A stretch of DNA of 64,000 nt from NCBI GenBank assembly GCA_009760855.2, contig WPIO01000003.1:14244001-14308000 (forward strand), written 5' to 3'. The notes beneath the pieces were generated by a model. It was not told where the DNA came from. It saw only the letters and a program-made list of their open reading frames with translations, and ran no database searches. Positions 1-64,000 of this stretch are shown here, in pieces. The translations under genes and the position numbers were made by a program. Source of the stretch: Cristatella mucedo. Taxonomy: Eukaryota; Bryozoa; Phylactolaemata; Cristatellidae. Every line of letters begins with the position of its first letter. The stretch's first letter is position 1.

Positions 1-460
1 GCCCGCGACCGCAAGCAGCCCGCGACTGCGGCCGACGAATAGTGTGCTGCGAGCCAGCGTGCTCCTTGGGGGGGGGGGGCCGGTTGCCTGTTCGACCACT
101 CGGTGCGGTCTCTTTCGTAGGACAGCGGTGCTCTCCTATCGGTTTGCAAAGCGCCCGCGCTCTTCATACGTTCCTTTCGTTAATTCGCGCAGCTCCTGCT
201 TTCTCCGTAAGACGCCTTTCGAGTCGCTCCCAGAGCGAGCGGCGACGGCACCTCGACGCTCGGCTCGATGCTCGCCTTTGATCGCCGCTTCGTAGGGTTG
301 CTCGGCTGTCGCTCGTTGGGTCCGAGTCTTGAGTCAGAGCGGGAATGAGCGCTCGCCCTTCCTAGCACACACGCCCAACAGCACCGCCGCTCGTGCGTGC
401 TACTCGCGCTAGTCGTGCCCCTGCGCTCCGGCGGTGACTCGCTTTTTAGGCGCGACCCAC
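1..460. other. GC-rich unassigned sequence
   Basis: This stretch is visibly richer in G+C and CpG than the rest of the window and contains a run of about 12 G near position 68. Short overlapping open frames exist on both strands, but none shows a recognisable domain. It could be the edge of a CpG-rich host region or the internal part of a GC-rich repeat. I see no feature that decides between these. Confidence 0.3.
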
Positions 461-462
461 GG

Positions 463-570
463 AGTGCCTTAATAATAATAATAATAATAATAAGTCGCCT
501 TCTGTATATAGCGCTCTTAGAGAGCCAAAGCTTCATCCTGGTGCTTTACGAGTCGCTGCAGGGGAAGCAA
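463..570 (-). mobile_element. LINE-B-like 3' tail, antisense, decayed
   Basis: An AAT run is followed by the reverse complement of the L2-like tail: a TATATAGCGC-like hairpin arm, then GTGCTTTAC and GCTGCAGGGGAAG. Order and spacing match the better-preserved LINE-B tails, for example at 12.7 kb. Only the 3' end is present and it is diverged. Confidence 0.55.
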
Positions 571-1126
571 TAATCAATAGGGTATGGTAGCGCTTTAGTC
601 CATTTGTGTACCTGCAATTTGTTGCATCTCTTCCGCCTGCCACACTTCAATTACGAGAAGTATTTCGTGGTTTCACAAGGATTTTGAACTAAAGTGTCGG
701 CGCTGACCTATTCGAAAACGACAACGATGAAGCGTTGAGCAAGGGGCTCAATTTCTATGCCAGTCTTTAAGCTTCCGATACAGAAGAATGAGTAAGGGAG
801 GAATGTTCTGGAGGCAGCAACCATGAAGCGGTTTGATTTCGCGGCGTCTTACAGTCATCCTTGAACGAAAGCTTTTCATACTTGCTTCCTGTTTGAATTT
901 TATGGATAAACAGGGCTAACATGTTCAACCCTGGTGGTGTAAGTGCATGGCCACCCTTACGCCCTTGTTTTGACTCACTCAAGCAAGAACCAAAGGTGTC
1001 TTCAGAAGAAAAAAAATATTTAACTATATCTACGCCAAGTTGACGATCTATTGCATTCTATCTTTTCTCACGTCACCATATTAATCAAGACCACAGCCCT
1101 CTGGGTGAAGAATGAGAGAATGGGTC
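571..1126. other. Unassigned spacer
   Basis: The sequence has ordinary composition, no recognisable coding domain and no repeat relation to other parts of the window that I could see. Confidence 0.4.
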
Positions 1127-2355
1127 ATACAATAACAATAATAATACACTTGAAAAAGCGACCTCAGAATTCAATCTCTTTCTAGGCGCTTTACATTTGC
1201 TGCAAAGGAAACACGATCAAATGGTAAGTGATATCATGCTTAATAAATAACATGGTTAGGGGTGGCATGCACAGGGTGAGCATGCAATCGTAGTTAGCAG
1301 CAGCATGCACAGTGTCAGCACACATAAGCACATAAAGGACGAATCACAGCAACCCACTAAATACTGTCATAAATAGGTGCATTTGTTAATTCTTTTTAAA
1401 TGTGGTCAAGTCAGGGGATGTCGTAACGCAAGTCGGGAGCGAGTTCCAGGCTTTGGGAGCATACGAACTAAATGCACGGTTTCTAAAGGATTTGAGGTTT
1501 GTACGAGGTATAGGCAAACAGTTGGTTTCCGGAAAGCGGGTGGTACGATTCTTGGCCTGGTGGGAGAGTAGATCTCATAGGTAGGCTGGAGCCAAAGAAT
1601 GAAGGGAATCTAACAGAGAGCGACAAAACCTTGAAGTCGATCCGTTGCTTGACTGGTAGCCAGAGCAGGTCGGCAAGAAGTGGTGTGATGTGGCAACTGC
1701 GACGCCGATGACAGACAAGCCTAGCTGCAGAGCAATAGTTGAAGCGCCTACAGAACGTATAGTCCATTTCAAGTTTTGGTGTAGGATGTGTGCGAAGGAG
1801 GTTTGATTTAAATATAGCACTTTGGGCGAGGATGCGAACCCGTGCTTGAGGATCTCTCTTTAAGACAAAGGTTTCGCACAAGCTGTAAGCACGTGATTGC
1901 ACGTGCCGGTTGGCCTGCAAGCAGTGAGTTACAGAAGTCGACGGGATGTCACAAATGCACGGAACAACTTAGATGTGGTATCCCTATCTAAAAAAGCCCA
2001 AATTTTAGCAATGTTATGTAGCTGAAAGTAGGCAGACTTTATTGTGGAGCTGATGTGGTCGTCTAACGTCACTTTGGACCATGACATCCAGATTTCGTGC
2101 AGATTCAACAGGAGATATGCTGGCAGAGCCAATTTTGAGTGTTAGCCTTTCCTAATTCTGAATCATACTTGGTTTGCCCATAACTAGTAAGTTATTTTTA
2201 TCATAATTTAACTTAAGAAAATTTGCTGCCATCCATGTGCGGATGTCGTCAATACATACAGCAAGGGAGTTGAGAGAATTTGAGATGCTCGAAGGCTGGG
2301 AGGGATCAAAGCAAAGATACAACTGAGTGTCATCTATATAGAAGCGGACTCCCTG
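1127..2355 (-). mobile_element. LINE-B copy, antisense, RT C-terminal half plus 3' UTR
   Basis: Read on the minus strand, this is the 3' part of a CR1/L2-type non-LTR retrotransposon. Near 2340 a degraded RT active-site block reads FYIDDTQLYL. It is followed by thumb-like text, then DHISSTIKSAYFQLHNIAKI near 2050 and a C-terminal block ending in CSAARLVC and LLADLLWLPVKQRIDFKVL near 1700. The 3' UTR and hairpin tail run down to an AAT repeat at about 1127. Frames are interrupted by several stops. A 137-bp segment at 1736-1872 does not belong to the LINE and recurs at 3.5 kb. Confidence 0.8.
1736..1872. repeat. Perfect direct repeat, copy 1
   Basis: These 137 bases recur without a mismatch at 3462-3598 in the same orientation. 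Here they interrupt the antisense LINE-B between the DRDTTSKL-type block and the SAARLVC block. On the minus strand they keep an open frame of about 45 codons that fuses with LINE residues. Confidence 0.9.
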
Positions 2356-2780
2356 AAGCTGAACTGGTGCAGCAGTTCAGCATACTCGTGCCCTGGTCCT
2401 GTATGGACAATAAATTAGCTGTTCCGTTCCTCCGCTTAAAGATCGTTGGCGGCAGAAGCTTTAGCTCTGCAGGTCCTAGGCTATGGAACTCGCTCCAACA
2501 ATTCTTAAAAACGACAACTAGTGTCCTGTTGCCGTCTATGATTCATCCTTTCCAAAGGTAACGGGCTGCTACTTCCATGCTACTCACTGCCTCAACTGCT
2601 CTCCTGAATCTGCTATACTTCCAACTTTCTTTTTGTTTCGTGAGATGAATTCTGGTGGCTACCGAATGCGTACCAAAAGTCGTCTACGCTGTGAGTGTGC
2701 TATACAAAACTCTCCTGCGTAATACCCACATAGTCTTTGTGGCTTTGTGTAGTTACAGACGGAGATACATTACCTTTTTA
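2356..2780 (+). mobile_element. LINE-A 3' end, sense
   Basis: This begins in the C-terminal RT-associated region, with CMDNKLAVPFLRLK and SFSSAGPRLWNSL readable near 2400-2490. It continues through the conserved 3' segment with the YRMRT block into a GTTACAGACGGAGATACATTAC end. It directly abuts the oppositely oriented LINE-B copy. The element is 5' truncated and frameshifted. Confidence 0.8.
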
Positions 2781-3037
2781 TATGGTCATGCAGTAAGACG
2801 TTAGCTATAAGCGGCAGTACCGTCCCATTTTGAACTAAGTTAGCCGCACGTCGTATGCCATTGGATGTGCCACACGTAAACTGGCCTACGGCGTGCAAAA
2901 AGAAACGAATGCACACTAGCTCACGGAGTCACGAAGATGCTCGTTCCTGTATTCCGCGTTGAGGTTTTGGTAATAGTCCTTGCTTGGCCCCAATCCCCTC
3001 TCTTCCACGTGAAATGTCATTTCAATTTTAATATCAC

Positions 3038-3039
<2 letters not shown>
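2781..3039. other. Unassigned spacer
   Basis: No open frame of interest and no repeat match within the window were seen. Confidence 0.35.
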
Positions 3040-3093
<54 letters not shown>

Positions 3094-3097
3094 TATA
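3040..3097. repeat. AT dinucleotide microsatellite
   Basis: A nearly pure AT run of about 58 bases with one G interruption. It lies at the 3' tail of the antisense SINE-1 that follows, so it probably grew from that tail. Confidence 0.95.
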
Positions 3098-3229
3098 ATT
3101 CATTTATATAGCGCCCTAAGAGAACTTAATCTCTATTCAGGCGCTTTGCATATGCCTCGGAGCTCGAGCCCACGAACTCAGTCAGACCTTGGTCGGGGCG
3201 AGCACCTTAACCGCTAGACCAAACCAGCT
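3098..3229 (-). mobile_element. SINE-1, antisense, near full length
   Basis: On the minus strand it starts with GCTGGTTTGGTCTAGCGGTT (A-box-like), followed by GCTCGCCCCGACCAAGGTCTG and a B-box-like GGGCTCGAGCTCC. It ends in an L2-like hairpin tail of GCGCCTGAAT, AGAGATTAAGTTCTCT and GGGCGCTATA. The structure is that of a tRNA-derived SINE. Confidence 0.88.
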
Positions 3230-3254
3230 ACACCCTCTGTACATGTTAATTTTT

Positions 3255-3461
3255 TCTTTCGGTGAGCTTTCGTTAGCCAATAGACTTTAGCTCACGAAAT
3301 GAGAAAGAGGGTTGAGTGAGGAGGACAGTCGAGGAAGACGCGAGTGGCGTATCCGTAGCAGAGAAGAATGCCTGGAAAGGGCATGCCAGAGACGTCAGCG
3401 AGAGATGATACGGCAAGCCGCGAGGATTTGTTGAGCCGGAGCTTCATGAGCCGTACAAACC
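3255..3461 (-). mobile_element. LINE-A 3' end, antisense, diverged
   Basis: The minus strand gives a degraded version of the LINE-A terminal coding block, with YATRVFLDCPPHSTLFL aligning by eye to YATHYLNCSPDSAMLPTF of the better copies. It ends at the second copy of the 137-bp repeat. Confidence 0.6.
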
Positions 3462-3598
3462 TAGTTGAAGCGCCTACAGAACGTATAGTCCATTTCAAGT
3501 TTTGGTGTAGGATGTGTGCGAAGGAGGTTTGATTTAAATATAGCACTTTGGGCGAGGATGCGAACCCGTGCTTGAGGATCTCTCTTTAAGACAAAGGT
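3462..3598. repeat. Perfect direct repeat, copy 2
   Basis: Identical to 1736-1872 in the same orientation, 1726 bases downstream. The outer flanks are unrelated (LINE-B there, LINE-A and unassigned sequence here), so the duplicated segment is sharply bounded. Confidence 0.9.
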
Positions 3599-4887
3599 CA
3601 ATATAAAACTGGGTTATCTCGTAAGAACGCAGCACCGAGTAGCACCTCCGCCGCCGCAAGAATCAGTGGGTGCCCGAGTTCGGCTGCTCAGTGACGCCAG
3701 GTTTAATCAAGAGCTGGGCCGTGAGCCTCCGGTGCAAAACGAATGATTGTCATTTGCAACTCAATCAAATGACGCAGAAATAACTCTCGCATTGTCTTAG
3801 GAAGTCTTCCAAGCAGACAGCAGAGGAAAAAAACAGCGATGTAACGTTCTCCGATTATAGGAAGCAGCTGCACTGTTTGGTTGATGAGACGCGGTTAGAA
3901 ACAATAATCTGCTAATGGATTTAGTAGAAACATGCTTCAGCCGAAACCTTGAGTAGTAATTCTGCTGATGCTTGTAATTATTCAGCTTTCCATTTAGTGG
4001 AAGGTTTTTCTCTAAAGCTGACTGTTCCGGAGACAAGCATTCACTTAAGGGCGAGATGTATTTTGCTCTAAATTATACGAACTGCAAAATATTGTACTTG
4101 TGTGCCCTCCACGGCCAGCTAAATATTTTGTCTTTCGGATGCGCTTCGTGATTTGATATACTGTGAATAATCAAATAGTAGATGAGAGGAAGTAATTATT
4201 CATCTAATATTAATCACATCAGCAAAAGAAAGTCTATTATTTTTTCAAGAAACGCCGAGTTTACAAAATATAGAGCGGATATTTAGGTACCTGTAAAACT
4301 TCGCCTAGTAAGTGAGCTACTTTAAATAAAGTCATGCATGACTCTTAAAACTTGGTACTAATTTTTGAACATTTACTAGAGAAAAGAGGTCGCGACTCAA
4401 AACTTTGGTATGATCATGTCATAGGCTACGTGAGGGTCATAATAACAGCTCATCGTTACTTCTTCGAGGGATTTTAAAGGAAAGATGTCCATATGGTGTA
4501 GATTTAATTGAATTGCTAACGAACGAGCTTTTCTTCAGGTTTTTCTCTCAAAAAATGGCTCACGCCTGCTCAAAATGACCACAATTTAACTAAATTGACC
4601 CATCTCTTTTCTGAAGCTTATACGTTTGTGGTTATTCAGAAAAAGCTCTAGATGTGCACCAAAAGCACAATGAACTTGGGCAGCTAATTTTAAGCAAAGT
4701 TAACGGGAACGGAACGCTGGATGATCAAAATAAATTTTTCTTGCATCTTTGCCCAATGCTTGAAGTACTGTCTATGACAGGAAATGGCTGGGCTCTGCCA
4801 ATACTGTTTGAGCTTGTTACGTTGCTGCGGTTGCTTAGTGCATCTCGAACTCTCAGTGCTGCCTACACTTTGCGTCGGGCCCAGACT
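3599..4887. other. Unassigned AT-leaning sequence
   Basis: About 1.3 kb without a recognisable domain. The open frames are short and on both strands. Codon periodicity is not apparent by eye. It probably holds old, unrecognised repeats. Confidence 0.35.
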
Positions 4888-5030
4888 AATTTGTTTGGTC
4901 TAGCGGTTAAGGTGCTCGCCCAGACCAAGGTCTGACTGAAGTCGTGGGCTCGAGCCCCGAGGCATATGTGAAGCGCCTGAATAGAGATTAAGTTCTCCTG
5001 GGGCGCTATATAAATGAATTATATTTTATT
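4888..5030 (+). mobile_element. SINE-1, sense, near full length
   Basis: It reads TTTGGTCTAGCGGTTAAGG as the A-box region, GGGCTCGAGCCCC as the B-box region, then GCGCCTGAATAGAGATTAAG and GGGCGCTATATAAATG before an AT-rich tail. This is one of the cleanest copies and a useful reference for the family. Confidence 0.9.
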
Positions 5031-6175
5031 TATATTTAAAATATACCCGCATACTGCACCCTCTCGACTTAACTCTGCCACTTCAGGGTTACAGTAGTTT
5101 TGTAGGGCTACAGTAATAAGTTTCCCAACGCTTGTATATAAAATCATGAGCGTTTCCTCAAACGAAGAGAAGCAGTAAGCTCAGCGGATAGAATGCAAAA
5201 GTCTGCAGTCTCTATGATGTATTGATAGGTTGGAAACCGAATGGCAGCATTGTAGGAAAAAGATGGATCAGCAACACATTGATGCTCTCAAACTCACAGG
5301 AGGGTGCACAATTAACAAGCCTTCATTGCAGGAAAAAGAATGCCGATATAATGACAACTAAGTCTCGTCAACCGTCAGCGAGGCGATGCCAATTTTCACT
5401 CCATAGTCTTCGTAGCAGCGATGGCTACGCCAGTCGACCCTCCTTTGTGGAGCTGCATCATCTTTTTAATCGAAGCGATTACTTTGGCTGCAATTAGAGG
5501 TCAAACGACTCATTCAACCGTAAACATTCCAGCAAGTACGAACTGGGCGAAGATCCATAATGCAGTAGTAATACCTTGGTTGAGTTATCAGGATAATCTG
5601 AACCTTCCTGGTTTGCCTGGGCGGGGAGTGCCGCACAGAGATCAGCATGCATTAAAAAAAAAAATATTTCAGTGTACAATAGCACAAACCCATGCACAAT
5701 CCTCGGTTCTTGAAAATGACGCATTACAGCTACTCAACCGCTGTTGAATATGATGAAGCTCACTGCAACGAGGTGGAGTTCCAACAGTAAACCCATCCCC
5801 ACGTTAACCCAAGTAGGGAAGAATAGCCGCAGCGCCGTCGTCAAACATAAAACGATATTTGGATGGCGCTTGTTTAAAGAAGTTCTATTTGGAAAACGCC
5901 ACCGCGAGACAAAGGTTCTTCCGCTAAAATGGATGAGATAGACGTCGCAGGGTAGCGGAGCAGCCGTTATGCAATGAGGCTGAGGGTACAAGCATAGCTC
6001 GCAGCACAAGTCTCCTCGATAACCGACGCTCGATAGCGTCTGGCTGGTTCTCAGCCTTGCAGAGCCACTGGGATTGAAGCCGGTCGTTTGGAGGTGGAGA
6101 AATAGAATGACGACCCAGTCTACTCAAACGTTTTTATGCTTCCAACTAGCTAGATCTTCACAGGAGTTGTGACCA
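5031..6175. other. Unassigned sequence
   Basis: Open frames of up to 108 codons overlap on both strands around 5.2-6.1 kb without any motif I recognise. A single-exon gene is not supported. Confidence 0.35.
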
Positions 6176-6318
6176 AGATTGTCAATGAGCATCACTACAT
6201 CAACATCAACATTAACATCTGTAACCGTTCGACCATGCTTCCTTTGCAGTATAAGTGCCTAGAAAGAGATTATGTTCTCTGAGGACACCATATACATATA
6301 TTCTGATTATTATTATCA
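6176..6318 (+). mobile_element. LINE-B 3' tail, sense
   Basis: It contains CTTCCTTTGCAG, AGTGCCTAGAAAGAGATTAT and GTTCTCTGAGGACACCATAT, then a short ATT run. These are the conserved LINE-B tail elements in the correct order, with substitutions. Confidence 0.65.
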
Positions 6319-7569
6319 GATCAAGTTTCACACATAAAATTTGGGCTGCATGATTGACTATCGGGGACAGGATCGGGGATGACATTCATAAGAAAGTTTT
6401 GCAGCCGTCCTAGGCAGGCGACCGTGTGTCTGACCAGAGCAGCGCTGTATTGACATCAGTACAGTGAGCATTGCCTCCACTCTCACAATAACGACAGGCA
6501 GAGAGCTCGACGATGGCGAAAGAACCAGCCAACCAACGGGAATGAAAATATGGACGAATAAGGCTATCATACTTCTATAGTACGAAGGAAGCCCTCTGAG
6601 CTATGGCATCTATTATTTTCTTCACAAGAAAGGCTACATCATCCGGTTGGGTCTTAGAATCGATCACGTAATACGGCGATTATGTTAAGTACCTCAAGCT
6701 TACTCTCATTGTTTGCTACATTGAAAGAGCTCGTTAAAACATGGACTTTTTCATGCTGCTAGAGTAGTAAGGCATACGAGATCAGTGGAAGCCGGAACAA
6801 CATAAACAACACATTACAGTAAATAGTCACCTGACTTCTTGGGCACGTGCAGCCTGTCGAGGTCGGTGATCCGTACATTACCGGCACTACTGGTTCCATA
6901 CTGTATTTTGATGACGTCGGGAACATTTTTTTTGGTCGTTATCTTCATAATACTCGTCAGAGGTCTGTGACTTTGTATGATCGCTTCACCGGGTACGACC
7001 GTATCGTGTAGTATGTACACGCTGTCCTCCGTTACGACGACATGACTGAAGCACCGTAAAGCATTCTGGCTACTGCAAGTCTGGCAAACATTGCTAGCAG
7101 GCAAGGCTTAGCCAAAGGCTGAACTATGGCTAGAAAAGACCGGCATGCAGCAGTAGCAGCACACGATCTTTTAAGAGCTGCCAGTATTTCCTCTTTCAAA
7201 AGCTTGCTGAAATTCTATGCAAAATTTAGTAGACTGCGTCCTGTAAAAAAGATGTTCAAATCCATTAGCTTACCGAAGAGGATCAGAAAGTTCTGAACCT
7301 CCTCGATCGACCAGAATGAGCGACTTGAGACGAACTACCCTTTATTTCCCAACTGAGCTGGAAAAGGTCAAGGCTCGACAGATATATAGACAGGGGCGGT
7401 GGATAAGCGTTAAAACTAGCAATCCAAGAGGAATACCTGTACTTTATTTTAGAATAGACAGTGAAAAGTCCGTGCGATGCATAGACCAAAGAATATAGAG
7501 GTGCCACATAATAAAAAGGAAGAAAACAGAACAGCCAGGCAGGCTGATGGAACATCATATATAAATATC

Positions 7570-7573
<4 letters not shown>
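6319..7573. other. Unassigned sequence
   Basis: Several short frames lie on both strands (for example 6814-7104 minus, 96 codons). None carries a recognisable motif, and there is no supporting splice or start context. Confidence 0.35.

Positions 7574-7645
<72 letters not shown>
7574..7645. repeat. AT microsatellite
   Basis: About 70 bases of nearly pure AT. It sits 3' of the antisense SINE-2 that starts near 7664. Confidence 0.95.
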
Positions 7646-7648
<3 letters not shown>

Positions 7649-7663
7649 AATGTTAAGTCAATG

Positions 7664-7825
7664 CTGACTGATTTTACAACTTCTCTTATATAGTGAGCAG
7701 TCGAGCCGTAGTGACTGTCACTCCAACTTTAAGTGGGCAATAAGGAAAAACCTTCTGTAGGACTCGAACCCACACAACTTAGACCTTGAAGTTTGAACGC
7801 CTTACCCCTAGGCTACAGCCCAAGG
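7664..7825 (-). mobile_element. SINE-2, antisense, diverged
   Basis: On the minus strand a tRNA-like head with a TAGGGGTAAGGCG box and GGGTTCGAGTCCT is followed by a body with TTATTGCCCACTT. It ends near AAATCAGTCAGC. Compared with the copies at 30.8 and 46 kb it is clearly the same family, with many substitutions. Confidence 0.75.
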
Positions 7826-7887
7826 CAAAAATTACATATATATACATACACGTATGTATATATATATGGGTAGAGGGAGGGGGAGCA

Positions 7888-8069
<182 letters not shown>

Positions 8070-8184
8070 CAAGAGAAAGAAGCAGGACAGACGGAACTAT
8101 AGGAGAAAGAGGGAGAAGGAGAGTGAGGGAGGAAAAGAAGGAAGGAAGGTAGGCAGGCAGACAGGAAAGGAGAAAGATGAGGAA

Positions 8185-8470
8185 GGAACATATTAATCAT
8201 AAGGATAAGGCACTTACATATGCTGTAAAGGAAACGCGTTCATATGGTCAGTCATGCAAAGCGGCAGCATGCATAAGAACACAAAGCACAGCTGACAAGT
8301 CACAAGGACTCAGCAAATGCACTGAGAAACAGGTGCCTGTTGAGCTTGTGTTAACAAGTCATTATGTCAGGGCATGTCGTGACGTCAGCCAACAGTGAGT
8401 GTCAGGCTTTGGGGCATATGAATTAAATCATAGTCTCCGAAGGATCAGAGGGAGGTTAGAGGCAAAGCAA
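8185..8470 (-). mobile_element. LINE-B 3' region, antisense, decayed
   Basis: The text follows the antisense LINE-B 3' UTR of 1.13-1.48 kb: GGCACTTACATATGCTGTAAAG, then ATGGTCAGTCATGC, a CACAAGGACTCAGCAAATGC block and the GGGCATGTCGTGACGTCAG block. The hairpin is damaged and no coding remains. Confidence 0.6.
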
Positions 8471-8693
8471 AACGACCTGAGTCAGAAGAGTGGGTAGGAC
8501 GATGTGAAGCCTGATTAGAAAGCATTTTGGATATGTAGGGACAGAGACGTGATGGACAAAATAGACTAATGCAAGAAAATGAGGACTGTGTCCACAATTA
8601 TCATGCATGTGACCAGTATATGCATGCATGTCAAAATTTATCTCCAATCCATAAGCCGGTGTTCGTAGCACTTCTTACAGCAATTTCAATCTG

Positions 8694-8723
8694 TCATTTA
8701 TCATTTATCATTTATCATTTATC
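8694..8723. repeat. Heptanucleotide tandem, TCATTTA x4
   Basis: Four perfect consecutive TCATTTA units, with a degenerate further unit after an intervening TCTG. Confidence 0.9.
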
Positions 8724-8739
8724 TGTCATTTATATTTTA

Positions 8740-10639
8740 TTCATAGATTCAAAGCCATGGCAGGTAGAATACCTTGATATGAACTGTTCGTTATCCCTAA
8801 CTTGAAGGCATCTGCATGTGCAGTCATGTTTGTTCCGCTCGAGCCAATCCTCCAATACGACCCTGATGCCGGGACGACTATCGCCATCGGTAGGACCTGA
8901 GCCTACAAATGTAACATCTCTCAGCATTGTGTATGTATACATATACCGTATGTATTGTCACGATGAGCTATACATCCATCGTTTATGGTGCAGATTAGAG
9001 ATGGTTAATGACAGACAAGAACCTGCTGCTTTGAAATCGTGGACTCGCGGAACTCTGCAATTTTCATGGGGAGTTAACAAAATAATCTGACAAAGCGATA
9101 GCCGATGGCATTGTTCGGTCACGAGCATGCAAGGCCTGAATGTAACCAATTCTTTCTCATGCGCACACAACTCCCTAGGATGCAGGTCGGGTCTATGCTC
9201 ATCGCCACCCAGCCTTTCCTGCTAACTTATTTTGGCTCACAAGGGGGCCAATTCCAACATCGGGAAGTTTTTCACGGAGAGCAAGCGTTTATCTACCTAA
9301 CAAAAATTTTGGAAACACTGCCTCGAGGATTGAATCGGAACCTCTCTCTCGAGGCCGGGAATAGCGCTGGATTAATGCTTCATAAAACAGCTTATGACAA
9401 TGCAGTTACTGAAGCTTTATATGTACTACATATTTCTCTTCCTTCAGCTTAATAAGTCTTTGATAGTTATTGCTCATCTATTTTACTTTACTGCCGTTAT
9501 ATTTTCTCACAACAATGATGTAAACTCTTTCCTCAGCACACCCAGCCTACCCAAATTCATGCTCCTAAATGTTCTGCAAAATAAGTTTTACTTCACCCTG
9601 TAGCAAAATCGCGCTTTATTATATAAAGATAGACATCTCGGTTGGTGGAATTTACCAAGCCTTCAAGATTTCTCCAAAAAATTTTCAATCCACACCAGAT
9701 GCTTGCCAGCCGCTCCAGGGAATATACCCAGCGATATGGCAGATATGAGGCCTTAATGCACGGTATCGTGCCGTATTTTAAAGTACATTTTCATGAAAGT
9801 AATGAGACGGTAAGAGTCGGCAGCATGCTTATGCATCCCAGTGCATGTTAAGATATCATCACCGGAAGGACATCTGTACTTATTCCTTAGCAAACACATG
9901 CTGGGTTTGTGATGCCGACCTCTGGGGCTACGGAGCAACATGGATTATTAGGTCTTTGGCTAAGCCATGAAATGCCTGGTTCAGGTACACGCAGAAACAG
10001 ACAAAAATACAACCTCCAGCTATTACAAAAGAACTCAACGATATGCTTGCATGCTTACAGCTCGTGAGCATAGTCGTCGCCCTAGAATGAATAGCATATG
10101 CTGAGGAGGACCATGTGTGCGCCTAGAAGCTATTGGCAAAACAGGCCTTCCTCAGCTTACACTCGTGCGGGCGAAATAGTTAGCTCCATGCCATCGCGTT
10201 TGTGCTTGCCTTTCAGCGACTCTCGGATCGCAGTGTGACTCTAGATCCACCAGACCAAGCAGGACAAGTATTCTTATTAGTTCATTGGAAACCGAAGTCT
10301 GAATTGACCTAATGAATTTAGACCACGTTCCCTACACAGATGCTGCTTGCTTTCTGCTGAGAGTGGACACAGCAACCGCACTGCTTGACCAAAGCTGGGA
10401 ATGCTGGGTCGACAACTTTGTGGCTGCAACTTGCCATAGCTGCCCAAACTTAGCCTCGTTGGTCATTAGAAGTAGGGGGCATACCAGTACGGCATGAAGG
10501 AGCATAATTGACCTAACGAGCTAAATTAGTTAAGACCCACTTGCATATCCGGCCCTCCCCCGTAAAGGCATCGCGATGGATGCACTCAAACACAATGCCG
10601 AAGCTGAGCTTCATTTGCCCAGCCATGTTTACCCCCAGT
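8740..10639. other. Unassigned sequence, about 1.9 kb
   Basis: No recognisable domain or repeat. The longest frame (9105-9452 plus, 115 codons) has no motif. I see nothing gene-like. Confidence 0.35.
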
Positions 10640-10745
10640 GGCAGCTGGGAGCACTGTTCTACAGATGGATATATGCATGTATTTCTGCAAAGTACCTAGA
10701 GAGAAAGTTGATTTAATTAGGGTGCTATACAAATGTCGCATTATT
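10640..10745 (+). mobile_element. SINE-1/LINE-B-type tail fragment
   Basis: AGTACCTAGAGAGAAAG and TTAGGGTGCTATACAAATG followed by ATTATTAT match the hairpin tail shared by SINE-1 and LINE-B. Too little is left to choose between them. Confidence 0.5.
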
Positions 10746-10934
10746 ATCGAAAAAGACAGCTGCTAGCCGGTTACTGTACCATGCTCAGCATTGGGATAAT
10801 GACATACCAAGGCCAATTACTGCGAAGACGATGCCAAACCTTGGCCTTGGCAGCCACGTCCAATCATAGAGAGAAGGGCATATTGGGGAGATTAGGTATG
10901 GGATGATGTTAGTAAGATTGATGGTGGCAATTGC

Positions 10935-11045
10935 TGCCACGGTTGTACCGTGACCAAAATCGCAGACTCGAGCCATGTGACATATGTAAAGAACATAAGG
11001 ATTAAGTTTCCTAGGGTGCCATACAAATGAAGTATATTTATATTT
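10935..11045 (+). mobile_element. SINE-1 3' half, sense
   Basis: The B-box-like CAGACTCGAGCC, then CATATGTAAAGAACATAAGG and AGGGTGCCATACAAATGAAG, match the SINE-1 second half with substitutions. Confidence 0.6.
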
Positions 11046-11624
11046 CGACGGGCTTGCATGAAAATAGACACCGACGTTAATGTGATGCAGGAGCACGGAT
11101 GCAAGCTGACTGGAAGAGAACAAATTCAAATGGCTCCAGAATGACTGGATCGACTCCAAATCCGCCGAACAGCACATGCCCATCTGTACACGAGAAATGC
11201 ACACTATTTCTCCCAGGACAGATGGAATGACAAGTCACTTACTCCGGGGCAGCATTGATGAGGCTTAGCTGCATATTTTGTTCACAGTGTGGGTGGCAAC
11301 GCGGCCTGCTTTAACACTTCCCTTCTGCTGCTATGCTGGCTCATGAATGGATGTCGGATGCTCAGGCAGTGCTGGTTGCAGTTATCTCTCTCGGGCCTTA
11401 GCCCAGCGGTCTGACATTACACCTTGGATGAAGTCTCACTTACTTAACCCAAATTATGATTCAACTGACCAACTCTTCATAGGAAACAATGAATTCAAAG
11501 CCGGACTCGACTTTTCACTCTTAAAAGGAGGTTCCCTAGTGAAACCACCGTAAAGCCCGGATAACCTGGATTTTCACTTTCACGAATGCCTGTCGTTAGC
11601 AAGCTCTATTCGGAAGACAGCCGT
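11046..11624. other. Unassigned sequence
   Basis: No motif or repeat seen. Confidence 0.3.
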
Positions 11625-11629
11625 CTCCA

Positions 11630-11775
11630 CTAGAAGTGCTAGCTTAGCCCAGCTCATACTTAACAACTCAGGTCTCATGGTCAAATCCTTCAGCACGAAG
11701 CCCTTTATTGGTCACTGTGAGTTGATAACCACTAAGCTCTTCTTCTGCTATGTAAATGAGGCTGTTAAATCAGCC
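11630..11775 (+). mobile_element. SINE-2, sense, decayed
   Basis: TTAGCCCAGCTCATACTTAA (head), GGTCTCATGGTCAAATCC (B-box region), CTTTATTGGTCACTG and the family-diagnostic AATGAGGCTGTTAAATCAGC end are all present in order. Confidence 0.65.
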
Positions 11776-12155
11776 GACATCTAATTTACTTCAATTTTAT
11801 GTTCACAGCATGGCAGCTGACCAGTTTTTAAAAAAGAGCCTGCAGCCTTACGGTATGAAACAAGGTTTACATACCATGCCAAGTGAACTCACCATTCTCC
11901 AGAAGAGTTGCCATCTCTTTAATAAACTGATCTGCAAAAAGCGATCTGTAACGAGGCTGCACCAATGACAATTCAGCTTGAGCTCTCTGGCAGCTGGTAC
12001 CGTAAAGACAACTTAGTCTCAGAATTGTTTATACTGTTGTTATTGCTTTGGTTCAACAGCAGTTAAAGGAATGAGCTTGGGTAGCAGGCATCTTCTGCTA
12101 GGCTAAACTAAAAACCCCTACAGCCTCGGCTGCAAGCTGGTCGTGTAGCTAAAAA

Positions 12156-12293
12156 AATATAATTCATTTATATAGCGCCCCAAGAGAACTTAATCTCTAT
12201 ACAGGCGCTTCACATATGCCTCGGGGCCCGAGCCCACGACCTCCGTCAGACCTTGGTCGGGGCAAGCACCTTAACCGCTAGACCAAACCAGCT
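12156..12293 (-). mobile_element. SINE-1, antisense, near full length
   Basis: The full SINE-1 order is present on the minus strand, from GCTGGTTTGGTCTAGCGG to the hairpin tail, which ends in ATATTTTTTT. It directly abuts the LINE-B copy that begins at about 12295. Confidence 0.9.
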
Positions 12294-12294
12294 A

Positions 12295-12766
12295 GCAACG
12301 GTTACCAGTAGCCAATCTCTCCGACATAATCCCCCATCGGGCCAAGCATCGTACTACCAGCTTTTCGGAATCCAACAGTCTAGAAATACCTCGTACAAAC
12401 CTTAAATCCTTTGGAGACCGTGCATTTAGTTCATATGCTCCCAAAGCCTGGAACTCCCTCCCGACCTGCGTCAGAACATCCCCTGACCTGACCACATTTA
12501 AAAGGAACTTAAAAACACACCTATTTAGGACAGCATTTAGTGGGTCCCTGTGATTCGTCCTTCACGTGCTTATGCGTGCTGACACTGTGCACGCTGCCTC
12601 TAACCACATTTGCATGCTGACCCTGTGCATGTCATCCTTAACCATGTTATTCATTTTGTTTGTTTTTCAAGCATGATTTTACTTACCATTTAATTGCATT
12701 TCCGTTTGCAGCAAATGTAAAGCACCTAGAAAGAGATTGAGTTCTCTGAGGGAGCTTTATCAAGTA

Positions 12767-12800
<34 letters not shown>
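12295..12800 (+). mobile_element. LINE-B 3' end, sense, reference copy
   Basis: It starts in the last coding part of ORF2, where degraded KPGTPSRP text marks the family's conserved AWNSLP-like block. It passes through the 3' UTR with paired CTGACACTGTGCACG and CTGACCCTGTGCATG motifs. It ends GCAGCAAATGTAAAGCACC, AGAGATTGAGTTCTCTGAGG, TTTATCAAGTACATTATT and ATT repeats. The inverted arms around GAGTTCTC are the L2-type 3' hairpin expected to be the RT recognition site. Confidence 0.85.
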
Positions 12801-13695
12801 CCCAGGGAACCCACATAGGGTAAGAAGCCTTCATTGTTCAGGAGTATGTACAGTAAGTATGGGCTGAGGTAGGGAAGGAGGATAAAAATAGGGAGGTGGA
12901 AAGTATGAGAGAAGGAAAGACAGACAGAGACAGAGACAGAGACATAGACAGAGACATAGGGGAGGGAGGGGAGAGGAGGGATCGGGAAAGATAAGGAAGA
13001 GATTCTAAGAAAATGTGTGTGCACAGCCAGAGAATGCTTTTCCCGATAAACCTTCCAGTTGCCTCCAGCTTTAGATCACATAATCATCTTATTTAATATT
13101 AATATTAGCTTATTTAGCAGCCTTATTTGTGTCTCTACTAATTAAAGTGAGAAAGTCCATCCTTATCTGGGTCACATGGCAATAAGGCGCACTTCGGTCA
13201 AGTGGCAAGATGGCAGAGAGTTGTCTTCCGTGATAAAACTAGCACGACTCAGTGAAGCTAGTCCACAGACAGCACTGCCAAACCTTAAAATACTCATGAT
13301 TATCATTTAGAGTTCTCTGCTAGCTCATTTTTAAAACAGAATAGGCTCATCCAGAGTACATGTCTCTACCCAATATTAAGCTTGGGAGCTATCCACCATC
13401 TTGCAATGTTCTGCCCTACCTATGCTGCAAGCTGACAGCTAAATCTGCTTCTGTTCGTCAGTGCTTCATGCTGTCAAGAAAATAAGAACATAATGCAGAA
13501 CACGCGGTTCCATTTAAAACAGCTAAGGCCTAGGGTGTGCCGGTGTCGATCCATTACTCGTTCATACACTTGTTCATCTTTAGGTCGCCTGATCACAATG
13601 CTAAGTAAAGCATGATGTGCAGATCTAATGATTGTTGTCTGGACAAGTGCTAAATTGAATTAAATACTGGTGTCATGCTTAAATTTGTGCTCATG
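12801..13695. other. Unassigned sequence with a GA/CA-rich part
   Basis: 12890-12975 is purine-rich with repeated GACAGAGACA units. 13110-13135 resembles the SINE-2 3' end in antisense. No gene evidence. Confidence 0.4.
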
Positions 13696-13698
13696 CAT

Positions 13699-13818
13699 GA
13701 GTAGGCCTTAACCCAGTGGTTAAGGTGCTCGCCCCGACCAAGGTCTGGCCGGATATGTGAAGCGCCTGAGTAAAGACTAAGTTCTCTTAGGCGCTATACA
13801 AATGAATTATATTATTAC
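13699..13818 (+). mobile_element. SINE-1, sense, internal deletion
   Basis: The A-box half AACCCAGTGGTTAAGGTGCT and CCGACCAAGGTCTGGCC are followed directly by GGATATGTGAAGCGCCTGAG. The B-box segment is missing. The hairpin tail is intact. Confidence 0.8.
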
Positions 13819-13895
13819 ATCATGCACATGCGCATAAGTGCTCACGCACAGAAGCACACATATTTTGGTATGCACCTGTAAATACGACATGGCTT

Positions 13896-14034
13896 AAATA
13901 TATTTCATTTGTATAGCGCCCAATGATAACTTAATCTTTATTCAGGAGCTTCACATATGCCTCGGGGCTCGAGCACACGACCTCAGCCAGACCTTGGTCG
14001 GGGCGAGCACCTTAACCGCTGGACCAAACCAGCT
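13896..14034 (-). mobile_element. SINE-1, antisense, near full length
   Basis: All SINE-1 landmarks are in order. It lies in opposite orientation to, and 80 bases from, the previous copy. Confidence 0.88.
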
Positions 14035-14257
14035 CGGTTTGCAAAGATAGCACACCAGCACTAACTAGTGACAGTATGGTGATCCCATGACCAAGAGTCC
14101 ATAAGACAATCATGAGGACAGTGGCTTAATCTGCATGCAATAAACAGGCAAATGGTCAGAGTAAAACCACTCGCAAACTTACAGCCATGTCATCGGTTAA
14201 AACCGCATAGGCAGAAATCCTCAGAAATCAGCGGAAAGCCATCTCTAGAATGATGAC

Positions 14258-14526
14258 CTATTTAGGACAGCATTTAGTGGGTCCCTGTGATTCGTCCTTC
14301 ATGTGCTTATGCGTACTGACACTGTGCATACTGCCACTAACCACATTTCCATGCTGACCCTGTGCATGTCACCCCTAACCACGTTGTTCATGTTGTTTAT
14401 CAAGCCTGATTTTACTCACGATTCAATCGCTATTCCCTTTGCAGCAAATGTAAAGCGCCTAGGAAGAGATTGAGTTCTCTGAGGGCGCTTTATCAAGTGC
14501 ATTATTTTTATTATTATTATTATTAT
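14258..14526 (+). mobile_element. LINE-B 3' end, sense
   Basis: It begins CCTATTTAGGACAGCATTTA, as in the 12.5-kb copy, and follows it through the CTGACACTGTGCATAC and GCAGCAAATGTAAAGCGCC blocks to ATT repeats. Only the 3' UTR is present, so it is strongly 5' truncated. Confidence 0.85.
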
Positions 14527-16204
14527 GGTCACACAGTTTTTGATAACTGGTATATGGGAGTTAGTGATATGCTGAAAACTAGTGGCAATTTGGGTTGGCA
14601 TTTGGTTGGATTGCAGAGAGCTTCTTGTTTTCAAATAGAATACCTTAAGTTGGCAATGTTGTAGTGAAGAAGGCCATTAGCCGATCACTTGTCCACCTCA
14701 AACTAAGCAGCTGTTTCTACCTATTGTAGGTCATGCTTCCATGGTTAATCGTATCGTATGCAACCTTTGATTTCCACATCCTTTTCATCATGCCTAAACA
14801 GCCTTCAATTATGTTGCTGGGGGTAGTAGTTATTTAAAAGTAAATGGAGTACACCAATGTCTGTTGGTGAAAGCAGTGCCATTTCTACAATTTCTCTGCC
14901 ACTAGCAAAACTTACAATTTCTATTCTTTCTAAAGCTCATTAGTGGCCGGGCAGAAGTACCCACCACAGTTCCACACAAAGACTAGCTCTGACTGCCAAT
15001 AGTTCTGCCAGTGTAGACATAGCTAGTTTGATCACGAGGTAAGTTCGTGGAGACTCTAAACTTAATCTTAATTGGTCTAGATAGAGCTTTAGCTAGGGCT
15101 CATTAGAGACTTCGGCAAGATTCCGTGGCGACCAGTTCTAATTAAGCATCTATATGCAACAGCAGAGCCACACACAGAGCCTAGGCAGCTGTGTGAGGGA
15201 AATCCGAGCTGAGCCTGATTGCTTTCTGGGTGGTTTTGTAGTCAGCATGCCGTGCTGTCATAGGACTGCTCTACCAGCTGGCTTTCCTCTTGCTGTAGAT
15301 TTCAAGTCAGAGCAGCATATGACAAGCAGACGAGAACCATTAGTAAATCGATAGCCGTTATGCCCTCCCTAGGCACGAGGAGCTCCAAATCAAGAGCACT
15401 CAAAGCCCATAAAAGTACCATGCTGCTCTTCACTTTTTATCAATTGTTCTTGTGGAAGGGTCAAAGTGTGTGTGCTCATGTAATGCGTGACTGGCGTAAA
15501 AAGTTCATTGAATTTTGATCTCATGGGAATTCTTTGGCGAAGCATTGGATGAAAGTTTTCTTCGGCAGGACCAATGAGCAGCGCAAGCTGAGGTACACCG
15601 GCTTCAACACTAGTAGCTTAGAGCTTTTAGGAGGAAGCCATGACTACTAAGTAATGTGTGGCATATATTTGCATGGTATTAAATCGTGCCACACTCAAAT
15701 GAGCAAGGTGCCTCGTTACTTAATCAGGTACATTTTTAGTGCATGTTGTTTAAGATGGGTGAGTAGACATTGCCTTTGCAACTCTAACCTGCTCGTTGAA
15801 CACAATCTTTGCTTGCAGTGCAAAACACTCTGAAGACACAGTGAGCCATGAGTAAAAAGGTCATCTTGACTAACTATCTTTTCACTTACCTAAAGGCTGT
15901 GATGTCAAGAGGCTCTCGGGAAAAATGTCTATGGTCAGGTCTCTCAATATACAGGTTTTTCTATAACTATGCACCACAGGCAATTCTCGGGTTTGAGTTT
16001 CCTATCAGCAACATTGCTTGACAGCTTCGGAGCTTCATACAAATTTTAAAATTTCACCCATTGATCATCAGATAGTTGGTGTCTTAGCAACAAGACATGA
16101 TCAGACAGCACCAATTCAAATAAATACACATATATCTGCAGATCAGGATAGTTTTTACTTAAGTTTTTTTTACCTTCTTCTTTACCTATATTGTAAAAGT
16201 GAAA
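14527..16204. other. Unassigned sequence, about 1.7 kb
   Basis: No domain or repeat recognised. All open frames are under 80 codons. Confidence 0.35.
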
Positions 16205-16277
16205 GGTCATTTCCCTTTGCAGCAAATGTAAAGCGCCTAGAAAGAGATTGAGTTCTCTGAGGGTGCTTTATCAAGTG

Positions 16278-16316
<39 letters not shown>

Positions 16317-16318
16317 GC
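16205..16318 (+). mobile_element. LINE-B 3' tail, sense
   Basis: TTCCCTTTGCAGCAAATGTA, CGCCTAGAAAGAGATTGAG and TTTATCAAGTGCATT are followed by about 16 ATT-type units. This is a short 5'-truncated insertion. Confidence 0.85.
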
Positions 16319-16529
16319 CTAAGTAAGTCATCAATAGTAAATGCACTGATTTGTGGAATGACCATCTTGAGCAGGCGATGTGTCTGAAAGTATATCCTTG
16401 CTTTAAGTATGCAATGAATGATGAATGACAATCTGCTTCCAATAGGCTTTCTAGAAGCAAAACCTTACTGGCCGACCACTTCAGCTGTACACAATTGAAA
16501 GCTTGTATGATATCAGTACAGACACTGTC

Positions 16530-16670
16530 TCTACTATTGCTGCTGCAGACCTCACTACTACGGCTGCAAAAGCAGCAGCGGCAGCATCGGCACCAGCACC
16601 AGCTTCACCATCAGCTGCAGCTGCAACAACTGCAGCAGTGTCAGCAGTAGAAATTGCTGCTTCATGGCCT
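16530..16670. repeat. Imperfect GCA/GCT trinucleotide tract
   Basis: GCA/GCT-rich sequence that translates as alanine-rich on both strands. There is no flanking domain, so it reads as a low-complexity repeat and not as a protein. Confidence 0.7.
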
Positions 16671-17709
16671 TCACCTGATGGCGAATAGATTCGAAACACA
16701 TTTTAAGGGTCGTTTTTTAATGGGCAAACAATAATTCTAAAAGTAGATTTAAAGTATATCATCAACATGCTAAGATCTTGCTGGAATGACCTGATTCCAA
16801 CAGAGTTCGTTTTCTACGGATGGCTTTTCGATACCACTGTGCCCTAGAAAGCATACTCTGATTGCCTCTTCAGAGGCTGCTCTTTGTAGAGTTTTTGCTA
16901 TTCCAAAGCGCTCACAAAGCAGCTGGGCAGCCGCGAATTCATGCCGAGTTCAGTGTCACTGTTTTTGATAAATATTGATATCGGGATGGCCTCCTACATT
17001 TGATCAATCTAATTGTTCGAGACAAGATGGACCGGTCAAAGCAACTAGACAAGTCTTATTTGCTGGCTTCTGGCCCAATTCTGCTTCTATTGATAGGCCG
17101 ATCTCTGGAGCTTGCACTTTTTTCCGGGTGAAATATTCAGAATGCCCCGCGACGTTACCGTGGATTGTGATCGGCTACCATAGCTCACTGTGTACACACA
17201 TGTAAAAAGGCAAACGTCTAGGCTCATTATAAGTGTGACAGTGCAGGTTCTCCTTGCATATTAAGCGGTCTGTCACTAAAGGTTGCAATACGATGCAAAT
17301 CGATGCTGTCCTGATCTAGCAGACTGCCTTAGGGTCAATAGCATCATGCAGCCGATATCACCATCGGCTTCTTCAGGTGTAGAATGCCCCAACTACACCG
17401 AAATACAACTTCTGTGTGGCTAAGTGTTACATGCAAGTTTTAGAACACTTAGGTCATGGATAAGATTGCCATTGCTCTAAACCATTTGCTCTGCAACACG
17501 AAGATGAGGACTAGTTGGTAGAAACAAATCCAGGTATTCTATCACTCCACCTAGGCTCACTGCATTCTCAAGAGTATCTCATGAAAACAGGCATTTGTAC
17601 CAATCATAACAATGCAGCAAATAGAATACGTCCATAGGATAGTGGATCAGCCATTGATGGCTGCAAGGAAGACTAGACATAGCCGTGGTGGTAGCTTAAG
17701 TGGCACCAT
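16671..17709. other. Unassigned sequence
   Basis: No recognisable coding domain or repeat. Confidence 0.3.
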
Positions 17710-17890
17710 TAGAAGTGGTGGAGGTCGCAGCAGCAGTAGCAGACAGCTGCAGGCAGCACCAGCTGGCTGCACCAGTAGGCAGCAACAGCAGACACCAGTA
17801 CCAGCAAGCAGGCAGGTGGGCGGTGGCAGCAGCAGCAACAGCAGCAATAACAGCAGAAGCAGCAATGCCGGCAGCACCAGCATTTGCTTG
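17710..17890. repeat. Imperfect CAG/GCA tract
   Basis: About 180 bases dominated by CAG, GCA and CAC units. Frames across it read as Gln/Ser-, Ala- or Leu/Cys-rich low-complexity peptides depending on frame. Confidence 0.75.
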
Positions 17891-19653
17891 ATCCGTCTGA
17901 GAAACCCGACACTTCTGATCAAACCAGATTGCTCGATACAGCCAGTGTAGCTTGGCAGGTGATAACCTGGCATTCTTAGAGGTGTGTGCCAGCCACAGCA
18001 ATAAGTAGTACCTGAGTGTTGGAATCCCTGTTGATATGCTTTTAGTGATATCCGAAGGATCACACGTCCTACCTGACCGATCGAAGTGTACTTACTTCGG
18101 AGCTTACCGTGCTACTCAGAAAATACTTAAGCTGCTGTGCAGTTGCCTCACGTGAGAATCTTCTGCAGCACCTTGCCGTAGATGCTTGCTTATAGAATCA
18201 AACGCCTTTCCTAATGTCAGGCTAATGACACGATAGGAAAGTGCTCATCACATTTTCTCTTGTTGGTAGCCACTATTGCTTGCGCAGCAGCTCAATGGTT
18301 ACCTTGATCTGTAGCTTGAGGACTCCAGGCGCCAGCTCCTATTGCCCCTGCTTCGGATGACCTTCTCGGCCTTTCGCCAGCACGTGGGGCTGGTCGGTCA
18401 AGCACATCTTTCTGTATCTCATTCTCGATGTCAAAATCCATGTCAGAAGTAAGCCTGCAGACTGTGACCTCTTCCCAGCAGTCTGAAGAAGCTATGGATA
18501 CTTAAGCACCCAGAGCACCTGCAAGACGTCATCACATCGGCAAGAATAAGACAACATGCGACCATTGTGGCTGCCAAGACAACTGACTACTGGCCGTGGT
18601 TGATAGCAAGCTGTCAGGAATTCAGGGCCACGGCTATTCTGATTCTTACCTAGCTCCATTTCGGTTCACTTTTTGGCTCAGGCTGACTAGCTGGGGAGAC
18701 CACTCCGGCTGATGCCAAGCCGTGCAGCAAAGAGCACGAAGAAGCGACCGATAGGGAATGCCACAATCTGCCCCGCACAAGCTGCTGCTCTGTACTGGCT
18801 CTCTGGCTCTCTTGTGGCTTCGAGGATTTGCCTAATTGAGACTAGCCGTTTGGCCTCGTGCCTAATCAAAGGCTGCTTTCCCGGCTGCCAGAGCGGAAGT
18901 ACTAGTAGATAGCCTTCTCACTCATTGCACACGAGCTGCCGGGTGCTGGTAGAGTGCTGGATACTGATACTGCAGTGGCTGCAGCTGCGCATGCCAAGAC
19001 CTGTCTGGCCACCGAGAGGACAAGAGCAGGAGCAAGCAGTCGAGCTTGCTGCACCGTCCCTGCCCGACCGTACAAGGCCGGCATCTCTGCGGTCGACGGT
19101 CTGCCAACTGCGATTGAAATGGCTTCAGTGCTCGAGACAGCTAAGCCGATGGCCACAGCCAGGCGTTTAGCCGCTGTTTCATACAGCCTTAGCTGCCTTC
19201 TACAGTCATCGGTCCCGATTGGTAGGCCTTCCCATCAAGGAAAGGCATGAGTTAATACAGCCTAATATCATAATTGTTCTGATCAGCAGCCTACGGCTTA
19301 GCGATGCCATCTGTGCGACGGAAATGGGCAAGCGCAAGAATCCGTGCCCCTAAATAAACAGTCGCCGAGGTTCAGTAAGTCTGGCCAACTCCCAAGAGTC
19401 TCGGCCAGAGCAGAATAGAGATTGGAGCCGGTATTCCAAGTACTTGAATTAGGCTCAACAGCAGGCCAAAATATACTGGCATCAATTATTTACTGATGAG
19501 TAAGACTGCACTACAAGGCCAAAATCAGGTTCAGGATAGCCTGCGATCAACCGGTGCAAGCAGGACTTTTTGATAGCCGAACGGACTATATTTCGATCAA
19601 GCCAACATTGCTTGGCGTCGGGAAAAGAAGAGGAGGGAAGAAGAGGCAGAGAG

Positions 19654-19655
<2 letters not shown>
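17891..19655. other. Unassigned sequence with weak GCA-rich stretch
   Basis: Part of this (18900-19250) is G+C-richer, with Ala-rich overlapping frames of up to 98 codons on both strands. No domain, signal peptide or splice framework was found. A host exon cannot be excluded but is not supported. Confidence 0.35.

Positions 19656-19711
<56 letters not shown>
19656..19711. repeat. GA microsatellite
   Basis: Pure GA run inside a broader purine-rich tract (19620-19790). Confidence 0.95.
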
Positions 19712-19713
<2 letters not shown>

Positions 19714-19825
19714 AAGAGATGGAGGAGAGAGAAAGAGAGGGAGAGAGGGAAATGAGAGAGTGGAAAGGGGAGCAGGATGTACTAGAGAAAGAACGGGTAA
19801 ATTAAGAGGTGGTCAAAGAGAGGTG

Positions 19826-19831
<6 letters not shown>

Positions 19832-19910
<79 letters not shown>
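19832..19910. repeat. GA microsatellite
   Basis: About 79 bases of GA. It is the second array of this kind within 200 bases. Confidence 0.95.
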
Positions 19911-19912
<2 letters not shown>

Positions 19913-20342
19913 TAACTGGATCAGAGCCAGAACCTGTTTAACTGGTATCATTCACCCCGAGCAGAAACAACGGCCTCCCTCCCCACTGCTCTGCTCGGGC
20001 AAGTGACTCTGAGCATGTTGACCCCAAGGCACTGTAACGAACTACCACTAATAGATGCCTGCATGCCACCACCACTGAAATTGCCAAAAACGCAGCAGCA
20101 GCAGCAGCAGCAATTGATACTTGCCTGCAGCACTGCAGCAAGCTTCACCTGAAGCTGACAGCAGTAGGCACACAACAAAACCTGTGCTTGCAGGCTCTGA
20201 AGCCCATCGGCCGGAGCTTAGGTGAAATTCGATGCCAAGCCGGCTTAGAAGTAATATAAACAGCTTCTAAGTCGGGCCGACAGCGACTAGCTGACCAGTC
20301 AAGTGGCATGGAATGACAATATGCATGCATGTCAAGGCTGTT

Positions 20343-20402
20343 GAAACGCCCATTCCTTGCCTCTCCAGTAGACTGACTGGAGAGGCAAGGAATGGGCGTT
20401 TC
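20343..20402. repeat. Perfect 27-bp inverted repeat with 6-base spacer
   Basis: The left arm 20343-20369 and right arm 20376-20402 are exact reverse complements, separated by AGACTG. No similar sequence occurs elsewhere in the window. It could form a very stable hairpin in DNA or RNA. It may be a genuine fold-back or a local template-switch duplication. Confidence 0.95.
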
Positions 20403-20794
20403 TGTACGTTTTGGCAGCTTTCTCATTGGGTTCGGAAGATTCAAAAACCTTACCCGCTGGCTTCCTCGTAGGATGCCGGTCACTTATGTGAACTTGCCGA
20501 TGGCGGGTACAGAAGAAACCGATTTCGTTCTGTAAGGTTATTTCTACTATCAAAATGACCCAGCTACTATGCATTCGGTGGCTGCAAGTATCGGCAATGT
20601 AAGCACATATTTTGCACAAGTCTCGTTGTTCCGTCATCACTGTCCCGTGTACCACAGTGCTACAGCAATCTTTATCTAGGCTTTTTTGTATTTAGTTGCC
20701 CATTACTTTAAGAGTGACCACGGCGCTCGCCACAAGAGATGTCGATTCACATTTTTTCTCTAAAGAGTGACACGGTGCATTAATGGTAATAACA
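20403..20794. other. Unassigned sequence
   Basis: A 107-codon minus frame crosses the inverted repeat, but it has no motif. Confidence 0.3.
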
Positions 20795-20868
20795 ATAAGA
20801 AAAAGTCATTTGTATTGTTCCCTAAGAGAACATATCCTCTTTCTAGGCACCTTACATATGCATTGTTT
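20795..20868 (-). mobile_element. SINE-1/LINE-B tail fragment, antisense
   Basis: TCATTTGTATTGTTCCCTAA, GAGAACATATCCTCTTTCT and AGGCACCTTACATATG are the reverse complement of the shared hairpin tail. Confidence 0.6.
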
Positions 20869-21269
20869 CTAACTTTCCTATTTGCTACACTACCAAAATC
20901 CACGGGCTCTTTAGAGCAATCTTAACCACTATTCAATGATAGATGGCATGTGGTTTGTGATGGTGGACAAAGACATTTGACTGAAGCAGAGCTCAGGTAT
21001 CTTGAAAGTAAAGCAAAATATAACCTAACTCTATCTGAGGGAGCTAGAAGATCAACGGATTATTGCATGAGGGTTATTAACTTAAAAGGATTGCACAAGA
21101 GCTGCAAATACGTCAGTTCAAGTTTCAGCATTCATTGGGTGCTAAAAAATCAAAAAGTAAGTTATAGTATGGCCATCAGGGCATGGTTTCTTTTTGCACT
21201 TAGGGTTATTAATGCTCCCGAATACTTGTGCATACAAGTTGGTCTAGCCTGGCAGAGGAGAGGCAATGC
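20869..21269. other. Unassigned sequence
   Basis: It includes a 109-codon plus frame (20950-21279) with no recognisable motif. Confidence 0.3.
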
Positions 21270-22330
21270 CTCGGTTTAGCTGCATTTAGAGACATGTGTT
21301 GTCTGAAGCACATCTGTCTGCAACAAGCATCTGCTACCCAGGGATGAAGGGAAGAAGGGCGTATTAGCCCATATAGAATTGGATGTAATCCGTGAGTTGC
21401 TTTTATCGTTATTCCATTTAAGAAAATTTGTTTCTATCCGAGTGGGAATGCCAGCAGTACCCCGAGGCAAGAGCGTTGAGAGAGCTTGAGGTGCTGGACG
21501 CAGGTAGAGATCAACCACAGGTACAGCTATGTTTCATTACAATGAAAGTCCAGATTGTGCACTAGCACTACTGGCACTAGCTCGGATCTCTGGGGTACCC
21601 CACACCTCAGAGGCTCATCGAATGGCTGTTGATCGTTGACATTATTACTTTATAGCAGTGGTTCTCAACCTACCAAATGCCGCGACCCTTTAATACAGTT
21701 CCTCATGTTGCGGCAACCCCCAACCATACAATTATTGTGTGGAAAATGTGGAAATGCGTATTTTCTGATGGTCTTAGGCGACCCATGTGAAAGGGTTGTT
21801 CGACCTCCAAAGGGATCGCGACAGACTGGTTGAGAACAGCTGCTCTATAGTCTCCCATTGAGATAGGACCCACCCCATCGCAGTGCAGTGCCAGCGATGC
21901 CTAGGCGAGATGAGGGGTGCTCAAGAAGGACTTGGGGATCGATAGTAGCAGATGCTGCTGAAAGATTGAGCAAAACAAGCAGAGAGGCTGCACCTGACTC
22001 TGCATTCCTGTGAAAGTCTCTATACGCTCTCAGCAATGCTGACTCTGTAGAGTGACTACTACTAAAACCAGACTGGAATTTCCGTGCTAGTTTTGAAATT
22101 TTGATAAAATAAATTTGCTGGTATGCTACTACTCGTTGCAGTGTCTTTGATAGGAACCGCAGTAGGAAGGCTTTGGCATGTCACGAGAGGGAGGCTCTCA
22201 GTTTTCTTTAGGTGGGGATAAAAAGACTGACGAAGCTGCACACCTGCTGCACACTCACTGTGGATCTGTTTCTGGAGGAAGCCACCAAACTTTTTAGAGG
22301 GCTATTTTACAGGAGATATAGAAGTAATTC
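21270..22330 (-). mobile_element. LINE-B-type RT, antisense, split by a SPIN-like MITE
   Basis: On the minus strand an RT N-terminal part reads QSGFSSSHSTES near 22060 and LLNLSAASATIDPQVLLEH near 21950. These correspond to the HSTE and LDLSAAFDTID blocks of CR1/L2 RTs, with AFD degraded to ASA. The sequence resumes below 21640 with QLYLW text of the active-site block and its downstream region. Stops and frameshifts are frequent. The element is interrupted at 21656-21842 by a hAT MITE. Confidence 0.75.
21656..21842. mobile_element. SPIN-like non-autonomous hAT MITE, copy 1
   Basis: The 187-bp element begins CAGTGGTTCTCAACCT and ends GGTTGAGAACAGCTG, so the termini are inverted. Inside it reads GCCGCGACCCTTTAATACAG, TTCCTCATGTTG, ACCCCCAACCATA and GGTCTTAGGCGACCC. 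From memory this is the consensus layout of SPIN ('Space Invader') hAT MITEs. The flanks are CTTTATAG (21648-21655) and CTCTATAG (21843-21850), an 8-bp target-site duplication with one mismatch, as expected for hAT. Confidence 0.88.
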
Positions 22331-22629
22331 CACTGCACAAGTCAAGTGAGGCCTGCATGCCGTGTGCTCGGGTATCAAGCATGAGGCTAAAATCGGAGTT
22401 AGTACGTACACATTTGACTTCAGAGATACAATTATTATCATAATTATAGCCCTTCTGAGATGGCTGCTCCGTCGAAGCTTCAGAATGTTTCTATAGTGGG
22501 GAATGCATTTTTATTTATGATGGGAATAAGTAATACTAGTTATGATAATAAAAAAAATACATTACGGGATGTGCCCTTCTATCCCCGAGCAGTTCCGAGC
22601 GGCTCGCTTGAGAGAGAGAACCAAAGCCT
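22331..22629. other. Unassigned sequence
   Basis: Nothing recognised. It may hold the decayed upstream part of the antisense LINE. Confidence 0.3.
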
Positions 22630-22736
22630 TTCTAGTGCCCTCTTCCTTTGCAGCAAATGTAAGGTACCCAGAAAGAGATTGGGTTCTCTGAGGGTGCTTT
22701 ATCAAGTGTATTATTATTATTATTATTATTATTATC
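22630..22736 (+). mobile_element. LINE-B 3' tail, sense
   Basis: CTTTGCAGCAAATGTAAGG, CCCAGAAAGAGATTGGG, CTTTATCAAGTGTATT and ATT repeats follow the LINE-B tail closely. Confidence 0.8.
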
Positions 22737-23256
22737 AAGAACAAAACCACCAATACGTTTACCATCACAGCAGCTTTACATCCTGTGAAACAGGCGATTG
22801 TTGGTGGCAAACTTCGCGACTGGCATAACAAATCGCAGCCTCAGCCGCGTCATCCCTATTTTCTCTATTCCGGCACCACATAGCTGCCAGATAAGCAACA
22901 TTTTTTTATTATTAAAGAACTCGGAACTTCACAGCAGCAGTATTCTTTAGAACACCGACTGCTTTCAGGGCAATGCCTGCTTGTAAGGATTACCATTTCT
23001 TTATCCACAGTGTAGCTCTAAGGTTTCTGACCCTAAATCATTCAGTAGCTTCAGGTAAAATGGGCACGAATTGAAAGAAAGAGCTACTGTCGGTTAGCTA
23101 AGCTATGAGGGCAGCAAACTATGTGTGATGTCATGCTTCCGGTTAAGTGAGGTCGTGCCTGCCTAATGTCAAGATTTAGGTCGTCCCTGAAAAAATTCCT
23201 GGCCTATGGCCTGGTGCTGGATGGGGATTGACTGGGTTGGGACAAAAGAGTGACTT
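22737..23256. other. Unassigned sequence
   Basis: No recognisable feature. Confidence 0.3.
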
Positions 23257-23390
23257 CCTGGTTTGGTCACGTGGTTAGATGCTCCCCTTTAACAACCAAG
23301 GTCGTGGGCTCAAGTCTTTTAGGGTGTGTAAAGCATCTGCATAGAGGTCAAGCTCTCTTAGGGTGCAATACAAATGAATTATATTTTAAG
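23257..23390 (+). mobile_element. SINE-1, sense, diverged
   Basis: CCTGGTTTGGTCACGTGGTT, GGTCGTGGGCTCAAGTC and GTGTAAAGCATCTGCATAG are present, followed by CTCTTAGGGTGCAATACAAA and the tail. Gaps lie in the middle of the head. Confidence 0.75.
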
Positions 23391-24404
23391 ATGACCGTGT
23401 GGACGGTGATCTGGACCAGGAAGGACAGATAGGGGTGGACAGTAAAAGAAATTCGCTGGCTAGCCGAAAGCAATTCTCTGTCTTCCGTAAACCACTACCC
23501 GAGCCTCCCCAGTTTCTCAAAACGTTTCTGACTGCTTCCATTTAAGAGGCCACCCATTGTCTTAAGTGATGTCATAGCCTGGGATTGAGCCAAAACCCAT
23601 GTATTGCATGGGTACAATGCCATTAATAAAAGTACAATAAATTTGAATCTGACGATTGATTATGTCATAAATTCAAACCTGGCCTAAGAGCTCTAAGCAC
23701 TTCCTTTGGCTTGTCATAGTAAGTGATTTCGCTTCTTAGGCTAATCTGAATACAAACAACACCTGTCGGTAAGAGAGCCATTTTTGTGGCCAGCCTCTTC
23801 AAGGTCACCAATTGACAGGATGAACTGTGTTTGCATTTTCTTATATTTACCATTGTATTGAGAAAGAAAATCAAGTTTTAAAATATGCTTGTACTATTTT
23901 ATAAAGTGAGAGTGTCTATGCAACGTTTTAGATTACAGCTGAAGCACTGCAAGAAGCATCAGTAGCAGCAATGGCTCCAGAATCACGATTCTACAGCCTG
24001 TGCTAAAAAAAAACATCATTAGCTGTGGCTTCTTTTGAGACATGACCACTATTCTGACAGCAGGGGGTCTTCACCATGTAAGCTCTCATCTTCGTGTCCG
24101 ACTCGGTGTGTCGATTGGCCGTTAGATTTATGACTGAACTCACATACTCTGAATTTGCTACAGTTAATATGATGCGGCTAGCCCTAACTTTCTTTCAAAA
24201 TGCTTTCGTTACGTCGATGGCAATCAAACGATCCTGGCTATCCTAAATATCGTTTTCAGTTTGTAGCTTCGAGTAGGCTGCAGACAGAAGTGTCAACAGA
24301 TGGTCACCCCTGTTTAGGTCACCACCTTGCCAGAGCTGCTGCTGCCACCATTTGTGTCCTCCCTAGTCACTTCCTGCATGTAGCCCCAAGCTGGAGTTTT
24401 CTTT
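23391..24404. other. Unassigned sequence
   Basis: No domain or repeat recognised. Confidence 0.3.
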
Positions 24405-24475
24405 CAAGCACATGTAAAGTGCTTAGAAGGAGAATTTGCTCTCTTAAGGCGTTTACCAAAGTTCTTGACTTATTA
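24405..24475 (+). mobile_element. LINE-B 3' tail, decayed
   Basis: AGCACATGTAAAGTGCTTAG, TGCTCTCTTAAGGCG and TTTACCAAAGTTCTTGA align with the family tail. The terminal ATT run is lost. Confidence 0.5.
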
Positions 24476-24594
24476 ATGCTCTTGAAATTGTATGCCTCTC
24501 GATTCTTCAAAAGTGTTAAGATTAGTTACCGATTTGACTCAAATGGGGTCATAAGTGTGCTTGCGCCTTAAAGTTTGTGCTCTTGTGCACTCAC

Positions 24595-24673
<79 letters not shown>
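24595..24673. repeat. GT microsatellite
   Basis: About 79 bases of GT with two TA interruptions, ending in GCGTGCATGCATGCAC. Confidence 0.95.
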
Positions 24674-24675
<2 letters not shown>

Positions 24676-24677
<2 letters not shown>

Positions 24678-25779
24678 CATGCATGCACGTACCTATAAAT
24701 AGGTTGATTTATGAAAACAAGCAGGCATTTGTGGGCTTCTCTCTGGGATGGTAGATACCATCAAATGAGATCTGGCGATTTAGAAACCTCAGCACAGAAA
24801 TTGGTACTGTAGGCTGATTAAGTTAGCTAGTCAATTATGCTGGTTAAAGAGCCACCACCAGCATATCGGAGACGGCTGGGCAAGCCTCGTTGGGACAAAG
24901 GCTCGAATCTGGCAACAATTTGCTTCGGGGAGGGGCAACCTAATGATGCATACGCTGAGCCATGCACAGAGCCAAACAATGTAAGAACCGGCGGCTAGGC
25001 TTCAGCTTTACGGGGCTTTGATCAGCTTTCAGAGGCAAAGTTATCGACTATACTGATGCTGAAGTTGGCAGCTGATTGATACTACTCTTAGCACATACGC
25101 AGTAATAGAAACAGCTGGTATCAGCATCGCTTGAAGCAGAGAGCCGTTTGATGTCGTCATTAACAGGTTTAGTAAAGTAGCAAGTAGCATGCACAAGCTC
25201 TGCGTGTAACTACCGGTTTCACACAGATGTCTGCTTACTCTGCTCGTCACCTGCTGCGCACACAGTATCGTAAGCCTTTCATGTGGCCCACTGCCTAGCT
25301 GGTGAATAAATTGCTTTTCTTATCGCATCAGGGTTTCATTCTCTCTGTCCTCTTCCAATTTCTAAACGATTCTGGCATAACAGATTTAGATCAGCAGAAG
25401 GAGTTTGATAAATGCAAACTGTATTCAAACTCTTCTGTTGTGTTTATTGGCAGATATAAACTCTAGGCCTAGCTCAGTTTTTTCATGTTTCGCATAGTAG
25501 GGCGTTGTCACAGATCCATTCAAATCGGGATGAAGTTAGACCCATACTTCAAAGCTTGGATTTTGTTCTGGGTTTTTACCTTATCCTTTTTTGTAAAAGA
25601 TTCCCTAAAAGTTTGTCATTGAACGATTCACAGAAAAAACTGCCGTGGAGAAAAAGTGCAATCTGGATTTCAACGACACCATTATACTAAAGTGCTTCTC
25701 CAGTGCCCCTATTGAAGCCCTAGGTAGCAGTGATGGTGTGGGAAGCACCATCTTAGTCGGCTCTTGGCACTATCAATTA
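24676..25779. other. Unassigned sequence
   Basis: Around 25500 the text CAGATCCATTCAAATCGGG vaguely resembles the RT region upstream of the LINE-A palm, so the decayed LINE that follows may start here. Otherwise nothing was recognised. Confidence 0.3.
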
Positions 25780-26660
25780 CACGATTCTTCTCGATAGATT
25801 TAAATCATGGGTCGGTCTGGTCAGTTAGCCTGTAGTTTTAGTCATATCTGTCCGGTCACGTCAAGCCTATTGGAGTATAGCTATTCAGTTTCATCTTCCA
25901 GATCCATCACGTTCGGGATTCCAAAAAGGGCCTCTTTGGTCTTTTGAGGTTCTTCATTTGTTCAGAGCATCTCGAGAATGTAATTCAGGTCTGTGACATC
26001 GCCCATTGCCTCTGTGCCGACAGCACTCAGCTATGCTTGTCATTTAAGCAATTGCAATAAGTGGAAGAAATTTCCTCAACCGTGCCCATGCCTTGAAAAC
26101 ATGAATCACGTGTAGCAGAAAACTCCCTCAAACTAGACTGTGTAAAAATACTCTTAAGAAACCCTTAATGCATAAACAGAATAAGAAAATGTGCACTCTT
26201 GGTCAGATATTCGGCAGTGAGACCTCCTCTCTTTGTCGACTGCTGTATACGGAGTTAGCAACTGCCTAAGATTCATAGGTCCTCCAGGATTATAAAACTG
26301 CTAGTTTACTTTGACTTCAAGATGTATTAAAAGAGAAGTTTTAGTTCTGCGGGTCATATTGCCTGGAACTCACTCTCCAGTGGTTGACTTGGAAGTTGCT
26401 TTTCAAGCCATCCTTTGCTGTTAGTTCTGGAATACGTACTTCTTTGTATCGCATGATGCCGCTAAGCTCCTCACTTTTTTCTACTACACGATATCAAAAC
26501 TTTTTTGCTGCTGAATACTCACCTGTGCCTAATCGGACTTCGCTTGCACTCTGGGGAAATCTCGAGCTTAACATCGCATTATTCTTTTTGGCTTGAGAGA
26601 GGTACAGACCAAGAGGCAGGTGCACATGTATTTGTTACAAGTTAAATTTTGATACAGTTA
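25780..26660 (+). mobile_element. LINE-A-like copy, sense, heavily decayed
   Basis: Fragments in family order are DRFKSWVGLVS (cf. AWFKSYLSDR), CADSTQLCLSFK near 26015 (cf. FYADDTQLYLSFK, second Asp changed to Ser) and SRKLPQTRL (cf. SENFLKLN). Near 26340 TTTTAGTTCTGCGGGTCATA corresponds to the FSSAGPRLWNS block. Frames are thoroughly broken. Confidence 0.6.
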
Positions 26661-27189
26661 TTGCACTTGTGGGGAACAGAGGACTCTAAACCAAGAGGAA
26701 CCACTGTACCGATGGTCAATGCTACTGGCACACAGTTCCGGCAGAAGGACACATGTATAAAGAGTAAAAAACGAAGGTCTTGAATTGTTGCTATACTGCA
26801 CTGGCAGCATTATGTTACATCGCTAATAAAGCAGTTTTTGAAGAGTGGTTGGTTTTCGCATGCACTTCATTCACCAAAGCCGGCAAATCAACTTTAATCC
26901 AATTAGGATCAACAAATGGAAGCAACCTTTGTCATCGATCGTGATGAGACACTATTTTTGAAAATAACTAGCCATATGTCTGGTCAATTTATGCTACTAA
27001 CATTAATTTGCCATTCCTCTAGACAGCAGCACCAGTTTAATTTGCACAAACCGTAAGCATATGCAAGTGCTTTATGAGCCTGCTCTAACTCAATAATTGA
27101 TACACGATTGAGTGCACTCATTAATTGTATTGTATTGTATTTTCACCTGGGCCATCGTTTGAATCAGTTGCAATCAGGTCCTCATCAAA
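26661..27189. other. Unassigned sequence
   Basis: No recognisable feature. Confidence 0.3.
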
Positions 27190-29885
27190 GACAGTGCCTC
27201 TTACTATCGTTATATGGCGACCTCCTGCTGGCTTCTAAACTTGTTTATAGAGGAGTTTTTGAAGTTCCTCGCTAAAATATTTGTGTGTGACAGGTCGTTA
27301 CTTATTGCTGGAGACTTCAATATTCACGTTGAAAACCCATCAACAGCCAAGTCTGCTCATTGCTTGACTGTCTGGAGAATTTTGGTTTGGTCCAACACGT
27401 TAATCATACTACCCGCATCAGTGGCCGTATCCTAGATCTCGTGATCACTAAAGATGTCTTCTCCACTGACCTCGTGGTGTGCCCGCTGACCATCTCGGAT
27501 CATTGTTCGGTCTCGTTTACTGTTCCTGCTCCCTTTTACGTACAGGGTAATGTCGAACTTGTCCAGCGACGAAACTTGAAAAAAGCATTGACATAGACAC
27601 ATTTTTGAAATCTGTGATGAAGGTCTTCTTGATCTGCACCCAGACTTGACCGACAGCCTCGATGCCCTCACTGATGCAGTGAACATGACACTTTGGAGTG
27701 TTCTTGACTAGAATGCTCCCGTTCATTCTATCCATGTACAGAGTAGTGGAGATTGCTTTTAATTTACCAAAAACTACTTCAAAAGATGCGCCGTGTTAAG
27801 CGCTGGCTTGAACGTCGTTTTAAGAAATCGGGATCTGATGCAGATATAGTCAATTTCAAAGACTTCCTTCGAGTTTACACCTGGAAGCTTAAAAAAGCAA
27901 GGGCTTTCTTTTCACTCGAAAACTGAATTCCTGCCAGTCAGACCCAAAAAGATTTATAAGACGGTAAATAATTTACTGGCCAATGCTGAGAGGTCTCACT
28001 CCCAAGAAATTAACGACTCAGCCGAAAAGTTTTCAGCCTTCTTTACTGAAAAAATTGTGCACATCCGTGCCTTCATAAAACTCCCTCCGACTAACGCAAT
28101 TGTGGAATCACAAACTGTGACCTTTCTTAAAAGTTTTCCGAGGTTTCTGCATGCGATGTGGCTATCTTAATAAGGTCTAGTAAAAAGAGCTCTCTCCTGA
28201 AGACCCCATACCATCATCTCTATGGTCTTCAGTGGCAGACCAACTTAGCCCTGCCATAACCGAGATTTTTAATGCTTCTTTCGAAAAAGGGGTCATACTC
28301 AAGTCCTTCAAATCGGCAATCGCTAGACCGATACTTAAAAGGCCTGGATTAGATACGGCGGTCCTTGCAAACTATCGCCCAGTTTCCCTTCTTCCTTTCT
28401 TGTCAAAGATTCTTGAAAAAATTGTCGCTAAGTTGCACATATTGAAATGAATGAAATGTCAGATTCATTTCAATCGGGGTTCAGAGCAGCACTCCACCGA
28501 AATTTCTCTCTTTCGCGTTAACAATGACATTCTATGCAGCAAAGATGACGGGAATGTCAATGCCCTAGCTCTGTTAGATCTATCAGCTGCCTTCGACACC
28601 ATTGATCCCAATGTTCTACTGGAACGACTGAGAACGAAGACCAGTCTGGTAGATGAGGCACTGGCGTGGTTTAAATCGTGCTTGTCTGATCGTGCTCAAT
28701 CCGTATCGTGTGGGGGTCAGGTCTTACCCACGAGACGGGTAGCCTATGGAGTCCCTTAAGGGTCCGTCCTCGGTCCCTTGCTGTTTTTTCTTTATAACTC
28801 AACCTCTGGGAAAAATGATTAAGGCCCATGGTACAAGATATACATTTTTATGCTGATGATATTCAGCCGTATTTTCTATTCAAACCGTCGGAATCTACTG
28901 CAGCAACCGATAAACTGAATGCTTGCCTTGCCGAAATTCAATCCTGGATGTAGGGCAATTTCTTGAAACTAAATGACGATAAAACCGAACTGCTGCTCGT
29001 AGGACACCCTAAGCAGGTGGCTGGATTAAAAGGCTTCGCTCTTCTAATAGGTGATGCTATTGTGTGACTATCACCACATGCTCGAAATTTAGGTGTCGTT
29101 TTCGACAGCTGCCTTATTTTTAAAGGATTCATTCAGAAGACTGTTTCTACAGCTAGCCATCACGTCAGATCCCTATCTAATATTAGGAGCTGTCTTCCAC
29201 AGTGGCTTGCAAAAAATTAGCTAGCTCCTTAGTTCTGTCTCGGCTTGATAATTGCAATCCCCTTTTGGCTTGGGTACCAAAGTAAGCAACTAGGCCACTG
29301 CAGATGGCTATGAATATAGCTGCAACGCTAGTTTTCAAGTCCCAGAGGTTTAACCACCAGTCTCCTTTGCTAAAAGAGCAAGAATGGCTGCTCGTTAAAC
29401 AACGGATACAGAGCAAAGTTCTTACGCTGACCCACAGGGCCGCCACGGCTTGGCTCCTCCATACTAACTGAACTGCTGCACCATTTTCAGCCTCTTCGTG
29501 CCCTCAGGTCCTGTATGGACAATAAATTATCTGTTGCATTCCTCTCTTTAAAGACCATTTGCGCAAGAAGCTTTAGCTCTGCAGATGACTGTGGAACTCA
29601 CTTCCACAATTCTTATGCAATGACAACTACTGTCCTGCTGCCGACTATGGCTCATCCTTTTCAGCGGTTCTGAGCTGCTACTTCCATGCTTCTCACTACC
29701 TCAACTGCTCTGCTGACTCTACTATGCTTCCCACTCTCACTTTGTTGCGTGAGATGAAGTCTGTTGGCTACCGAATGCGTACCGAAAGTCGATAAGGCTG
29801 TGAGTTCGCTATTCAAAAACTCTCCTGCATAGCACCCACATAGTCTTTGTAGCTTTGTTGAGTTACAAACGGAGATACATTACAA
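27190..29885 (+). mobile_element. LINE-A copy, sense, from endonuclease to 3' tail
   Basis: This is the longest LINE copy here (about 2.7 kb). It opens inside the APE-type endonuclease with LLIAGDFNIHVENPS near 27310. RILDLVITKD and LTISDHCSVSF near 27430-27510 carry the family's catalytic GDFN and SDH signatures. The RT follows: NYRPVSLLPFLSKILEKIV near 28380, HSTEISLFRV, ALLDLSAAFDTID near 28580 and CGGQVLPTRR. An in-frame stop replaces Q of the GVPQGS motif at about 28757. ADDIQPYFLFKPS at 28855 is the active-site block. A decayed C-terminal part and the GTTACAAACGGAGATACATT end follow. Many stops and frameshifts make it a pseudogene. Confidence 0.88.
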
Positions 29886-30397
29886 TTTCATTACATTGCT
29901 TTACAATTGAGATTATATGAGAAGGTGGTGATGACTATTGGCTCATCTTGGCTTCCACTCAAGATTTGTGAGGCTTTTCTAAAGAGCAGCCTTCAACCAT
30001 CAGCAAAATCCCATCACAGTCACCAATAAAATATTATCTCACAGAAGAATAAAATGGCTAGAGAGAGGTGCAAATTTCAGGGAAATGCTCCATGATGAAC
30101 GAACGCTTGTCTATGTAAATAGCGGTCCAAAAAACCCCATGAATTAATTATCTGTACAAGAAGAACCCTCTCATCTTCTGCAAGCCACTGATGTTGCATG
30201 TACTGGTTCTGAACTCAGTAAAGAAAGTCGATTTTGAAAGCTGGGCTACTGCTTAGACTAACCATAGCCAATCGAGCAGTGTGGCCCACTACATAGATAT
30301 GGTATCAAATGCTAAACCATGTCCAATCTATTCTGGCAATTAAGACATCAATGTATGGTGAAAAGTCTTACCGTCTGAAATAACTTTCAGGCTGCCG
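29886..30397. other. Unassigned sequence
   Basis: No recognisable feature. Confidence 0.3.
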
Positions 30398-30522
30398 AGC
30401 TGGTTTGTTCCAGTGGTTAAGGTGCTCGCCCCGACCAAGGTCTGGCCGAGGCTGTGAGTTCGAGCCCTGTGGCAAATGTGAAGCGTCTGAATAGAGAGTA
30501 AGTTCTCTTAGGGCGCTACAGG
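30398..30522 (+). mobile_element. SINE-1, sense
   Basis: AGCTGGTTTGTTCCAGTGGT, GCCCCGACCAAGGTCTGGCC, GTTCGAGCCC and GCGTCTGAATAGAGAGTAAG, then CTCTTAGGGCGCTACAG. The terminal AATGAATTATA is altered. Confidence 0.88.
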
Positions 30523-30704
30523 AAGTGAAGAATGATATTCATGCCAGGCCTTTTAGCATGTAGCCATACTAAGGGTAACGCTCTCATTGTTGACATTCAG
30601 CGAAAGAAAATCTCATTTGTTTATAAGGTGATACAGCTAAATTTATTATCGTGTGGCAAATGTACGTCAATATGAGTAGCAGCAAAAATAAATAAATAAA
30701 TACA

Positions 30705-30872
30705 AGCTGATTTTACAGCCTCCTTTTGTATAGCGACAGAAGAGCCTTGACGGCTATCACCACCGCTTGCTTGCAGCGGCGATAAAGGATCGCCCACCAC
30801 AGGATTCGAACCCACGACCTCGGGGCCGAGGTCGTAAAAAGCAACCGCCTTACCTAATGAGCCATTACAGCT
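30705..30872 (-). mobile_element. SINE-2, antisense, near full length
   Basis: On the minus strand the head reads AGCTGTAATGGCTCATTAGG, then GGTCGTGGGTTCGAATCC (B-box), GGGCGATCCTTTATCGCC, GGTGATAGCCGTCAAGG and the AAAATCAGCTT end. The centre of the head contains a perfect 20-base palindrome (CGACCTCGGGGCCGAGGTCG), probably a small internal duplication in this subfamily. Confidence 0.85.
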
Positions 30873-31527
30873 GAAAAGCAGCAGCAGAGGTCGCAGTATC
30901 AGCCGTGAAGGGTTGATAGAAACAATAGTTTGTGTAGCCCTTATGACCATTGCCACGGCAATGGTTACGGTAGTGCTGTTTGTTACAGTCTTACTATCCC
31001 GTTGCCCACGGCTATGGTATGAAAAAATGAGAAATCTTGGCGACGATGGCTACCTAGTATAGAATTAAGAAAGTGGCTTCTTTATCAAGCATAAAGAGCC
31101 TCTGTAATTAGGATCAAGGTCAAAAGACAGAAGCAGCCGCAGCACCTACTATTGCTCACACATACACACCAACATACGCACAGAGCCAAGGACATGGATT
31201 CTCTTCATATTCTGTACAGACTCCCTATTCACCTACCCAAAACGATGGGTGCAGACTTTTTACCGGTCTCCAATATGGTCTCGGTACAATAAGGTAATTA
31301 TCTTTTGCGATACAAGAAGTGCAACTAGGATGAAAAAATTAGACATTTGTTGTCGATAATTGGTCCGCAGCCATCTTATTCCGGTTTGTTCTTCACACAG
31401 ATTTTGAGAAATTCAAGAGTCGTCAAGTAAATTTAGTTTCCGACTGACCATGTCTGAGGATCGACCCAGGATGATAAATCCAAATGATTCGTCAATGATT
31501 AAAGCACTTTCTAATCTAGCAGAATAT
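30873..31527. other. Unassigned sequence
   Basis: A short near-palindrome, TTGCCACGGCAATGG, lies at about 30950. Nothing else was recognised. Confidence 0.3.
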
Positions 31528-31670
31528 ATACATTTGATTCATTTGTATAGCGCCATAAGGTAGCTTAATCTCTATTCAGGCGCTTCACATTTGCCTCGGA
31601 GCTCGAGCCCCCATGACCTCAGCCAGACCTTGGCCGGGCCGAGCACCTTAACCACTGGACCATACCAGCT
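31528..31670 (-). mobile_element. SINE-1, antisense
   Basis: All landmarks of the family are in order on the minus strand, including AGCTGGTATGGTCCAGTGGT and the hairpin tail ending CAAATGAATC. Confidence 0.88.
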
Positions 31671-31940
31671 TGGCTACAACTGTTAGCAAAGAATAAGGAA
31701 GAGCACCTAAGCAATAAGATAAATAAGGAAGATCACTAAAAACCACTAACAATTGACAAGCTTTAACAAATATGAGCAATGTTTTTCACGGGGAGATGCC
31801 ATATACTATATTCTCAATCCAGCTAAAGACTAAATGTAAAACCATGCACATTTCTTGCCACAGGCACTCCACAAAGCCGAATGAACCAGTTCTCCACCTT
31901 GAATCCAACTGTGCCTCCTTTACAATGCCTTGGTTCAATC

Positions 31941-32090
31941 GCATTGGGTCTTGGTCCAGAGATAAGGCGCTCGCTCTTCACAACCCAGGGCGTGGGTTCG
32001 AGTTCTGCAGAGGGCGATCCTTTATTGCCCACTGCAAGCAATTGCAATCGCTGTTAAGGTTCTTCTCCCGAAATATAAATGAGGCTTAAA
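31941..32090 (+). mobile_element. SINE-2, sense
   Basis: CCAGAGATAAGGCGCTCGCT, GGCGTGGGTTCGAGTTCTG, GGGCGATCCTTTATTGCCCA, CTGCAAGCAATTG and AAATGAGGCTTAAATGA are in order. The final TTAAATCAGC is degraded. Confidence 0.78.
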
Positions 32091-32879
32091 TGAACCAACT
32101 TTTATATTTAACTTTCAAATTAAAAAAAATTGAATACTTAAAAAGTCAAAGAATTGTTCTTAATAGGTGCCAAGATTTGACCAAACAGCCATTGAGGTGC
32201 TTTCCCTCTATTTTGAAATGGAGGGGCAGGGTCAGAGATGAGTAGGATAACAATTCCAAAAAGATTATGGATAAACGGTTCCATCCCAGAAAATCATGAA
32301 TGAAGATGGTCTCGGAGAGGTGACAGCCAGTGCTGCATAGCTTTGTCTATCAAAGTTACCTACGCCAGCCATTCCCAGGTGGTGGCTGCCATAAGCCATC
32401 ATAGCTGAGAAGCAGGTGAGTGCCAAATATAGCAGCCGGTGCATTTTGCTAGCCACATAGAACCGAAAAATAGCACCGGTGAGACATCTGAAACCACAGT
32501 ACTGTTGAGACAACACGTCGCATACAAGCCTTTAAAATAGCACCCTTCTTATACTATGCTGATATAACTTCAACTGAGTGTTTCTCGTCGGATCAGCTTA
32601 CAGTAAATAAAGGGGTCCTTAGAGTTACTTCGAATTTCATTAGCACTCGCCCTCGATATGGCTGCCAGTCCCACACCTATTCGGCGGAGGCCATATGAAT
32701 GGATTGCCTTTAGTGAGCAAATGATTTAATGAATGAACATGGGAGATGCATGGAGTGAGGTGTTGGTCGTGGCCTGCTGTCTTGGACAGGAAGGCAGCCA
32801 AGTCCAACTTTCAGCAGTCTGGTTGATGGCCACTGGATTTCTTCTTGTTACTCGTCTGGTAGGTAATCTCAGCAGGTAA
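32091..32879. other. Unassigned sequence
   Basis: No recognisable feature. The 83-codon minus frame at 32265-32516 has a Met-rich, hydrophobic stretch but no motif. Confidence 0.3.
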
Positions 32880-33544
32880 GTCTGCCTACTTTCAGTTACA
32901 TGACATTGCTAAAATTCGGGCTTGTTTAGACAGGGATATCACATCGAAATTAGTCCAGGCATTTGTGCTATCCCGTCTCGACTTCTGTAACTCACTGCTT
33001 GCTGGTCTACCGGCCTGTGCACTCAGGTGCTTACAGCTGGTGCAAAACTCTGCAGCTAGGCTTGTCTGTCGTGAATGTCGCAGCCACAGCACACCACTTC
33101 TTGCCGACCTGCACTGACTCCCATTCAAGCACACATTGATTTCAAGGTTTTGTCACTCACTCTTAGGTCTCGTAATTCTTTGGCTCCAGCCTGTCTATCA
33201 GATCTATTGTTCCACCAGGCTAAACACTGTAGCACTCACTTTTCGGAACCTAATCGTTTATCTGTACATCGTACGAACCCCATATTCTTTGGTGACAGCA
33301 GTTCACGAACCTTCAGTTCGTATGCTCCCAAAGCCTGAAACTCACTTCCGACTTGCGTAACGATATCCCCTGACTTGATTCCATTTAAAAACAAATTAAA
33401 AACGCATCTATGTATCACAGCATTTAGTGAGTCCGTGTGATTCGTTTTTCGTGTGCATGTACCTGCGTACACTGTGCCTGCTGCTTGCGGATGTTACCAC
33501 CAAACATGTAGTAATGCTGTACACACAGCATCTGTAAAGTGCCT

Positions 33545-33585
<41 letters not shown>

Positions 33586-33640
33586 CAGTTCTCTGAGGGT
33601 GCTATACACATGTTTTATTATTCCTATTATTGTTATCACT
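32880..33640 (+). mobile_element. LINE-B copy, sense, RT C-terminal part and 3' UTR
   Basis: Near 32890 the text LQLHDIAKIRACLDRDITSK matches the thumb-adjacent block, followed by LVQAFVLSRLDFCNSLLAGL. LQLVQNSAARLVC and TPLLADLH follow, then IDFKVLSLTLRSR and the 3' UTR with GTGATTCGTTTTTCGTG. The hairpin tail is expanded by a GA array at 33549-33583. It ends TTCAGTTCTCTGAGGGTGCT and a degraded ATT run. Coding frames are broken. Confidence 0.85.
33549..33583. repeat. GA microsatellite inside a LINE-B hairpin
   Basis: The normal LINE-B tail reads CCTAGAAAGAGATT. Here the AGAGA part is expanded to about 17 GA units between the hairpin arms. Array growth therefore started within the retrotransposon tail. 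Confidence 0.9.
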
Positions 33641-33647
33641 GTGGCTT

Positions 33648-33760
33648 GCAGAGGGCAATAAAGAATTGCCTGCTGCCACAATCCAACCCACAACCAGGTT
33701 TGTGGCATTCAACCCATGTTCTAAGACCCTGGGTGCTCGTGGCGAGACCTTGGCTATTGG
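33648..33760 (-). mobile_element. SINE-2 fragment, antisense
   Basis: GCTTGCAGAGGGCAATAAAG, AATCCAACCCACAACC and GTTCTAAGACC match the SINE-2 head and body in reverse complement, with losses. Confidence 0.6.
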
Positions 33761-34379
33761 CTTCCTGAAAATGTCAAATAGCAATTGATGGTCACTCTCA
33801 ATTACAAGGCTCTGTTCAAAGACATATTGGTAAAATATTTCAATGCCAAATTAGACAGCCATTACCTTTGGTATTGGAGCACATCTTTGCAGAAGTGGAG
33901 CCAATGTTCAAGAAGCAGAATCTACAGCTCATTGATTTTTTTTAATACTGCACCAAGACTATGCCCAGAGGCTTTCAGCGCCAGCATAATTGACAACTTC
34001 ACATTACATCAGCCCCCAGGAGAGCATTAATCCCTTGGCTTTTAACATCGTCAGAGGCTTCGCCTCGATGGCATCCCAGTACAATGGGGTCTCTGCCTGC
34101 GTCAAAGGTCGTTAAAGGGTAGACCTTTAGCTAAGGGCAAAACTTTACTAAGTAATTCGCCATTGTGGTTGATTTATGGTATTCTTAGTTTATGGGCTGC
34201 TTGCATTAAAGCCTTGTTATTCCCGCTATGGCCAACTTATGCCCCACTGGCATTTATAGCTAGGTTAGCTCTGCTGCGGCCAGTTCAAGGCCCAATGGAG
34301 TTTATGGTGCTACTGTCGATGTATGGGCTATTGGATTTTAAAGACGGGTGAGTCAAGGCCTTCAGATGGGAGGGAGTTT
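33761..34379. other. Unassigned sequence
   Basis: It may include further decayed 3' parts of the antisense Ty3-type pol that follows, but no motif is readable. Confidence 0.3.
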
Positions 34380-35060
34380 CTACGAGGACGCCGGGTAGAG
34401 CTGTTGCCTGCTGGCCCGCTTCGAGCGGCCGTGTGACAATAAACGCTGCGTTAAGGCCCTCCAAGGTGCTCTTGTGCCAGCGCTTGTGCACCGTTCGAAT
34501 TTAAATATAGCCATTCCGAGCAGCAGAAGGTCGTCGACCTTTGATGGAGGCGCGGTAAAATCTCTGATGGCCTCCACCAACACTGACCACTTGATGACCG
34601 TATGACCTTGCGTCGCCAGCCGATAAGACACGGCACATGTAGGGAATATTTAGCTGACCGAACAAGCACTTGTCTGCATTAAGGCCGAGGTTACACTCAC
34701 TGCATTTCGCAAGACCTACCTCGGGTGCATGCGACCATCCTCACTTGTAGACCCACTTAAGAATGTCATCAATGTGCATATGACCCCAAGGATATCCTTT
34801 AAATTGACGGACATTGATTCATTGAGCATCTCAGGGGCTGAAGCAATAACGGATGGTAAGCGCAAACACAGAACGCATCCTATCGGCGTGGCAATCGTCG
34901 TCGCGAGACTGCTGGCCTAAACGAGAGCAGTCTGCGTGGATCCAGATATTATGTCGATCGTACTGAAGTACTCGGAGCCAGGCAAGCTTTTAAAGATCTC
35001 TTCAGGCGTATAGAGCTGATAATTTTCGCGTTGGATCACATCATTTAGTTCCCTTTGGTA

Positions 35061-35238
35061 AATGAACATTTGCATGCTGACCCTGTGCATGCCACCGCTA
35101 ACCACGTTATTCATGTTGTTTATCAAGCACGATATTACTCACCATTCAATCGCGTTTCGGTTTGCAGCAAATGTAAAGCGTCTAGAAAGAGATTGAGTTC
35201 TATGAGGGTGCTTTATCAAGTGTATTATTATTATTAAA
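35061..35238 (+). mobile_element. LINE-B 3' tail inserted in Ty3-type RT
   Basis: TTTGCATGCTGACCCTGTGC through GTTTGCAGCAAATGTAAAGC, AGAGATTGAGTTCTATGAGG and four ATT units. The pol reading resumes on both sides (MFIYQRELN on one, KPGTEKLRF on the other). Confidence 0.88.
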
Positions 35239-35726
35239 AAGCGGAGCTTTTCCGTGCCGGGCTTCATAGCCAACACAATTGGACTGACCCGTCTGAGGCA
35301 TTGGTAGCATTTTAAAGTATCCCGTCGTTCACCTGCGAAAGCCGGTCCCTTTACTTGAAAGCGCGGACGAGCCACCTGGATAACTGGCTGGTCATCCGAG
35401 TGCAGCTGGATTTTGTGTTCACCGGGAAGGCGCCCGAGCCAGTTGAAAACGTCGCAAAATTTAGCTCTCGGGTTAACAATGGTGTGGAGTACCGACCGAC
35501 AGGAGGGCCCGTTCCTTGATTTTATCTAATTATCTGAGGCCTGGGAAAGCTGACCCATCTTCATTAAGATAGTGAATTTAGGGGTCTGCTATCGCCCTTT
35601 GTACATGATAGGGAAAGTATCTTGACCTCATACTACCAGAAGTGTGCCGCCGTAGGCATAGAGTTTAACCTTCTTCGGCTAGGGTGCATCAACGAGCAGC
35701 CAGCAACACAAAGCACGCAACATTAT

Positions 35727-35883
35727 AATATAAATATAAATATAAATATAATTCATTTGTATAGCACCCCAAGAGAACTTAATCTCTATTCAGGCGCTTC
35801 ACATATGCCTCCGGGCTCGAGCCCACGACCTCAGCCAGACCTTAGTCGAGGGCGAGCACCTTAACCGCCGGACATAACCAGCT
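35727..35883 (-). mobile_element. SINE-1 inserted at the Ty3-type protease DTG codons
   Basis: This is a complete antisense SINE-1 with an AAATAT-repeat tail. Its 5' end (AGCTGGTTATGTCCGGCGG on the minus strand) directly follows the GACACCGG of the protease active site. The protease C-terminal text resumes on the other side of the tail. Confidence 0.85.
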
Positions 35884-36130
35884 CCGGTGTCAAACCTCAA
35901 TTTAAAGTTATGGCCGAGAATATTAAGATGAATGTTCCAATTTGAGCCTAGTCTTTAGTACACCGAAGGGAAAGCTTGAAGGTAGTCAATTGAGACGTTG
36001 GTAACTGGTCGAGAACGAAGCGCACGTCTACCAATAGCAGCAAAGTGGCTCATCGCACCACAAAGTTCACAGATTTTGCCTACGACTGGGTACTTAGTGG
36101 GCACATGCTACAAACCACAGTCACTACGTA

Positions 36131-37148
36131 CATTAGTGTCGCTCTGCTTTTGAGCCATTCGTGAACGCATTCAGTAAGCTGTCTTGATCCGGTGTAGTAT
36201 GTTCTGGACGAGCTGGAGACGGTTGTGAATACTTGTGCTCATGCAGCTCAGGTAGAGAGCCACTACTTCCCGAGACCGACAAATGCTCACTGCTTGAGTA
36301 AAAGCCAACTTGGTCTCTGACAAAAGCATGTCTCAACAGCGTCGAATGTATACTGATGGTTATCCGGTTTCGAAGAACTTTGGGTCCCCTCAGCGCTGTA
36401 ATTGCACGACTCAATGAATGTATATTTAGATGAAGTCACGACCCATAACCGTTAGCAGCGAGGTTAGGCATTCAGGTCCGTCTTTGGGCGACTTTTCAGA
36501 TGCAATTATGTAATAGCCGAAGGGAATCCTACATTTTTGTATCGCCCGAGAAGTAATAGACTGAACTGGGAATGGCCCAGCCCGGTACAACCATCCCACA
36601 GGCACGCGTAACGCCGAACATCCGCAGGGAGATGACGATGGACAAGCTTCATAGCTGCCGAAGCTCGTCGCCTTAACCCAACAGGTGGTTCGGAGCTCGG
36701 GTGCGCAATAAGATCAGTAGGTCGCCTCTTCCTAGAGCGTCTCGCGTGCAATCCTACCTATCGTTATCTTGAGGGTCGTGGGTTTGTCTGGCGTGTGCTG
36801 GGTTGAGTCGCAAATCATCAACAAGGGATTTTACCGAGGTTTATTCGCAAGCGCACGATGCCACTGCATGTCTAGTTTGGCCTTGTCGCCGCACTCCTCG
36901 AAAGCTCTCGCCGAGGCAAACACTCTTACGGGGATATACTCCCTCCTGTGGTCTCTTAAGTAAGCCCATACTTTTCCCTAGACCGTGTGCAAACGCTCAA
37001 CGTCAGCAGTGTGTCGTAATGTTTCTAGATTGCGATTATCTTCCAGAAAGCAGGCATGGCCACGTACGGCACAGTGGCGGCCACGGCCAGCTCTTTGGAG
37101 GTCCCAGTTGGTACCGCGCGGTCGGTCGGTCGCGCGGTCGGTCGCGAA
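36131..37148. other. Unassigned sequence, possibly Ty3-type gag remnant
   Basis: The 93-codon minus frame 36133-36414 lies immediately upstream of the CCHC text and is where gag would be, but it has no readable gag motif. CGGTCGGT repeats occur at 37120-37145. Otherwise unassigned. Confidence 0.35.
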
Positions 37149-37562
37149 GCAATGTAATGTAATGTATCACCACTGTCTGTAACTCCACAAAGTCATAAAC
37201 CATGTGGGTGTTACGCAGGAGAGTTTTGTATAGCGCACTCACAGCCTAAGCGGCTTTCGGTACGCATTCGGTAGCCAACAGACTTTGTCTCACGCAACAA
37301 AGAGAAAGTGGGGAGCATAGCAGAGTCAGGAGAGCAGTTGAGGTAGTGAGTAGCATAGAAGTAGCAGCTCAGGATCGCGGAAAAGGATGTGCCATAGTCA
37401 AGCATGATTTTACTTACCATTCAATTGCATTTCACTTTGCAGCAAATGTAAAGCACCTAGAAAGAGATTAAGTTCTCTGAGGGCGCTTTATCAAGTGCAT
37501 TATTATTATTATTATTATTATTATAGTCGGCAGTAGGAGAGTAGTTGTCATAGCGTAAGAAG
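37149..37562 (-). mobile_element. LINE-A 3' end, antisense, with LINE-B insertion
   Basis: It starts with AATGTAATGTATCACCACTG and follows the antisense LINE-A end through the CGGTACGCATTCGG and GGAAAAGGATGTGCCATAGTC blocks. After the insertion it resumes AGTCGGCAGTAGGAGAG. The coding end (SVGYRMRTESRLGCECAIQN on minus) is nearly identical to the 48.9-kb copy, so this is a young copy. Confidence 0.9.
37398..37524 (+). mobile_element. LINE-B 3' tail inserted in LINE-A
   Basis: CAAGCATGATTTTACTTACC through AGAGATTAAGTTCTCTGAGG, TTTATCAAGTGCATT and ATT repeats. ATAGTC occurs on both sides (before 37398 and after the ATT run), consistent with a short target-site duplication. Confidence 0.88.
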
Positions 37563-38149
37563 CCGGCACCGGCGCTGCAATCCGTCTTCCACAGCCGTCC
37601 TCCGGCAAAGCCGAACTGGGCACTAACTACAATGCAGCTACTCTTAGCGAGGCTTCAAAGCGGGATCGCAGCCCTTCGAGAAGTGGTCGAAACTCAACCG
37701 GGAAGAAAGTGGGCAGCACTTTCCCCAGGCTTGGTTCACGCCGGCCGCTTTGGCCATCCGCCAACTAACTACAGCCCCTAGCCACGCCTGCGCCCCTGGC
37801 CAATCGCAAGCTGCTTGCCGTCTGAGCAATGCTTTCTCAGATCATCCTCGGGGCATTGCGCCACGAGACTCCCAGCTGCGTTCACCGTCTCCAAATGGTG
37901 TTCATGTTCTTCGGTGTGAACTGACGCTATCTCTCGGGCCTATTCTTCCACTCGGAGTCTCCATTCCGATCGCACAAACGCTATGCATGCTTATCTCATG
38001 CAGTACTTGGGTGTCGTAGGTACTCTAAGCTTAAGTGAGCAGATTGTCTGCCTCTTCTTGGAACACGCACCAGCTTGTAGAGTCTGCTTACTGCTCCAGC
38101 GTCGATTACATTTTGAAACGGCGGCACTAGCTAAACCAGCCGGATTATG
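37563..38149. other. Unassigned sequence
   Basis: It is moderately GC-rich with overlapping short frames and no recognisable domain. Confidence 0.3.
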
Positions 38150-38528
38150 GCTGATAGTGATTATTCGCGATTATACGGTTATCTACGGCCGAGGCAGTAT
38201 AAAAAGCCAGCCTTATGAGATAAGCAGGAAGTTTTGCTTCCGGAGTCACCATTCACATCTAAGCTGATCTCTAGGCCACGAAGCCATCGGTATACGTTTT
38301 GGCCGCTGTTGAACGACTATAACCGTCCACTGCTGCTAAATAGACTTGTCTACGTTTATGGATTCGGAATTGTTATATTAAGGCACGTCTCTTCGTCGCT
38401 AGCCGTGCTATAACGTTCGAGCGTCGCCAGTATTCGGCTCGCTCCTGCTGAGACGAGCACCGTTACGAGCCTTGTATTTGTGGTCTAGTTCTGCCTGGAC
38501 GTGGAAGCCGCATGCCACGTTTGTAACA
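38150..38528 (+). mobile_element. Solo-LTR-like element, copy 2
   Basis: It shares with 55353-55683 the string of blocks CGGCCGAGGCAGTATAAAA (TATA-like), GAGATAAGCAGGAAGTTTTG, CTAGGCCACGAAGCCATCGG, CGTTACGAGCCTTG, CTAGTTCTGCCTGGACGTGG and GTTTGTAACA at the end. The 5' boundary is blurred. No coding is present. Confidence 0.7.
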
Positions 38529-38559
38529 ACAGTGAGTCTGCTTGTGAGAGTGAGAGTGC

Positions 38560-38700
38560 TTTTGTCTTGCTTCAGTTCTGCTTCAGCCATATGTGCATGC
38601 GTCATCAAGACTGCCGTGGGGGTACAAGACTTACAGGAGACTCAACGTTAACTCAGCAGCTGATCGTGGTTCTTTCTACCACTCGCCAAGACTGAACCAA
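38560..38700. repeat. Fold-back-family arm fragment
   Basis: TGTCTTGCTTCAGTTCTGCTTC, then CATCAAGACTGCC, match the arms of the fold-back elements at 40.2 and 62.3 kb. The next 130 bases match sequence beside those elements too. Confidence 0.5.
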
Positions 38701-38850
38701 TTACCAAGCATAGGCACCGTCGACGGAACGCTTTGGCATTGCTTTGAAAAGCATGGCGGACGACTCGCGGCGAAATCATCAAAGCATTCCGCAAGACTAC
38801 CTGTTTATGAGACACTACGGCCTTGTCATAGAAGAGTCCGATTACGAGGC
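38701..38850 (+). repeat. Repeat R, copy 1 (possible transposase N-terminus)
   Basis: CACCGTCGACGGAACGC, GCATGGCGGACGACTCGCGG, GAAATCATCAAAGCATTCC and CTGTTTATGAGACACTACGG parallel 62345-62510 (plus) and 40060-40170 (minus). In all three a MADD/LADD-like peptide followed by an FM..RY block can be read, suggesting a shared coding origin. The family was not identified. Confidence 0.5.
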
Positions 38851-38915
38851 CGCGGGTAATAAAGACAGTATCGGAAGGTTAAAATTCACTGGGAGGCGCG
38901 TTTCAAAGGGCCATT

Positions 38916-38936
38916 ACCTACCTACCTACCTACCTA
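38916..38936. repeat. ACCT tetranucleotide run
   Basis: Five consecutive ACCT-type units directly adjoining the 5' end of a LINE-A fragment. Confidence 0.85.
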
Positions 38937-39386
38937 ACCGCCACGGCTTGGCTCCTCCGTACCTAGCTGAACTGCTGCACCAGTTTCGGCCTCGTGCCCT
39001 CAGGTCCTGAGTGGACAATAAATTAGCTGTTCTATTCTACTTAAAGACCGTTGGCGACAAAAGTTTTAGATCGGCAGGTCCTAGACTGTGGAACTCGCTT
39101 CCACAGTTCTTACGAAACGAAAAGTACTCTCCTGCTGCCGACTATGGCTAATTCTTTTCAGCGGTCCTGAGCTGCTACTGCCAGGCTACTCACTACCTCA
39201 ACTGCTCTCCTGACTCCGCTATGCTTCCCACTTTTCCTTTGTTGGATGAGACGAAGTCTGTTGGCTACCGAATGCGTACCGAAAGCCGCTTATGCTCTGA
39301 GTGCGCTATACAAAACTCTCCTGCGTAACGTGCACACAGTCTTTATGGCTTTGTGGAGTTACAGAAGGAGATACATTACATTGCAT
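38937..39386 (+). mobile_element. LINE-A 3' end, sense
   Basis: HGLAPPYLAELLHQFRP is readable at the start, then the VDNKLAVLF and LWNSLPQFL blocks, the YRMRTESR end and the tail GAGATACATTACATTGCATT. The element is 5' truncated with one or two frameshifts. Confidence 0.88.
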
Positions 39387-39780
39387 TACCCAACAATTAC
39401 AGTTTTTCCATGATCACTCTAGTATTGGAGCAAGTAGGAAGCCAGACTTAAAGGAAAACTGATCGTGCAAACTTCCTATTGGAAGGCATACAGAAGTAGA
39501 ATACAAGAGGGACAGAAGCAGGACATATATCGGACTCGCCATGTAAACTTGGCTTCAGTCGCCGCAATTACACTGGATTTATGAGCCAGATCCTGCTGAT
39601 ACTGATACTGCAATAAGCGCCGACTCGAAGCAGCGTCTGCACGGTCAGTCTTGCTTCTGTCCTGCTTGCATTCTGCTTCGTTCTTTCTTCAGGTAGGAAG
39701 TTACACGGTTTTCCCTTAAGGACTGGTTCCTGCTTGCTCCACCCCCAGAGTGCCCTGGGAAAGTTGCTTCTGTTAGGGGG
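39387..39780. mobile_element. Fold-back MITE, about 390 bp
   Basis: The two halves are imperfect reverse complements over nearly their whole length. CCCAACAATTAC pairs with TGTTAGGGG. CACTCTAGTATTGGAGCAAG pairs with the CTTGCTCCACCCCCAGAGTG side. CTTAAAGGAAAAC pairs with GTTTTCCCTTAAG, and GGGACAGAAGCAGGAC pairs with GTCTTGCTTCTGTCC. It begins exactly where the preceding LINE-A tail ends. A related shorter copy lies at 60684-60841. It has no coding capacity. The superfamily is uncertain. Confidence 0.7.
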
Positions 39781-39840
39781 TGTAGGAAATTGGCCTCTTT
39801 TTCGATGCACCTTCCGGTGAATTGAAAAAAACAACATATT

Positions 39841-39999
39841 AGCTGATTTAGCAGCCGTATTTGTATAGCGGCAGAGGAGCCTTAACGGCTATCACCACCG
39901 CTATCAATTAGCATTAATGGATCGCCCACTGCAGGATTCGAACCAACGACCTCGGTTGTAAAAAGCGAGCACCTTACCTTCTAAGCTACCACGGTGGCC
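39841..39999 (-). mobile_element. SINE-2, antisense, near full length
   Basis: AGCTGATTTAGCAGCCGTAT, GCGGCAGAGGAGCCTTAACGG, GATCGCCCACTGCAGGATTC, CGACCTCGG and CTTACCTTCTAAGCTACC are in order. It lacks the extra palindrome of the 30.8-kb copy. Confidence 0.85.
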
Positions 40000-40059
40000 C
40001 TAGCCGCTCGCGATTAACTTTTTCACCAGCAGCCTTATCATTTGACTCCTACACGAAGA

Positions 40060-40175
40060 GCTTGTAGCGTACCATAAACACAGACTCAACCTGGAACGCA
40101 TCAGCGATTTCGCCGGTCAGATTATCCGCCAAGCTTATCAAAGCAGTGAAGAAGGCGTGCCCCAGGCAGCGAGTA
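40060..40175 (-). repeat. Repeat R, copy 2, antisense
   Basis: Its reverse complement contains GGCACGCCTTCTTCACTGC, AAGCTTGGCGGATAATCTG, GGCGAAATC and GATGCGTTCCAGGT. It is very close to 62370-62450 and carries the same peptide framework (HAFF.AL.SLADNLT.EI.DAF). Confidence 0.6.
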
Positions 40176-40180
40176 TGATC

Positions 40181-40255
40181 GGTCATTTGTTCAGTCTTGC
40201 CTCAGTCGCGGCCAAGTTGTAAGCCCAAAGACTGAAGCAAAACTGAAGCAGGACC
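40181..40255. repeat. Fold-back hairpin, about 28-bp imperfect arms
   Basis: GGTCATTTGTTCAGTCTTGC pairs with GCAAAACTGAAGCAGGACC, and CTCAGTC pairs with GACTGAA. The spacer is about 19 bases. It is nearly the same as the hairpin at 62272-62350, and both lie beside Repeat R. Confidence 0.75.
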
Positions 40256-41183
40256 AAATAAAATGTAGTATATTCGGCTTACGATAGCCTGCATAGCCTT
40301 CGCGCCGCGCTGGTGTCGAAGAAATGTCAATTAAAATGCGCGTACTTACATTTCTCTGACACAGCGAGCGCCATCAGCGAGCGGGCACACCCAGACCCGT
40401 CTCCTGGCACCGACTACGGCTTGCCGCTTAGCGTGCAACCAGCGAAAGCCTGCAGCCGTCCCGGCACGCCGTATCGTGTATCTCAAAAATGCACAGTGCC
40501 ACTACAACTGCAGTGAACTCCAAAACCAAGCAAACTTGGTCAAGTGCGGTCTCTTTTGGCGCCCGGCTTTAACGAGCTCCAAAGGTCGGCCAGATGCCTC
40601 CCTTTGGTTCGACTCGCATTAAATGCACACCTCAGGTACGTTTGCAATAGAAAAAAGAAAAATCTGTGAGAAGTAAAGAGGCTCATTGTTGCATAGCGAT
40701 GCACGAAAGCGAGCTTATGCGTTGAGAAGGCTGGCAGCAGGAGCGAAGGAAACGATCCCGTCAATGGGCGCTGTTAACGACTTTTTTGCTCGCTCGAGTT
40801 TTTTCTACAACTTTTTGTTCCTAGAGCTAGCACCTACGCGTTTTTCCGAAATAGACGGCTGGTGGATTTCATTGGTACGGCCAACGGAAGTGCAGCTGTC
40901 AGCGAAGCTACTGGTGCTCGATCGATTGTTGCCAACGAGGCAGAGGCGAAGGCTTATGCTTGAGACCCCGCAAAGTACTCGCGGGCTAGCGGAAGCTGAC
41001 AAAAACTCGCATGCGCGTCGCTGAGGTTTGCTAGCCTCGGAGGTAACCGTCTACCGGTAGCAGCGCAGAGCAGGTTTTGACTAAAAAAAGGAAAAGAAAC
41101 GAAGTGGGCGGAAGTGGTCAGCAGAAGCTGGCGGTTGGCAAAATTGAACCTTCAAAAGCGGACAGACGCGATTGGCGAGGCCA
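40256..41183. other. Unassigned sequence with a 112-codon frame
   Basis: The plus frame 40686-41024 is one of the longer unassigned ones, with alternating basic and hydrophobic segments and no motif I recognise. Because CpG-rich flanks lengthen frames by chance, it is not called a gene. Confidence 0.3.
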
Positions 41184-41222
41184 GTGTCGAGGCTACGCTA
41201 ACTGTAAGCGTAGCCTCGACAC
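41184..41222. repeat. Perfect 16-bp inverted repeat
   Basis: Arms 41184-41199 and 41207-41222 are exact reverse complements with a 7-base spacer. No related copy was seen in the window. It resembles the 20.3-kb palindrome in design. Confidence 0.92.
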
Positions 41223-42261
41223 GAGCTTGCCATGCCCGATTATTCTGTGGCGTATCCGCAACAGACTGGTCAAAAGCGGAGAGAACCCAGTGAATGCAAC
41301 AATCCGACCGGAGATAAAAAAAAACGCAAATGCGTTTTAACCTGACCAAGTGACTGAAGAAAGTGGAAAATATCTTGCCAACGAAAGTCACCTTATGGAC
41401 CGTTATTTCACAGAGGGCGGCTCTGAAATTAGCCCATAGCGTCGGAAGTCTGGATACCGATTCCCGAGGGAAACTAGATACATATTCAGTCTGCTATCCG
41501 GTCCAACGCTACGCGGTCCCGTACAGAGCTGCGGTATGACTGGGCTAAATTCCCGGCATTCGCTTCAGTCACTTTGGCAGTTTTCCAGAGAGAAGCTGCG
41601 GGCAAACGTGGACCTCGGTCCCTTGCATATGTTTGTGTGCATTATGTTTGTAGGCAGTCTACTCTTGCTTGCTCTCTTCCACGGTGTTGTTGTAGTATCG
41701 CTACAAATGTGACGGACGTACCGGCTTCTGCACCGACGCTCTTAGGCCGCGAACAAAGCGGTCGTAACGGTGCTGGCCTCAGTTTACACGTAACGAATAG
41801 TGGCGAGGCTCTGATCTTTTTAATCACGCTAGCGACTTGTAGGCGTAGCACCAACGAACTCAGGTATACCGAAAGTAGCGTAGCGCGGCAGTGACAAAGA
41901 GCGCCCCCTAGCGTAACATAACGTATCCGTATCTATTGCATGGAGAAGCCTATTTGACAGCAATGGAGGTTTACTGGCCTCCAGATTATCTCGTGGTTTA
42001 CAATAACTCTCGTGAGAACTAAAGTCTAGAGCACAACTCGGCGCAACTTTTAAGGCACAACTCACTGCCTTTTGCACGACTTCGGTTTTCATGCTTCCAA
42101 ACCATAGATTATCATAAAAGCGGTTCCTTACCATTATAATTAAGGAAAAGCGAACGATGAATGTAAACGCAGTCAATATCTGGCTGATTTAGCATGCTGA
42201 GATGGTAGCGAGCTACATTAGCCCGATTGTAACTGATATTCATTGTTCGTTGTTCCTGAAT
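41223..42261. other. Unassigned sequence
   Basis: No recognised repeat. Frames of 106 and 115 codons overlap on opposite strands without motifs. Confidence 0.3.
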
Positions 42262-42590
42262 TGTAACGGCTACGAACCGGTTACGCGATAATCTATGGCC
42301 GAGGCCGCATAAAAGCCAACGCTATGTGATAGGCGGGGAGTAGCCGCTAGGTCTTAGCATGTGAGGTTGGGTGCTCGCTCCTTACAACCCCGGTCTCGGG
42401 TTCAAGTCCTGCTATGGGTAATAATTTCATTCCCTACTGCAAGCGGTGGTGAGTGCGGAAAAGGCTCTTCTACTGCTATCTAAACGAGGCTGTTAAATCA
42501 GCTCAGCTCTTTTTTCTTTTGCGCTTCCAAAGTCGCCATTGACACCTGAGCTGGTTTGAGCTCTAGGCCACAAGACAATTGCGTCCCGAC
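42262..42590 (+). mobile_element. Solo-LTR-like element, copy 3, with SINE-2 inside
   Basis: It starts TGTAACGGCTACGAACC like copy 1. It contains CTATGGCCGAGGCCGCATAAAA and GTGATAGGCGGGGAG, and after the SINE it resumes CTTCCAAAGTCGCCATTGAC, GAGCTGGTTTGAGCTCTAGG. The 3' part is missing. The next sequence is a 133-bp tandem. Confidence 0.75.
42342..42510 (+). mobile_element. SINE-2 inserted in an LTR
   Basis: GTTGGGTGCTCGCTCCTTAC, CGGTCTCGGGTTCAAGTCC, TTCCCTACTGCAAGCGGTGG, CTCTTCTACTGCTATC and GAGGCTGTTAAATCAGCTCA. LTR text lies on both sides. Confidence 0.85.
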
Positions 42591-42598
42591 AACATCGT

Positions 42599-42864
42599 GC
42601 CGATAAATTCGCGATCGACAAAAACGCGATGGAAAGCGCTATGTAAAGATATTATTCGAAGTAAGTAGCACTAAACGCTGCGTATTGAAATGTCACATCA
42701 AATCTCATTAACAATCAAATTTAGTTTAAAAGCCGATAAATTCGTGACTAAAAACACGAAGAAAAGCGAAACAAAATAATATCATAATATACTTAAGTAG
42801 CACATAGCTCTGCGCATTGAAATATTGTATCAAGTCTTAAACAAATCAAATTTTACTTAAATTG
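42599..42864. repeat. Two-copy tandem, 133-bp unit
   Basis: Units begin GCCGATAAATTCG at 42599 and 42732. They share GCGTATTGAAAT/GCGCATTGAAAT, CACATCAAATC/GTATCAAGTC and CAATCAAATTT/CAAATCAAATTT. The copies are diverged, so the duplication is old. Confidence 0.8.
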
Positions 42865-43384
42865 TAATGTTATAAGATACGGCGTGCAAATAGTCCTTAG
42901 AATAAAGTTTATTAGATGAAAGAAGAAGTGCGGCAAGACGTCTGTATAGTTGAATTTATTTAGACTGGCTGGGTGCTTGACTGTGAATTCCGCTATGTAT
43001 ACGAGTTATAATTTGTTCTATCTAATCTTGTTCACGATAGAAATGGTTGACCAACGTGTTGACGGCAGAATGATGACACGCGACAGACGATTTGAATGAA
43101 TTATGCTAACCTTCGATTAAATCATTCATTCGAGGCGATCCGTCAGCAAGTTCCACAGGGTGATACGAAATAATGAACTAGCGGTTCTATTGCGTCGCAA
43201 ATGACCAACGTAATTGTTTTGCCAGTAATTGTCTTTCCACCGTTTCCGGATTCCGAATCTGCCTTGAAGAAGTATTTAATATAAATTTCTGTAAAAAAAC
43301 CCCAGAGAATTACTGATTTACTTTGATTTATTTTATTTATTTTGATTTATTTTGATAGAACTACTGATGAATCACCGACACACT
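42865..43384. other. Unassigned AT-rich sequence
   Basis: It contains degenerate TTTGATTTATTTTATTTATT repeats around 43320-43355. No gene evidence. Confidence 0.35.
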
Positions 43385-44261
43385 ATTAGACTACACAATC
43401 TAGGCTTAATTGGTTGTGCTACGACAACGCAGCAGCCATTTCTGGCTACTTTTCCGGTGTCCAAAGAAAACACTGTCCAGAAATGAGATGGCAATTTTTG
43501 TAACCTCTTATAAGCTTAGCTTGGACCTAGAAGCAATTACTACTGCCAGCCTATATTTCCTTGTCATTCCCTTTTCGGGACCACTAGAGAGCACCTACTA
43601 ATGATTTTCAAGATCAGCTCTGAGGTGAGAAGATCTGAAGAAAGCCTTAGCCATCACTGTCAAATGTGACTCTGCAACAGAGTCGAGTGCAAGAGTGGAG
43701 GCTGTGAAAGCTATCAACGATAGACTGAACCTCATCGTAGAACTTTTGGAGCAACTGTATGAGGAAAAAATGGGAACACTTGAAACAGAAGTGAAGCTGG
43801 CAGCCTCCTAAATTCTATTTTGAGCAATACATTTTTGGCTGTGTTGCAACTTTAGTATAGCATCGCAAAGAAGATTGATCTCATTCAGAAAAGACCACTG
43901 GATCCAAAGATGAACTTAAAAGACACTCCTTGTGACCTCTACTCTCTTGAGATTTAGTTGTCAAAATATTGTGAAGACCTGTGTCAAGAATCACTACTAG
44001 ATGCAAAAAATGGATGTGATTTGTGGGTAGATGCAGTTGAACGAAGAATCCGCCGAAGGACACCGATACCTTAAGAACTCTCTCACGATGTTGGTCTTAC
44101 GGCAGGGGAGGAGATTTCAAGAACAATGAAGGACAGCATACAATATCTCCGACAAGAAGTTACCGCAATATTTTCCCAGCTCACAGATCTTGATGCTAAA
44201 TTAGACTTAAGTTATGCTAAATTAAAAAATAATTGCTAAATTATTAAACCACATGTAGCAA
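43385..44261 (+). pseudogene. ZMYM1-like hAT transposase remnant, copy 1
   Basis: Near 43420 the frame reads YDNAAAISGYFSGVQRK, the conserved block of ZMYM1/DUF4371-type hAT transposases (where GYDGAANMSG-like text is usual). Downstream, fragments match copy 2 at 47.9-48.7 kb: AIRALVEAVKAINDRLN, LEQLYEEKMGTLETEVKLAA, then LIQKRPLDPKMNL and EEISRTMKDSIQYLRQEV. Stops and frameshifts occur throughout. The C-terminal hATC domain is missing here. Confidence 0.75.
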
Positions 44262-44425
44262 AGCTGTTTCGTGGGTTAGGCCCATTGGTCAAGGTGCTCG
44301 TCTGAAATCACGGTCAAGATGAGTGTATTTGTTAACAAAGGTCATTAGCTCCAGCTCCGTAGCATATGTGAAGCACCTGAATAGAGTGTAAGTACTCTCA
44401 TGGCGCTATACAAATGAATTATAAA
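44262..44425 (+). mobile_element. SINE-1, sense, diverged
   Basis: AGCTGTTTCGTGGGTTAGGC, TTGGTCAAGGTGCTCGTC and GTGAAGCACCTGAATAGAG, then TACTCTCATGGCGCTATACA and AATGAATTATA. The B-box region is altered by inserted bases. Confidence 0.75.
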
Positions 44426-44837
44426 TAGTAAAACAGATCTACCGTGTCTAGCAGATCCGTAATATTTCTCTGCATCAAAGATTCTGTCGACTTGATTTAT
44501 AAGTGATATACAGTCGACTCCGCTTATAAGTATACGCTCGGGTCGGCAAATAGGCATTATTATATGCAGAGTAATACCATATACTAAGTGATACCAACAT
44601 TGCTTTAAACCTAACAGAATTTCTTTAAGGTCAATTTATCAACGTAGAACAATTAAGGCAAACATAATAATGCTAGATTATTAGAGAAGTCGCGAATTTC
44701 CGGCTGGATGCAATTTTGAGGTGCTCTTTTCTCGATCGCATCTGCTATTGTATATTACTCGTATTCTGTAAGATTTTGCTCCGAGTAATGAGGAACAGTT
44801 TCTAGCGCATTTACTCCTTCCATGTGCATTACTCTGC

Positions 44838-46335
44838 TTACCACCGGCAACTACATCTCTTCAAGCTAGTCTGTGTCGTTTTCATCATCCTTATTTTATG
44901 CTTTCGCTGTACTTGCTCGCAAATTTCAGCATCGATTAACGTGCCATGGCATGCGACTTCGTTGTCACAGTTTACAAAAGCCCCGAAATCTTCTTGCGAG
45001 ACTGTTTCTCCGAGCTCAGTAGCCATCGCTGTAATCGGCAGAACATCATCTTCACTGTCGTCCCAACCAGCATCTGGGAAGCCAGCCATTCTGAAGCAGT
45101 TTCAAATCGTAGCTGGAAGCACCAGACCATGTCTGCTTCACCAAATGCAAGACAATTAGCAAATAAATTGACATTGCGTAATAAATAATTTAGCATCCGT
45201 TTTTGATGGCCCGAAGCATCTGCCGCATCACTGGCGTTCTGCCGTGGACGTCCACGTTGCGGATAATTCCTTGATGTATCGGCTGTGCAATAGATGTTGT
45301 GGTCGGAGGCACAAACTCCAGCTTGATATTCTTAAGCTGCCCTTATACCTTACGACAAGTCGCGTTATAGGCAAACAGAATGATTTTTAGATTGCCTAGC
45401 TCCCGGTGAAATTTAAAAAAGAATATCAGCCCAAATTCGGTTGGTCATCCAAGAATTGCTGCTGCCGAAATATGGGAAAGGCGATCCAACAGTTCAAGAG
45501 CACCACGGATTTTCAAACTTCCCACCACGTATGTTTTCTTTTCGGTGCCATTAGCGTTGCAGAGAGCAGGCATAGAGTCGTTTGCTCTTTTGGCGTCTTT
45601 CCACCATTTGGCTCAGTACCAGTGGCAGCTAATTTGCCAGAGGGCGCGGCTTTCTACAATAGACCTCTTTCGTCGGCATTAAGGATATCGAATCATCATT
45701 TTCTTCAATCAAGTAGGCAAGACGTTGGCAATCCAATTGGTAGCTCTGGCACGATCTACAGCAGCTCTTTCACCGCTAATATTCATAAATATAGCGTTAT
45801 GCCAAATTTTAAGACGCGCTAGCCCGTCATTTGTTCCAACAAATGACATACAACCAAGCGTCACAACTAGCTGCCGTTCCTTCTTCATCATTAATGGGCC
45901 ATTGGGCACAGCATTTTGTTGCTGCGTTTGCTTAAACTAGTCCATCAGCGCATGGGCAACTTCTTTAAAATAAATCGAATAAATCCTGGCTGATTAAACA
46001 GCCTCTTTTTGTATAGCGACAGAAGAGCCTTTACGGCTATCACCCCCGCTTGCAGTGGCGATAAAGAATCGCCCACTGCAGTAATCGAACCCACGACCTC
46101 GGGACCGAGGTCGGGAAAGCAACCGCCTTACCTAGTGTGCCATCACGGCTCACCATTCTTTGTTTGGCATTTCACGCTGCTTTGCTGAGGTTCAGATTCT
46201 CGTTGGTTAGCGCTTCGTGGCGAATCTCTCTTTCTGCTTTCTTTATTTCGGACATTGTTGATTGACTCACGCTGAACTCCTCAGCAACAGTAGGTGGCTT
46301 TTCTGTTCCATCGCCTCCAAAACTTGCAGAATTTT
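44838..46335 (-). pseudogene. Tigger-type transposase, broken
   Basis: From high to low coordinates: the N-terminal HTH (KILQVLEAMEQ, then FSVSQSTMSEIKKAEREIRH); after the SINE, KERQLVVTLGCMSFVGTND, GLARLKIWHNAIFMNISGER and ANWIANVLPT near 45720-45880 (CENP-B-type HTH). DDE-region text follows: NADERGLL, PNGGKTPKEQTTLCLLSATL near 45590, NIKLEFVPPTTTSIAQPI and QGIIRNVDVHGRTPVM near 45290. An acidic tail reads DDSEDDVLPI, then VACHGTLIDAEICEQV near 44940. It would cut and paste its own element if intact. At least one stop and several shifts exclude activity. Confidence 0.82.
45986..46151 (-). mobile_element. SINE-2 inserted in Tigger transposase
   Basis: A full antisense SINE-2 with GGCTGATTAAACAGCCTC, GAGCCTTTACGGCTATCACC, CGACCTCGGGACCGAGGTCG and TTACCTAGTGTGCCATCAC. 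It separates the two DNA-binding domains of the transposase. It carries the same central palindrome as the 30.8-kb copy. Confidence 0.88.
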
Positions 46336-47114
46336 TCTAAATTATAAGTGTAACTATTTTCGAAGCACGACAATAATACCGCTATACATAATTTAATCAA
46401 TAATATATATTAGTCGGTTAAAAATGACGGTGTCGTGACTTCGGAACCTTCACTTGTTCGGGTAGAGGTATAACCCATGAAGTGTGCAAAGACTTCAGAG
46501 AGGAATGCGCCAACGATAGCAATACTGTGCTCGATATTCTGCACACAGCACTGACGACAACATCGTATTAGTAAAAGCACAACTACAGTATTTATATTGT
46601 GACTGATACAACAGGTGACTTCTAGCCGACTCGCTAACAGACTAGCAGCACCTCACGCTCAGCACTAAGACTCACCGACCAGCAAACCGTTGCTAAAAGA
46701 GAGACACTGCGGGCTGGGTTGTGCGTTACATAATGGCCAGTTTACGAGGCATTCTATAATCTCATTCGTAAATAGCATACATCACGCAGCTCGTAAGCCT
46801 CGGCGTATTATGATTATTTTAAAAGGGGCTCAGTTCAAATTCAGCGATAATGCTCATTGTTCAGCTGAGCTCATAGTTCGTTATCCAGGTTCAGCTGTCG
46901 AGCTCACGGTCCGTAGTCATGGGGCATTGCAATGGGCAAATAGCATGCAATCAATAAACAAGCGGCGAAATTCCCACATAAATTATACCTAATGTCTTAT
47001 AATTTGTAAATATGCACTTCAAAGGAGTACAAATAAAAAAAATCTATTTCATTTTCTATTCCTGCACGCGGAGTATCTTCACATCCGATATTAATTATAG
47101 CGGAGTTCTGACTA

Positions 47115-47839
47115 CGCAAACTTGCAAAGAACTGGGACACAAAACTGCTCGCTACTTTCATAATTGGAGTCTTCCCATATCCGATATTGTAATACGTGCA
47201 GTCGAATTTATTCCATGAAATGCCTTTCTAGAATTAACCTGAATATTAGAGGCAGGGAAGTCTTCGCAGTGATGTTATATTCTACTTAGAATATTGGTGC
47301 ATTGCAAATTGTTATATCTCGGGGTAAGTAATATGTGGTAGTAAACTTTGATTATCTATCCTGTAAAAACGATGGATCTTACAAAGAATAATTATATTTT
47401 TAATGAACTTTTTTCTATGAATTGTATCTGGGTTCAACGTGTTATTTCCTAATTGCTTATGCTTTAAAAGCGTAGAAAATGGCAAAGATTCTTGACAAAA
47501 ATTGGCTTTCTTGTGACCAGGTCAATGATAAGTTTGAAATGTACCGATTTTTGATAATATTGTAGAAACAGCCATGGCCAAACTGTCTGGTGCTTAATTA
47601 TAAGGTATGCTAGTCAATTAGTCAGTGCCAGAACAGGATCCTCCTAATGATTCAGCGACAGCTACGCATGCATCCAGTAATGGGACTAGTTGCCTGCATT
47701 CCAAGACACAAGCGACCAAACCAGCAAGTAAGCGGCACCATTGCTGCGCAACATTTGAATGTCCAGGAGCTATAAACAGCATGTGCAACACATTTTATCA
47801 GTGGCCTGCTAAGCCCCGTCAAGGGAAAACCAGCGTGCC
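47115..47839. other. Unassigned sequence
   Basis: It is AT-rich at first. A 72-codon plus frame (47625-47843) precedes the hAT remnant but has no motif. Confidence 0.3.
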
Positions 47840-48867
47840 GTGACTGAGCACCAACAACCTATTAGACAACAAAATCTAGGCTTACTTAACTGGCTGTGCT
47901 ACAACAACGCAGCAGTTCTGTCTTCCCGCTTGTCAGGTTTCCAAAAGGGAATAGTGTGCCGAAATGAGAAGGCAATATTAGTAAATTGTGATAGCCATTG
48001 CTTGAACCTGGCAGGAGTTCATGCTGCAGGTCAAGATTTCGCGGTCAATAACTTTTTCCGAACAATAGAGAGCATAAGCTTATTCTTTTCACGATAAACT
48101 TTGGCATAGGAAGAGCTAAATAAAGTCTTAGCCATCACTGTCAAACGTGAGTCTGAAATAAGGTGAAGTGCATGAGTAGAAGCTATCAAATAATGGACTG
48201 AACAGTATTCTAGGTCTTTTAGAGCAACTAGCTTGAGGACACAAGTTGAATACTTGCAATAAGAGGTGAAGCTGGCAGTCTCTTACGTTGTATTTTGATC
48301 TTCAACTTTTTGGCTCTGCTGTCATTTTGGTACAGCATCTTAAGGACGATTGATAGCGTTCAGAAAAGACGACTGCAGAATCGAAAAATAAACTTCGAAG
48401 ATGCCTCTTTTGATATGCACTTTCTTGAGATTGAGTTGTAAAGACTTCGAAAAGACCTGTGCCAAAAATCATTACTGGATTCAAAAATGAGATGTAAATT
48501 GTATAGAGTTGCTGCATAATAAAAAATCCGCCAACGGACATAGATGCCTGAAGAACTCTTTCAAGATGTTGGTCTCGCAGCAGAGGAGATTTCAAGAATA
48601 ATGAAGAACAGCATCGACTGTTGCCGACAGGAAATGTACAACTGCTTCACCGGCTCACATATCTTGATGCCAAATTTGGTTTCTTCTTGGAAGTCGGGGA
48701 GCCTTTGAAGACACCTGACCAGACCAAACTTTACCAGCAATGTCTAGATTGTTGAGGCTTATATTGTTCAGACATTGATGAAACAGAGCTGTACAACGAA
48801 ATATATGTGACTGTAAAATTTTTCCTGCCTCACGTAATAATTCGGAACTAAAGACAACACGGGAATG

Positions 48868-50268
48868 TCATGTAATGTAATGTATCTCCGTCAGTAACTC
48901 CACAAAGTCATAAAGACCATGTGGGTGTTACGCAGGAGAGTTTTGTATAGCGCACTCACAGCCTAAGCGGCTTTCGGTACGCATTCGGTAGCCAACAGAC
49001 TTCGTCTCACGCAACAAAGAGAAAGTGGGAAGCATAGCAGAGTCAGGAGAGCAGTTGAGGTAGTGAGTAGCATGGAAGTAGCAGTTCAGGACCGCTGAAA
49101 AAGATGTGCCACAGTCGGCAGTTGGAGAGTAGATGTCGTTGCGTAAGAATTGTGGAAGCGAGTTCCACAGTCTAGGACCTGCAGAGCTAAAGCTTCTGTC
49201 GCCAACTGTCTTTAAGCGGAGGAATGGGACAGCTAATTTATTGTCCACACAGGACCTGAGGGCGCGAACAGGCTGAAACTGATGCAGCAGTTCAGCTAGG
49301 TATGAAGGAGCCAAGCCGTGGCGGGCCTTGTGGGTCAGCGTAAGAACTTTGCTCTGTATCCTTTGCTCAATCGGCAACCATCCTAGCTCTTCCAGCAAAG
49401 GTGACACGTACTCAAACCGCTGGGACTTGAAGACCAGCCTTGCAGCCATATTCATAGTCTGCTGTAGTGGCATAATAGCTTTCTTTGGTAGCCCAGCCAA
49501 AAGGGAATTACAATAATCAACCCGAGATAGAACTAAAGAGCTAGTTAAATTTTTTACAAGCCACTGTGGGAGACAGCTTCTAATCTTGGATAGTGATCGG
49601 ATGTGATGGCTAGCTGTAGAGGCAGTCTTCTGAATGAAGCTTTTGAAATTGAGGCAGCTGTCGAACACGACACCTAGATTACGAGCACGTGGTGAAGGTC
49701 GCACAATAGCATCACCTATTAGAAGAGCAAAGCCTTTTAATCCAGCCACACGCTTAGGGTGTCCTATGAGCAGCAGTTCGGTTTTATCGTCATTTAATTT
49801 CAGGAAGTTTTCTGAAATCCAGGATTGAATATCGGCAAGGCGAGCATTCAGTTTTTCAGTTGCTGCAGCAGATTCCGACGGTTTAAATGACAAATACAAC
49901 TGAGTATCGTCAGCATAGAAGTGATATCCTATTCCATGAGCCTTAATCACTTTTCCCAGAGGTTGCGTATAAATGGAGAACAGCAAGGGACCAAGTACAG
50001 ACCCTTGAGGGACTCCACAGGTGACCCTTCTCATGTCTGAGACCTGACCCCCACACGACACGGATTGAACACGATCAGACAAGTAAGATTTAAACCATGC
50101 CAGTGCTTCGTCTGTCAGACCGATCGTTGTTCTCAGTCGTTCAAGCAGAACTTCGTGATCAATGGTGTCGAAGGCAGCAGACAGATCTAGCAGAGCTAAG
50201 GCAGTGACATTCCTGTCGTCGTTGCCACGGGAACTCATGGCTTTCATTATCAGTTGAGAGCAGACATC
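48868..50268 (-). mobile_element. LINE-A copy inserted in the hAT element
   Basis: It runs on the minus strand from within RT to the 3' tail, with the usual ATTACATTACAT end at 48868-48885. It is 5' truncated at about 50268, where hAT text resumes. This is the best-preserved LINE in the window and defines the family's RT and C-terminal region. Confidence 0.9.
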
Positions 50269-50310
50269 TTTACTAAACTTGAGAGTTGCCTTGCAAGTTC
50301 TTCTCATCAT
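48928..50310 (-). CDS. CR1/L2-type reverse transcriptase, 5'-truncated ORF2 (460 codons)
   Basis: This single open frame covers RT from the A motif onward. LDLSAAFDTIDHEVL lies at residues 41-55, GVPQGSVLGPLLFSIY at 99-114 and the active site FYADDTQLYL at 131-140, followed by ENFLKLNDDKTELLLIGHP. SLSKIRSCLPQW and LVLSRVDYCNSLLAGLP lie before a cysteine-poor C-terminal region with LAVPFLRLKTVGDRSFSSAG and PRLWNSLPQFL. The first ~14 residues are read from hAT flanking DNA, so the start Met is accidental. The endonuclease and RT N-terminus are missing, so autonomous activity is not possible. The retained frame argues for a recent insertion. Confidence 0.88.
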   Translation of the reverse strand: MMRRTCKATLKFSKDVCSQLIMKAMSSRGNDDRNVTALALLDLSAAFDTIDHEVLLERLRTTIGLTDEALAWFKSYLSDRVQSVSCGGQVSDMRRVTCGVPQGSVLGPLLFSIYTQPLGKVIKAHGIGYHFYADDTQLYLSFKPSESAAATEKLNARLADIQSWISENFLKLNDDKTELLLIGHPKRVAGLKGFALLIGDAIVRPSPRARNLGVVFDSCLNFKSFIQKTASTASHHIRSLSKIRSCLPQWLVKNLTSSLVLSRVDYCNSLLAGLPKKAIMPLQQTMNMAARLVFKSQRFEYVSPLLEELGWLPIEQRIQSKVLTLTHKARHGLAPSYLAELLHQFQPVRALRSCVDNKLAVPFLRLKTVGDRSFSSAGPRLWNSLPQFLRNDIYSPTADCGTSFSAVLNCYFHATHYLNCSPDSAMLPTFSLLRETKSVGYRMRTESRLGCECAIQNSPA

Positions 50311-50585
50311 AGCTGTATCAGTTGCCAGTTATGAACGTTCATTTAGCAAGTTGGAGATAGTCCCCTCTTATCTGAGAACATCACTGAGGCAAGATAGACT
50401 CTCTGATTTTGCTTTGTTAAGCATAAAGAAACACTGGAAAATATTGACTTTCAAACTGCAGTTGACCAGTTTTTCACTTTTGATGCCCGAAACATTTAGC
50501 TACTTTAAAACTGTGATGGCTACTTTGAACCTGTATTATATAGTTGAAACAACTTTCTCGACTCGATATGCCTGTTAGCGTGTGG

Positions 50586-50743
50586 TTTTTGCATTTCCTC
50601 TGTGGTGGATATTGAATCATCAAAATATCGAATTTTGCAGCAATTTTTGACCAAGAAAAAGGGCACCGTTTGTAGCTTTGTCACCGGGCGCCGAAAGGTC
50701 TCACTATGCCACCGTCTACAGGTTGCTAGCCGCGATACAGCCG
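50586..50743. other. Short spacer after hATC
   Basis: Probably the remaining 3' end of the hAT element. A terminal inverted repeat is not identifiable. Confidence 0.3.
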
Positions 50744-50898
50744 CGCCGGTTTGGCCCAGTGGTTAAGGTGCTCGTCCCGACCGAGGTCAAGGTGAACGTG
50801 TTTTATGTCCGAGGTCGTGGGCTCAAGCCTCACGTCACGTGTTAAATGCCTTAATAGAGATTCGGTTCTATCAGGGTGTTATACAAATAAATTATGAG
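50744..50898 (+). mobile_element. SINE-1, sense
   Basis: GCCGGTTTGGCCCAGTGGTT, GCTCGTCCCGACCGAGGTC, GAGGTCGTGGGCTCAAGCC, TTAATAGAGATTCGGTTC and GGGTGTTATACAAATAAATT. A short insertion lies in the middle of the head. Confidence 0.82.
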
Positions 50899-50907
50899 TA
50901 TGTACAA

Positions 50908-50919
50908 ATAAATAAATAA

Positions 50920-50982
<63 letters not shown>

Positions 50983-50990
50983 TGTGTATA
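50908..50990. repeat. Compound AAAT / AT / GT microsatellite
   Basis: AAAT repeats, then AT, then about 21 GT units. It sits at the 3' tail of the preceding SINE-1. Confidence 0.93.
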
Positions 50991-51003
50991 TATTTATACA
51001 TTA

Positions 51004-51123
51004 ACGATTCAGGCGTCACCGGTACTCTTCGTACGTCAGCTGAGACTTGTTGCACCATTACGAGCGCTGTGTTTGCGGCCTAGTTCTGGCCAGACGTTGA
51101 AGGCGAGTACCACGTCTGTTACA
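51004..51123 (+). mobile_element. Solo-LTR-like fragment, copy 4 (3' part)
   Basis: ATTACGAGCGCTGTGTTTGC, GGCCTAGTTCTGGCCAGACG and ACCACGTCTGTTACA match the 3' third of copies 1 and 2 and give the clearest 3' terminus (TGTTACA). Confidence 0.72.
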
Positions 51124-52424
51124 CTTCCTCCGTGTGAATACGATACGGTGGTCTTCTAGGAAGCATGCAATAGGACACACGGCCGTGGCCACGGCTACGA
51201 TCAGTTCAGAGGAGCCCCCACATTGCAACTGCATCGACTAATAAAATGACAAAAATAGCCCAGACTTTTACAAACAGCTTGCTGCACCTCTTCTCCGCGC
51301 TCATGAGACCGACCGGATCCTTAATACGGGTTGTGGGCGTTATTACAAGTCTGGGAATGCCTTTGACTCTCGTCGCAACACCCGCAGACAGCACTGGTTT
51401 CAAAATATTATCGATCGCCAGAATTCTCAGAGTAGGAGGATAAATTATTCGCGGATTCTTTCATGCTGGACGACAAGATCGCTCGCAAGTGGTTCAAATC
51501 AAGACAACCAACTAAGGTGAGTGTGACATACATACTCTCTTTTAATAATGAGCGGCGACATTCGTAGTTCAGAGAGGCTTTAGACGTCGTCTTAATATTC
51601 TCTCTGGCGAGAATCGTAATTATTCCGCCTGCATTTGCTGGTTTGGTGCGCCGCAAGCGAGAAAGGTGACTTTTTCTCATACGCACCATATACGAGCCAA
51701 GATCGAATTACACTGCAAAACTCCGTACACTGTCTTTTAGCCAGCATGGGCTATAGTGTACTGCTATTGCGCAGCGTGCATTGCAAGGGCATTGCCATCG
51801 GCGTTCGACTGTGAGACAGACTAGTCGTCAACATATTATTTCTACTACAGCGTCGTTACTAAAGTTCGGCACGGAATGATCATTCAGTCGGGTCCCCGAA
51901 ACAGACCGGCTCGCTCCCAGGACCGACCCCCTTGTCCTTCGGCAGATCAGGCGACCCCAAGCCGAGCGTCCTGACTACGAAACGCAGTGGCGCGATCGCT
52001 GGTTATTGGCCGTTTTACCGTAAGGACCGCGTACGACCGGAGCGCCAGCGGCTCTGGCTGCGCTGCGATGCAAAGCAGCGCTCGCGCTCAGGTGCTCGGT
52101 GCTCCGCGGATGCTCGACCTAGCGACCGAACGCTATCAGAATTGGCACCTCGAAGCGCTGCTAGTGAGTGATGGAAGCAGCTTCAATTCGTAACACTGAC
52201 GCGGTCGCCTGCCTTTTCGTGGCGACTTCCATAAACGGAAATTGTCCTTAACCGCAGCACGCCAACTCCCCATACGACTAATCCTTTGAACCTCTTTCTC
52301 CCTGCACAAAGACAGTCCAGCGGCAGTCAAGCGGCATCTAATTGAATTGAGCTCGCAGGAAAAAGTCGAATCAAGTCCGACAGATACCATTTATGCGCAG
52401 ACTAAATCGTATTTAAACGTATAG
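51124..52424. other. Unassigned sequence, partly GC-rich
   Basis: Immediately after the LTR there may be internal retroelement sequence, but none of the frames (up to 93 codons) shows a domain. 51900-52150 is CpG-rich. Confidence 0.3.
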
Positions 52425-52568
52425 CGAAGCGGTAAGGTGATCGAACTAGATGACCCAAATCCTTATTTTAAATCCTACACCAGGCACTTCGTTATTGCCC
52501 GTTGCAAGCGGCGCAAAAGCTGATATGGCTCTGCGGACGCTATATGAACGACACTGTAAAAGCAGCCA
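52425..52568 (+). mobile_element. SINE-2, sense, decayed
   Basis: AGCGAAGCGGTAAGGTGATC, TATTGCCCGTTGCAAGCGGC, TATGGCTCTGCGGACGCTAT and AACGACACTGTAAAAGCAGC preserve the order of SINE-2 blocks. Confidence 0.65.
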
Positions 52569-52740
52569 CTGTTGAATCTTTAAGCATTTGTTTATTTTCA
52601 GCGTAAATACCGGCGTATGCATTACATTTAACTTAGAGAAATTACTATTATTACGCTTGGCAGGGCAGAAATATTTGTCGTGTAGTTCTATACACAAAAC
52701 ACTGAACCGGTGACGAGCAATATCAGCCAGATTATGACTG

Positions 52741-52870
52741 AGCTGATTTGGCGCAGCGGCCAAGGTGCTCGCCTCGACCAAGGTCTTGGGCTCGAGCCCC
52801 GTGGCATACGTGAAACTCAGGAATTAAGATTAAATTGACTTAGAGTGCTATACAAATTAATTATATTTAT
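52741..52870 (+). mobile_element. SINE-1, sense
   Basis: AGCTGATTTGGCGCAGCGGC, CTCGCCTCGACCAAGGTC, TTGGGCTCGAGCCCCGTGGC, then TTAGAGTGCTATACAAATTA. Confidence 0.82.
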
Positions 52871-53344
52871 CGGGCCTCGGAGTAATAATATTTTATTATA
52901 TTTTCAAAGCTAAAAATAAATCTATTTACATTTTCATAGCAAACAGTACAATATAATGTTATTGTTACTGCAAATAATACAATATATTTTTACTTTCAGA
53001 GAAGCAAAAATAATTAAATTTTGTCTACGAACACGCTGCATAGGCTTAGGTAGTCAGCGATCACCATATGCGGTCAGACTCAGAACTCTGGGAGTGCTGT
53101 TGAAACTTAAAAACCAACGTAAACTTAAAAACCAAAAAAACTGCCCCATAAGTATTGCAATAATATAGATATGGTTCATTTGGACAATACAACATATTGA
53201 TATTGTTGTAGCATCCAATGCAATATATTTTTAACAATACGATGTATTGTCCTGTAAATATATTTTACGGAAAACTTATGTAAATGTATTTTTATGTATT
53301 ATATACATGTACATATTATCGAGAAAAGAGATTTTTAATTAGTA
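52871..53344. other. AT-rich unassigned sequence
   Basis: ACAATATATT-like words recur irregularly (52950, 52980, 53220, 53240). This suggests a decayed AT-rich satellite or the element immediately 3' of the following LINE. No gene. Confidence 0.35.
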
Positions 53345-53408
53345 TGTATACATAAGCCGGCAGTGCCCTGTCCTGCCGGGGTCGAGCGTGTAATCCGGGC
53401 CTTCCGGT

Positions 53409-54356
53409 TCAGGAACAGGGACCGCACGGCTTCCGAGCTGGTAAGGCGTCGGAGACGCAGTGCCGCCTCAAAGCCGTCTTCTCTGAGTATGGGATGCCGA
53501 GTTCGGCCAGGCAAGCTTCATTGTCTGGCCACCTGCTACCGATAGCCCCGACCACGAAATGCCTCACCACTGCCTACCGGTAGCCAGCGGTCAGGAAAGA
53601 CCGGGCAATGGCTGCACATTTATCGGTCTTGTTCCGGGCCGCCGCAATCAGAGCATCCTCGCTGCTGTCGAATGGCACGGTCACATCCACAAGTACTAAA
53701 ACAGTGCCGTTGTCAATGAAGAAGTGTGGCTGGAGAGCCAGACCGCCGGCAAGCGGGAGGGCTCGACCTGCCGACATGTAGTTAAGCGTGGTGACCGGAA
53801 GAGCTCCGATTAGGCGACCCAGAACCAGGTTGTGTCGGGCCGTAATAGCATGCAGCATCGGCCGGCAGTGGCTCAGCACATGGCGAACGGTCTCTCCCTC
53901 CGTGCGGCACAGGCGGCAGCTGGTAAACGTCCCTGAGTATGCCCGAATCCTGGCAGTAGCCACTGGTAGCACGTCCAGGCGCTCGGTGCACAAACCGCCA
54001 AGCCCGAATGACAGGCCAAGATCACTGGTTGAGAAGTGACTGTGGATGATGAATGTGCCCGTGGCCAGGCAGCGGCTGACCCTGCCCTGTGCAGGCTGGG
54101 CCGCCCAAGCGCGGCCTTCCACCAGCCTGGCGAACTCTCGCAGCTTCGTGATGATCACTCGTGGCACGATGCCGTCAGGGTCGGTGGACACAACCAGCAC
54201 ATCAGGGCCGGTCAGCAAGAGGCGACAGGAGAGCCACCCGAGACACTTCGCGAACACGCACGCACAGCACATGGCACACACTCGTCCGACCGTAGCGAAA
54301 TCGGGCCAACCCAGTTGCCAGGGCCGAAAGCTGCCGGACGCAGGTATCGCGAACAC
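53409..54356 (-). pseudogene. R2/R4-like ORF C-terminus: zinc finger and endonuclease domain
   Basis: The first 260 residues are open. C147, C150, H159 and C164 form a CX2CX8HX4C finger within CRLCRTEGETVRHVLSHC. HNLVLGRL follows, then VLVLVDVTVPFD at residues 219-230 and RNKTDKCAAIARSF, which fit the restriction-like endonuclease region of this group. A TAG at 53574-53576 interrupts the frame. The same frame continues as AVVRHFVVGAIGSRWPDNEA, typical of the family's C-terminus, to a TGA at 53409. The KPD-type triad is not clearly preserved. Confidence 0.78.
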
Positions 54357-54723
54357 TTCTCATAAGACGACGGCGTGCACTCTATGCTGGCGATGCATCG
54401 GGCCAGCACGGCGTGCTGTAGGCTTGCGTAGCTCTTATGACGGAGGCGTCCTTCCTGAAGCGGATCAGCCAAGCCGGCCGCAGAGCGAGGCGAAAACGGG
54501 AAATGCACCGATTCCAAGTTCTGCAGACCGCACGCAAAGCGACACAGTTCCATCAGAGCCTTTTCGGCTGGTTGCTGAGCGGCCTTAGGCATAAGCCGCA
54601 GCCGACAAAGGTAGCCGAGCCGTGGCATGAGGAAAGTCCGCGAGGCGTCAAGCTTGTGCCAAGGGGCCAGAAGGCTCGCCTGAAGCAGGTTAATGTCCCT
54701 TTCAAGGGAAGAGCAGGTCTGCT

Positions 54724-55329
54724 CTATCTCAGCCCTAGGCTGCCCGAGACCCTGCGGGGCTCCAAGGTCGAGGCCACTGACTCGGTCTCCGGCAGCTCGG
54801 GCAGTCGCCTGTCACGTAGAGTGATTGAGATGGGCACGGACTTCGCACCCTTTCGGGCGACGAAACAGCACTTCGCTGGCCGGTACTGCATGCCCAGCGT
54901 CGACGCAGCGTATTCAACTTCGGACATGAGGGCCTGAAGACCAGAAGACGTGCATGAGAACAGGGCAAGGTTATCTGCCAAGGCACAGACCGATAGGGAG
55001 GTTCCGCCAATCTGGAAACAGTATTCGTGCATGTTACCAGCGAGTCTGACAACCAGTTCCATCGCCATCTCAAAGTGGATCGGTGATAGACGTTCGCTCT
55101 GCCGCACGCCGGCAGTCGTAGGAAATGCCACCAGCGTCTCGCCGCGCACCCAAAGCTCCAGGAGCGACCCGGTATACAGGCGCTCAACAAACCTGTAGAA
55201 GCTCTCCTCCACTCCGGCATGCCGAAGCACGCTGAGAAGTAGAATGTGGAATACTGCCGAAGGAATTCTGTTGCTCAGGAAACGCCGAGTACACAACGTC
55301 AGCGCCCTGCCGATCACACACACCCACAT
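54724..55329 (-). pseudogene. R2/R4-like reverse transcriptase fragment
   Basis: 201 codons containing LRHAGVEESFYRFVERLYTG, AGVRQSERLSPIHFEMAME (GVRQG.PLSP block, Gly changed to Ser) and CALADNLALFSCTSSGLQAL. The last is the active-site block with YADD degraded to LADN, so the second catalytic Asp is lost. The region between this frame and the endonuclease (54212-54724) continues in other frames, showing frameshifts. Confidence 0.78.
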
Positions 55330-55352
55330 ACAAAATTTTGTGGATCCTTTAT

Positions 55353-55683
55353 TGTAACGGCTAGTAGCCGATAAAGCGATTTTCTATTGCCGATGTCGAA
55401 TAAAAGACGACGCTCTGAGATAAGCAAGGAGTTGTGCTTTCGAAGTCGGCATTGACATTTGAGCTAGTTTGACCTCTAGGCCGCTGAGCCATTGGTGCAC
55501 GTCAAGGCCACTGTTGAATGCCCATAACCCTCAGTCGCTGTCAAATAGACGTCTGAACGCAATGAATGTGGTAATAATAAAAACAGTATTCGTCGCACAA
55601 TAACTTTTACTAGCGCCATTACGAGAGCTGCGTTTGCGGCCTAGTCCTTCCGGACGTAGACACTGCACACCAAGTTTGTTAAA
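55353..55683 (+). mobile_element. Solo-LTR-like element, copy 1 (most complete)
   Basis: It starts TGTAACGGCTAGTAGCCG. It contains GCCGATGTCGAATAAAAGAC, GAGATAAGCAAGGAGTTGTG, GACCTCTAGGCCGCTGAGCC, ATTACGAGAGCTGCGTTTGC, GGCCTAGTCCTTCCGGACG and ends near AAGTTTGTTAAA. With the other copies this defines a family of about 330-380 bp with TGTAAC...GTTACA inverted ends, the form expected for an LTR. Confidence 0.78.
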
Positions 55684-56555
55684 AATACCTCTTCATAACA
55701 TTAATATGACAGCGTCTAAAGGGACACGCATATAACGTACGTGTAGGTCAGCAAGTAGAGTAATGGAAGTACCCATTCGTACCTCCGAGATTCTGAGAAT
55801 AGTAGGGTTACTGAGCATGGCTAGTGAGCAGCTGAGGTCCAACGGGCTCCAACAGAAGCTCGAACAGCTAAATTCACGGAAATAAATTTGAAATCATACA
55901 TATCTGCTTTTTGAACTACGATTATAGTCACTTCAATATCTTTTGGCCTAATGAAAACGACCGTTACTTTAAATAGAAACCCCAGTCACCGATTGGTAAA
56001 CACATCAGCCGCCAACCGGTCTGTCGTTGGTTATTGCAGTCAACAGCAGTGTTGAGATTCGTCGCGCGTAGTTCTTTAAAGCTAGTCAGATGAACTGCGG
56101 TTTCATCCAAGAAATTTGGAAGGAAGGAGTTGGCGCTCGTGAGCTCTCATGCTAATCGAACTTGTTCTGTCTACGGCGAGAGGACACAAGACTCTCGTCG
56201 CATTGCGACAGAATTAACAAAACAGGAATCCTGGCCCCCAGATGCCCGGATTTACTAGCCTAAGCATAGGAATATACAGCAGGCGCAACATAAGCTGAAT
56301 ACACAGCACGCGTATGGAAGGAAAAAATCTCGACCGTAGGCTGAGTACAAAGGATAAAGCCGGCCGTCCAGCTTACCGGAAACGAAAACTCTTGCCACTG
56401 GCCTAATTTATTCCGACGCGCTGAGTTTTAGTCACTTTTTTATGAGAATCTATTAAGATAATAGATCTGCTTGTTTTTGGCTCGCATGTTCTCTGACGTT
56501 GGGCACCGAGTGAGACCAGAAAGCGTCGACCTAGCCACCATCTTGTTCATTTCAG
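55684..56555. other. Unassigned sequence upstream of candidate exon
   Basis: 55763-55884 has a short open stretch starting MEVPIRTSEILRIVGLL, which could be internal LTR-element sequence but has no readable domain. 56470-56555 would be intron or 5' flank of the candidate exon. Confidence 0.3.
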
Positions 56556-56911
56556 GAATGGACAAGAGGCTTTTAGGAGTGTTGCTCATCATTCTGGCCA
56601 CAGTTGGCTCTGCTGCTGCCCTGAGTGAGCAATTGGTCAGCGAATGGGACGACGAAATGAAAGCACTCGACGAGAAGAGGACGCTCAAGCCGTTGACGTA
56701 CCCTACGGACTGCAGATCGCAGAAGCTGGTTAACACGGCCAAGAAAGCCGGCCTAACTGTGGAATCCGGAGGCAATCATTTCGTGGTTTATCATGTGTCA
56801 AAGTTTGTTACAACGATTCCATACACTGTCAAACAAAACTACACATGCGCAAGCATTATTGACACGATCAATAGTTACATAAAAGAGGCAAATCGATACG
56901 CTGCGACAGCA
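56556..56911 (+). CDS. Candidate exon: small secreted protein of unknown function
   Basis: A pyrimidine-rich stretch ending TTCATTTCAG (AG at 56554-56555) precedes GA-ATG (ATG at 56558), a good acceptor context. The ATG opens a 118-codon segment ending at a possible GT donor (GCA|GTAAAT, 56912). The frame itself stays open well beyond. Residues 1-21 (MDKRLLGVLLIILATVGSAA) look like a signal peptide. The mature part is charged, then has KLVNTAKKAGLTVESGGNHF at 56-75, an NYT glycosylation site at 94 and two cysteines (52, 97). The order AGL-x-V-x-S-GGNH-then-IP loosely recalls the HicA/YcfA-like fold, an inference only. No promoter or other exon was located, and the downstream neighbour is a LINE-A fragment. 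Confidence 0.5.
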
Positions 56912-57034
56912 GTAAATAAATTGCAGTCTTCAAGTTCTTTTTCGCTAGTCCTTGCCACACTATTCTATGCCCCCGGCCATTACCGTCAGCGTCTGGCCCA
57001 GCGGTGGCTAGCCACCAGCAGATGCCTGAATCTT

Positions 57035-57415
57035 GACACAGAAAAAATGCAGAATTGTTTTATTAAATGTAACGCTTTTAGTGGGCAGAGCAGAAGGTTT
57101 TGCTCTACATGTTCTAGACTTCAGAGCCAATTTCCGCAGTTCTTGTTCAAAAGTGTCTACTCTCCTGCTACCAAATCTGGCATATCATTTGCAGCTGTCC
57201 GCCGCTGCTACTTCCACTCCACTCATTTCGTTGAGTGCACTTCTAGACATAGTTATGCTACCTACTTATTCATTGTTGTCTGAGACAGTCTGTTGGCAAC
57301 CGCTTTTACACCGGCAGCTGTCATTCAGCTTTGAGTGCCCGTAGACAACTTCCCTGCGTAACACTTATTTAATCCTTGGCGCTGTGTGGAGTTACAGAAG
57401 AAGATACATACTATA
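57035..57415 (+). mobile_element. LINE-A 3' end, sense, diverged
   Basis: SGQSRRFCSTCSRLQSQFPQ (cf. DRSFSSAGPRLWNSLPQ), RCYFHSTHFVECTSRHS (cf. CYFHATHYLNCSPDS), LLATAFTPAAVIQL-like end text and GGAGTTACAGAAGAAGATAC identify the family. It is older than the 37- and 49-kb copies. Confidence 0.75.
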
Positions 57416-57639
57416 TACTTTACTAGGTAGCTTCTACTTTACCCTCGAGTCGGATCAACTCTTCAGTTCGAGCATTAGTACGCTCAGAGGCTGGAGCAAT
57501 GCGGCGCCAGGTCCATTCTTTGCTCCTGCTCAGCTACTGTGTTAACTTTCTTGATTATAAGCAGGAGAATCAGCATGTCATCCAAAGATAGAGAGCTGAT
57601 GAGGGTCACATGTACTGGGATTGAGTATTATAAAAAAAA

Positions 57640-57728
57640 ATTCACCTCTTGCGGGGATTGATCCGCTGCCTCTTCGGTACCCATCGAGAGCTCCGCCGAT
57701 TGAGCTACGGAATCTACAGTTGCGTCAG
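57640..57728 (-). mobile_element. tRNA-like SINE head, third type
   Basis: On the minus strand GATTCCGTAGCTCAATCGGC resembles an A-box region and GCGGATCAATCCCCGCAAG a B-box/T-arm. The middle is too long and the arms do not pair as in a working tRNA. A single copy is seen. Confidence 0.45.
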
Positions 57729-57967
57729 AACTCAATGCAGGTATTGAAACCCTCGAATTTGATTTTCCACCAAATTTCATGAACCGGCACCTAGTGCGCT
57801 TTACGAATGTATGTGTTTTATAAAAAATTGCGAATTGGATGCCAAGCTTCAGGTATTACGCTCGCTAAGACCGGGGACCGGAGATCATGCTGGACTTACG
57901 CGCGTGCAAATATTGTGGGAAACACTCGCGAGCGGTTCGCCATCTCATCCCCAGTGTTATTGTTACA

Positions 57968-58137
57968 ATTATAATCGTAATCCTAATGTATTTGTATAGT
58001 GCCCTCGAGATACTTAATCTATTTCTAGGCACCTTACATTTACTGTACGAGGAGAACGATTGAATGATTGGTGGTAAAATCCACATGTTAACAAGCACAA
58101 CAAGGTTAGAGGTGACATGCACAGTGCCAGCATGCAA
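57968..58137 (-). mobile_element. LINE-B 3' end, antisense
   Basis: ATTTGTATAGTGCCCTCGAG, TTAATCTATTTCTAGGCACC and TTACATTTACTG, then GTTAGAGGTGACATGCACAG and CAGCATGCAAG. This corresponds to the hairpin tail and 3' UTR repeats. Confidence 0.75.
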
Positions 58138-58212
58138 GCGGCTCGCTACTTGTGATAATGGTCGCGGCTCAAATCCTGCAACAGGAAGCTCCTTATTTCT
58201 TGCTTACAGGTG
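58138..58212 (+). mobile_element. SINE-2 head fragment, sense
   Basis: GGCTCGCTACTTGTGATAAT, GGTCGCGGCTCAAATCCTGC and CTCCTTATTTCTTGCTTAC match the SINE-2 head and first body segment. The rest is absent. Confidence 0.5.
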
Positions 58213-58290
58213 AGCTTACATGAGAGCTGCTCTAATGTTCTTCGGCTGCTTACACGATATATGTCGCTCGCATTAGCCAAACTTGATCTT

Positions 58291-58427
58291 TTTATAAATC
58301 ATTTGTATAGCACTCTAAAAGAACTTAATCTCTATTCAGGCGCTTCTCATGGGCCAGGGGCTCGAGCCCACGACCTCGGTCAAACCTTGTTCGGGGCAAG
58401 CATCCTAACCACTGGGCGAAACCAGCA
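58291..58427 (-). mobile_element. SINE-1, antisense
   Basis: All family blocks are present on the minus strand, with GCTGGTTTCGCCCAGTGGTT and the hairpin tail. Confidence 0.85.
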
Positions 58428-59213
58428 CATTTGCAGCAAGCATTCGACGGCTAGCGGTGGCGAGAACTAGAATGAAATATTGCAAGCACATCAACTCTTC
58501 CTCTGGCGTGAGAAGCAAGCTCACTGCAGCTCGTCGCAAGCTACATCGCAGCACGCCAGCGCCGAGGCGATTGCATTCGCAAGCCGCCTCAGCCCGTGCT
58601 TTCGTCATCGGCTTTCCCTAACTGCTACCTACGGCTCTCTTCTAGGCAGCGCAAGCTCCGCCGAATTCACTGCACCGCGCGAATAAATATCGGACTGCAG
58701 AGCATTCAAACAGCAGTGGGTTGCAACTCCTTACTCCCAGTATACGATTATATGCAGTTAAAATAAAGCCATTGAATCAGCCTAGTTTTACCTTTTTACC
58801 TTTAAGCTGTCATTACCGGCAAGAAAGTAACTAATCAGTAACGTCGCTCTAGGCACATTTTAAAGGCAGTATTCAATGGTAATTGACCGGCAGAAGCTTC
58901 AAGCAACTGCTACACCCTCAAGTTCACGGTTGAGTGTTTTCACGACAGTGTCAAAAATGACTCAAAGCCCCACATGCCTGGGATGGCGACCTTTTCCCAT
59001 CTTTCCCCGCTGAATCCCGGCAACGCGAGCGGCAGGCTGTCTCCGCTAGGACCCTAAAGCCGCTTTTACGTGGTCCGTCTTACTTCTGTCCTTCTTCAGC
59101 CTTTAATGCATACGTCACCAAGACTGGGGAGGTAGGTGGTCTAAGATTGTGGCAAGACTGAAAGACGACAAAGTTGCTGAGCACGGCTCTGCATCTAGGC
59201 CCAGACGGAAGCA
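58428..59213. other. Unassigned sequence
   Basis: 59085-59185 contains TCCGTCTTACTTCTGTCCTTC and CACCAAGACTG, which resemble fold-back-family arms. AATAAATAT at 58685 could be a polyadenylation-type signal. Otherwise nothing was recognised. Confidence 0.35.
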
Positions 59214-59318
59214 ATATTAATAATAATAATAAATTGTATATAGCGCCCTCGGAGAACTCTTTCTAGACACTTTACATTTGCTGCAAAGGAAGCACGGTCA
59301 TATGGTTAATGGTAGGTT
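59214..59318 (-). mobile_element. LINE-B 3' tail, antisense
   Basis: An AAT run, then TATATAGCGCCCTCGGAGAA, CTCTTTCTAGACACTTTACA and TTGCTGCAAAGGAAGCACGG, the reverse complement of the family tail. Confidence 0.78.
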
Positions 59319-60392
59319 CCCTGTTGGTGGGACACTGGAGCTCTTCGTTTTGCAATCAGATCACGATGCAGCGGGCGATAAAGGCTACGGCGGAAAGGTC
59401 ATCTAGTGGTAAATTACGCTGAAGACTATTTCCTACATCCCAAATGAAAACTGTTATCCCACGACCGTTGAAGGGGTGGAGCTAGTTGGCGGCTAGGAGG
59501 AAGCAAGAAGTCGGAAAGCAAACCGACCGCATTAGAAGGAACACCGAACCAGGGGAAAAGCCAGTTACAGGGCAGAATACGATAGACTTTCCCACAGTTT
59601 TGGGCTACTAAGTCATCATAAACTACACAATTTTGGGGAAAGAGCCAAGTCTGTACATTCATCAGCAGGAGAATCGGTCTCAACTTTTTGGTCCAGACGA
59701 CCAATCAAAACGCCGGGGCTCATCACGTACCTCCCAAGGCCAAAATAAAAATGGCTGGTGTTCGTAGATTCGAGTTCTATTGAGGCGTTCAGAGCAAGTC
59801 CTTGAATATAGAATGCTTGTGCATTGTAACCAATGCTTCAGCTTCTTCTACATAACATACCCCGTGCGTCTGTTTATCAAATCCTCCAACAAACCCGTAA
59901 CGGGGAGCATTGCTCAGTATTATACACCCGCACGACCGTAGCGGCGCACATTACTTGGTACCGCTCCCTTTACCGAAATGAAAATAGTTACCTTCCTTTT
60001 ATTTACATTCTTCTCATACTAATCTATAATGAGTGCAGCGTTGAACTCGAAGTCAGCTTGCGTTGGCTGGGCGTCTCCGGGAAATCTTTCTTATCAGCCT
60101 CCTGGATTAAAGCATCGGCTGTGGGTGGGATTAAGTCAACCGTCGAATCTGCCGTGGGCGGGACTAAATCTGTCGTGTGAACGATATAACTAGGAGGAAA
60201 ATCTGTGTCTGTCAGGAGAAAAGTCTGCCGTATAACGCTTCGCCGAGCCCATGTGGTGAATTGGGATTATGTGCTTTCGTGTCGCGCGACCGTTTGATGT
60301 GGCCTTCCGGAAGAAGATGAGGGCTACGTCTGATGAAAATTCTTAATATTATCTAATAAAAATCATATCATAAAAATCCTAACATTGATATT
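59319..60392. other. Unassigned sequence
   Basis: Frames of 92 and 115 codons have no motif. GTGGGCGGGACTAAATCTG and GTGGGTGGGATTAAGTCAA near 60120 and 60155 form a small degenerate tandem. Confidence 0.35.
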
Positions 60393-60655
60393 GTGCATGT
60401 TACCACTAAGCAGTTGACTATGCTTCCTTTACAGGGCATGTAAAGTACCTAGAATAGTGGTTCTCATCCTTCCTAATGCCGTGACACTTTAATACAGTTC
60501 CTCATATTGTGGCGACCCCCAACCACAAAATTTGTGTGTGCGTGTTTTTCAATGGTCTTAGGCAACCCCTGTGAAAAGATCGTTTGACCCCCAAAGGGGT
60601 CGCGACCCACAGGTTGAGAAACGCTGGCCTAAAAAGAGATTAAGTTCCTTTCTTA
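60393..60655 (+). mobile_element. LINE-B 3' tail, sense, split by SPIN-like MITE
   Basis: TGTGCATGTTACCACTAAGC, CTTCCTTTACAGGGCATGTA and AAGTACCTAGAA precede the MITE. AAAAAGAGATTAAGTTCC follows it and completes the hairpin region. Confidence 0.72.
60455..60626. mobile_element. SPIN-like non-autonomous hAT MITE, copy 2
   Basis: 172 bp, beginning TAGTGGTTCTCATCCTTCC and ending GGGTCGCGACCCACAGG, then TTGAGAAACGCTG. Internal blocks TTTAATACAGTTCCTCATAT, GTGGCGACCCCCAACCA and ATGGTCTTAGGCAACCCCTG match copy 1 in order. Flanks ACCTAGAA and GCCTAAAA agree at 6 of 8 positions, compatible with a decayed 8-bp duplication. Confidence 0.85.
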
Positions 60656-60683
60656 TAGAAGGAATACCGAAAATGGCACCAGA

Positions 60684-60841
60684 GGGACAGAAGCAGAACA
60701 GAAGTAGGAGAACTTGCCGTGTGAACTCGGTTTCAGTCGCCGCAATTACATCCGGACTTATAAGTCCGACCCCTCCCCCACTGATACTGCAATACGCGCC
60801 GATTCACAGCCGCGTTCACAAGGTCAGTCTTGCTTCCGTCC
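60684..60841. mobile_element. Fold-back MITE, related to 39.4-39.8 kb
   Basis: The left end GGGACAGAAGCAGAAC pairs with right end TTGCTTCCGTCC. Inside, CTTGCCGTGTGAAC pairs with GTTCACAAGGTCAG. A perfect palindrome, CGGACTTATAAGTCCG, lies at the centre. TTTCAGTCGCCGCAATTACA is shared with the 39.5-kb element (ttcagtcgccgcaattaca). Confidence 0.68.
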
Positions 60842-60889
60842 TTTTTCCTCTGCTGCGGCCTTGCTTCGTGTAGGAGCTTTTCTTAACCG

Positions 60890-60975
60890 GATAAGACTGC
60901 GAAGAGGTGGCAAGCAGTACCGAAGATTTAGTCACGATCGACCGAGAGCAGCCAGTATCAAGGAGCACCTTCATA
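60890..60975 (-). pseudogene. Ty3-type protease start, truncated
   Basis: On the minus strand MKVLLDTGCSRSIV contains the aspartic-protease DTG (codons at 60951-60959). It lies about 100 bases past the gag stop in the -1 frame relative to gag, the usual Ty3 arrangement. The rest of pol is absent. Confidence 0.72.
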
Positions 60976-61060
60976 ATGCGACCACCGTTGAGAACATTTG
61001 TTGTTGGCAGTCAAGTTGACAAGCAGGGGAATGCGCCGGCGCTATAACATGCGCTTCCCC

Positions 61061-61765
61061 TTACTCGTTTTTTGGCTGCGCACGCTCCGGACATATCGCT
61101 GCTAGGTGTGAGTCGTCGCCGCATACAAAACACAGCCTTCGCTGCCTTTGCGACGAACGGCAGTCGCGACATATGTACCCTTCCTTTTTTCAGAAGAAGC
61201 AAAAGCGCTTCCGTGGAGTCGGGCGAGAGCCTCTAGCTCCTAGTGCCTCAGCAGCGGCCGCGTAGCTCGGCTCGTGGCAACTCATTAGCGCTCGAGCCTT
61301 CTCAACGACCTCAGACATCGCCATCTTGTCGAGCGCACACGCTGCGCGTAGCTGCTTTCGGATGTCCTCTGGAAGCCCGGTGACGAAATCGCATTTTACC
61401 AAGTCATCCTTCGCAGCCGCACTCGCCAATCCGGCCAGCCGGGCCTAAATCGATGCGTATACGTCCACTGGCTCCCCAGCTTGGAGCCGCCGTGTCGTGA
61501 GCTCCTCATAAGCTTTAAATTTATCCGCCGAAAATGCAGCCAGAAGAGCCTCTTTTACGATGGTATAGTCTTTCTTCGCCTGTCCATCGATGCTTTGGTA
61601 CACGGCGAACGCTCCGCCGGTTAGAACAAGGGGCAGGAATTTGTGGCGGTCGGCAGCGACAATACCTTGAATCTCTGCCACCAGATCAAACTTTTCAACC
61701 CATCCCGCAAAGTCTCCGCTGCCGTCGAATTGAGTGACGATGTGGCTGAACTTTACGTTCTCCAT
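61061..61765 (-). pseudogene. Ty3/gypsy-type gag with two stops
   Basis: A single frame of 235 codons runs from ATG (61765) to TAA (61061). It reads TQFDGSGDFAGWVEKFDLVA near the N-terminus (gag/retrotransposon capsid region), then ADKFKAYEELTTRRLQAGEP and LVKCDFVTGLPEDIRKQLRA (capsid C-terminal region). A basic stretch follows, then two zinc knuckles. The second knuckle, CFVCGDDSHLAAIC, is intact. The first has a TGA at its second Cys position (61190-61192) and Tyr in place of His. A TAG lies at 61445-61447. Except for these the frame is fully preserved, so the element decayed recently. Confidence 0.83.
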
Positions 61766-61990
61766 TACTGCCGAAGTAGCTTGTAGCCAGAATTATTGTC
61801 GTGAATGGCACAAAACGCTAGCCGATGAGCAACACCGCCAGTTTATTCCTCCTACACACGGAGCAGGGCGAAGCACGACTCTCTTCGCCCCTCTCGCCCA
61901 CCGGAGTCACCGACTCCCTTGGCAAAACAAACCACTAATCGCACGGCCCGGCTGCTTACCACATCGAGTGTCACAGCCCACTCGTACAGC
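61766..61990 (-). mobile_element. Probable 5' LTR/leader of the Ty3-type element
   Basis: On the minus strand this directly precedes gag. GGAATAAACTGGCGGTGTTG (AATAAA) lies 70 bases before the gag ATG region, as in the R part of an LTR. Termini and a primer-binding site cannot be fixed: only one copy is present. Confidence 0.4.
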
Positions 61991-62019
61991 GATCATGGGC
62001 AGTGTCATCAATTAACTAA

Positions 62020-62245
62020 AACCACACTGACACTGTGCATGCTGCCACTAACCACATTTGCATGCTGACCCTGTGTTTCTCACCCCTAACCATGTTATTC
62101 ATTTTGTTTGTTTTTCAAGCATGATTTTACTTACCATTCAATTGCATTTCCCTTTGCAGCAAATGTAAAGCGCCTAGAAAGAGAATAAATTCTCTGAGGG
62201 CGCTTTACCAAGTACATTATTATTATTATTATTATTATTATTACA
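62020..62245 (+). mobile_element. LINE-B 3' end, sense
   Basis: CACTGACACTGTGCATGCTG, TGCTGACCCTGTGTTTC, ACTTACCATTCAATTGCATT, GCAGCAAATGTAAAGCGCC and GGGCGCTTTACCAAGTACAT, then ATT repeats. It is nearly the same as the 12.6-kb copy. Confidence 0.88.
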
Positions 62246-62271
62246 GCCTTAACCCGAATATACCGTCTTAT

Positions 62272-62350
62272 GGTCAGTCTTGCTTCGGTTGTGCTTCAGT
62301 CTGCGGTGCCACTTGTTCACCGAGACTGAGGCAAAACTGAACAAATGACC
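62272..62350. repeat. Fold-back hairpin, second example
   Basis: GGTCAGTCTTGCTTCGGTTG pairs imperfectly with CAAAACTGAACAAATGACC, and GTGCTTCAGTCT with AGACTGAGGCA. It matches 40181-40255 and is followed by Repeat R, as there. Confidence 0.72.
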
Positions 62351-62510
62351 AATCATGTTCACCGTCAACAGCACGCCTTCTTCATCGCTTTGGGAAGCTT
62401 GGCGGACGATCTGACGAGCGAAATCCTCGATGCGTTCCAGGTGAGTCCTTGTTTATGTTACGCTACGAGCTCTTCATATGCGAATCAAATCATTATGCTG
62501 CGGGCGAACA
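62345..62510 (+). repeat. Repeat R, copy 3
   Basis: HAFFIALGSLADDLTSEILD is readable from 62369 onward, and DAFQ follows. The same peptide framework is found in antisense at 40.1 kb and, frameshifted, at 38.7 kb. GCGTTCCAGGTGAGTCC contains a possible GT donor. Confidence 0.6.
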
Positions 62511-63492
62511 GAGTAATAGAAAAAGGCTTCAAGTCACCGGAAGGTGCTTCGGAAAAAGATCAATTACCTACGTCGTTAAAAGAATTTTCCCACAATCATT
62601 CTAGTGGAGGACCAGTCGGGAAGCAATCCTTAAGGGCACTGCTGTGGGCATGGTCACGCCCACAATGCTGTTCAGTCCCAGCCAGGCTCACACCACTCCG
62701 CCCGTCCGACGGCCGCTGAGAACCACCTCATTAGGTGCTGCAGTGGGACAGTATCGGCTGACTAAGCTGGATTTAATTGTAAAATGTCAGCTGCGGTTGT
62801 GTGACCCGCTAGTCCTACAACGAAGGCACTTTCTGCCTGTGCGTCGGCGTGTATCGACGCTATCCATATGCTCTCCCTCCTTCTCGCTCACTTTCTCTTC
62901 TCTTCTCTACTGGCGCTTCGGAGGTGCTTACTAGATGGCTTCTACATCAGTATGCCGGCTCGCTTGCGTTTCCTGCGTACGATACGATATAGTCGTTGTC
63001 AGTACAACAACTCACTTGTGAGGGCAACGTTCAGCTTCGTCGTGCTGCCATCGTGAGCAGGAGCCCCTACACTGCTATGGAGTACCCACGGGATGATCTC
63101 ATTCAAACAGTGCGGATAAAACGGTCACGGAAAGAATAATAGCGCCAACCATCAAATGGGGTAGAGCACTTAACCAAAAATAGCACCTGGTCAAAGCGCT
63201 ATCTGTTCATCGCCCTGGTCGGAAGCGTTAGCTTGTATTATATTTAATAGTAATACCAAGCGCCGAGCCCTTACGCTCAAGAGGTACGATGCACTTTATC
63301 TGTCGCGTGAGTGTTTAGGTGGCCTACTGTAAGTATGTAACCGCGCAGACAAGCTCGTCCCCCGGCTCTCTACCGGTGGACTGTGCGATGCAGTACTGCG
63401 ATGCGGTTAAAACACAGGCGGCCACAAATGGGTGCCGAAAGCAACAGTTTATTGTGGGCCTGTTCGTAGCGGTTACGCGCCGGCAAAAGCGC
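62511..63492. other. Unassigned sequence
   Basis: CpG-containing sequence with frames of up to 96 codons and no motif. ACAGTTTATTGTGGG at 63443 resembles an antisense AATAAA-bearing LTR segment but is too short to call. Confidence 0.3.
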
Positions 63493-63725
63493 TTTACGCG
63501 GCGCGCACCGGATCAACGGGGTTAAATGCGCGAACTACCGAAGTCCGAGTATAACCAACTACCCTGTGCGTTTACGCGGCGCGTATCGGTCCGACGGAGT
63601 TAACTGCACGAACTCCCGAAGCCCGACTATAATAACTACCCTACGCGTTTACGCGGCGTGTACCGGACCGACGGAGTTAACTGCGCGAACTCCCGAAGTC
63701 CGAGTATAACTAACTACCCTATGCG
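63493..63725. repeat. Minisatellite, three units of about 78 bp
   Basis: Units start TTTACGCGGCG at 63493, 63571 and 63648. Each contains GGAGTTAACTGC or a variant, GCGAACTCCCGAAG, CCGAGTATAA and AACTACCCT. Unit lengths are 78, 77 and about 78. They differ at roughly one base in ten, so they are not a recent duplication. Confidence 0.9.
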
Positions 63726-63903
63726 CGCATCGCTACAGCACCCCAAGATACGAGCGGCTAACTGAGTAGCCGGCAGAACACAACTGCGCAGTCTAAGTTG
63801 CACTTAGCTGTCCGTCGCCGTAGGTTCGTCTCTCGTGCTCTCGACGCGTAGTCTTGCATCGACTACCGAAGCTGCAGCCCTGAGCTCTGTCCGTCCTGTC
63901 ATT

Positions 63904-63906
<3 letters not shown>
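63726..63906. other. Unassigned spacer
   Basis: CpG-containing sequence between minisatellite and CT array. No gene seen. Confidence 0.3.

Positions 63907-63998
<92 letters not shown>
63907..63998. repeat. CT microsatellite at window end
   Basis: At least 90 bases of pure CT, running to the end of the window. Confidence 0.96.

Positions 63999-64000
<2 letters not shown>

Follow-up and report, generated by a model that had tools for sequence, protein, structure and literature searches.

A SPIN-like non-autonomous hAT element inside a LINE and its many-copy family in an invertebrate genome

The stretch of DNA analysed here (64,000 nucleotides, referred to as the window) contains a 187-bp element that is inserted in a decayed LINE and represents a dispersed family with common ends and interior that numbers about a thousand copies or more. 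Judging from published mouse primers and from a mouse element whose presumed sequence serves as a lead, this family very likely belongs to SPIN. We consider it highly probable that the element is a non-autonomous SPIN (Buster-type hAT), that it was mobilised in trans after SPIN had entered this invertebrate lineage and that the family has been silent since. The features of the window on which the analysis is built are the following.

21648..21655, plus strand: left target-site duplication of copy 1, CTTTATAG, 8 bp
21656..21842, plus strand: SPIN-like non-autonomous hAT element (MITE), copy 1, 187 bp, to which other genome copies align over the whole length
21656..21670, plus strand: left terminal inverted repeat of copy 1, CAGTGGTTCTCAACC, 15 bp
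21828..21842, plus strand: right terminal inverted repeat of copy 1, GGTTGAGAACAGCTG, 15 bp
21843..21850, plus strand: right target-site duplication of copy 1, CTCTATAG, with 7 of 8 letters as in the left one
21518..22165, minus strand: decayed CR1/L2-like LINE reverse-transcriptase segment, interrupted by copy 1, whose joined flanks align to the LINE frame of locus L034
60447..60454, plus strand: left flank of copy 2, ACCTAGAA, a worn target duplication, 6 of 8 letters alike
60455..60626, plus strand: second family copy (copy 2), 172 bp, internally 15 nt shorter and 77% identical to copy 1, gap included
60627..60634, plus strand: right flank of copy 2, GCCTAAAA, 6 of 8 letters alike

The preliminary description had claimed a 187-bp element with inverted ends between CTTTATAG and CTCTATAG flanks, and the analysis confirmed it at the same coordinates, with 13 of 15 positions of the terminal inverted repeats paired and the flanks alike at 7 of 8. 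A pattern scan for inverted ends bordered by direct flanks (15-bp inverted ends with an exact 8-letter seed and at most 3 mismatches, 100-900 bp apart, and 8-bp direct repeats with at most 1 mismatch) returned a single place in the whole window, copy 1, and the same scan found no such structure in any of 10 second-order Markov resamplings of the window. Copy 2, more worn and not listed with this finding in the preliminary description, fell outside the limits of the scan, its flanks being mismatched at 2 of 8 positions. Being short (187 bp), noncoding and many-copied (1,150 and 1,002 genome places for the two probes described below), copy 1 has the properties of a MITE; it is an ordinary fossil of this kind, with no evident function.

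The position of the element inside a LINE, also claimed at the outset, was borne out by its surroundings. Minus-strand sequence on either side of copy 1 aligns to CR1/L2-like reverse transcriptases elsewhere in the same genome. Excising the element in silico together with one copy of the 8-base duplication restored a LINE alignment that is gap-free at the junction, with 94 of 166 positions identical (E 2e-46) to the reference used for this comparison, a 560-aa LINE frame at locus L034 of the same genome; with the site left occupied, the alignment to that frame falls into separate pieces. The present-day LINE copy around the element has in-frame stops.

The genome searched comprises 572,011,866 bases in 688 contigs, and the window belongs to that assembly. 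A DNA search with the element gave at least 41 matches, the window's own included (the best 40 of 2,115 first-look candidates being scored). Two probes, each allowed up to 3 mismatches, gave a wider count: a 29-letter probe from the 5' internal part matched 579 + 571 = 1,150 places, and the count for a 30-letter one taken from the 3' internal part was 489 + 513 = 1,002. More worn copies escape both probes. Reversed-pattern controls of the 29- and 30-letter probes matched 0 and 0 places in the whole genome. Among 25 places taken without regard to the element (237.5 kb without N), we found one near-full copy (L014) and a 65-bp piece (L012). Extrapolation from these two matches would put the copy number at a few thousand, with a very wide error. 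The L012 piece has a SPIN-like 5' end over its 65 bp; a longer SPIN variant was sought there, and no 3' end (at least 11 of 15 letters) was found downstream within that locus. On contig C676, two family copies lie in opposite orientation with 86 bases between them (2828050-2828224, minus strand, and 2828311-2828503, plus strand).

An alignment of 22 rows was assembled from 20 of the at least 41 matches (copy 1, seven loci and 12 more), L014 and copy 2 of the window; 21 of the matches listed and the partial L012 were left out. The resulting consensus is 187 bp long and its ends pair at 14 of 15 positions. The preliminary description had named genome-wide copy number and divergence as a check on its reading, and both could be obtained: besides the probe counts, 21 rows differ from the consensus by 3.2-8.7% substitutions, and L014 by 11% over 172 aligned bp, its last 14 letters not aligning. 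Every one of the 22 rows departs from the consensus. The two window copies stand at 8.6% (copy 1) and 8.7% (copy 2), and the 19 rows chosen by likeness to the window copy at 3.2-8.0%; because of that choice, these figures understate the divergence of the whole family.

According to excerpts of two papers, hAT elements as a superfamily have short inverted repeats at their termini and duplicate 8 bp of the target (PMC3942097, PMC11008031). Both features occur here, and the duplication is 7-8/8 alike in 14 of the 22 rows (8/8 in 5 and 7/8 in 9, followed by 6/8 in 3 and 4/8 or less in 5, the last including L014, whose right flank is extrapolated for want of an aligned right end). The mean duplication match was 6.2 of 8, compared with 4.2 when partners were swapped (largest value 5.1 in 2,000 swaps). 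In Buster-group hAT elements the target duplications are centred on TA (nnnTAnnn). The commonest target-site letters of the 22 rows are C-T-T(or C)-T-A-G-A-G, a CTYTAGAG-like site, and of 44 half-sites 38 have T at position 4 and 38 have A at position 5, placing the family with the TA-centred Buster type. A difference in target choice between Ac and Buster is described in the excerpted text of PMC3942097.

We then come to the identity of the family. SPIN ends read CAGYGGTTCTCAACC, and the ends of copy 1 differ from this sequence by 0 and 1 mismatches; between the two ends of the consensus there is a mismatch at 1 of 15 positions. For the mouse Ate1 locus, two reverse primers, R1 and R2, are printed side by side in the excerpts of two sources (PMC2767504, PMC2837401), and a primer sequence for mouse Kcnq1ot1 is given in an excerpt of a third (PMC6221546). 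In these excerpts none of the mouse primers is called SPIN. R2, which came to light independently of the string searched for, agrees with the consensus at 18 of 20 positions (113-132). R1 matches the 3' end of the consensus, likewise at 18 of 20 positions, with one letter outside the element, and the Kcnq1ot1 R primer agrees at 19 of 20 (consensus 109-128); most of each of these two matches arises by construction, since the primers were found via the 15-letter terminal inverted repeat and a 14-letter string from the copies, respectively. These comparisons used an 11-row consensus, which by eye differs from the 22-row consensus at one letter outside the primer sites. Of the single copies, copy 1 matches R1, R2 and Kcnq1ot1 R at 16, 17 and 18 of 20 positions and copy 2 at 17, 19 and 16, and the best matches to the shuffled consensus reached 15-16 of 20 (2,000 shuffles per primer). 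The likeness to mouse sequence thus reaches the interior of the element.

The Ate1 and Kcnq1ot1 primer sequences are presumably SPIN. A lead came from comparison with a presumed sequence of the mouse URR1 MITE, which we take to be of SPIN type: the 22-row consensus matched it at 79 of 81 positions of the left part and at 41 of 42 of the right part, about 97%, with a different middle. Against the same presumed sequence, copy 1 scored 74/81 and 32/37 and copy 2 scored 70/77 and 39/41. The URR1/SPIN_NA MITEs of tetrapods resemble the family described here in their ends, in their end regions (about 97% on the presumed sequence), in the 8-bp duplication and, if the primer sequences are SPIN, in the interior covered by the primer sites, and differ from it in that their hosts are tetrapods, whereas the present host is an invertebrate. 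They also differ in that consensus positions 82-145 of 187 have no alignment with the presumed mouse form; positions 109-132 nevertheless match the mouse primers.

These comparisons bear on a different explanation of the ends, namely that the element is another Buster/Charlie-type hAT MITE, inherited vertically, whose ends came to resemble those of SPIN by convergence on transposase binding sites. Ends like CAGYGGTTCTCAACC occur in many Charlie/Buster elements, and no SPIN transposase was seen among the at least 138 hAT domain matches presented below, where the ends of one copy were read. We nevertheless regard this explanation as unlikely: primer R2 agrees with the interior of the consensus, and the likeness to the presumed mouse MITE sequence, at 81 bp and 42 bp, reaches well past the 15-bp ends. 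The assignment to SPIN made in the preliminary description thus stood in part; the genome family over the full 187 bp, the TA-centred target, the primer match and the likeness of the end regions to the presumed mouse sequence speak for it, and taken as a whole it is partly supported. Its further suggestion, that a blood-feeding, parasitic or aquatic life style may be relevant, is neither favoured nor disfavoured by the results.

A profile search of the genome with the hAT C-terminal domain (PF05699) gave at least 138 matches, the best 150 of 766 candidates being scored. Among the 138 listed, 55 are scored identically (76.8 bits), and an open frame of 635-642 aa is present in 16; the equal scores and open frames together suggest one young hAT family, examples of which lie at C19:1010804-1011040 and C110:3941640-3941876. 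As a source of SPIN transposase this high-scoring family was set aside, because the surroundings of one copy show no SPIN end (best 10 of 15 letters) in the 601 and 701 bases covered on its two sides, beyond which the true ends may lie. By eye, the BED and C-terminal sequences of that copy look Ac/ZBED-like. An autonomous SPIN copy, which the preliminary description had proposed as a further check, was not found, with ends read for that one of the at least 138 hAT matches. Two other pieces, neither of them linked to SPIN, were noted in passing: at L034, a DUF4371 match that scores under the cut-off of that family, and at window 50258-50575 on the plus strand, part of a hAT C-terminal dimerisation domain (PF05699, E 9.5e-07), probably a remnant of another hAT.

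The young-looking hAT family, with its shared scores and open frames, is what could be put forward for the idea that the SPIN-like family is still mobilised today by a resident transposase and is active, not fossil. The sequences of the copies speak against this: even the 19 copies picked for likeness stand at 3.2% or more from the consensus, the two window copies lie at the upper end of the range, and no row of the 22 equals the consensus. We therefore consider continued mobilisation quite improbable.

SPIN being best known from tetrapods, vertebrate DNA contaminating the assembly might also account for the element, and the character of the host genome is relevant to this. The CpG observed/expected ratio is 0.79 and G+C 0.467 (301.5 kb, window included). 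COX1 was located on a 21,008-base contig (C688), where TGA faces W at 13 of 15 mouse COX1 sites, ATA faces M at 9 of 11 and AAA faces K at 2 of 2. The COX1 Pfam score was 503.1 bits with genetic code 5 and 504.4 with code 13, compared with 487.4 for codes 9 and 14, 483.2 for code 24 and 481.4 for code 4. The vertebrate mitochondrial code 2 was rejected, as it breaks the frame (longest unbroken COX1 stretch 201 aa vs 517). The code-13 (tunicate) reading is disfavoured by the AGR codons, of which three face S, four face A and one each faces T, K and G in mouse COX1. The mitochondrial code and the CpG ratio fit an invertebrate host that uses code 5; the codes of flatworms and echinoderms give a poorer fit. 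By impression, the COX1 protein of this contig looks lophotrochozoan. Contamination is accordingly extremely improbable: apart from the CpG ratio and a mitochondrial contig that fits invertebrate codes, the family occupies more than 1,000 places on contigs of up to 24.8 Mb, its copies lie 3-9% from the consensus (L014 11% over its aligned part), and the host LINE has a relative elsewhere in the same genome.

Three observations concern the mitochondrial sequence itself. COX1 pieces occur on four other contigs and are perhaps nuclear copies. Next to nad3 on contig C688, a stretch of about 2.1 kb is directly duplicated (L043, about 1992-3955 and 4107-6058), and the genes recognised by eye in 8.5 kb of this contig all lie on one strand.

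Collectively, the family is best read as a silent, non-autonomous SPIN, and we propose the following course of events. SPIN would have entered the invertebrate lineage from another animal and then amplified. An autonomous SPIN or a close relative would have supplied the transposase, a Buster-type hAT enzyme predicted to bind the ends of the element and excise it, and to insert it at a CTYTAGAG-like site through a cut staggered by 8 bp. Copies would have been cut and pasted in trans, because a copy is too short to hold a transposase gene. After amplification the family would have fallen silent, as suggested by two window copies that each stand about 9% from the consensus and lack a gene. If the identity holds, membership in SPIN implies horizontal transfer and places this lineage among the recipients of SPIN. 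A noncoding identity of about 97% between mouse and an invertebrate would require such a transfer, an argument whose strength depends on the presumed mouse sequence.

SPIN is one of the textbook examples of transposons passing between animals that are only distantly related; the route of its transfer (parasites, viruses or shared habitats) is still argued. The pond snail Lymnaea stagnalis carries a hAT family, attributed to Gilbert et al. 2010, that is reportedly SPIN. Excerpts of a study on Rhodnius indicate that SPIN, OC1, hAT and ET occur in this genus, with SPIN_NA_12_RP and SPIN_NA_13_RP in Rhodnius prolixus (PMC11614815). The SPIN_NA elements of R. prolixus are, by description, likewise non-autonomous members of SPIN with an invertebrate host; for the piRNA clusters of the bug, those excerpts give fewer than 5 copies of SPIN, against about 1,000 or more genome-wide here, although the two measures differ (PMC11614815). 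A hAT transfer involving Rhodnius and the pond snail appears in part of another source, and the Lymnaea family is, again by description, similar to ours in being shared between vertebrates and an invertebrate (PMC4344730).

Among the papers listed in the literature covered, with most subscription journals outside its scope, none was recognised that describes SPIN in an additional invertebrate, and priority is not claimed. Searches of phage and plasmid records and of Rfam, and exact-pattern scans of viral and prokaryote contigs, found no SPIN; three viral contigs matching an 18-letter piece were dismissed as chance, the sole match below E 0.001 in each being that 18-19-letter stretch. SPIN as a kind of element is already known, and the invertebrate host could be new. 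We tentatively raise the possibility, short of favouring it, that a further, unreported invertebrate lineage took up SPIN horizontally and amplified the 187-bp form to a thousand or several thousand copies, so becoming a datable waypoint in its spread or even a reservoir or donor. Each added many-copy invertebrate host provides a divergence that can be compared with host splits, which makes the time and setting of transfer testable.

Several other features of the window were noted. On the minus strand, 53574-55383 contains pieces that by eye are R2/NeSL-like LINE, with an RVT_1 match at 54727-55383. An open frame at 56465-57283 on the plus strand has a secretion-signal-like start and, by eye, a HicA-like stretch, and runs into a LINE tail; a Pfam search of this frame gave no match. 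A 77-bp tandem repeat is present three times at 63493-63725, near a TC array at 63907-63997.
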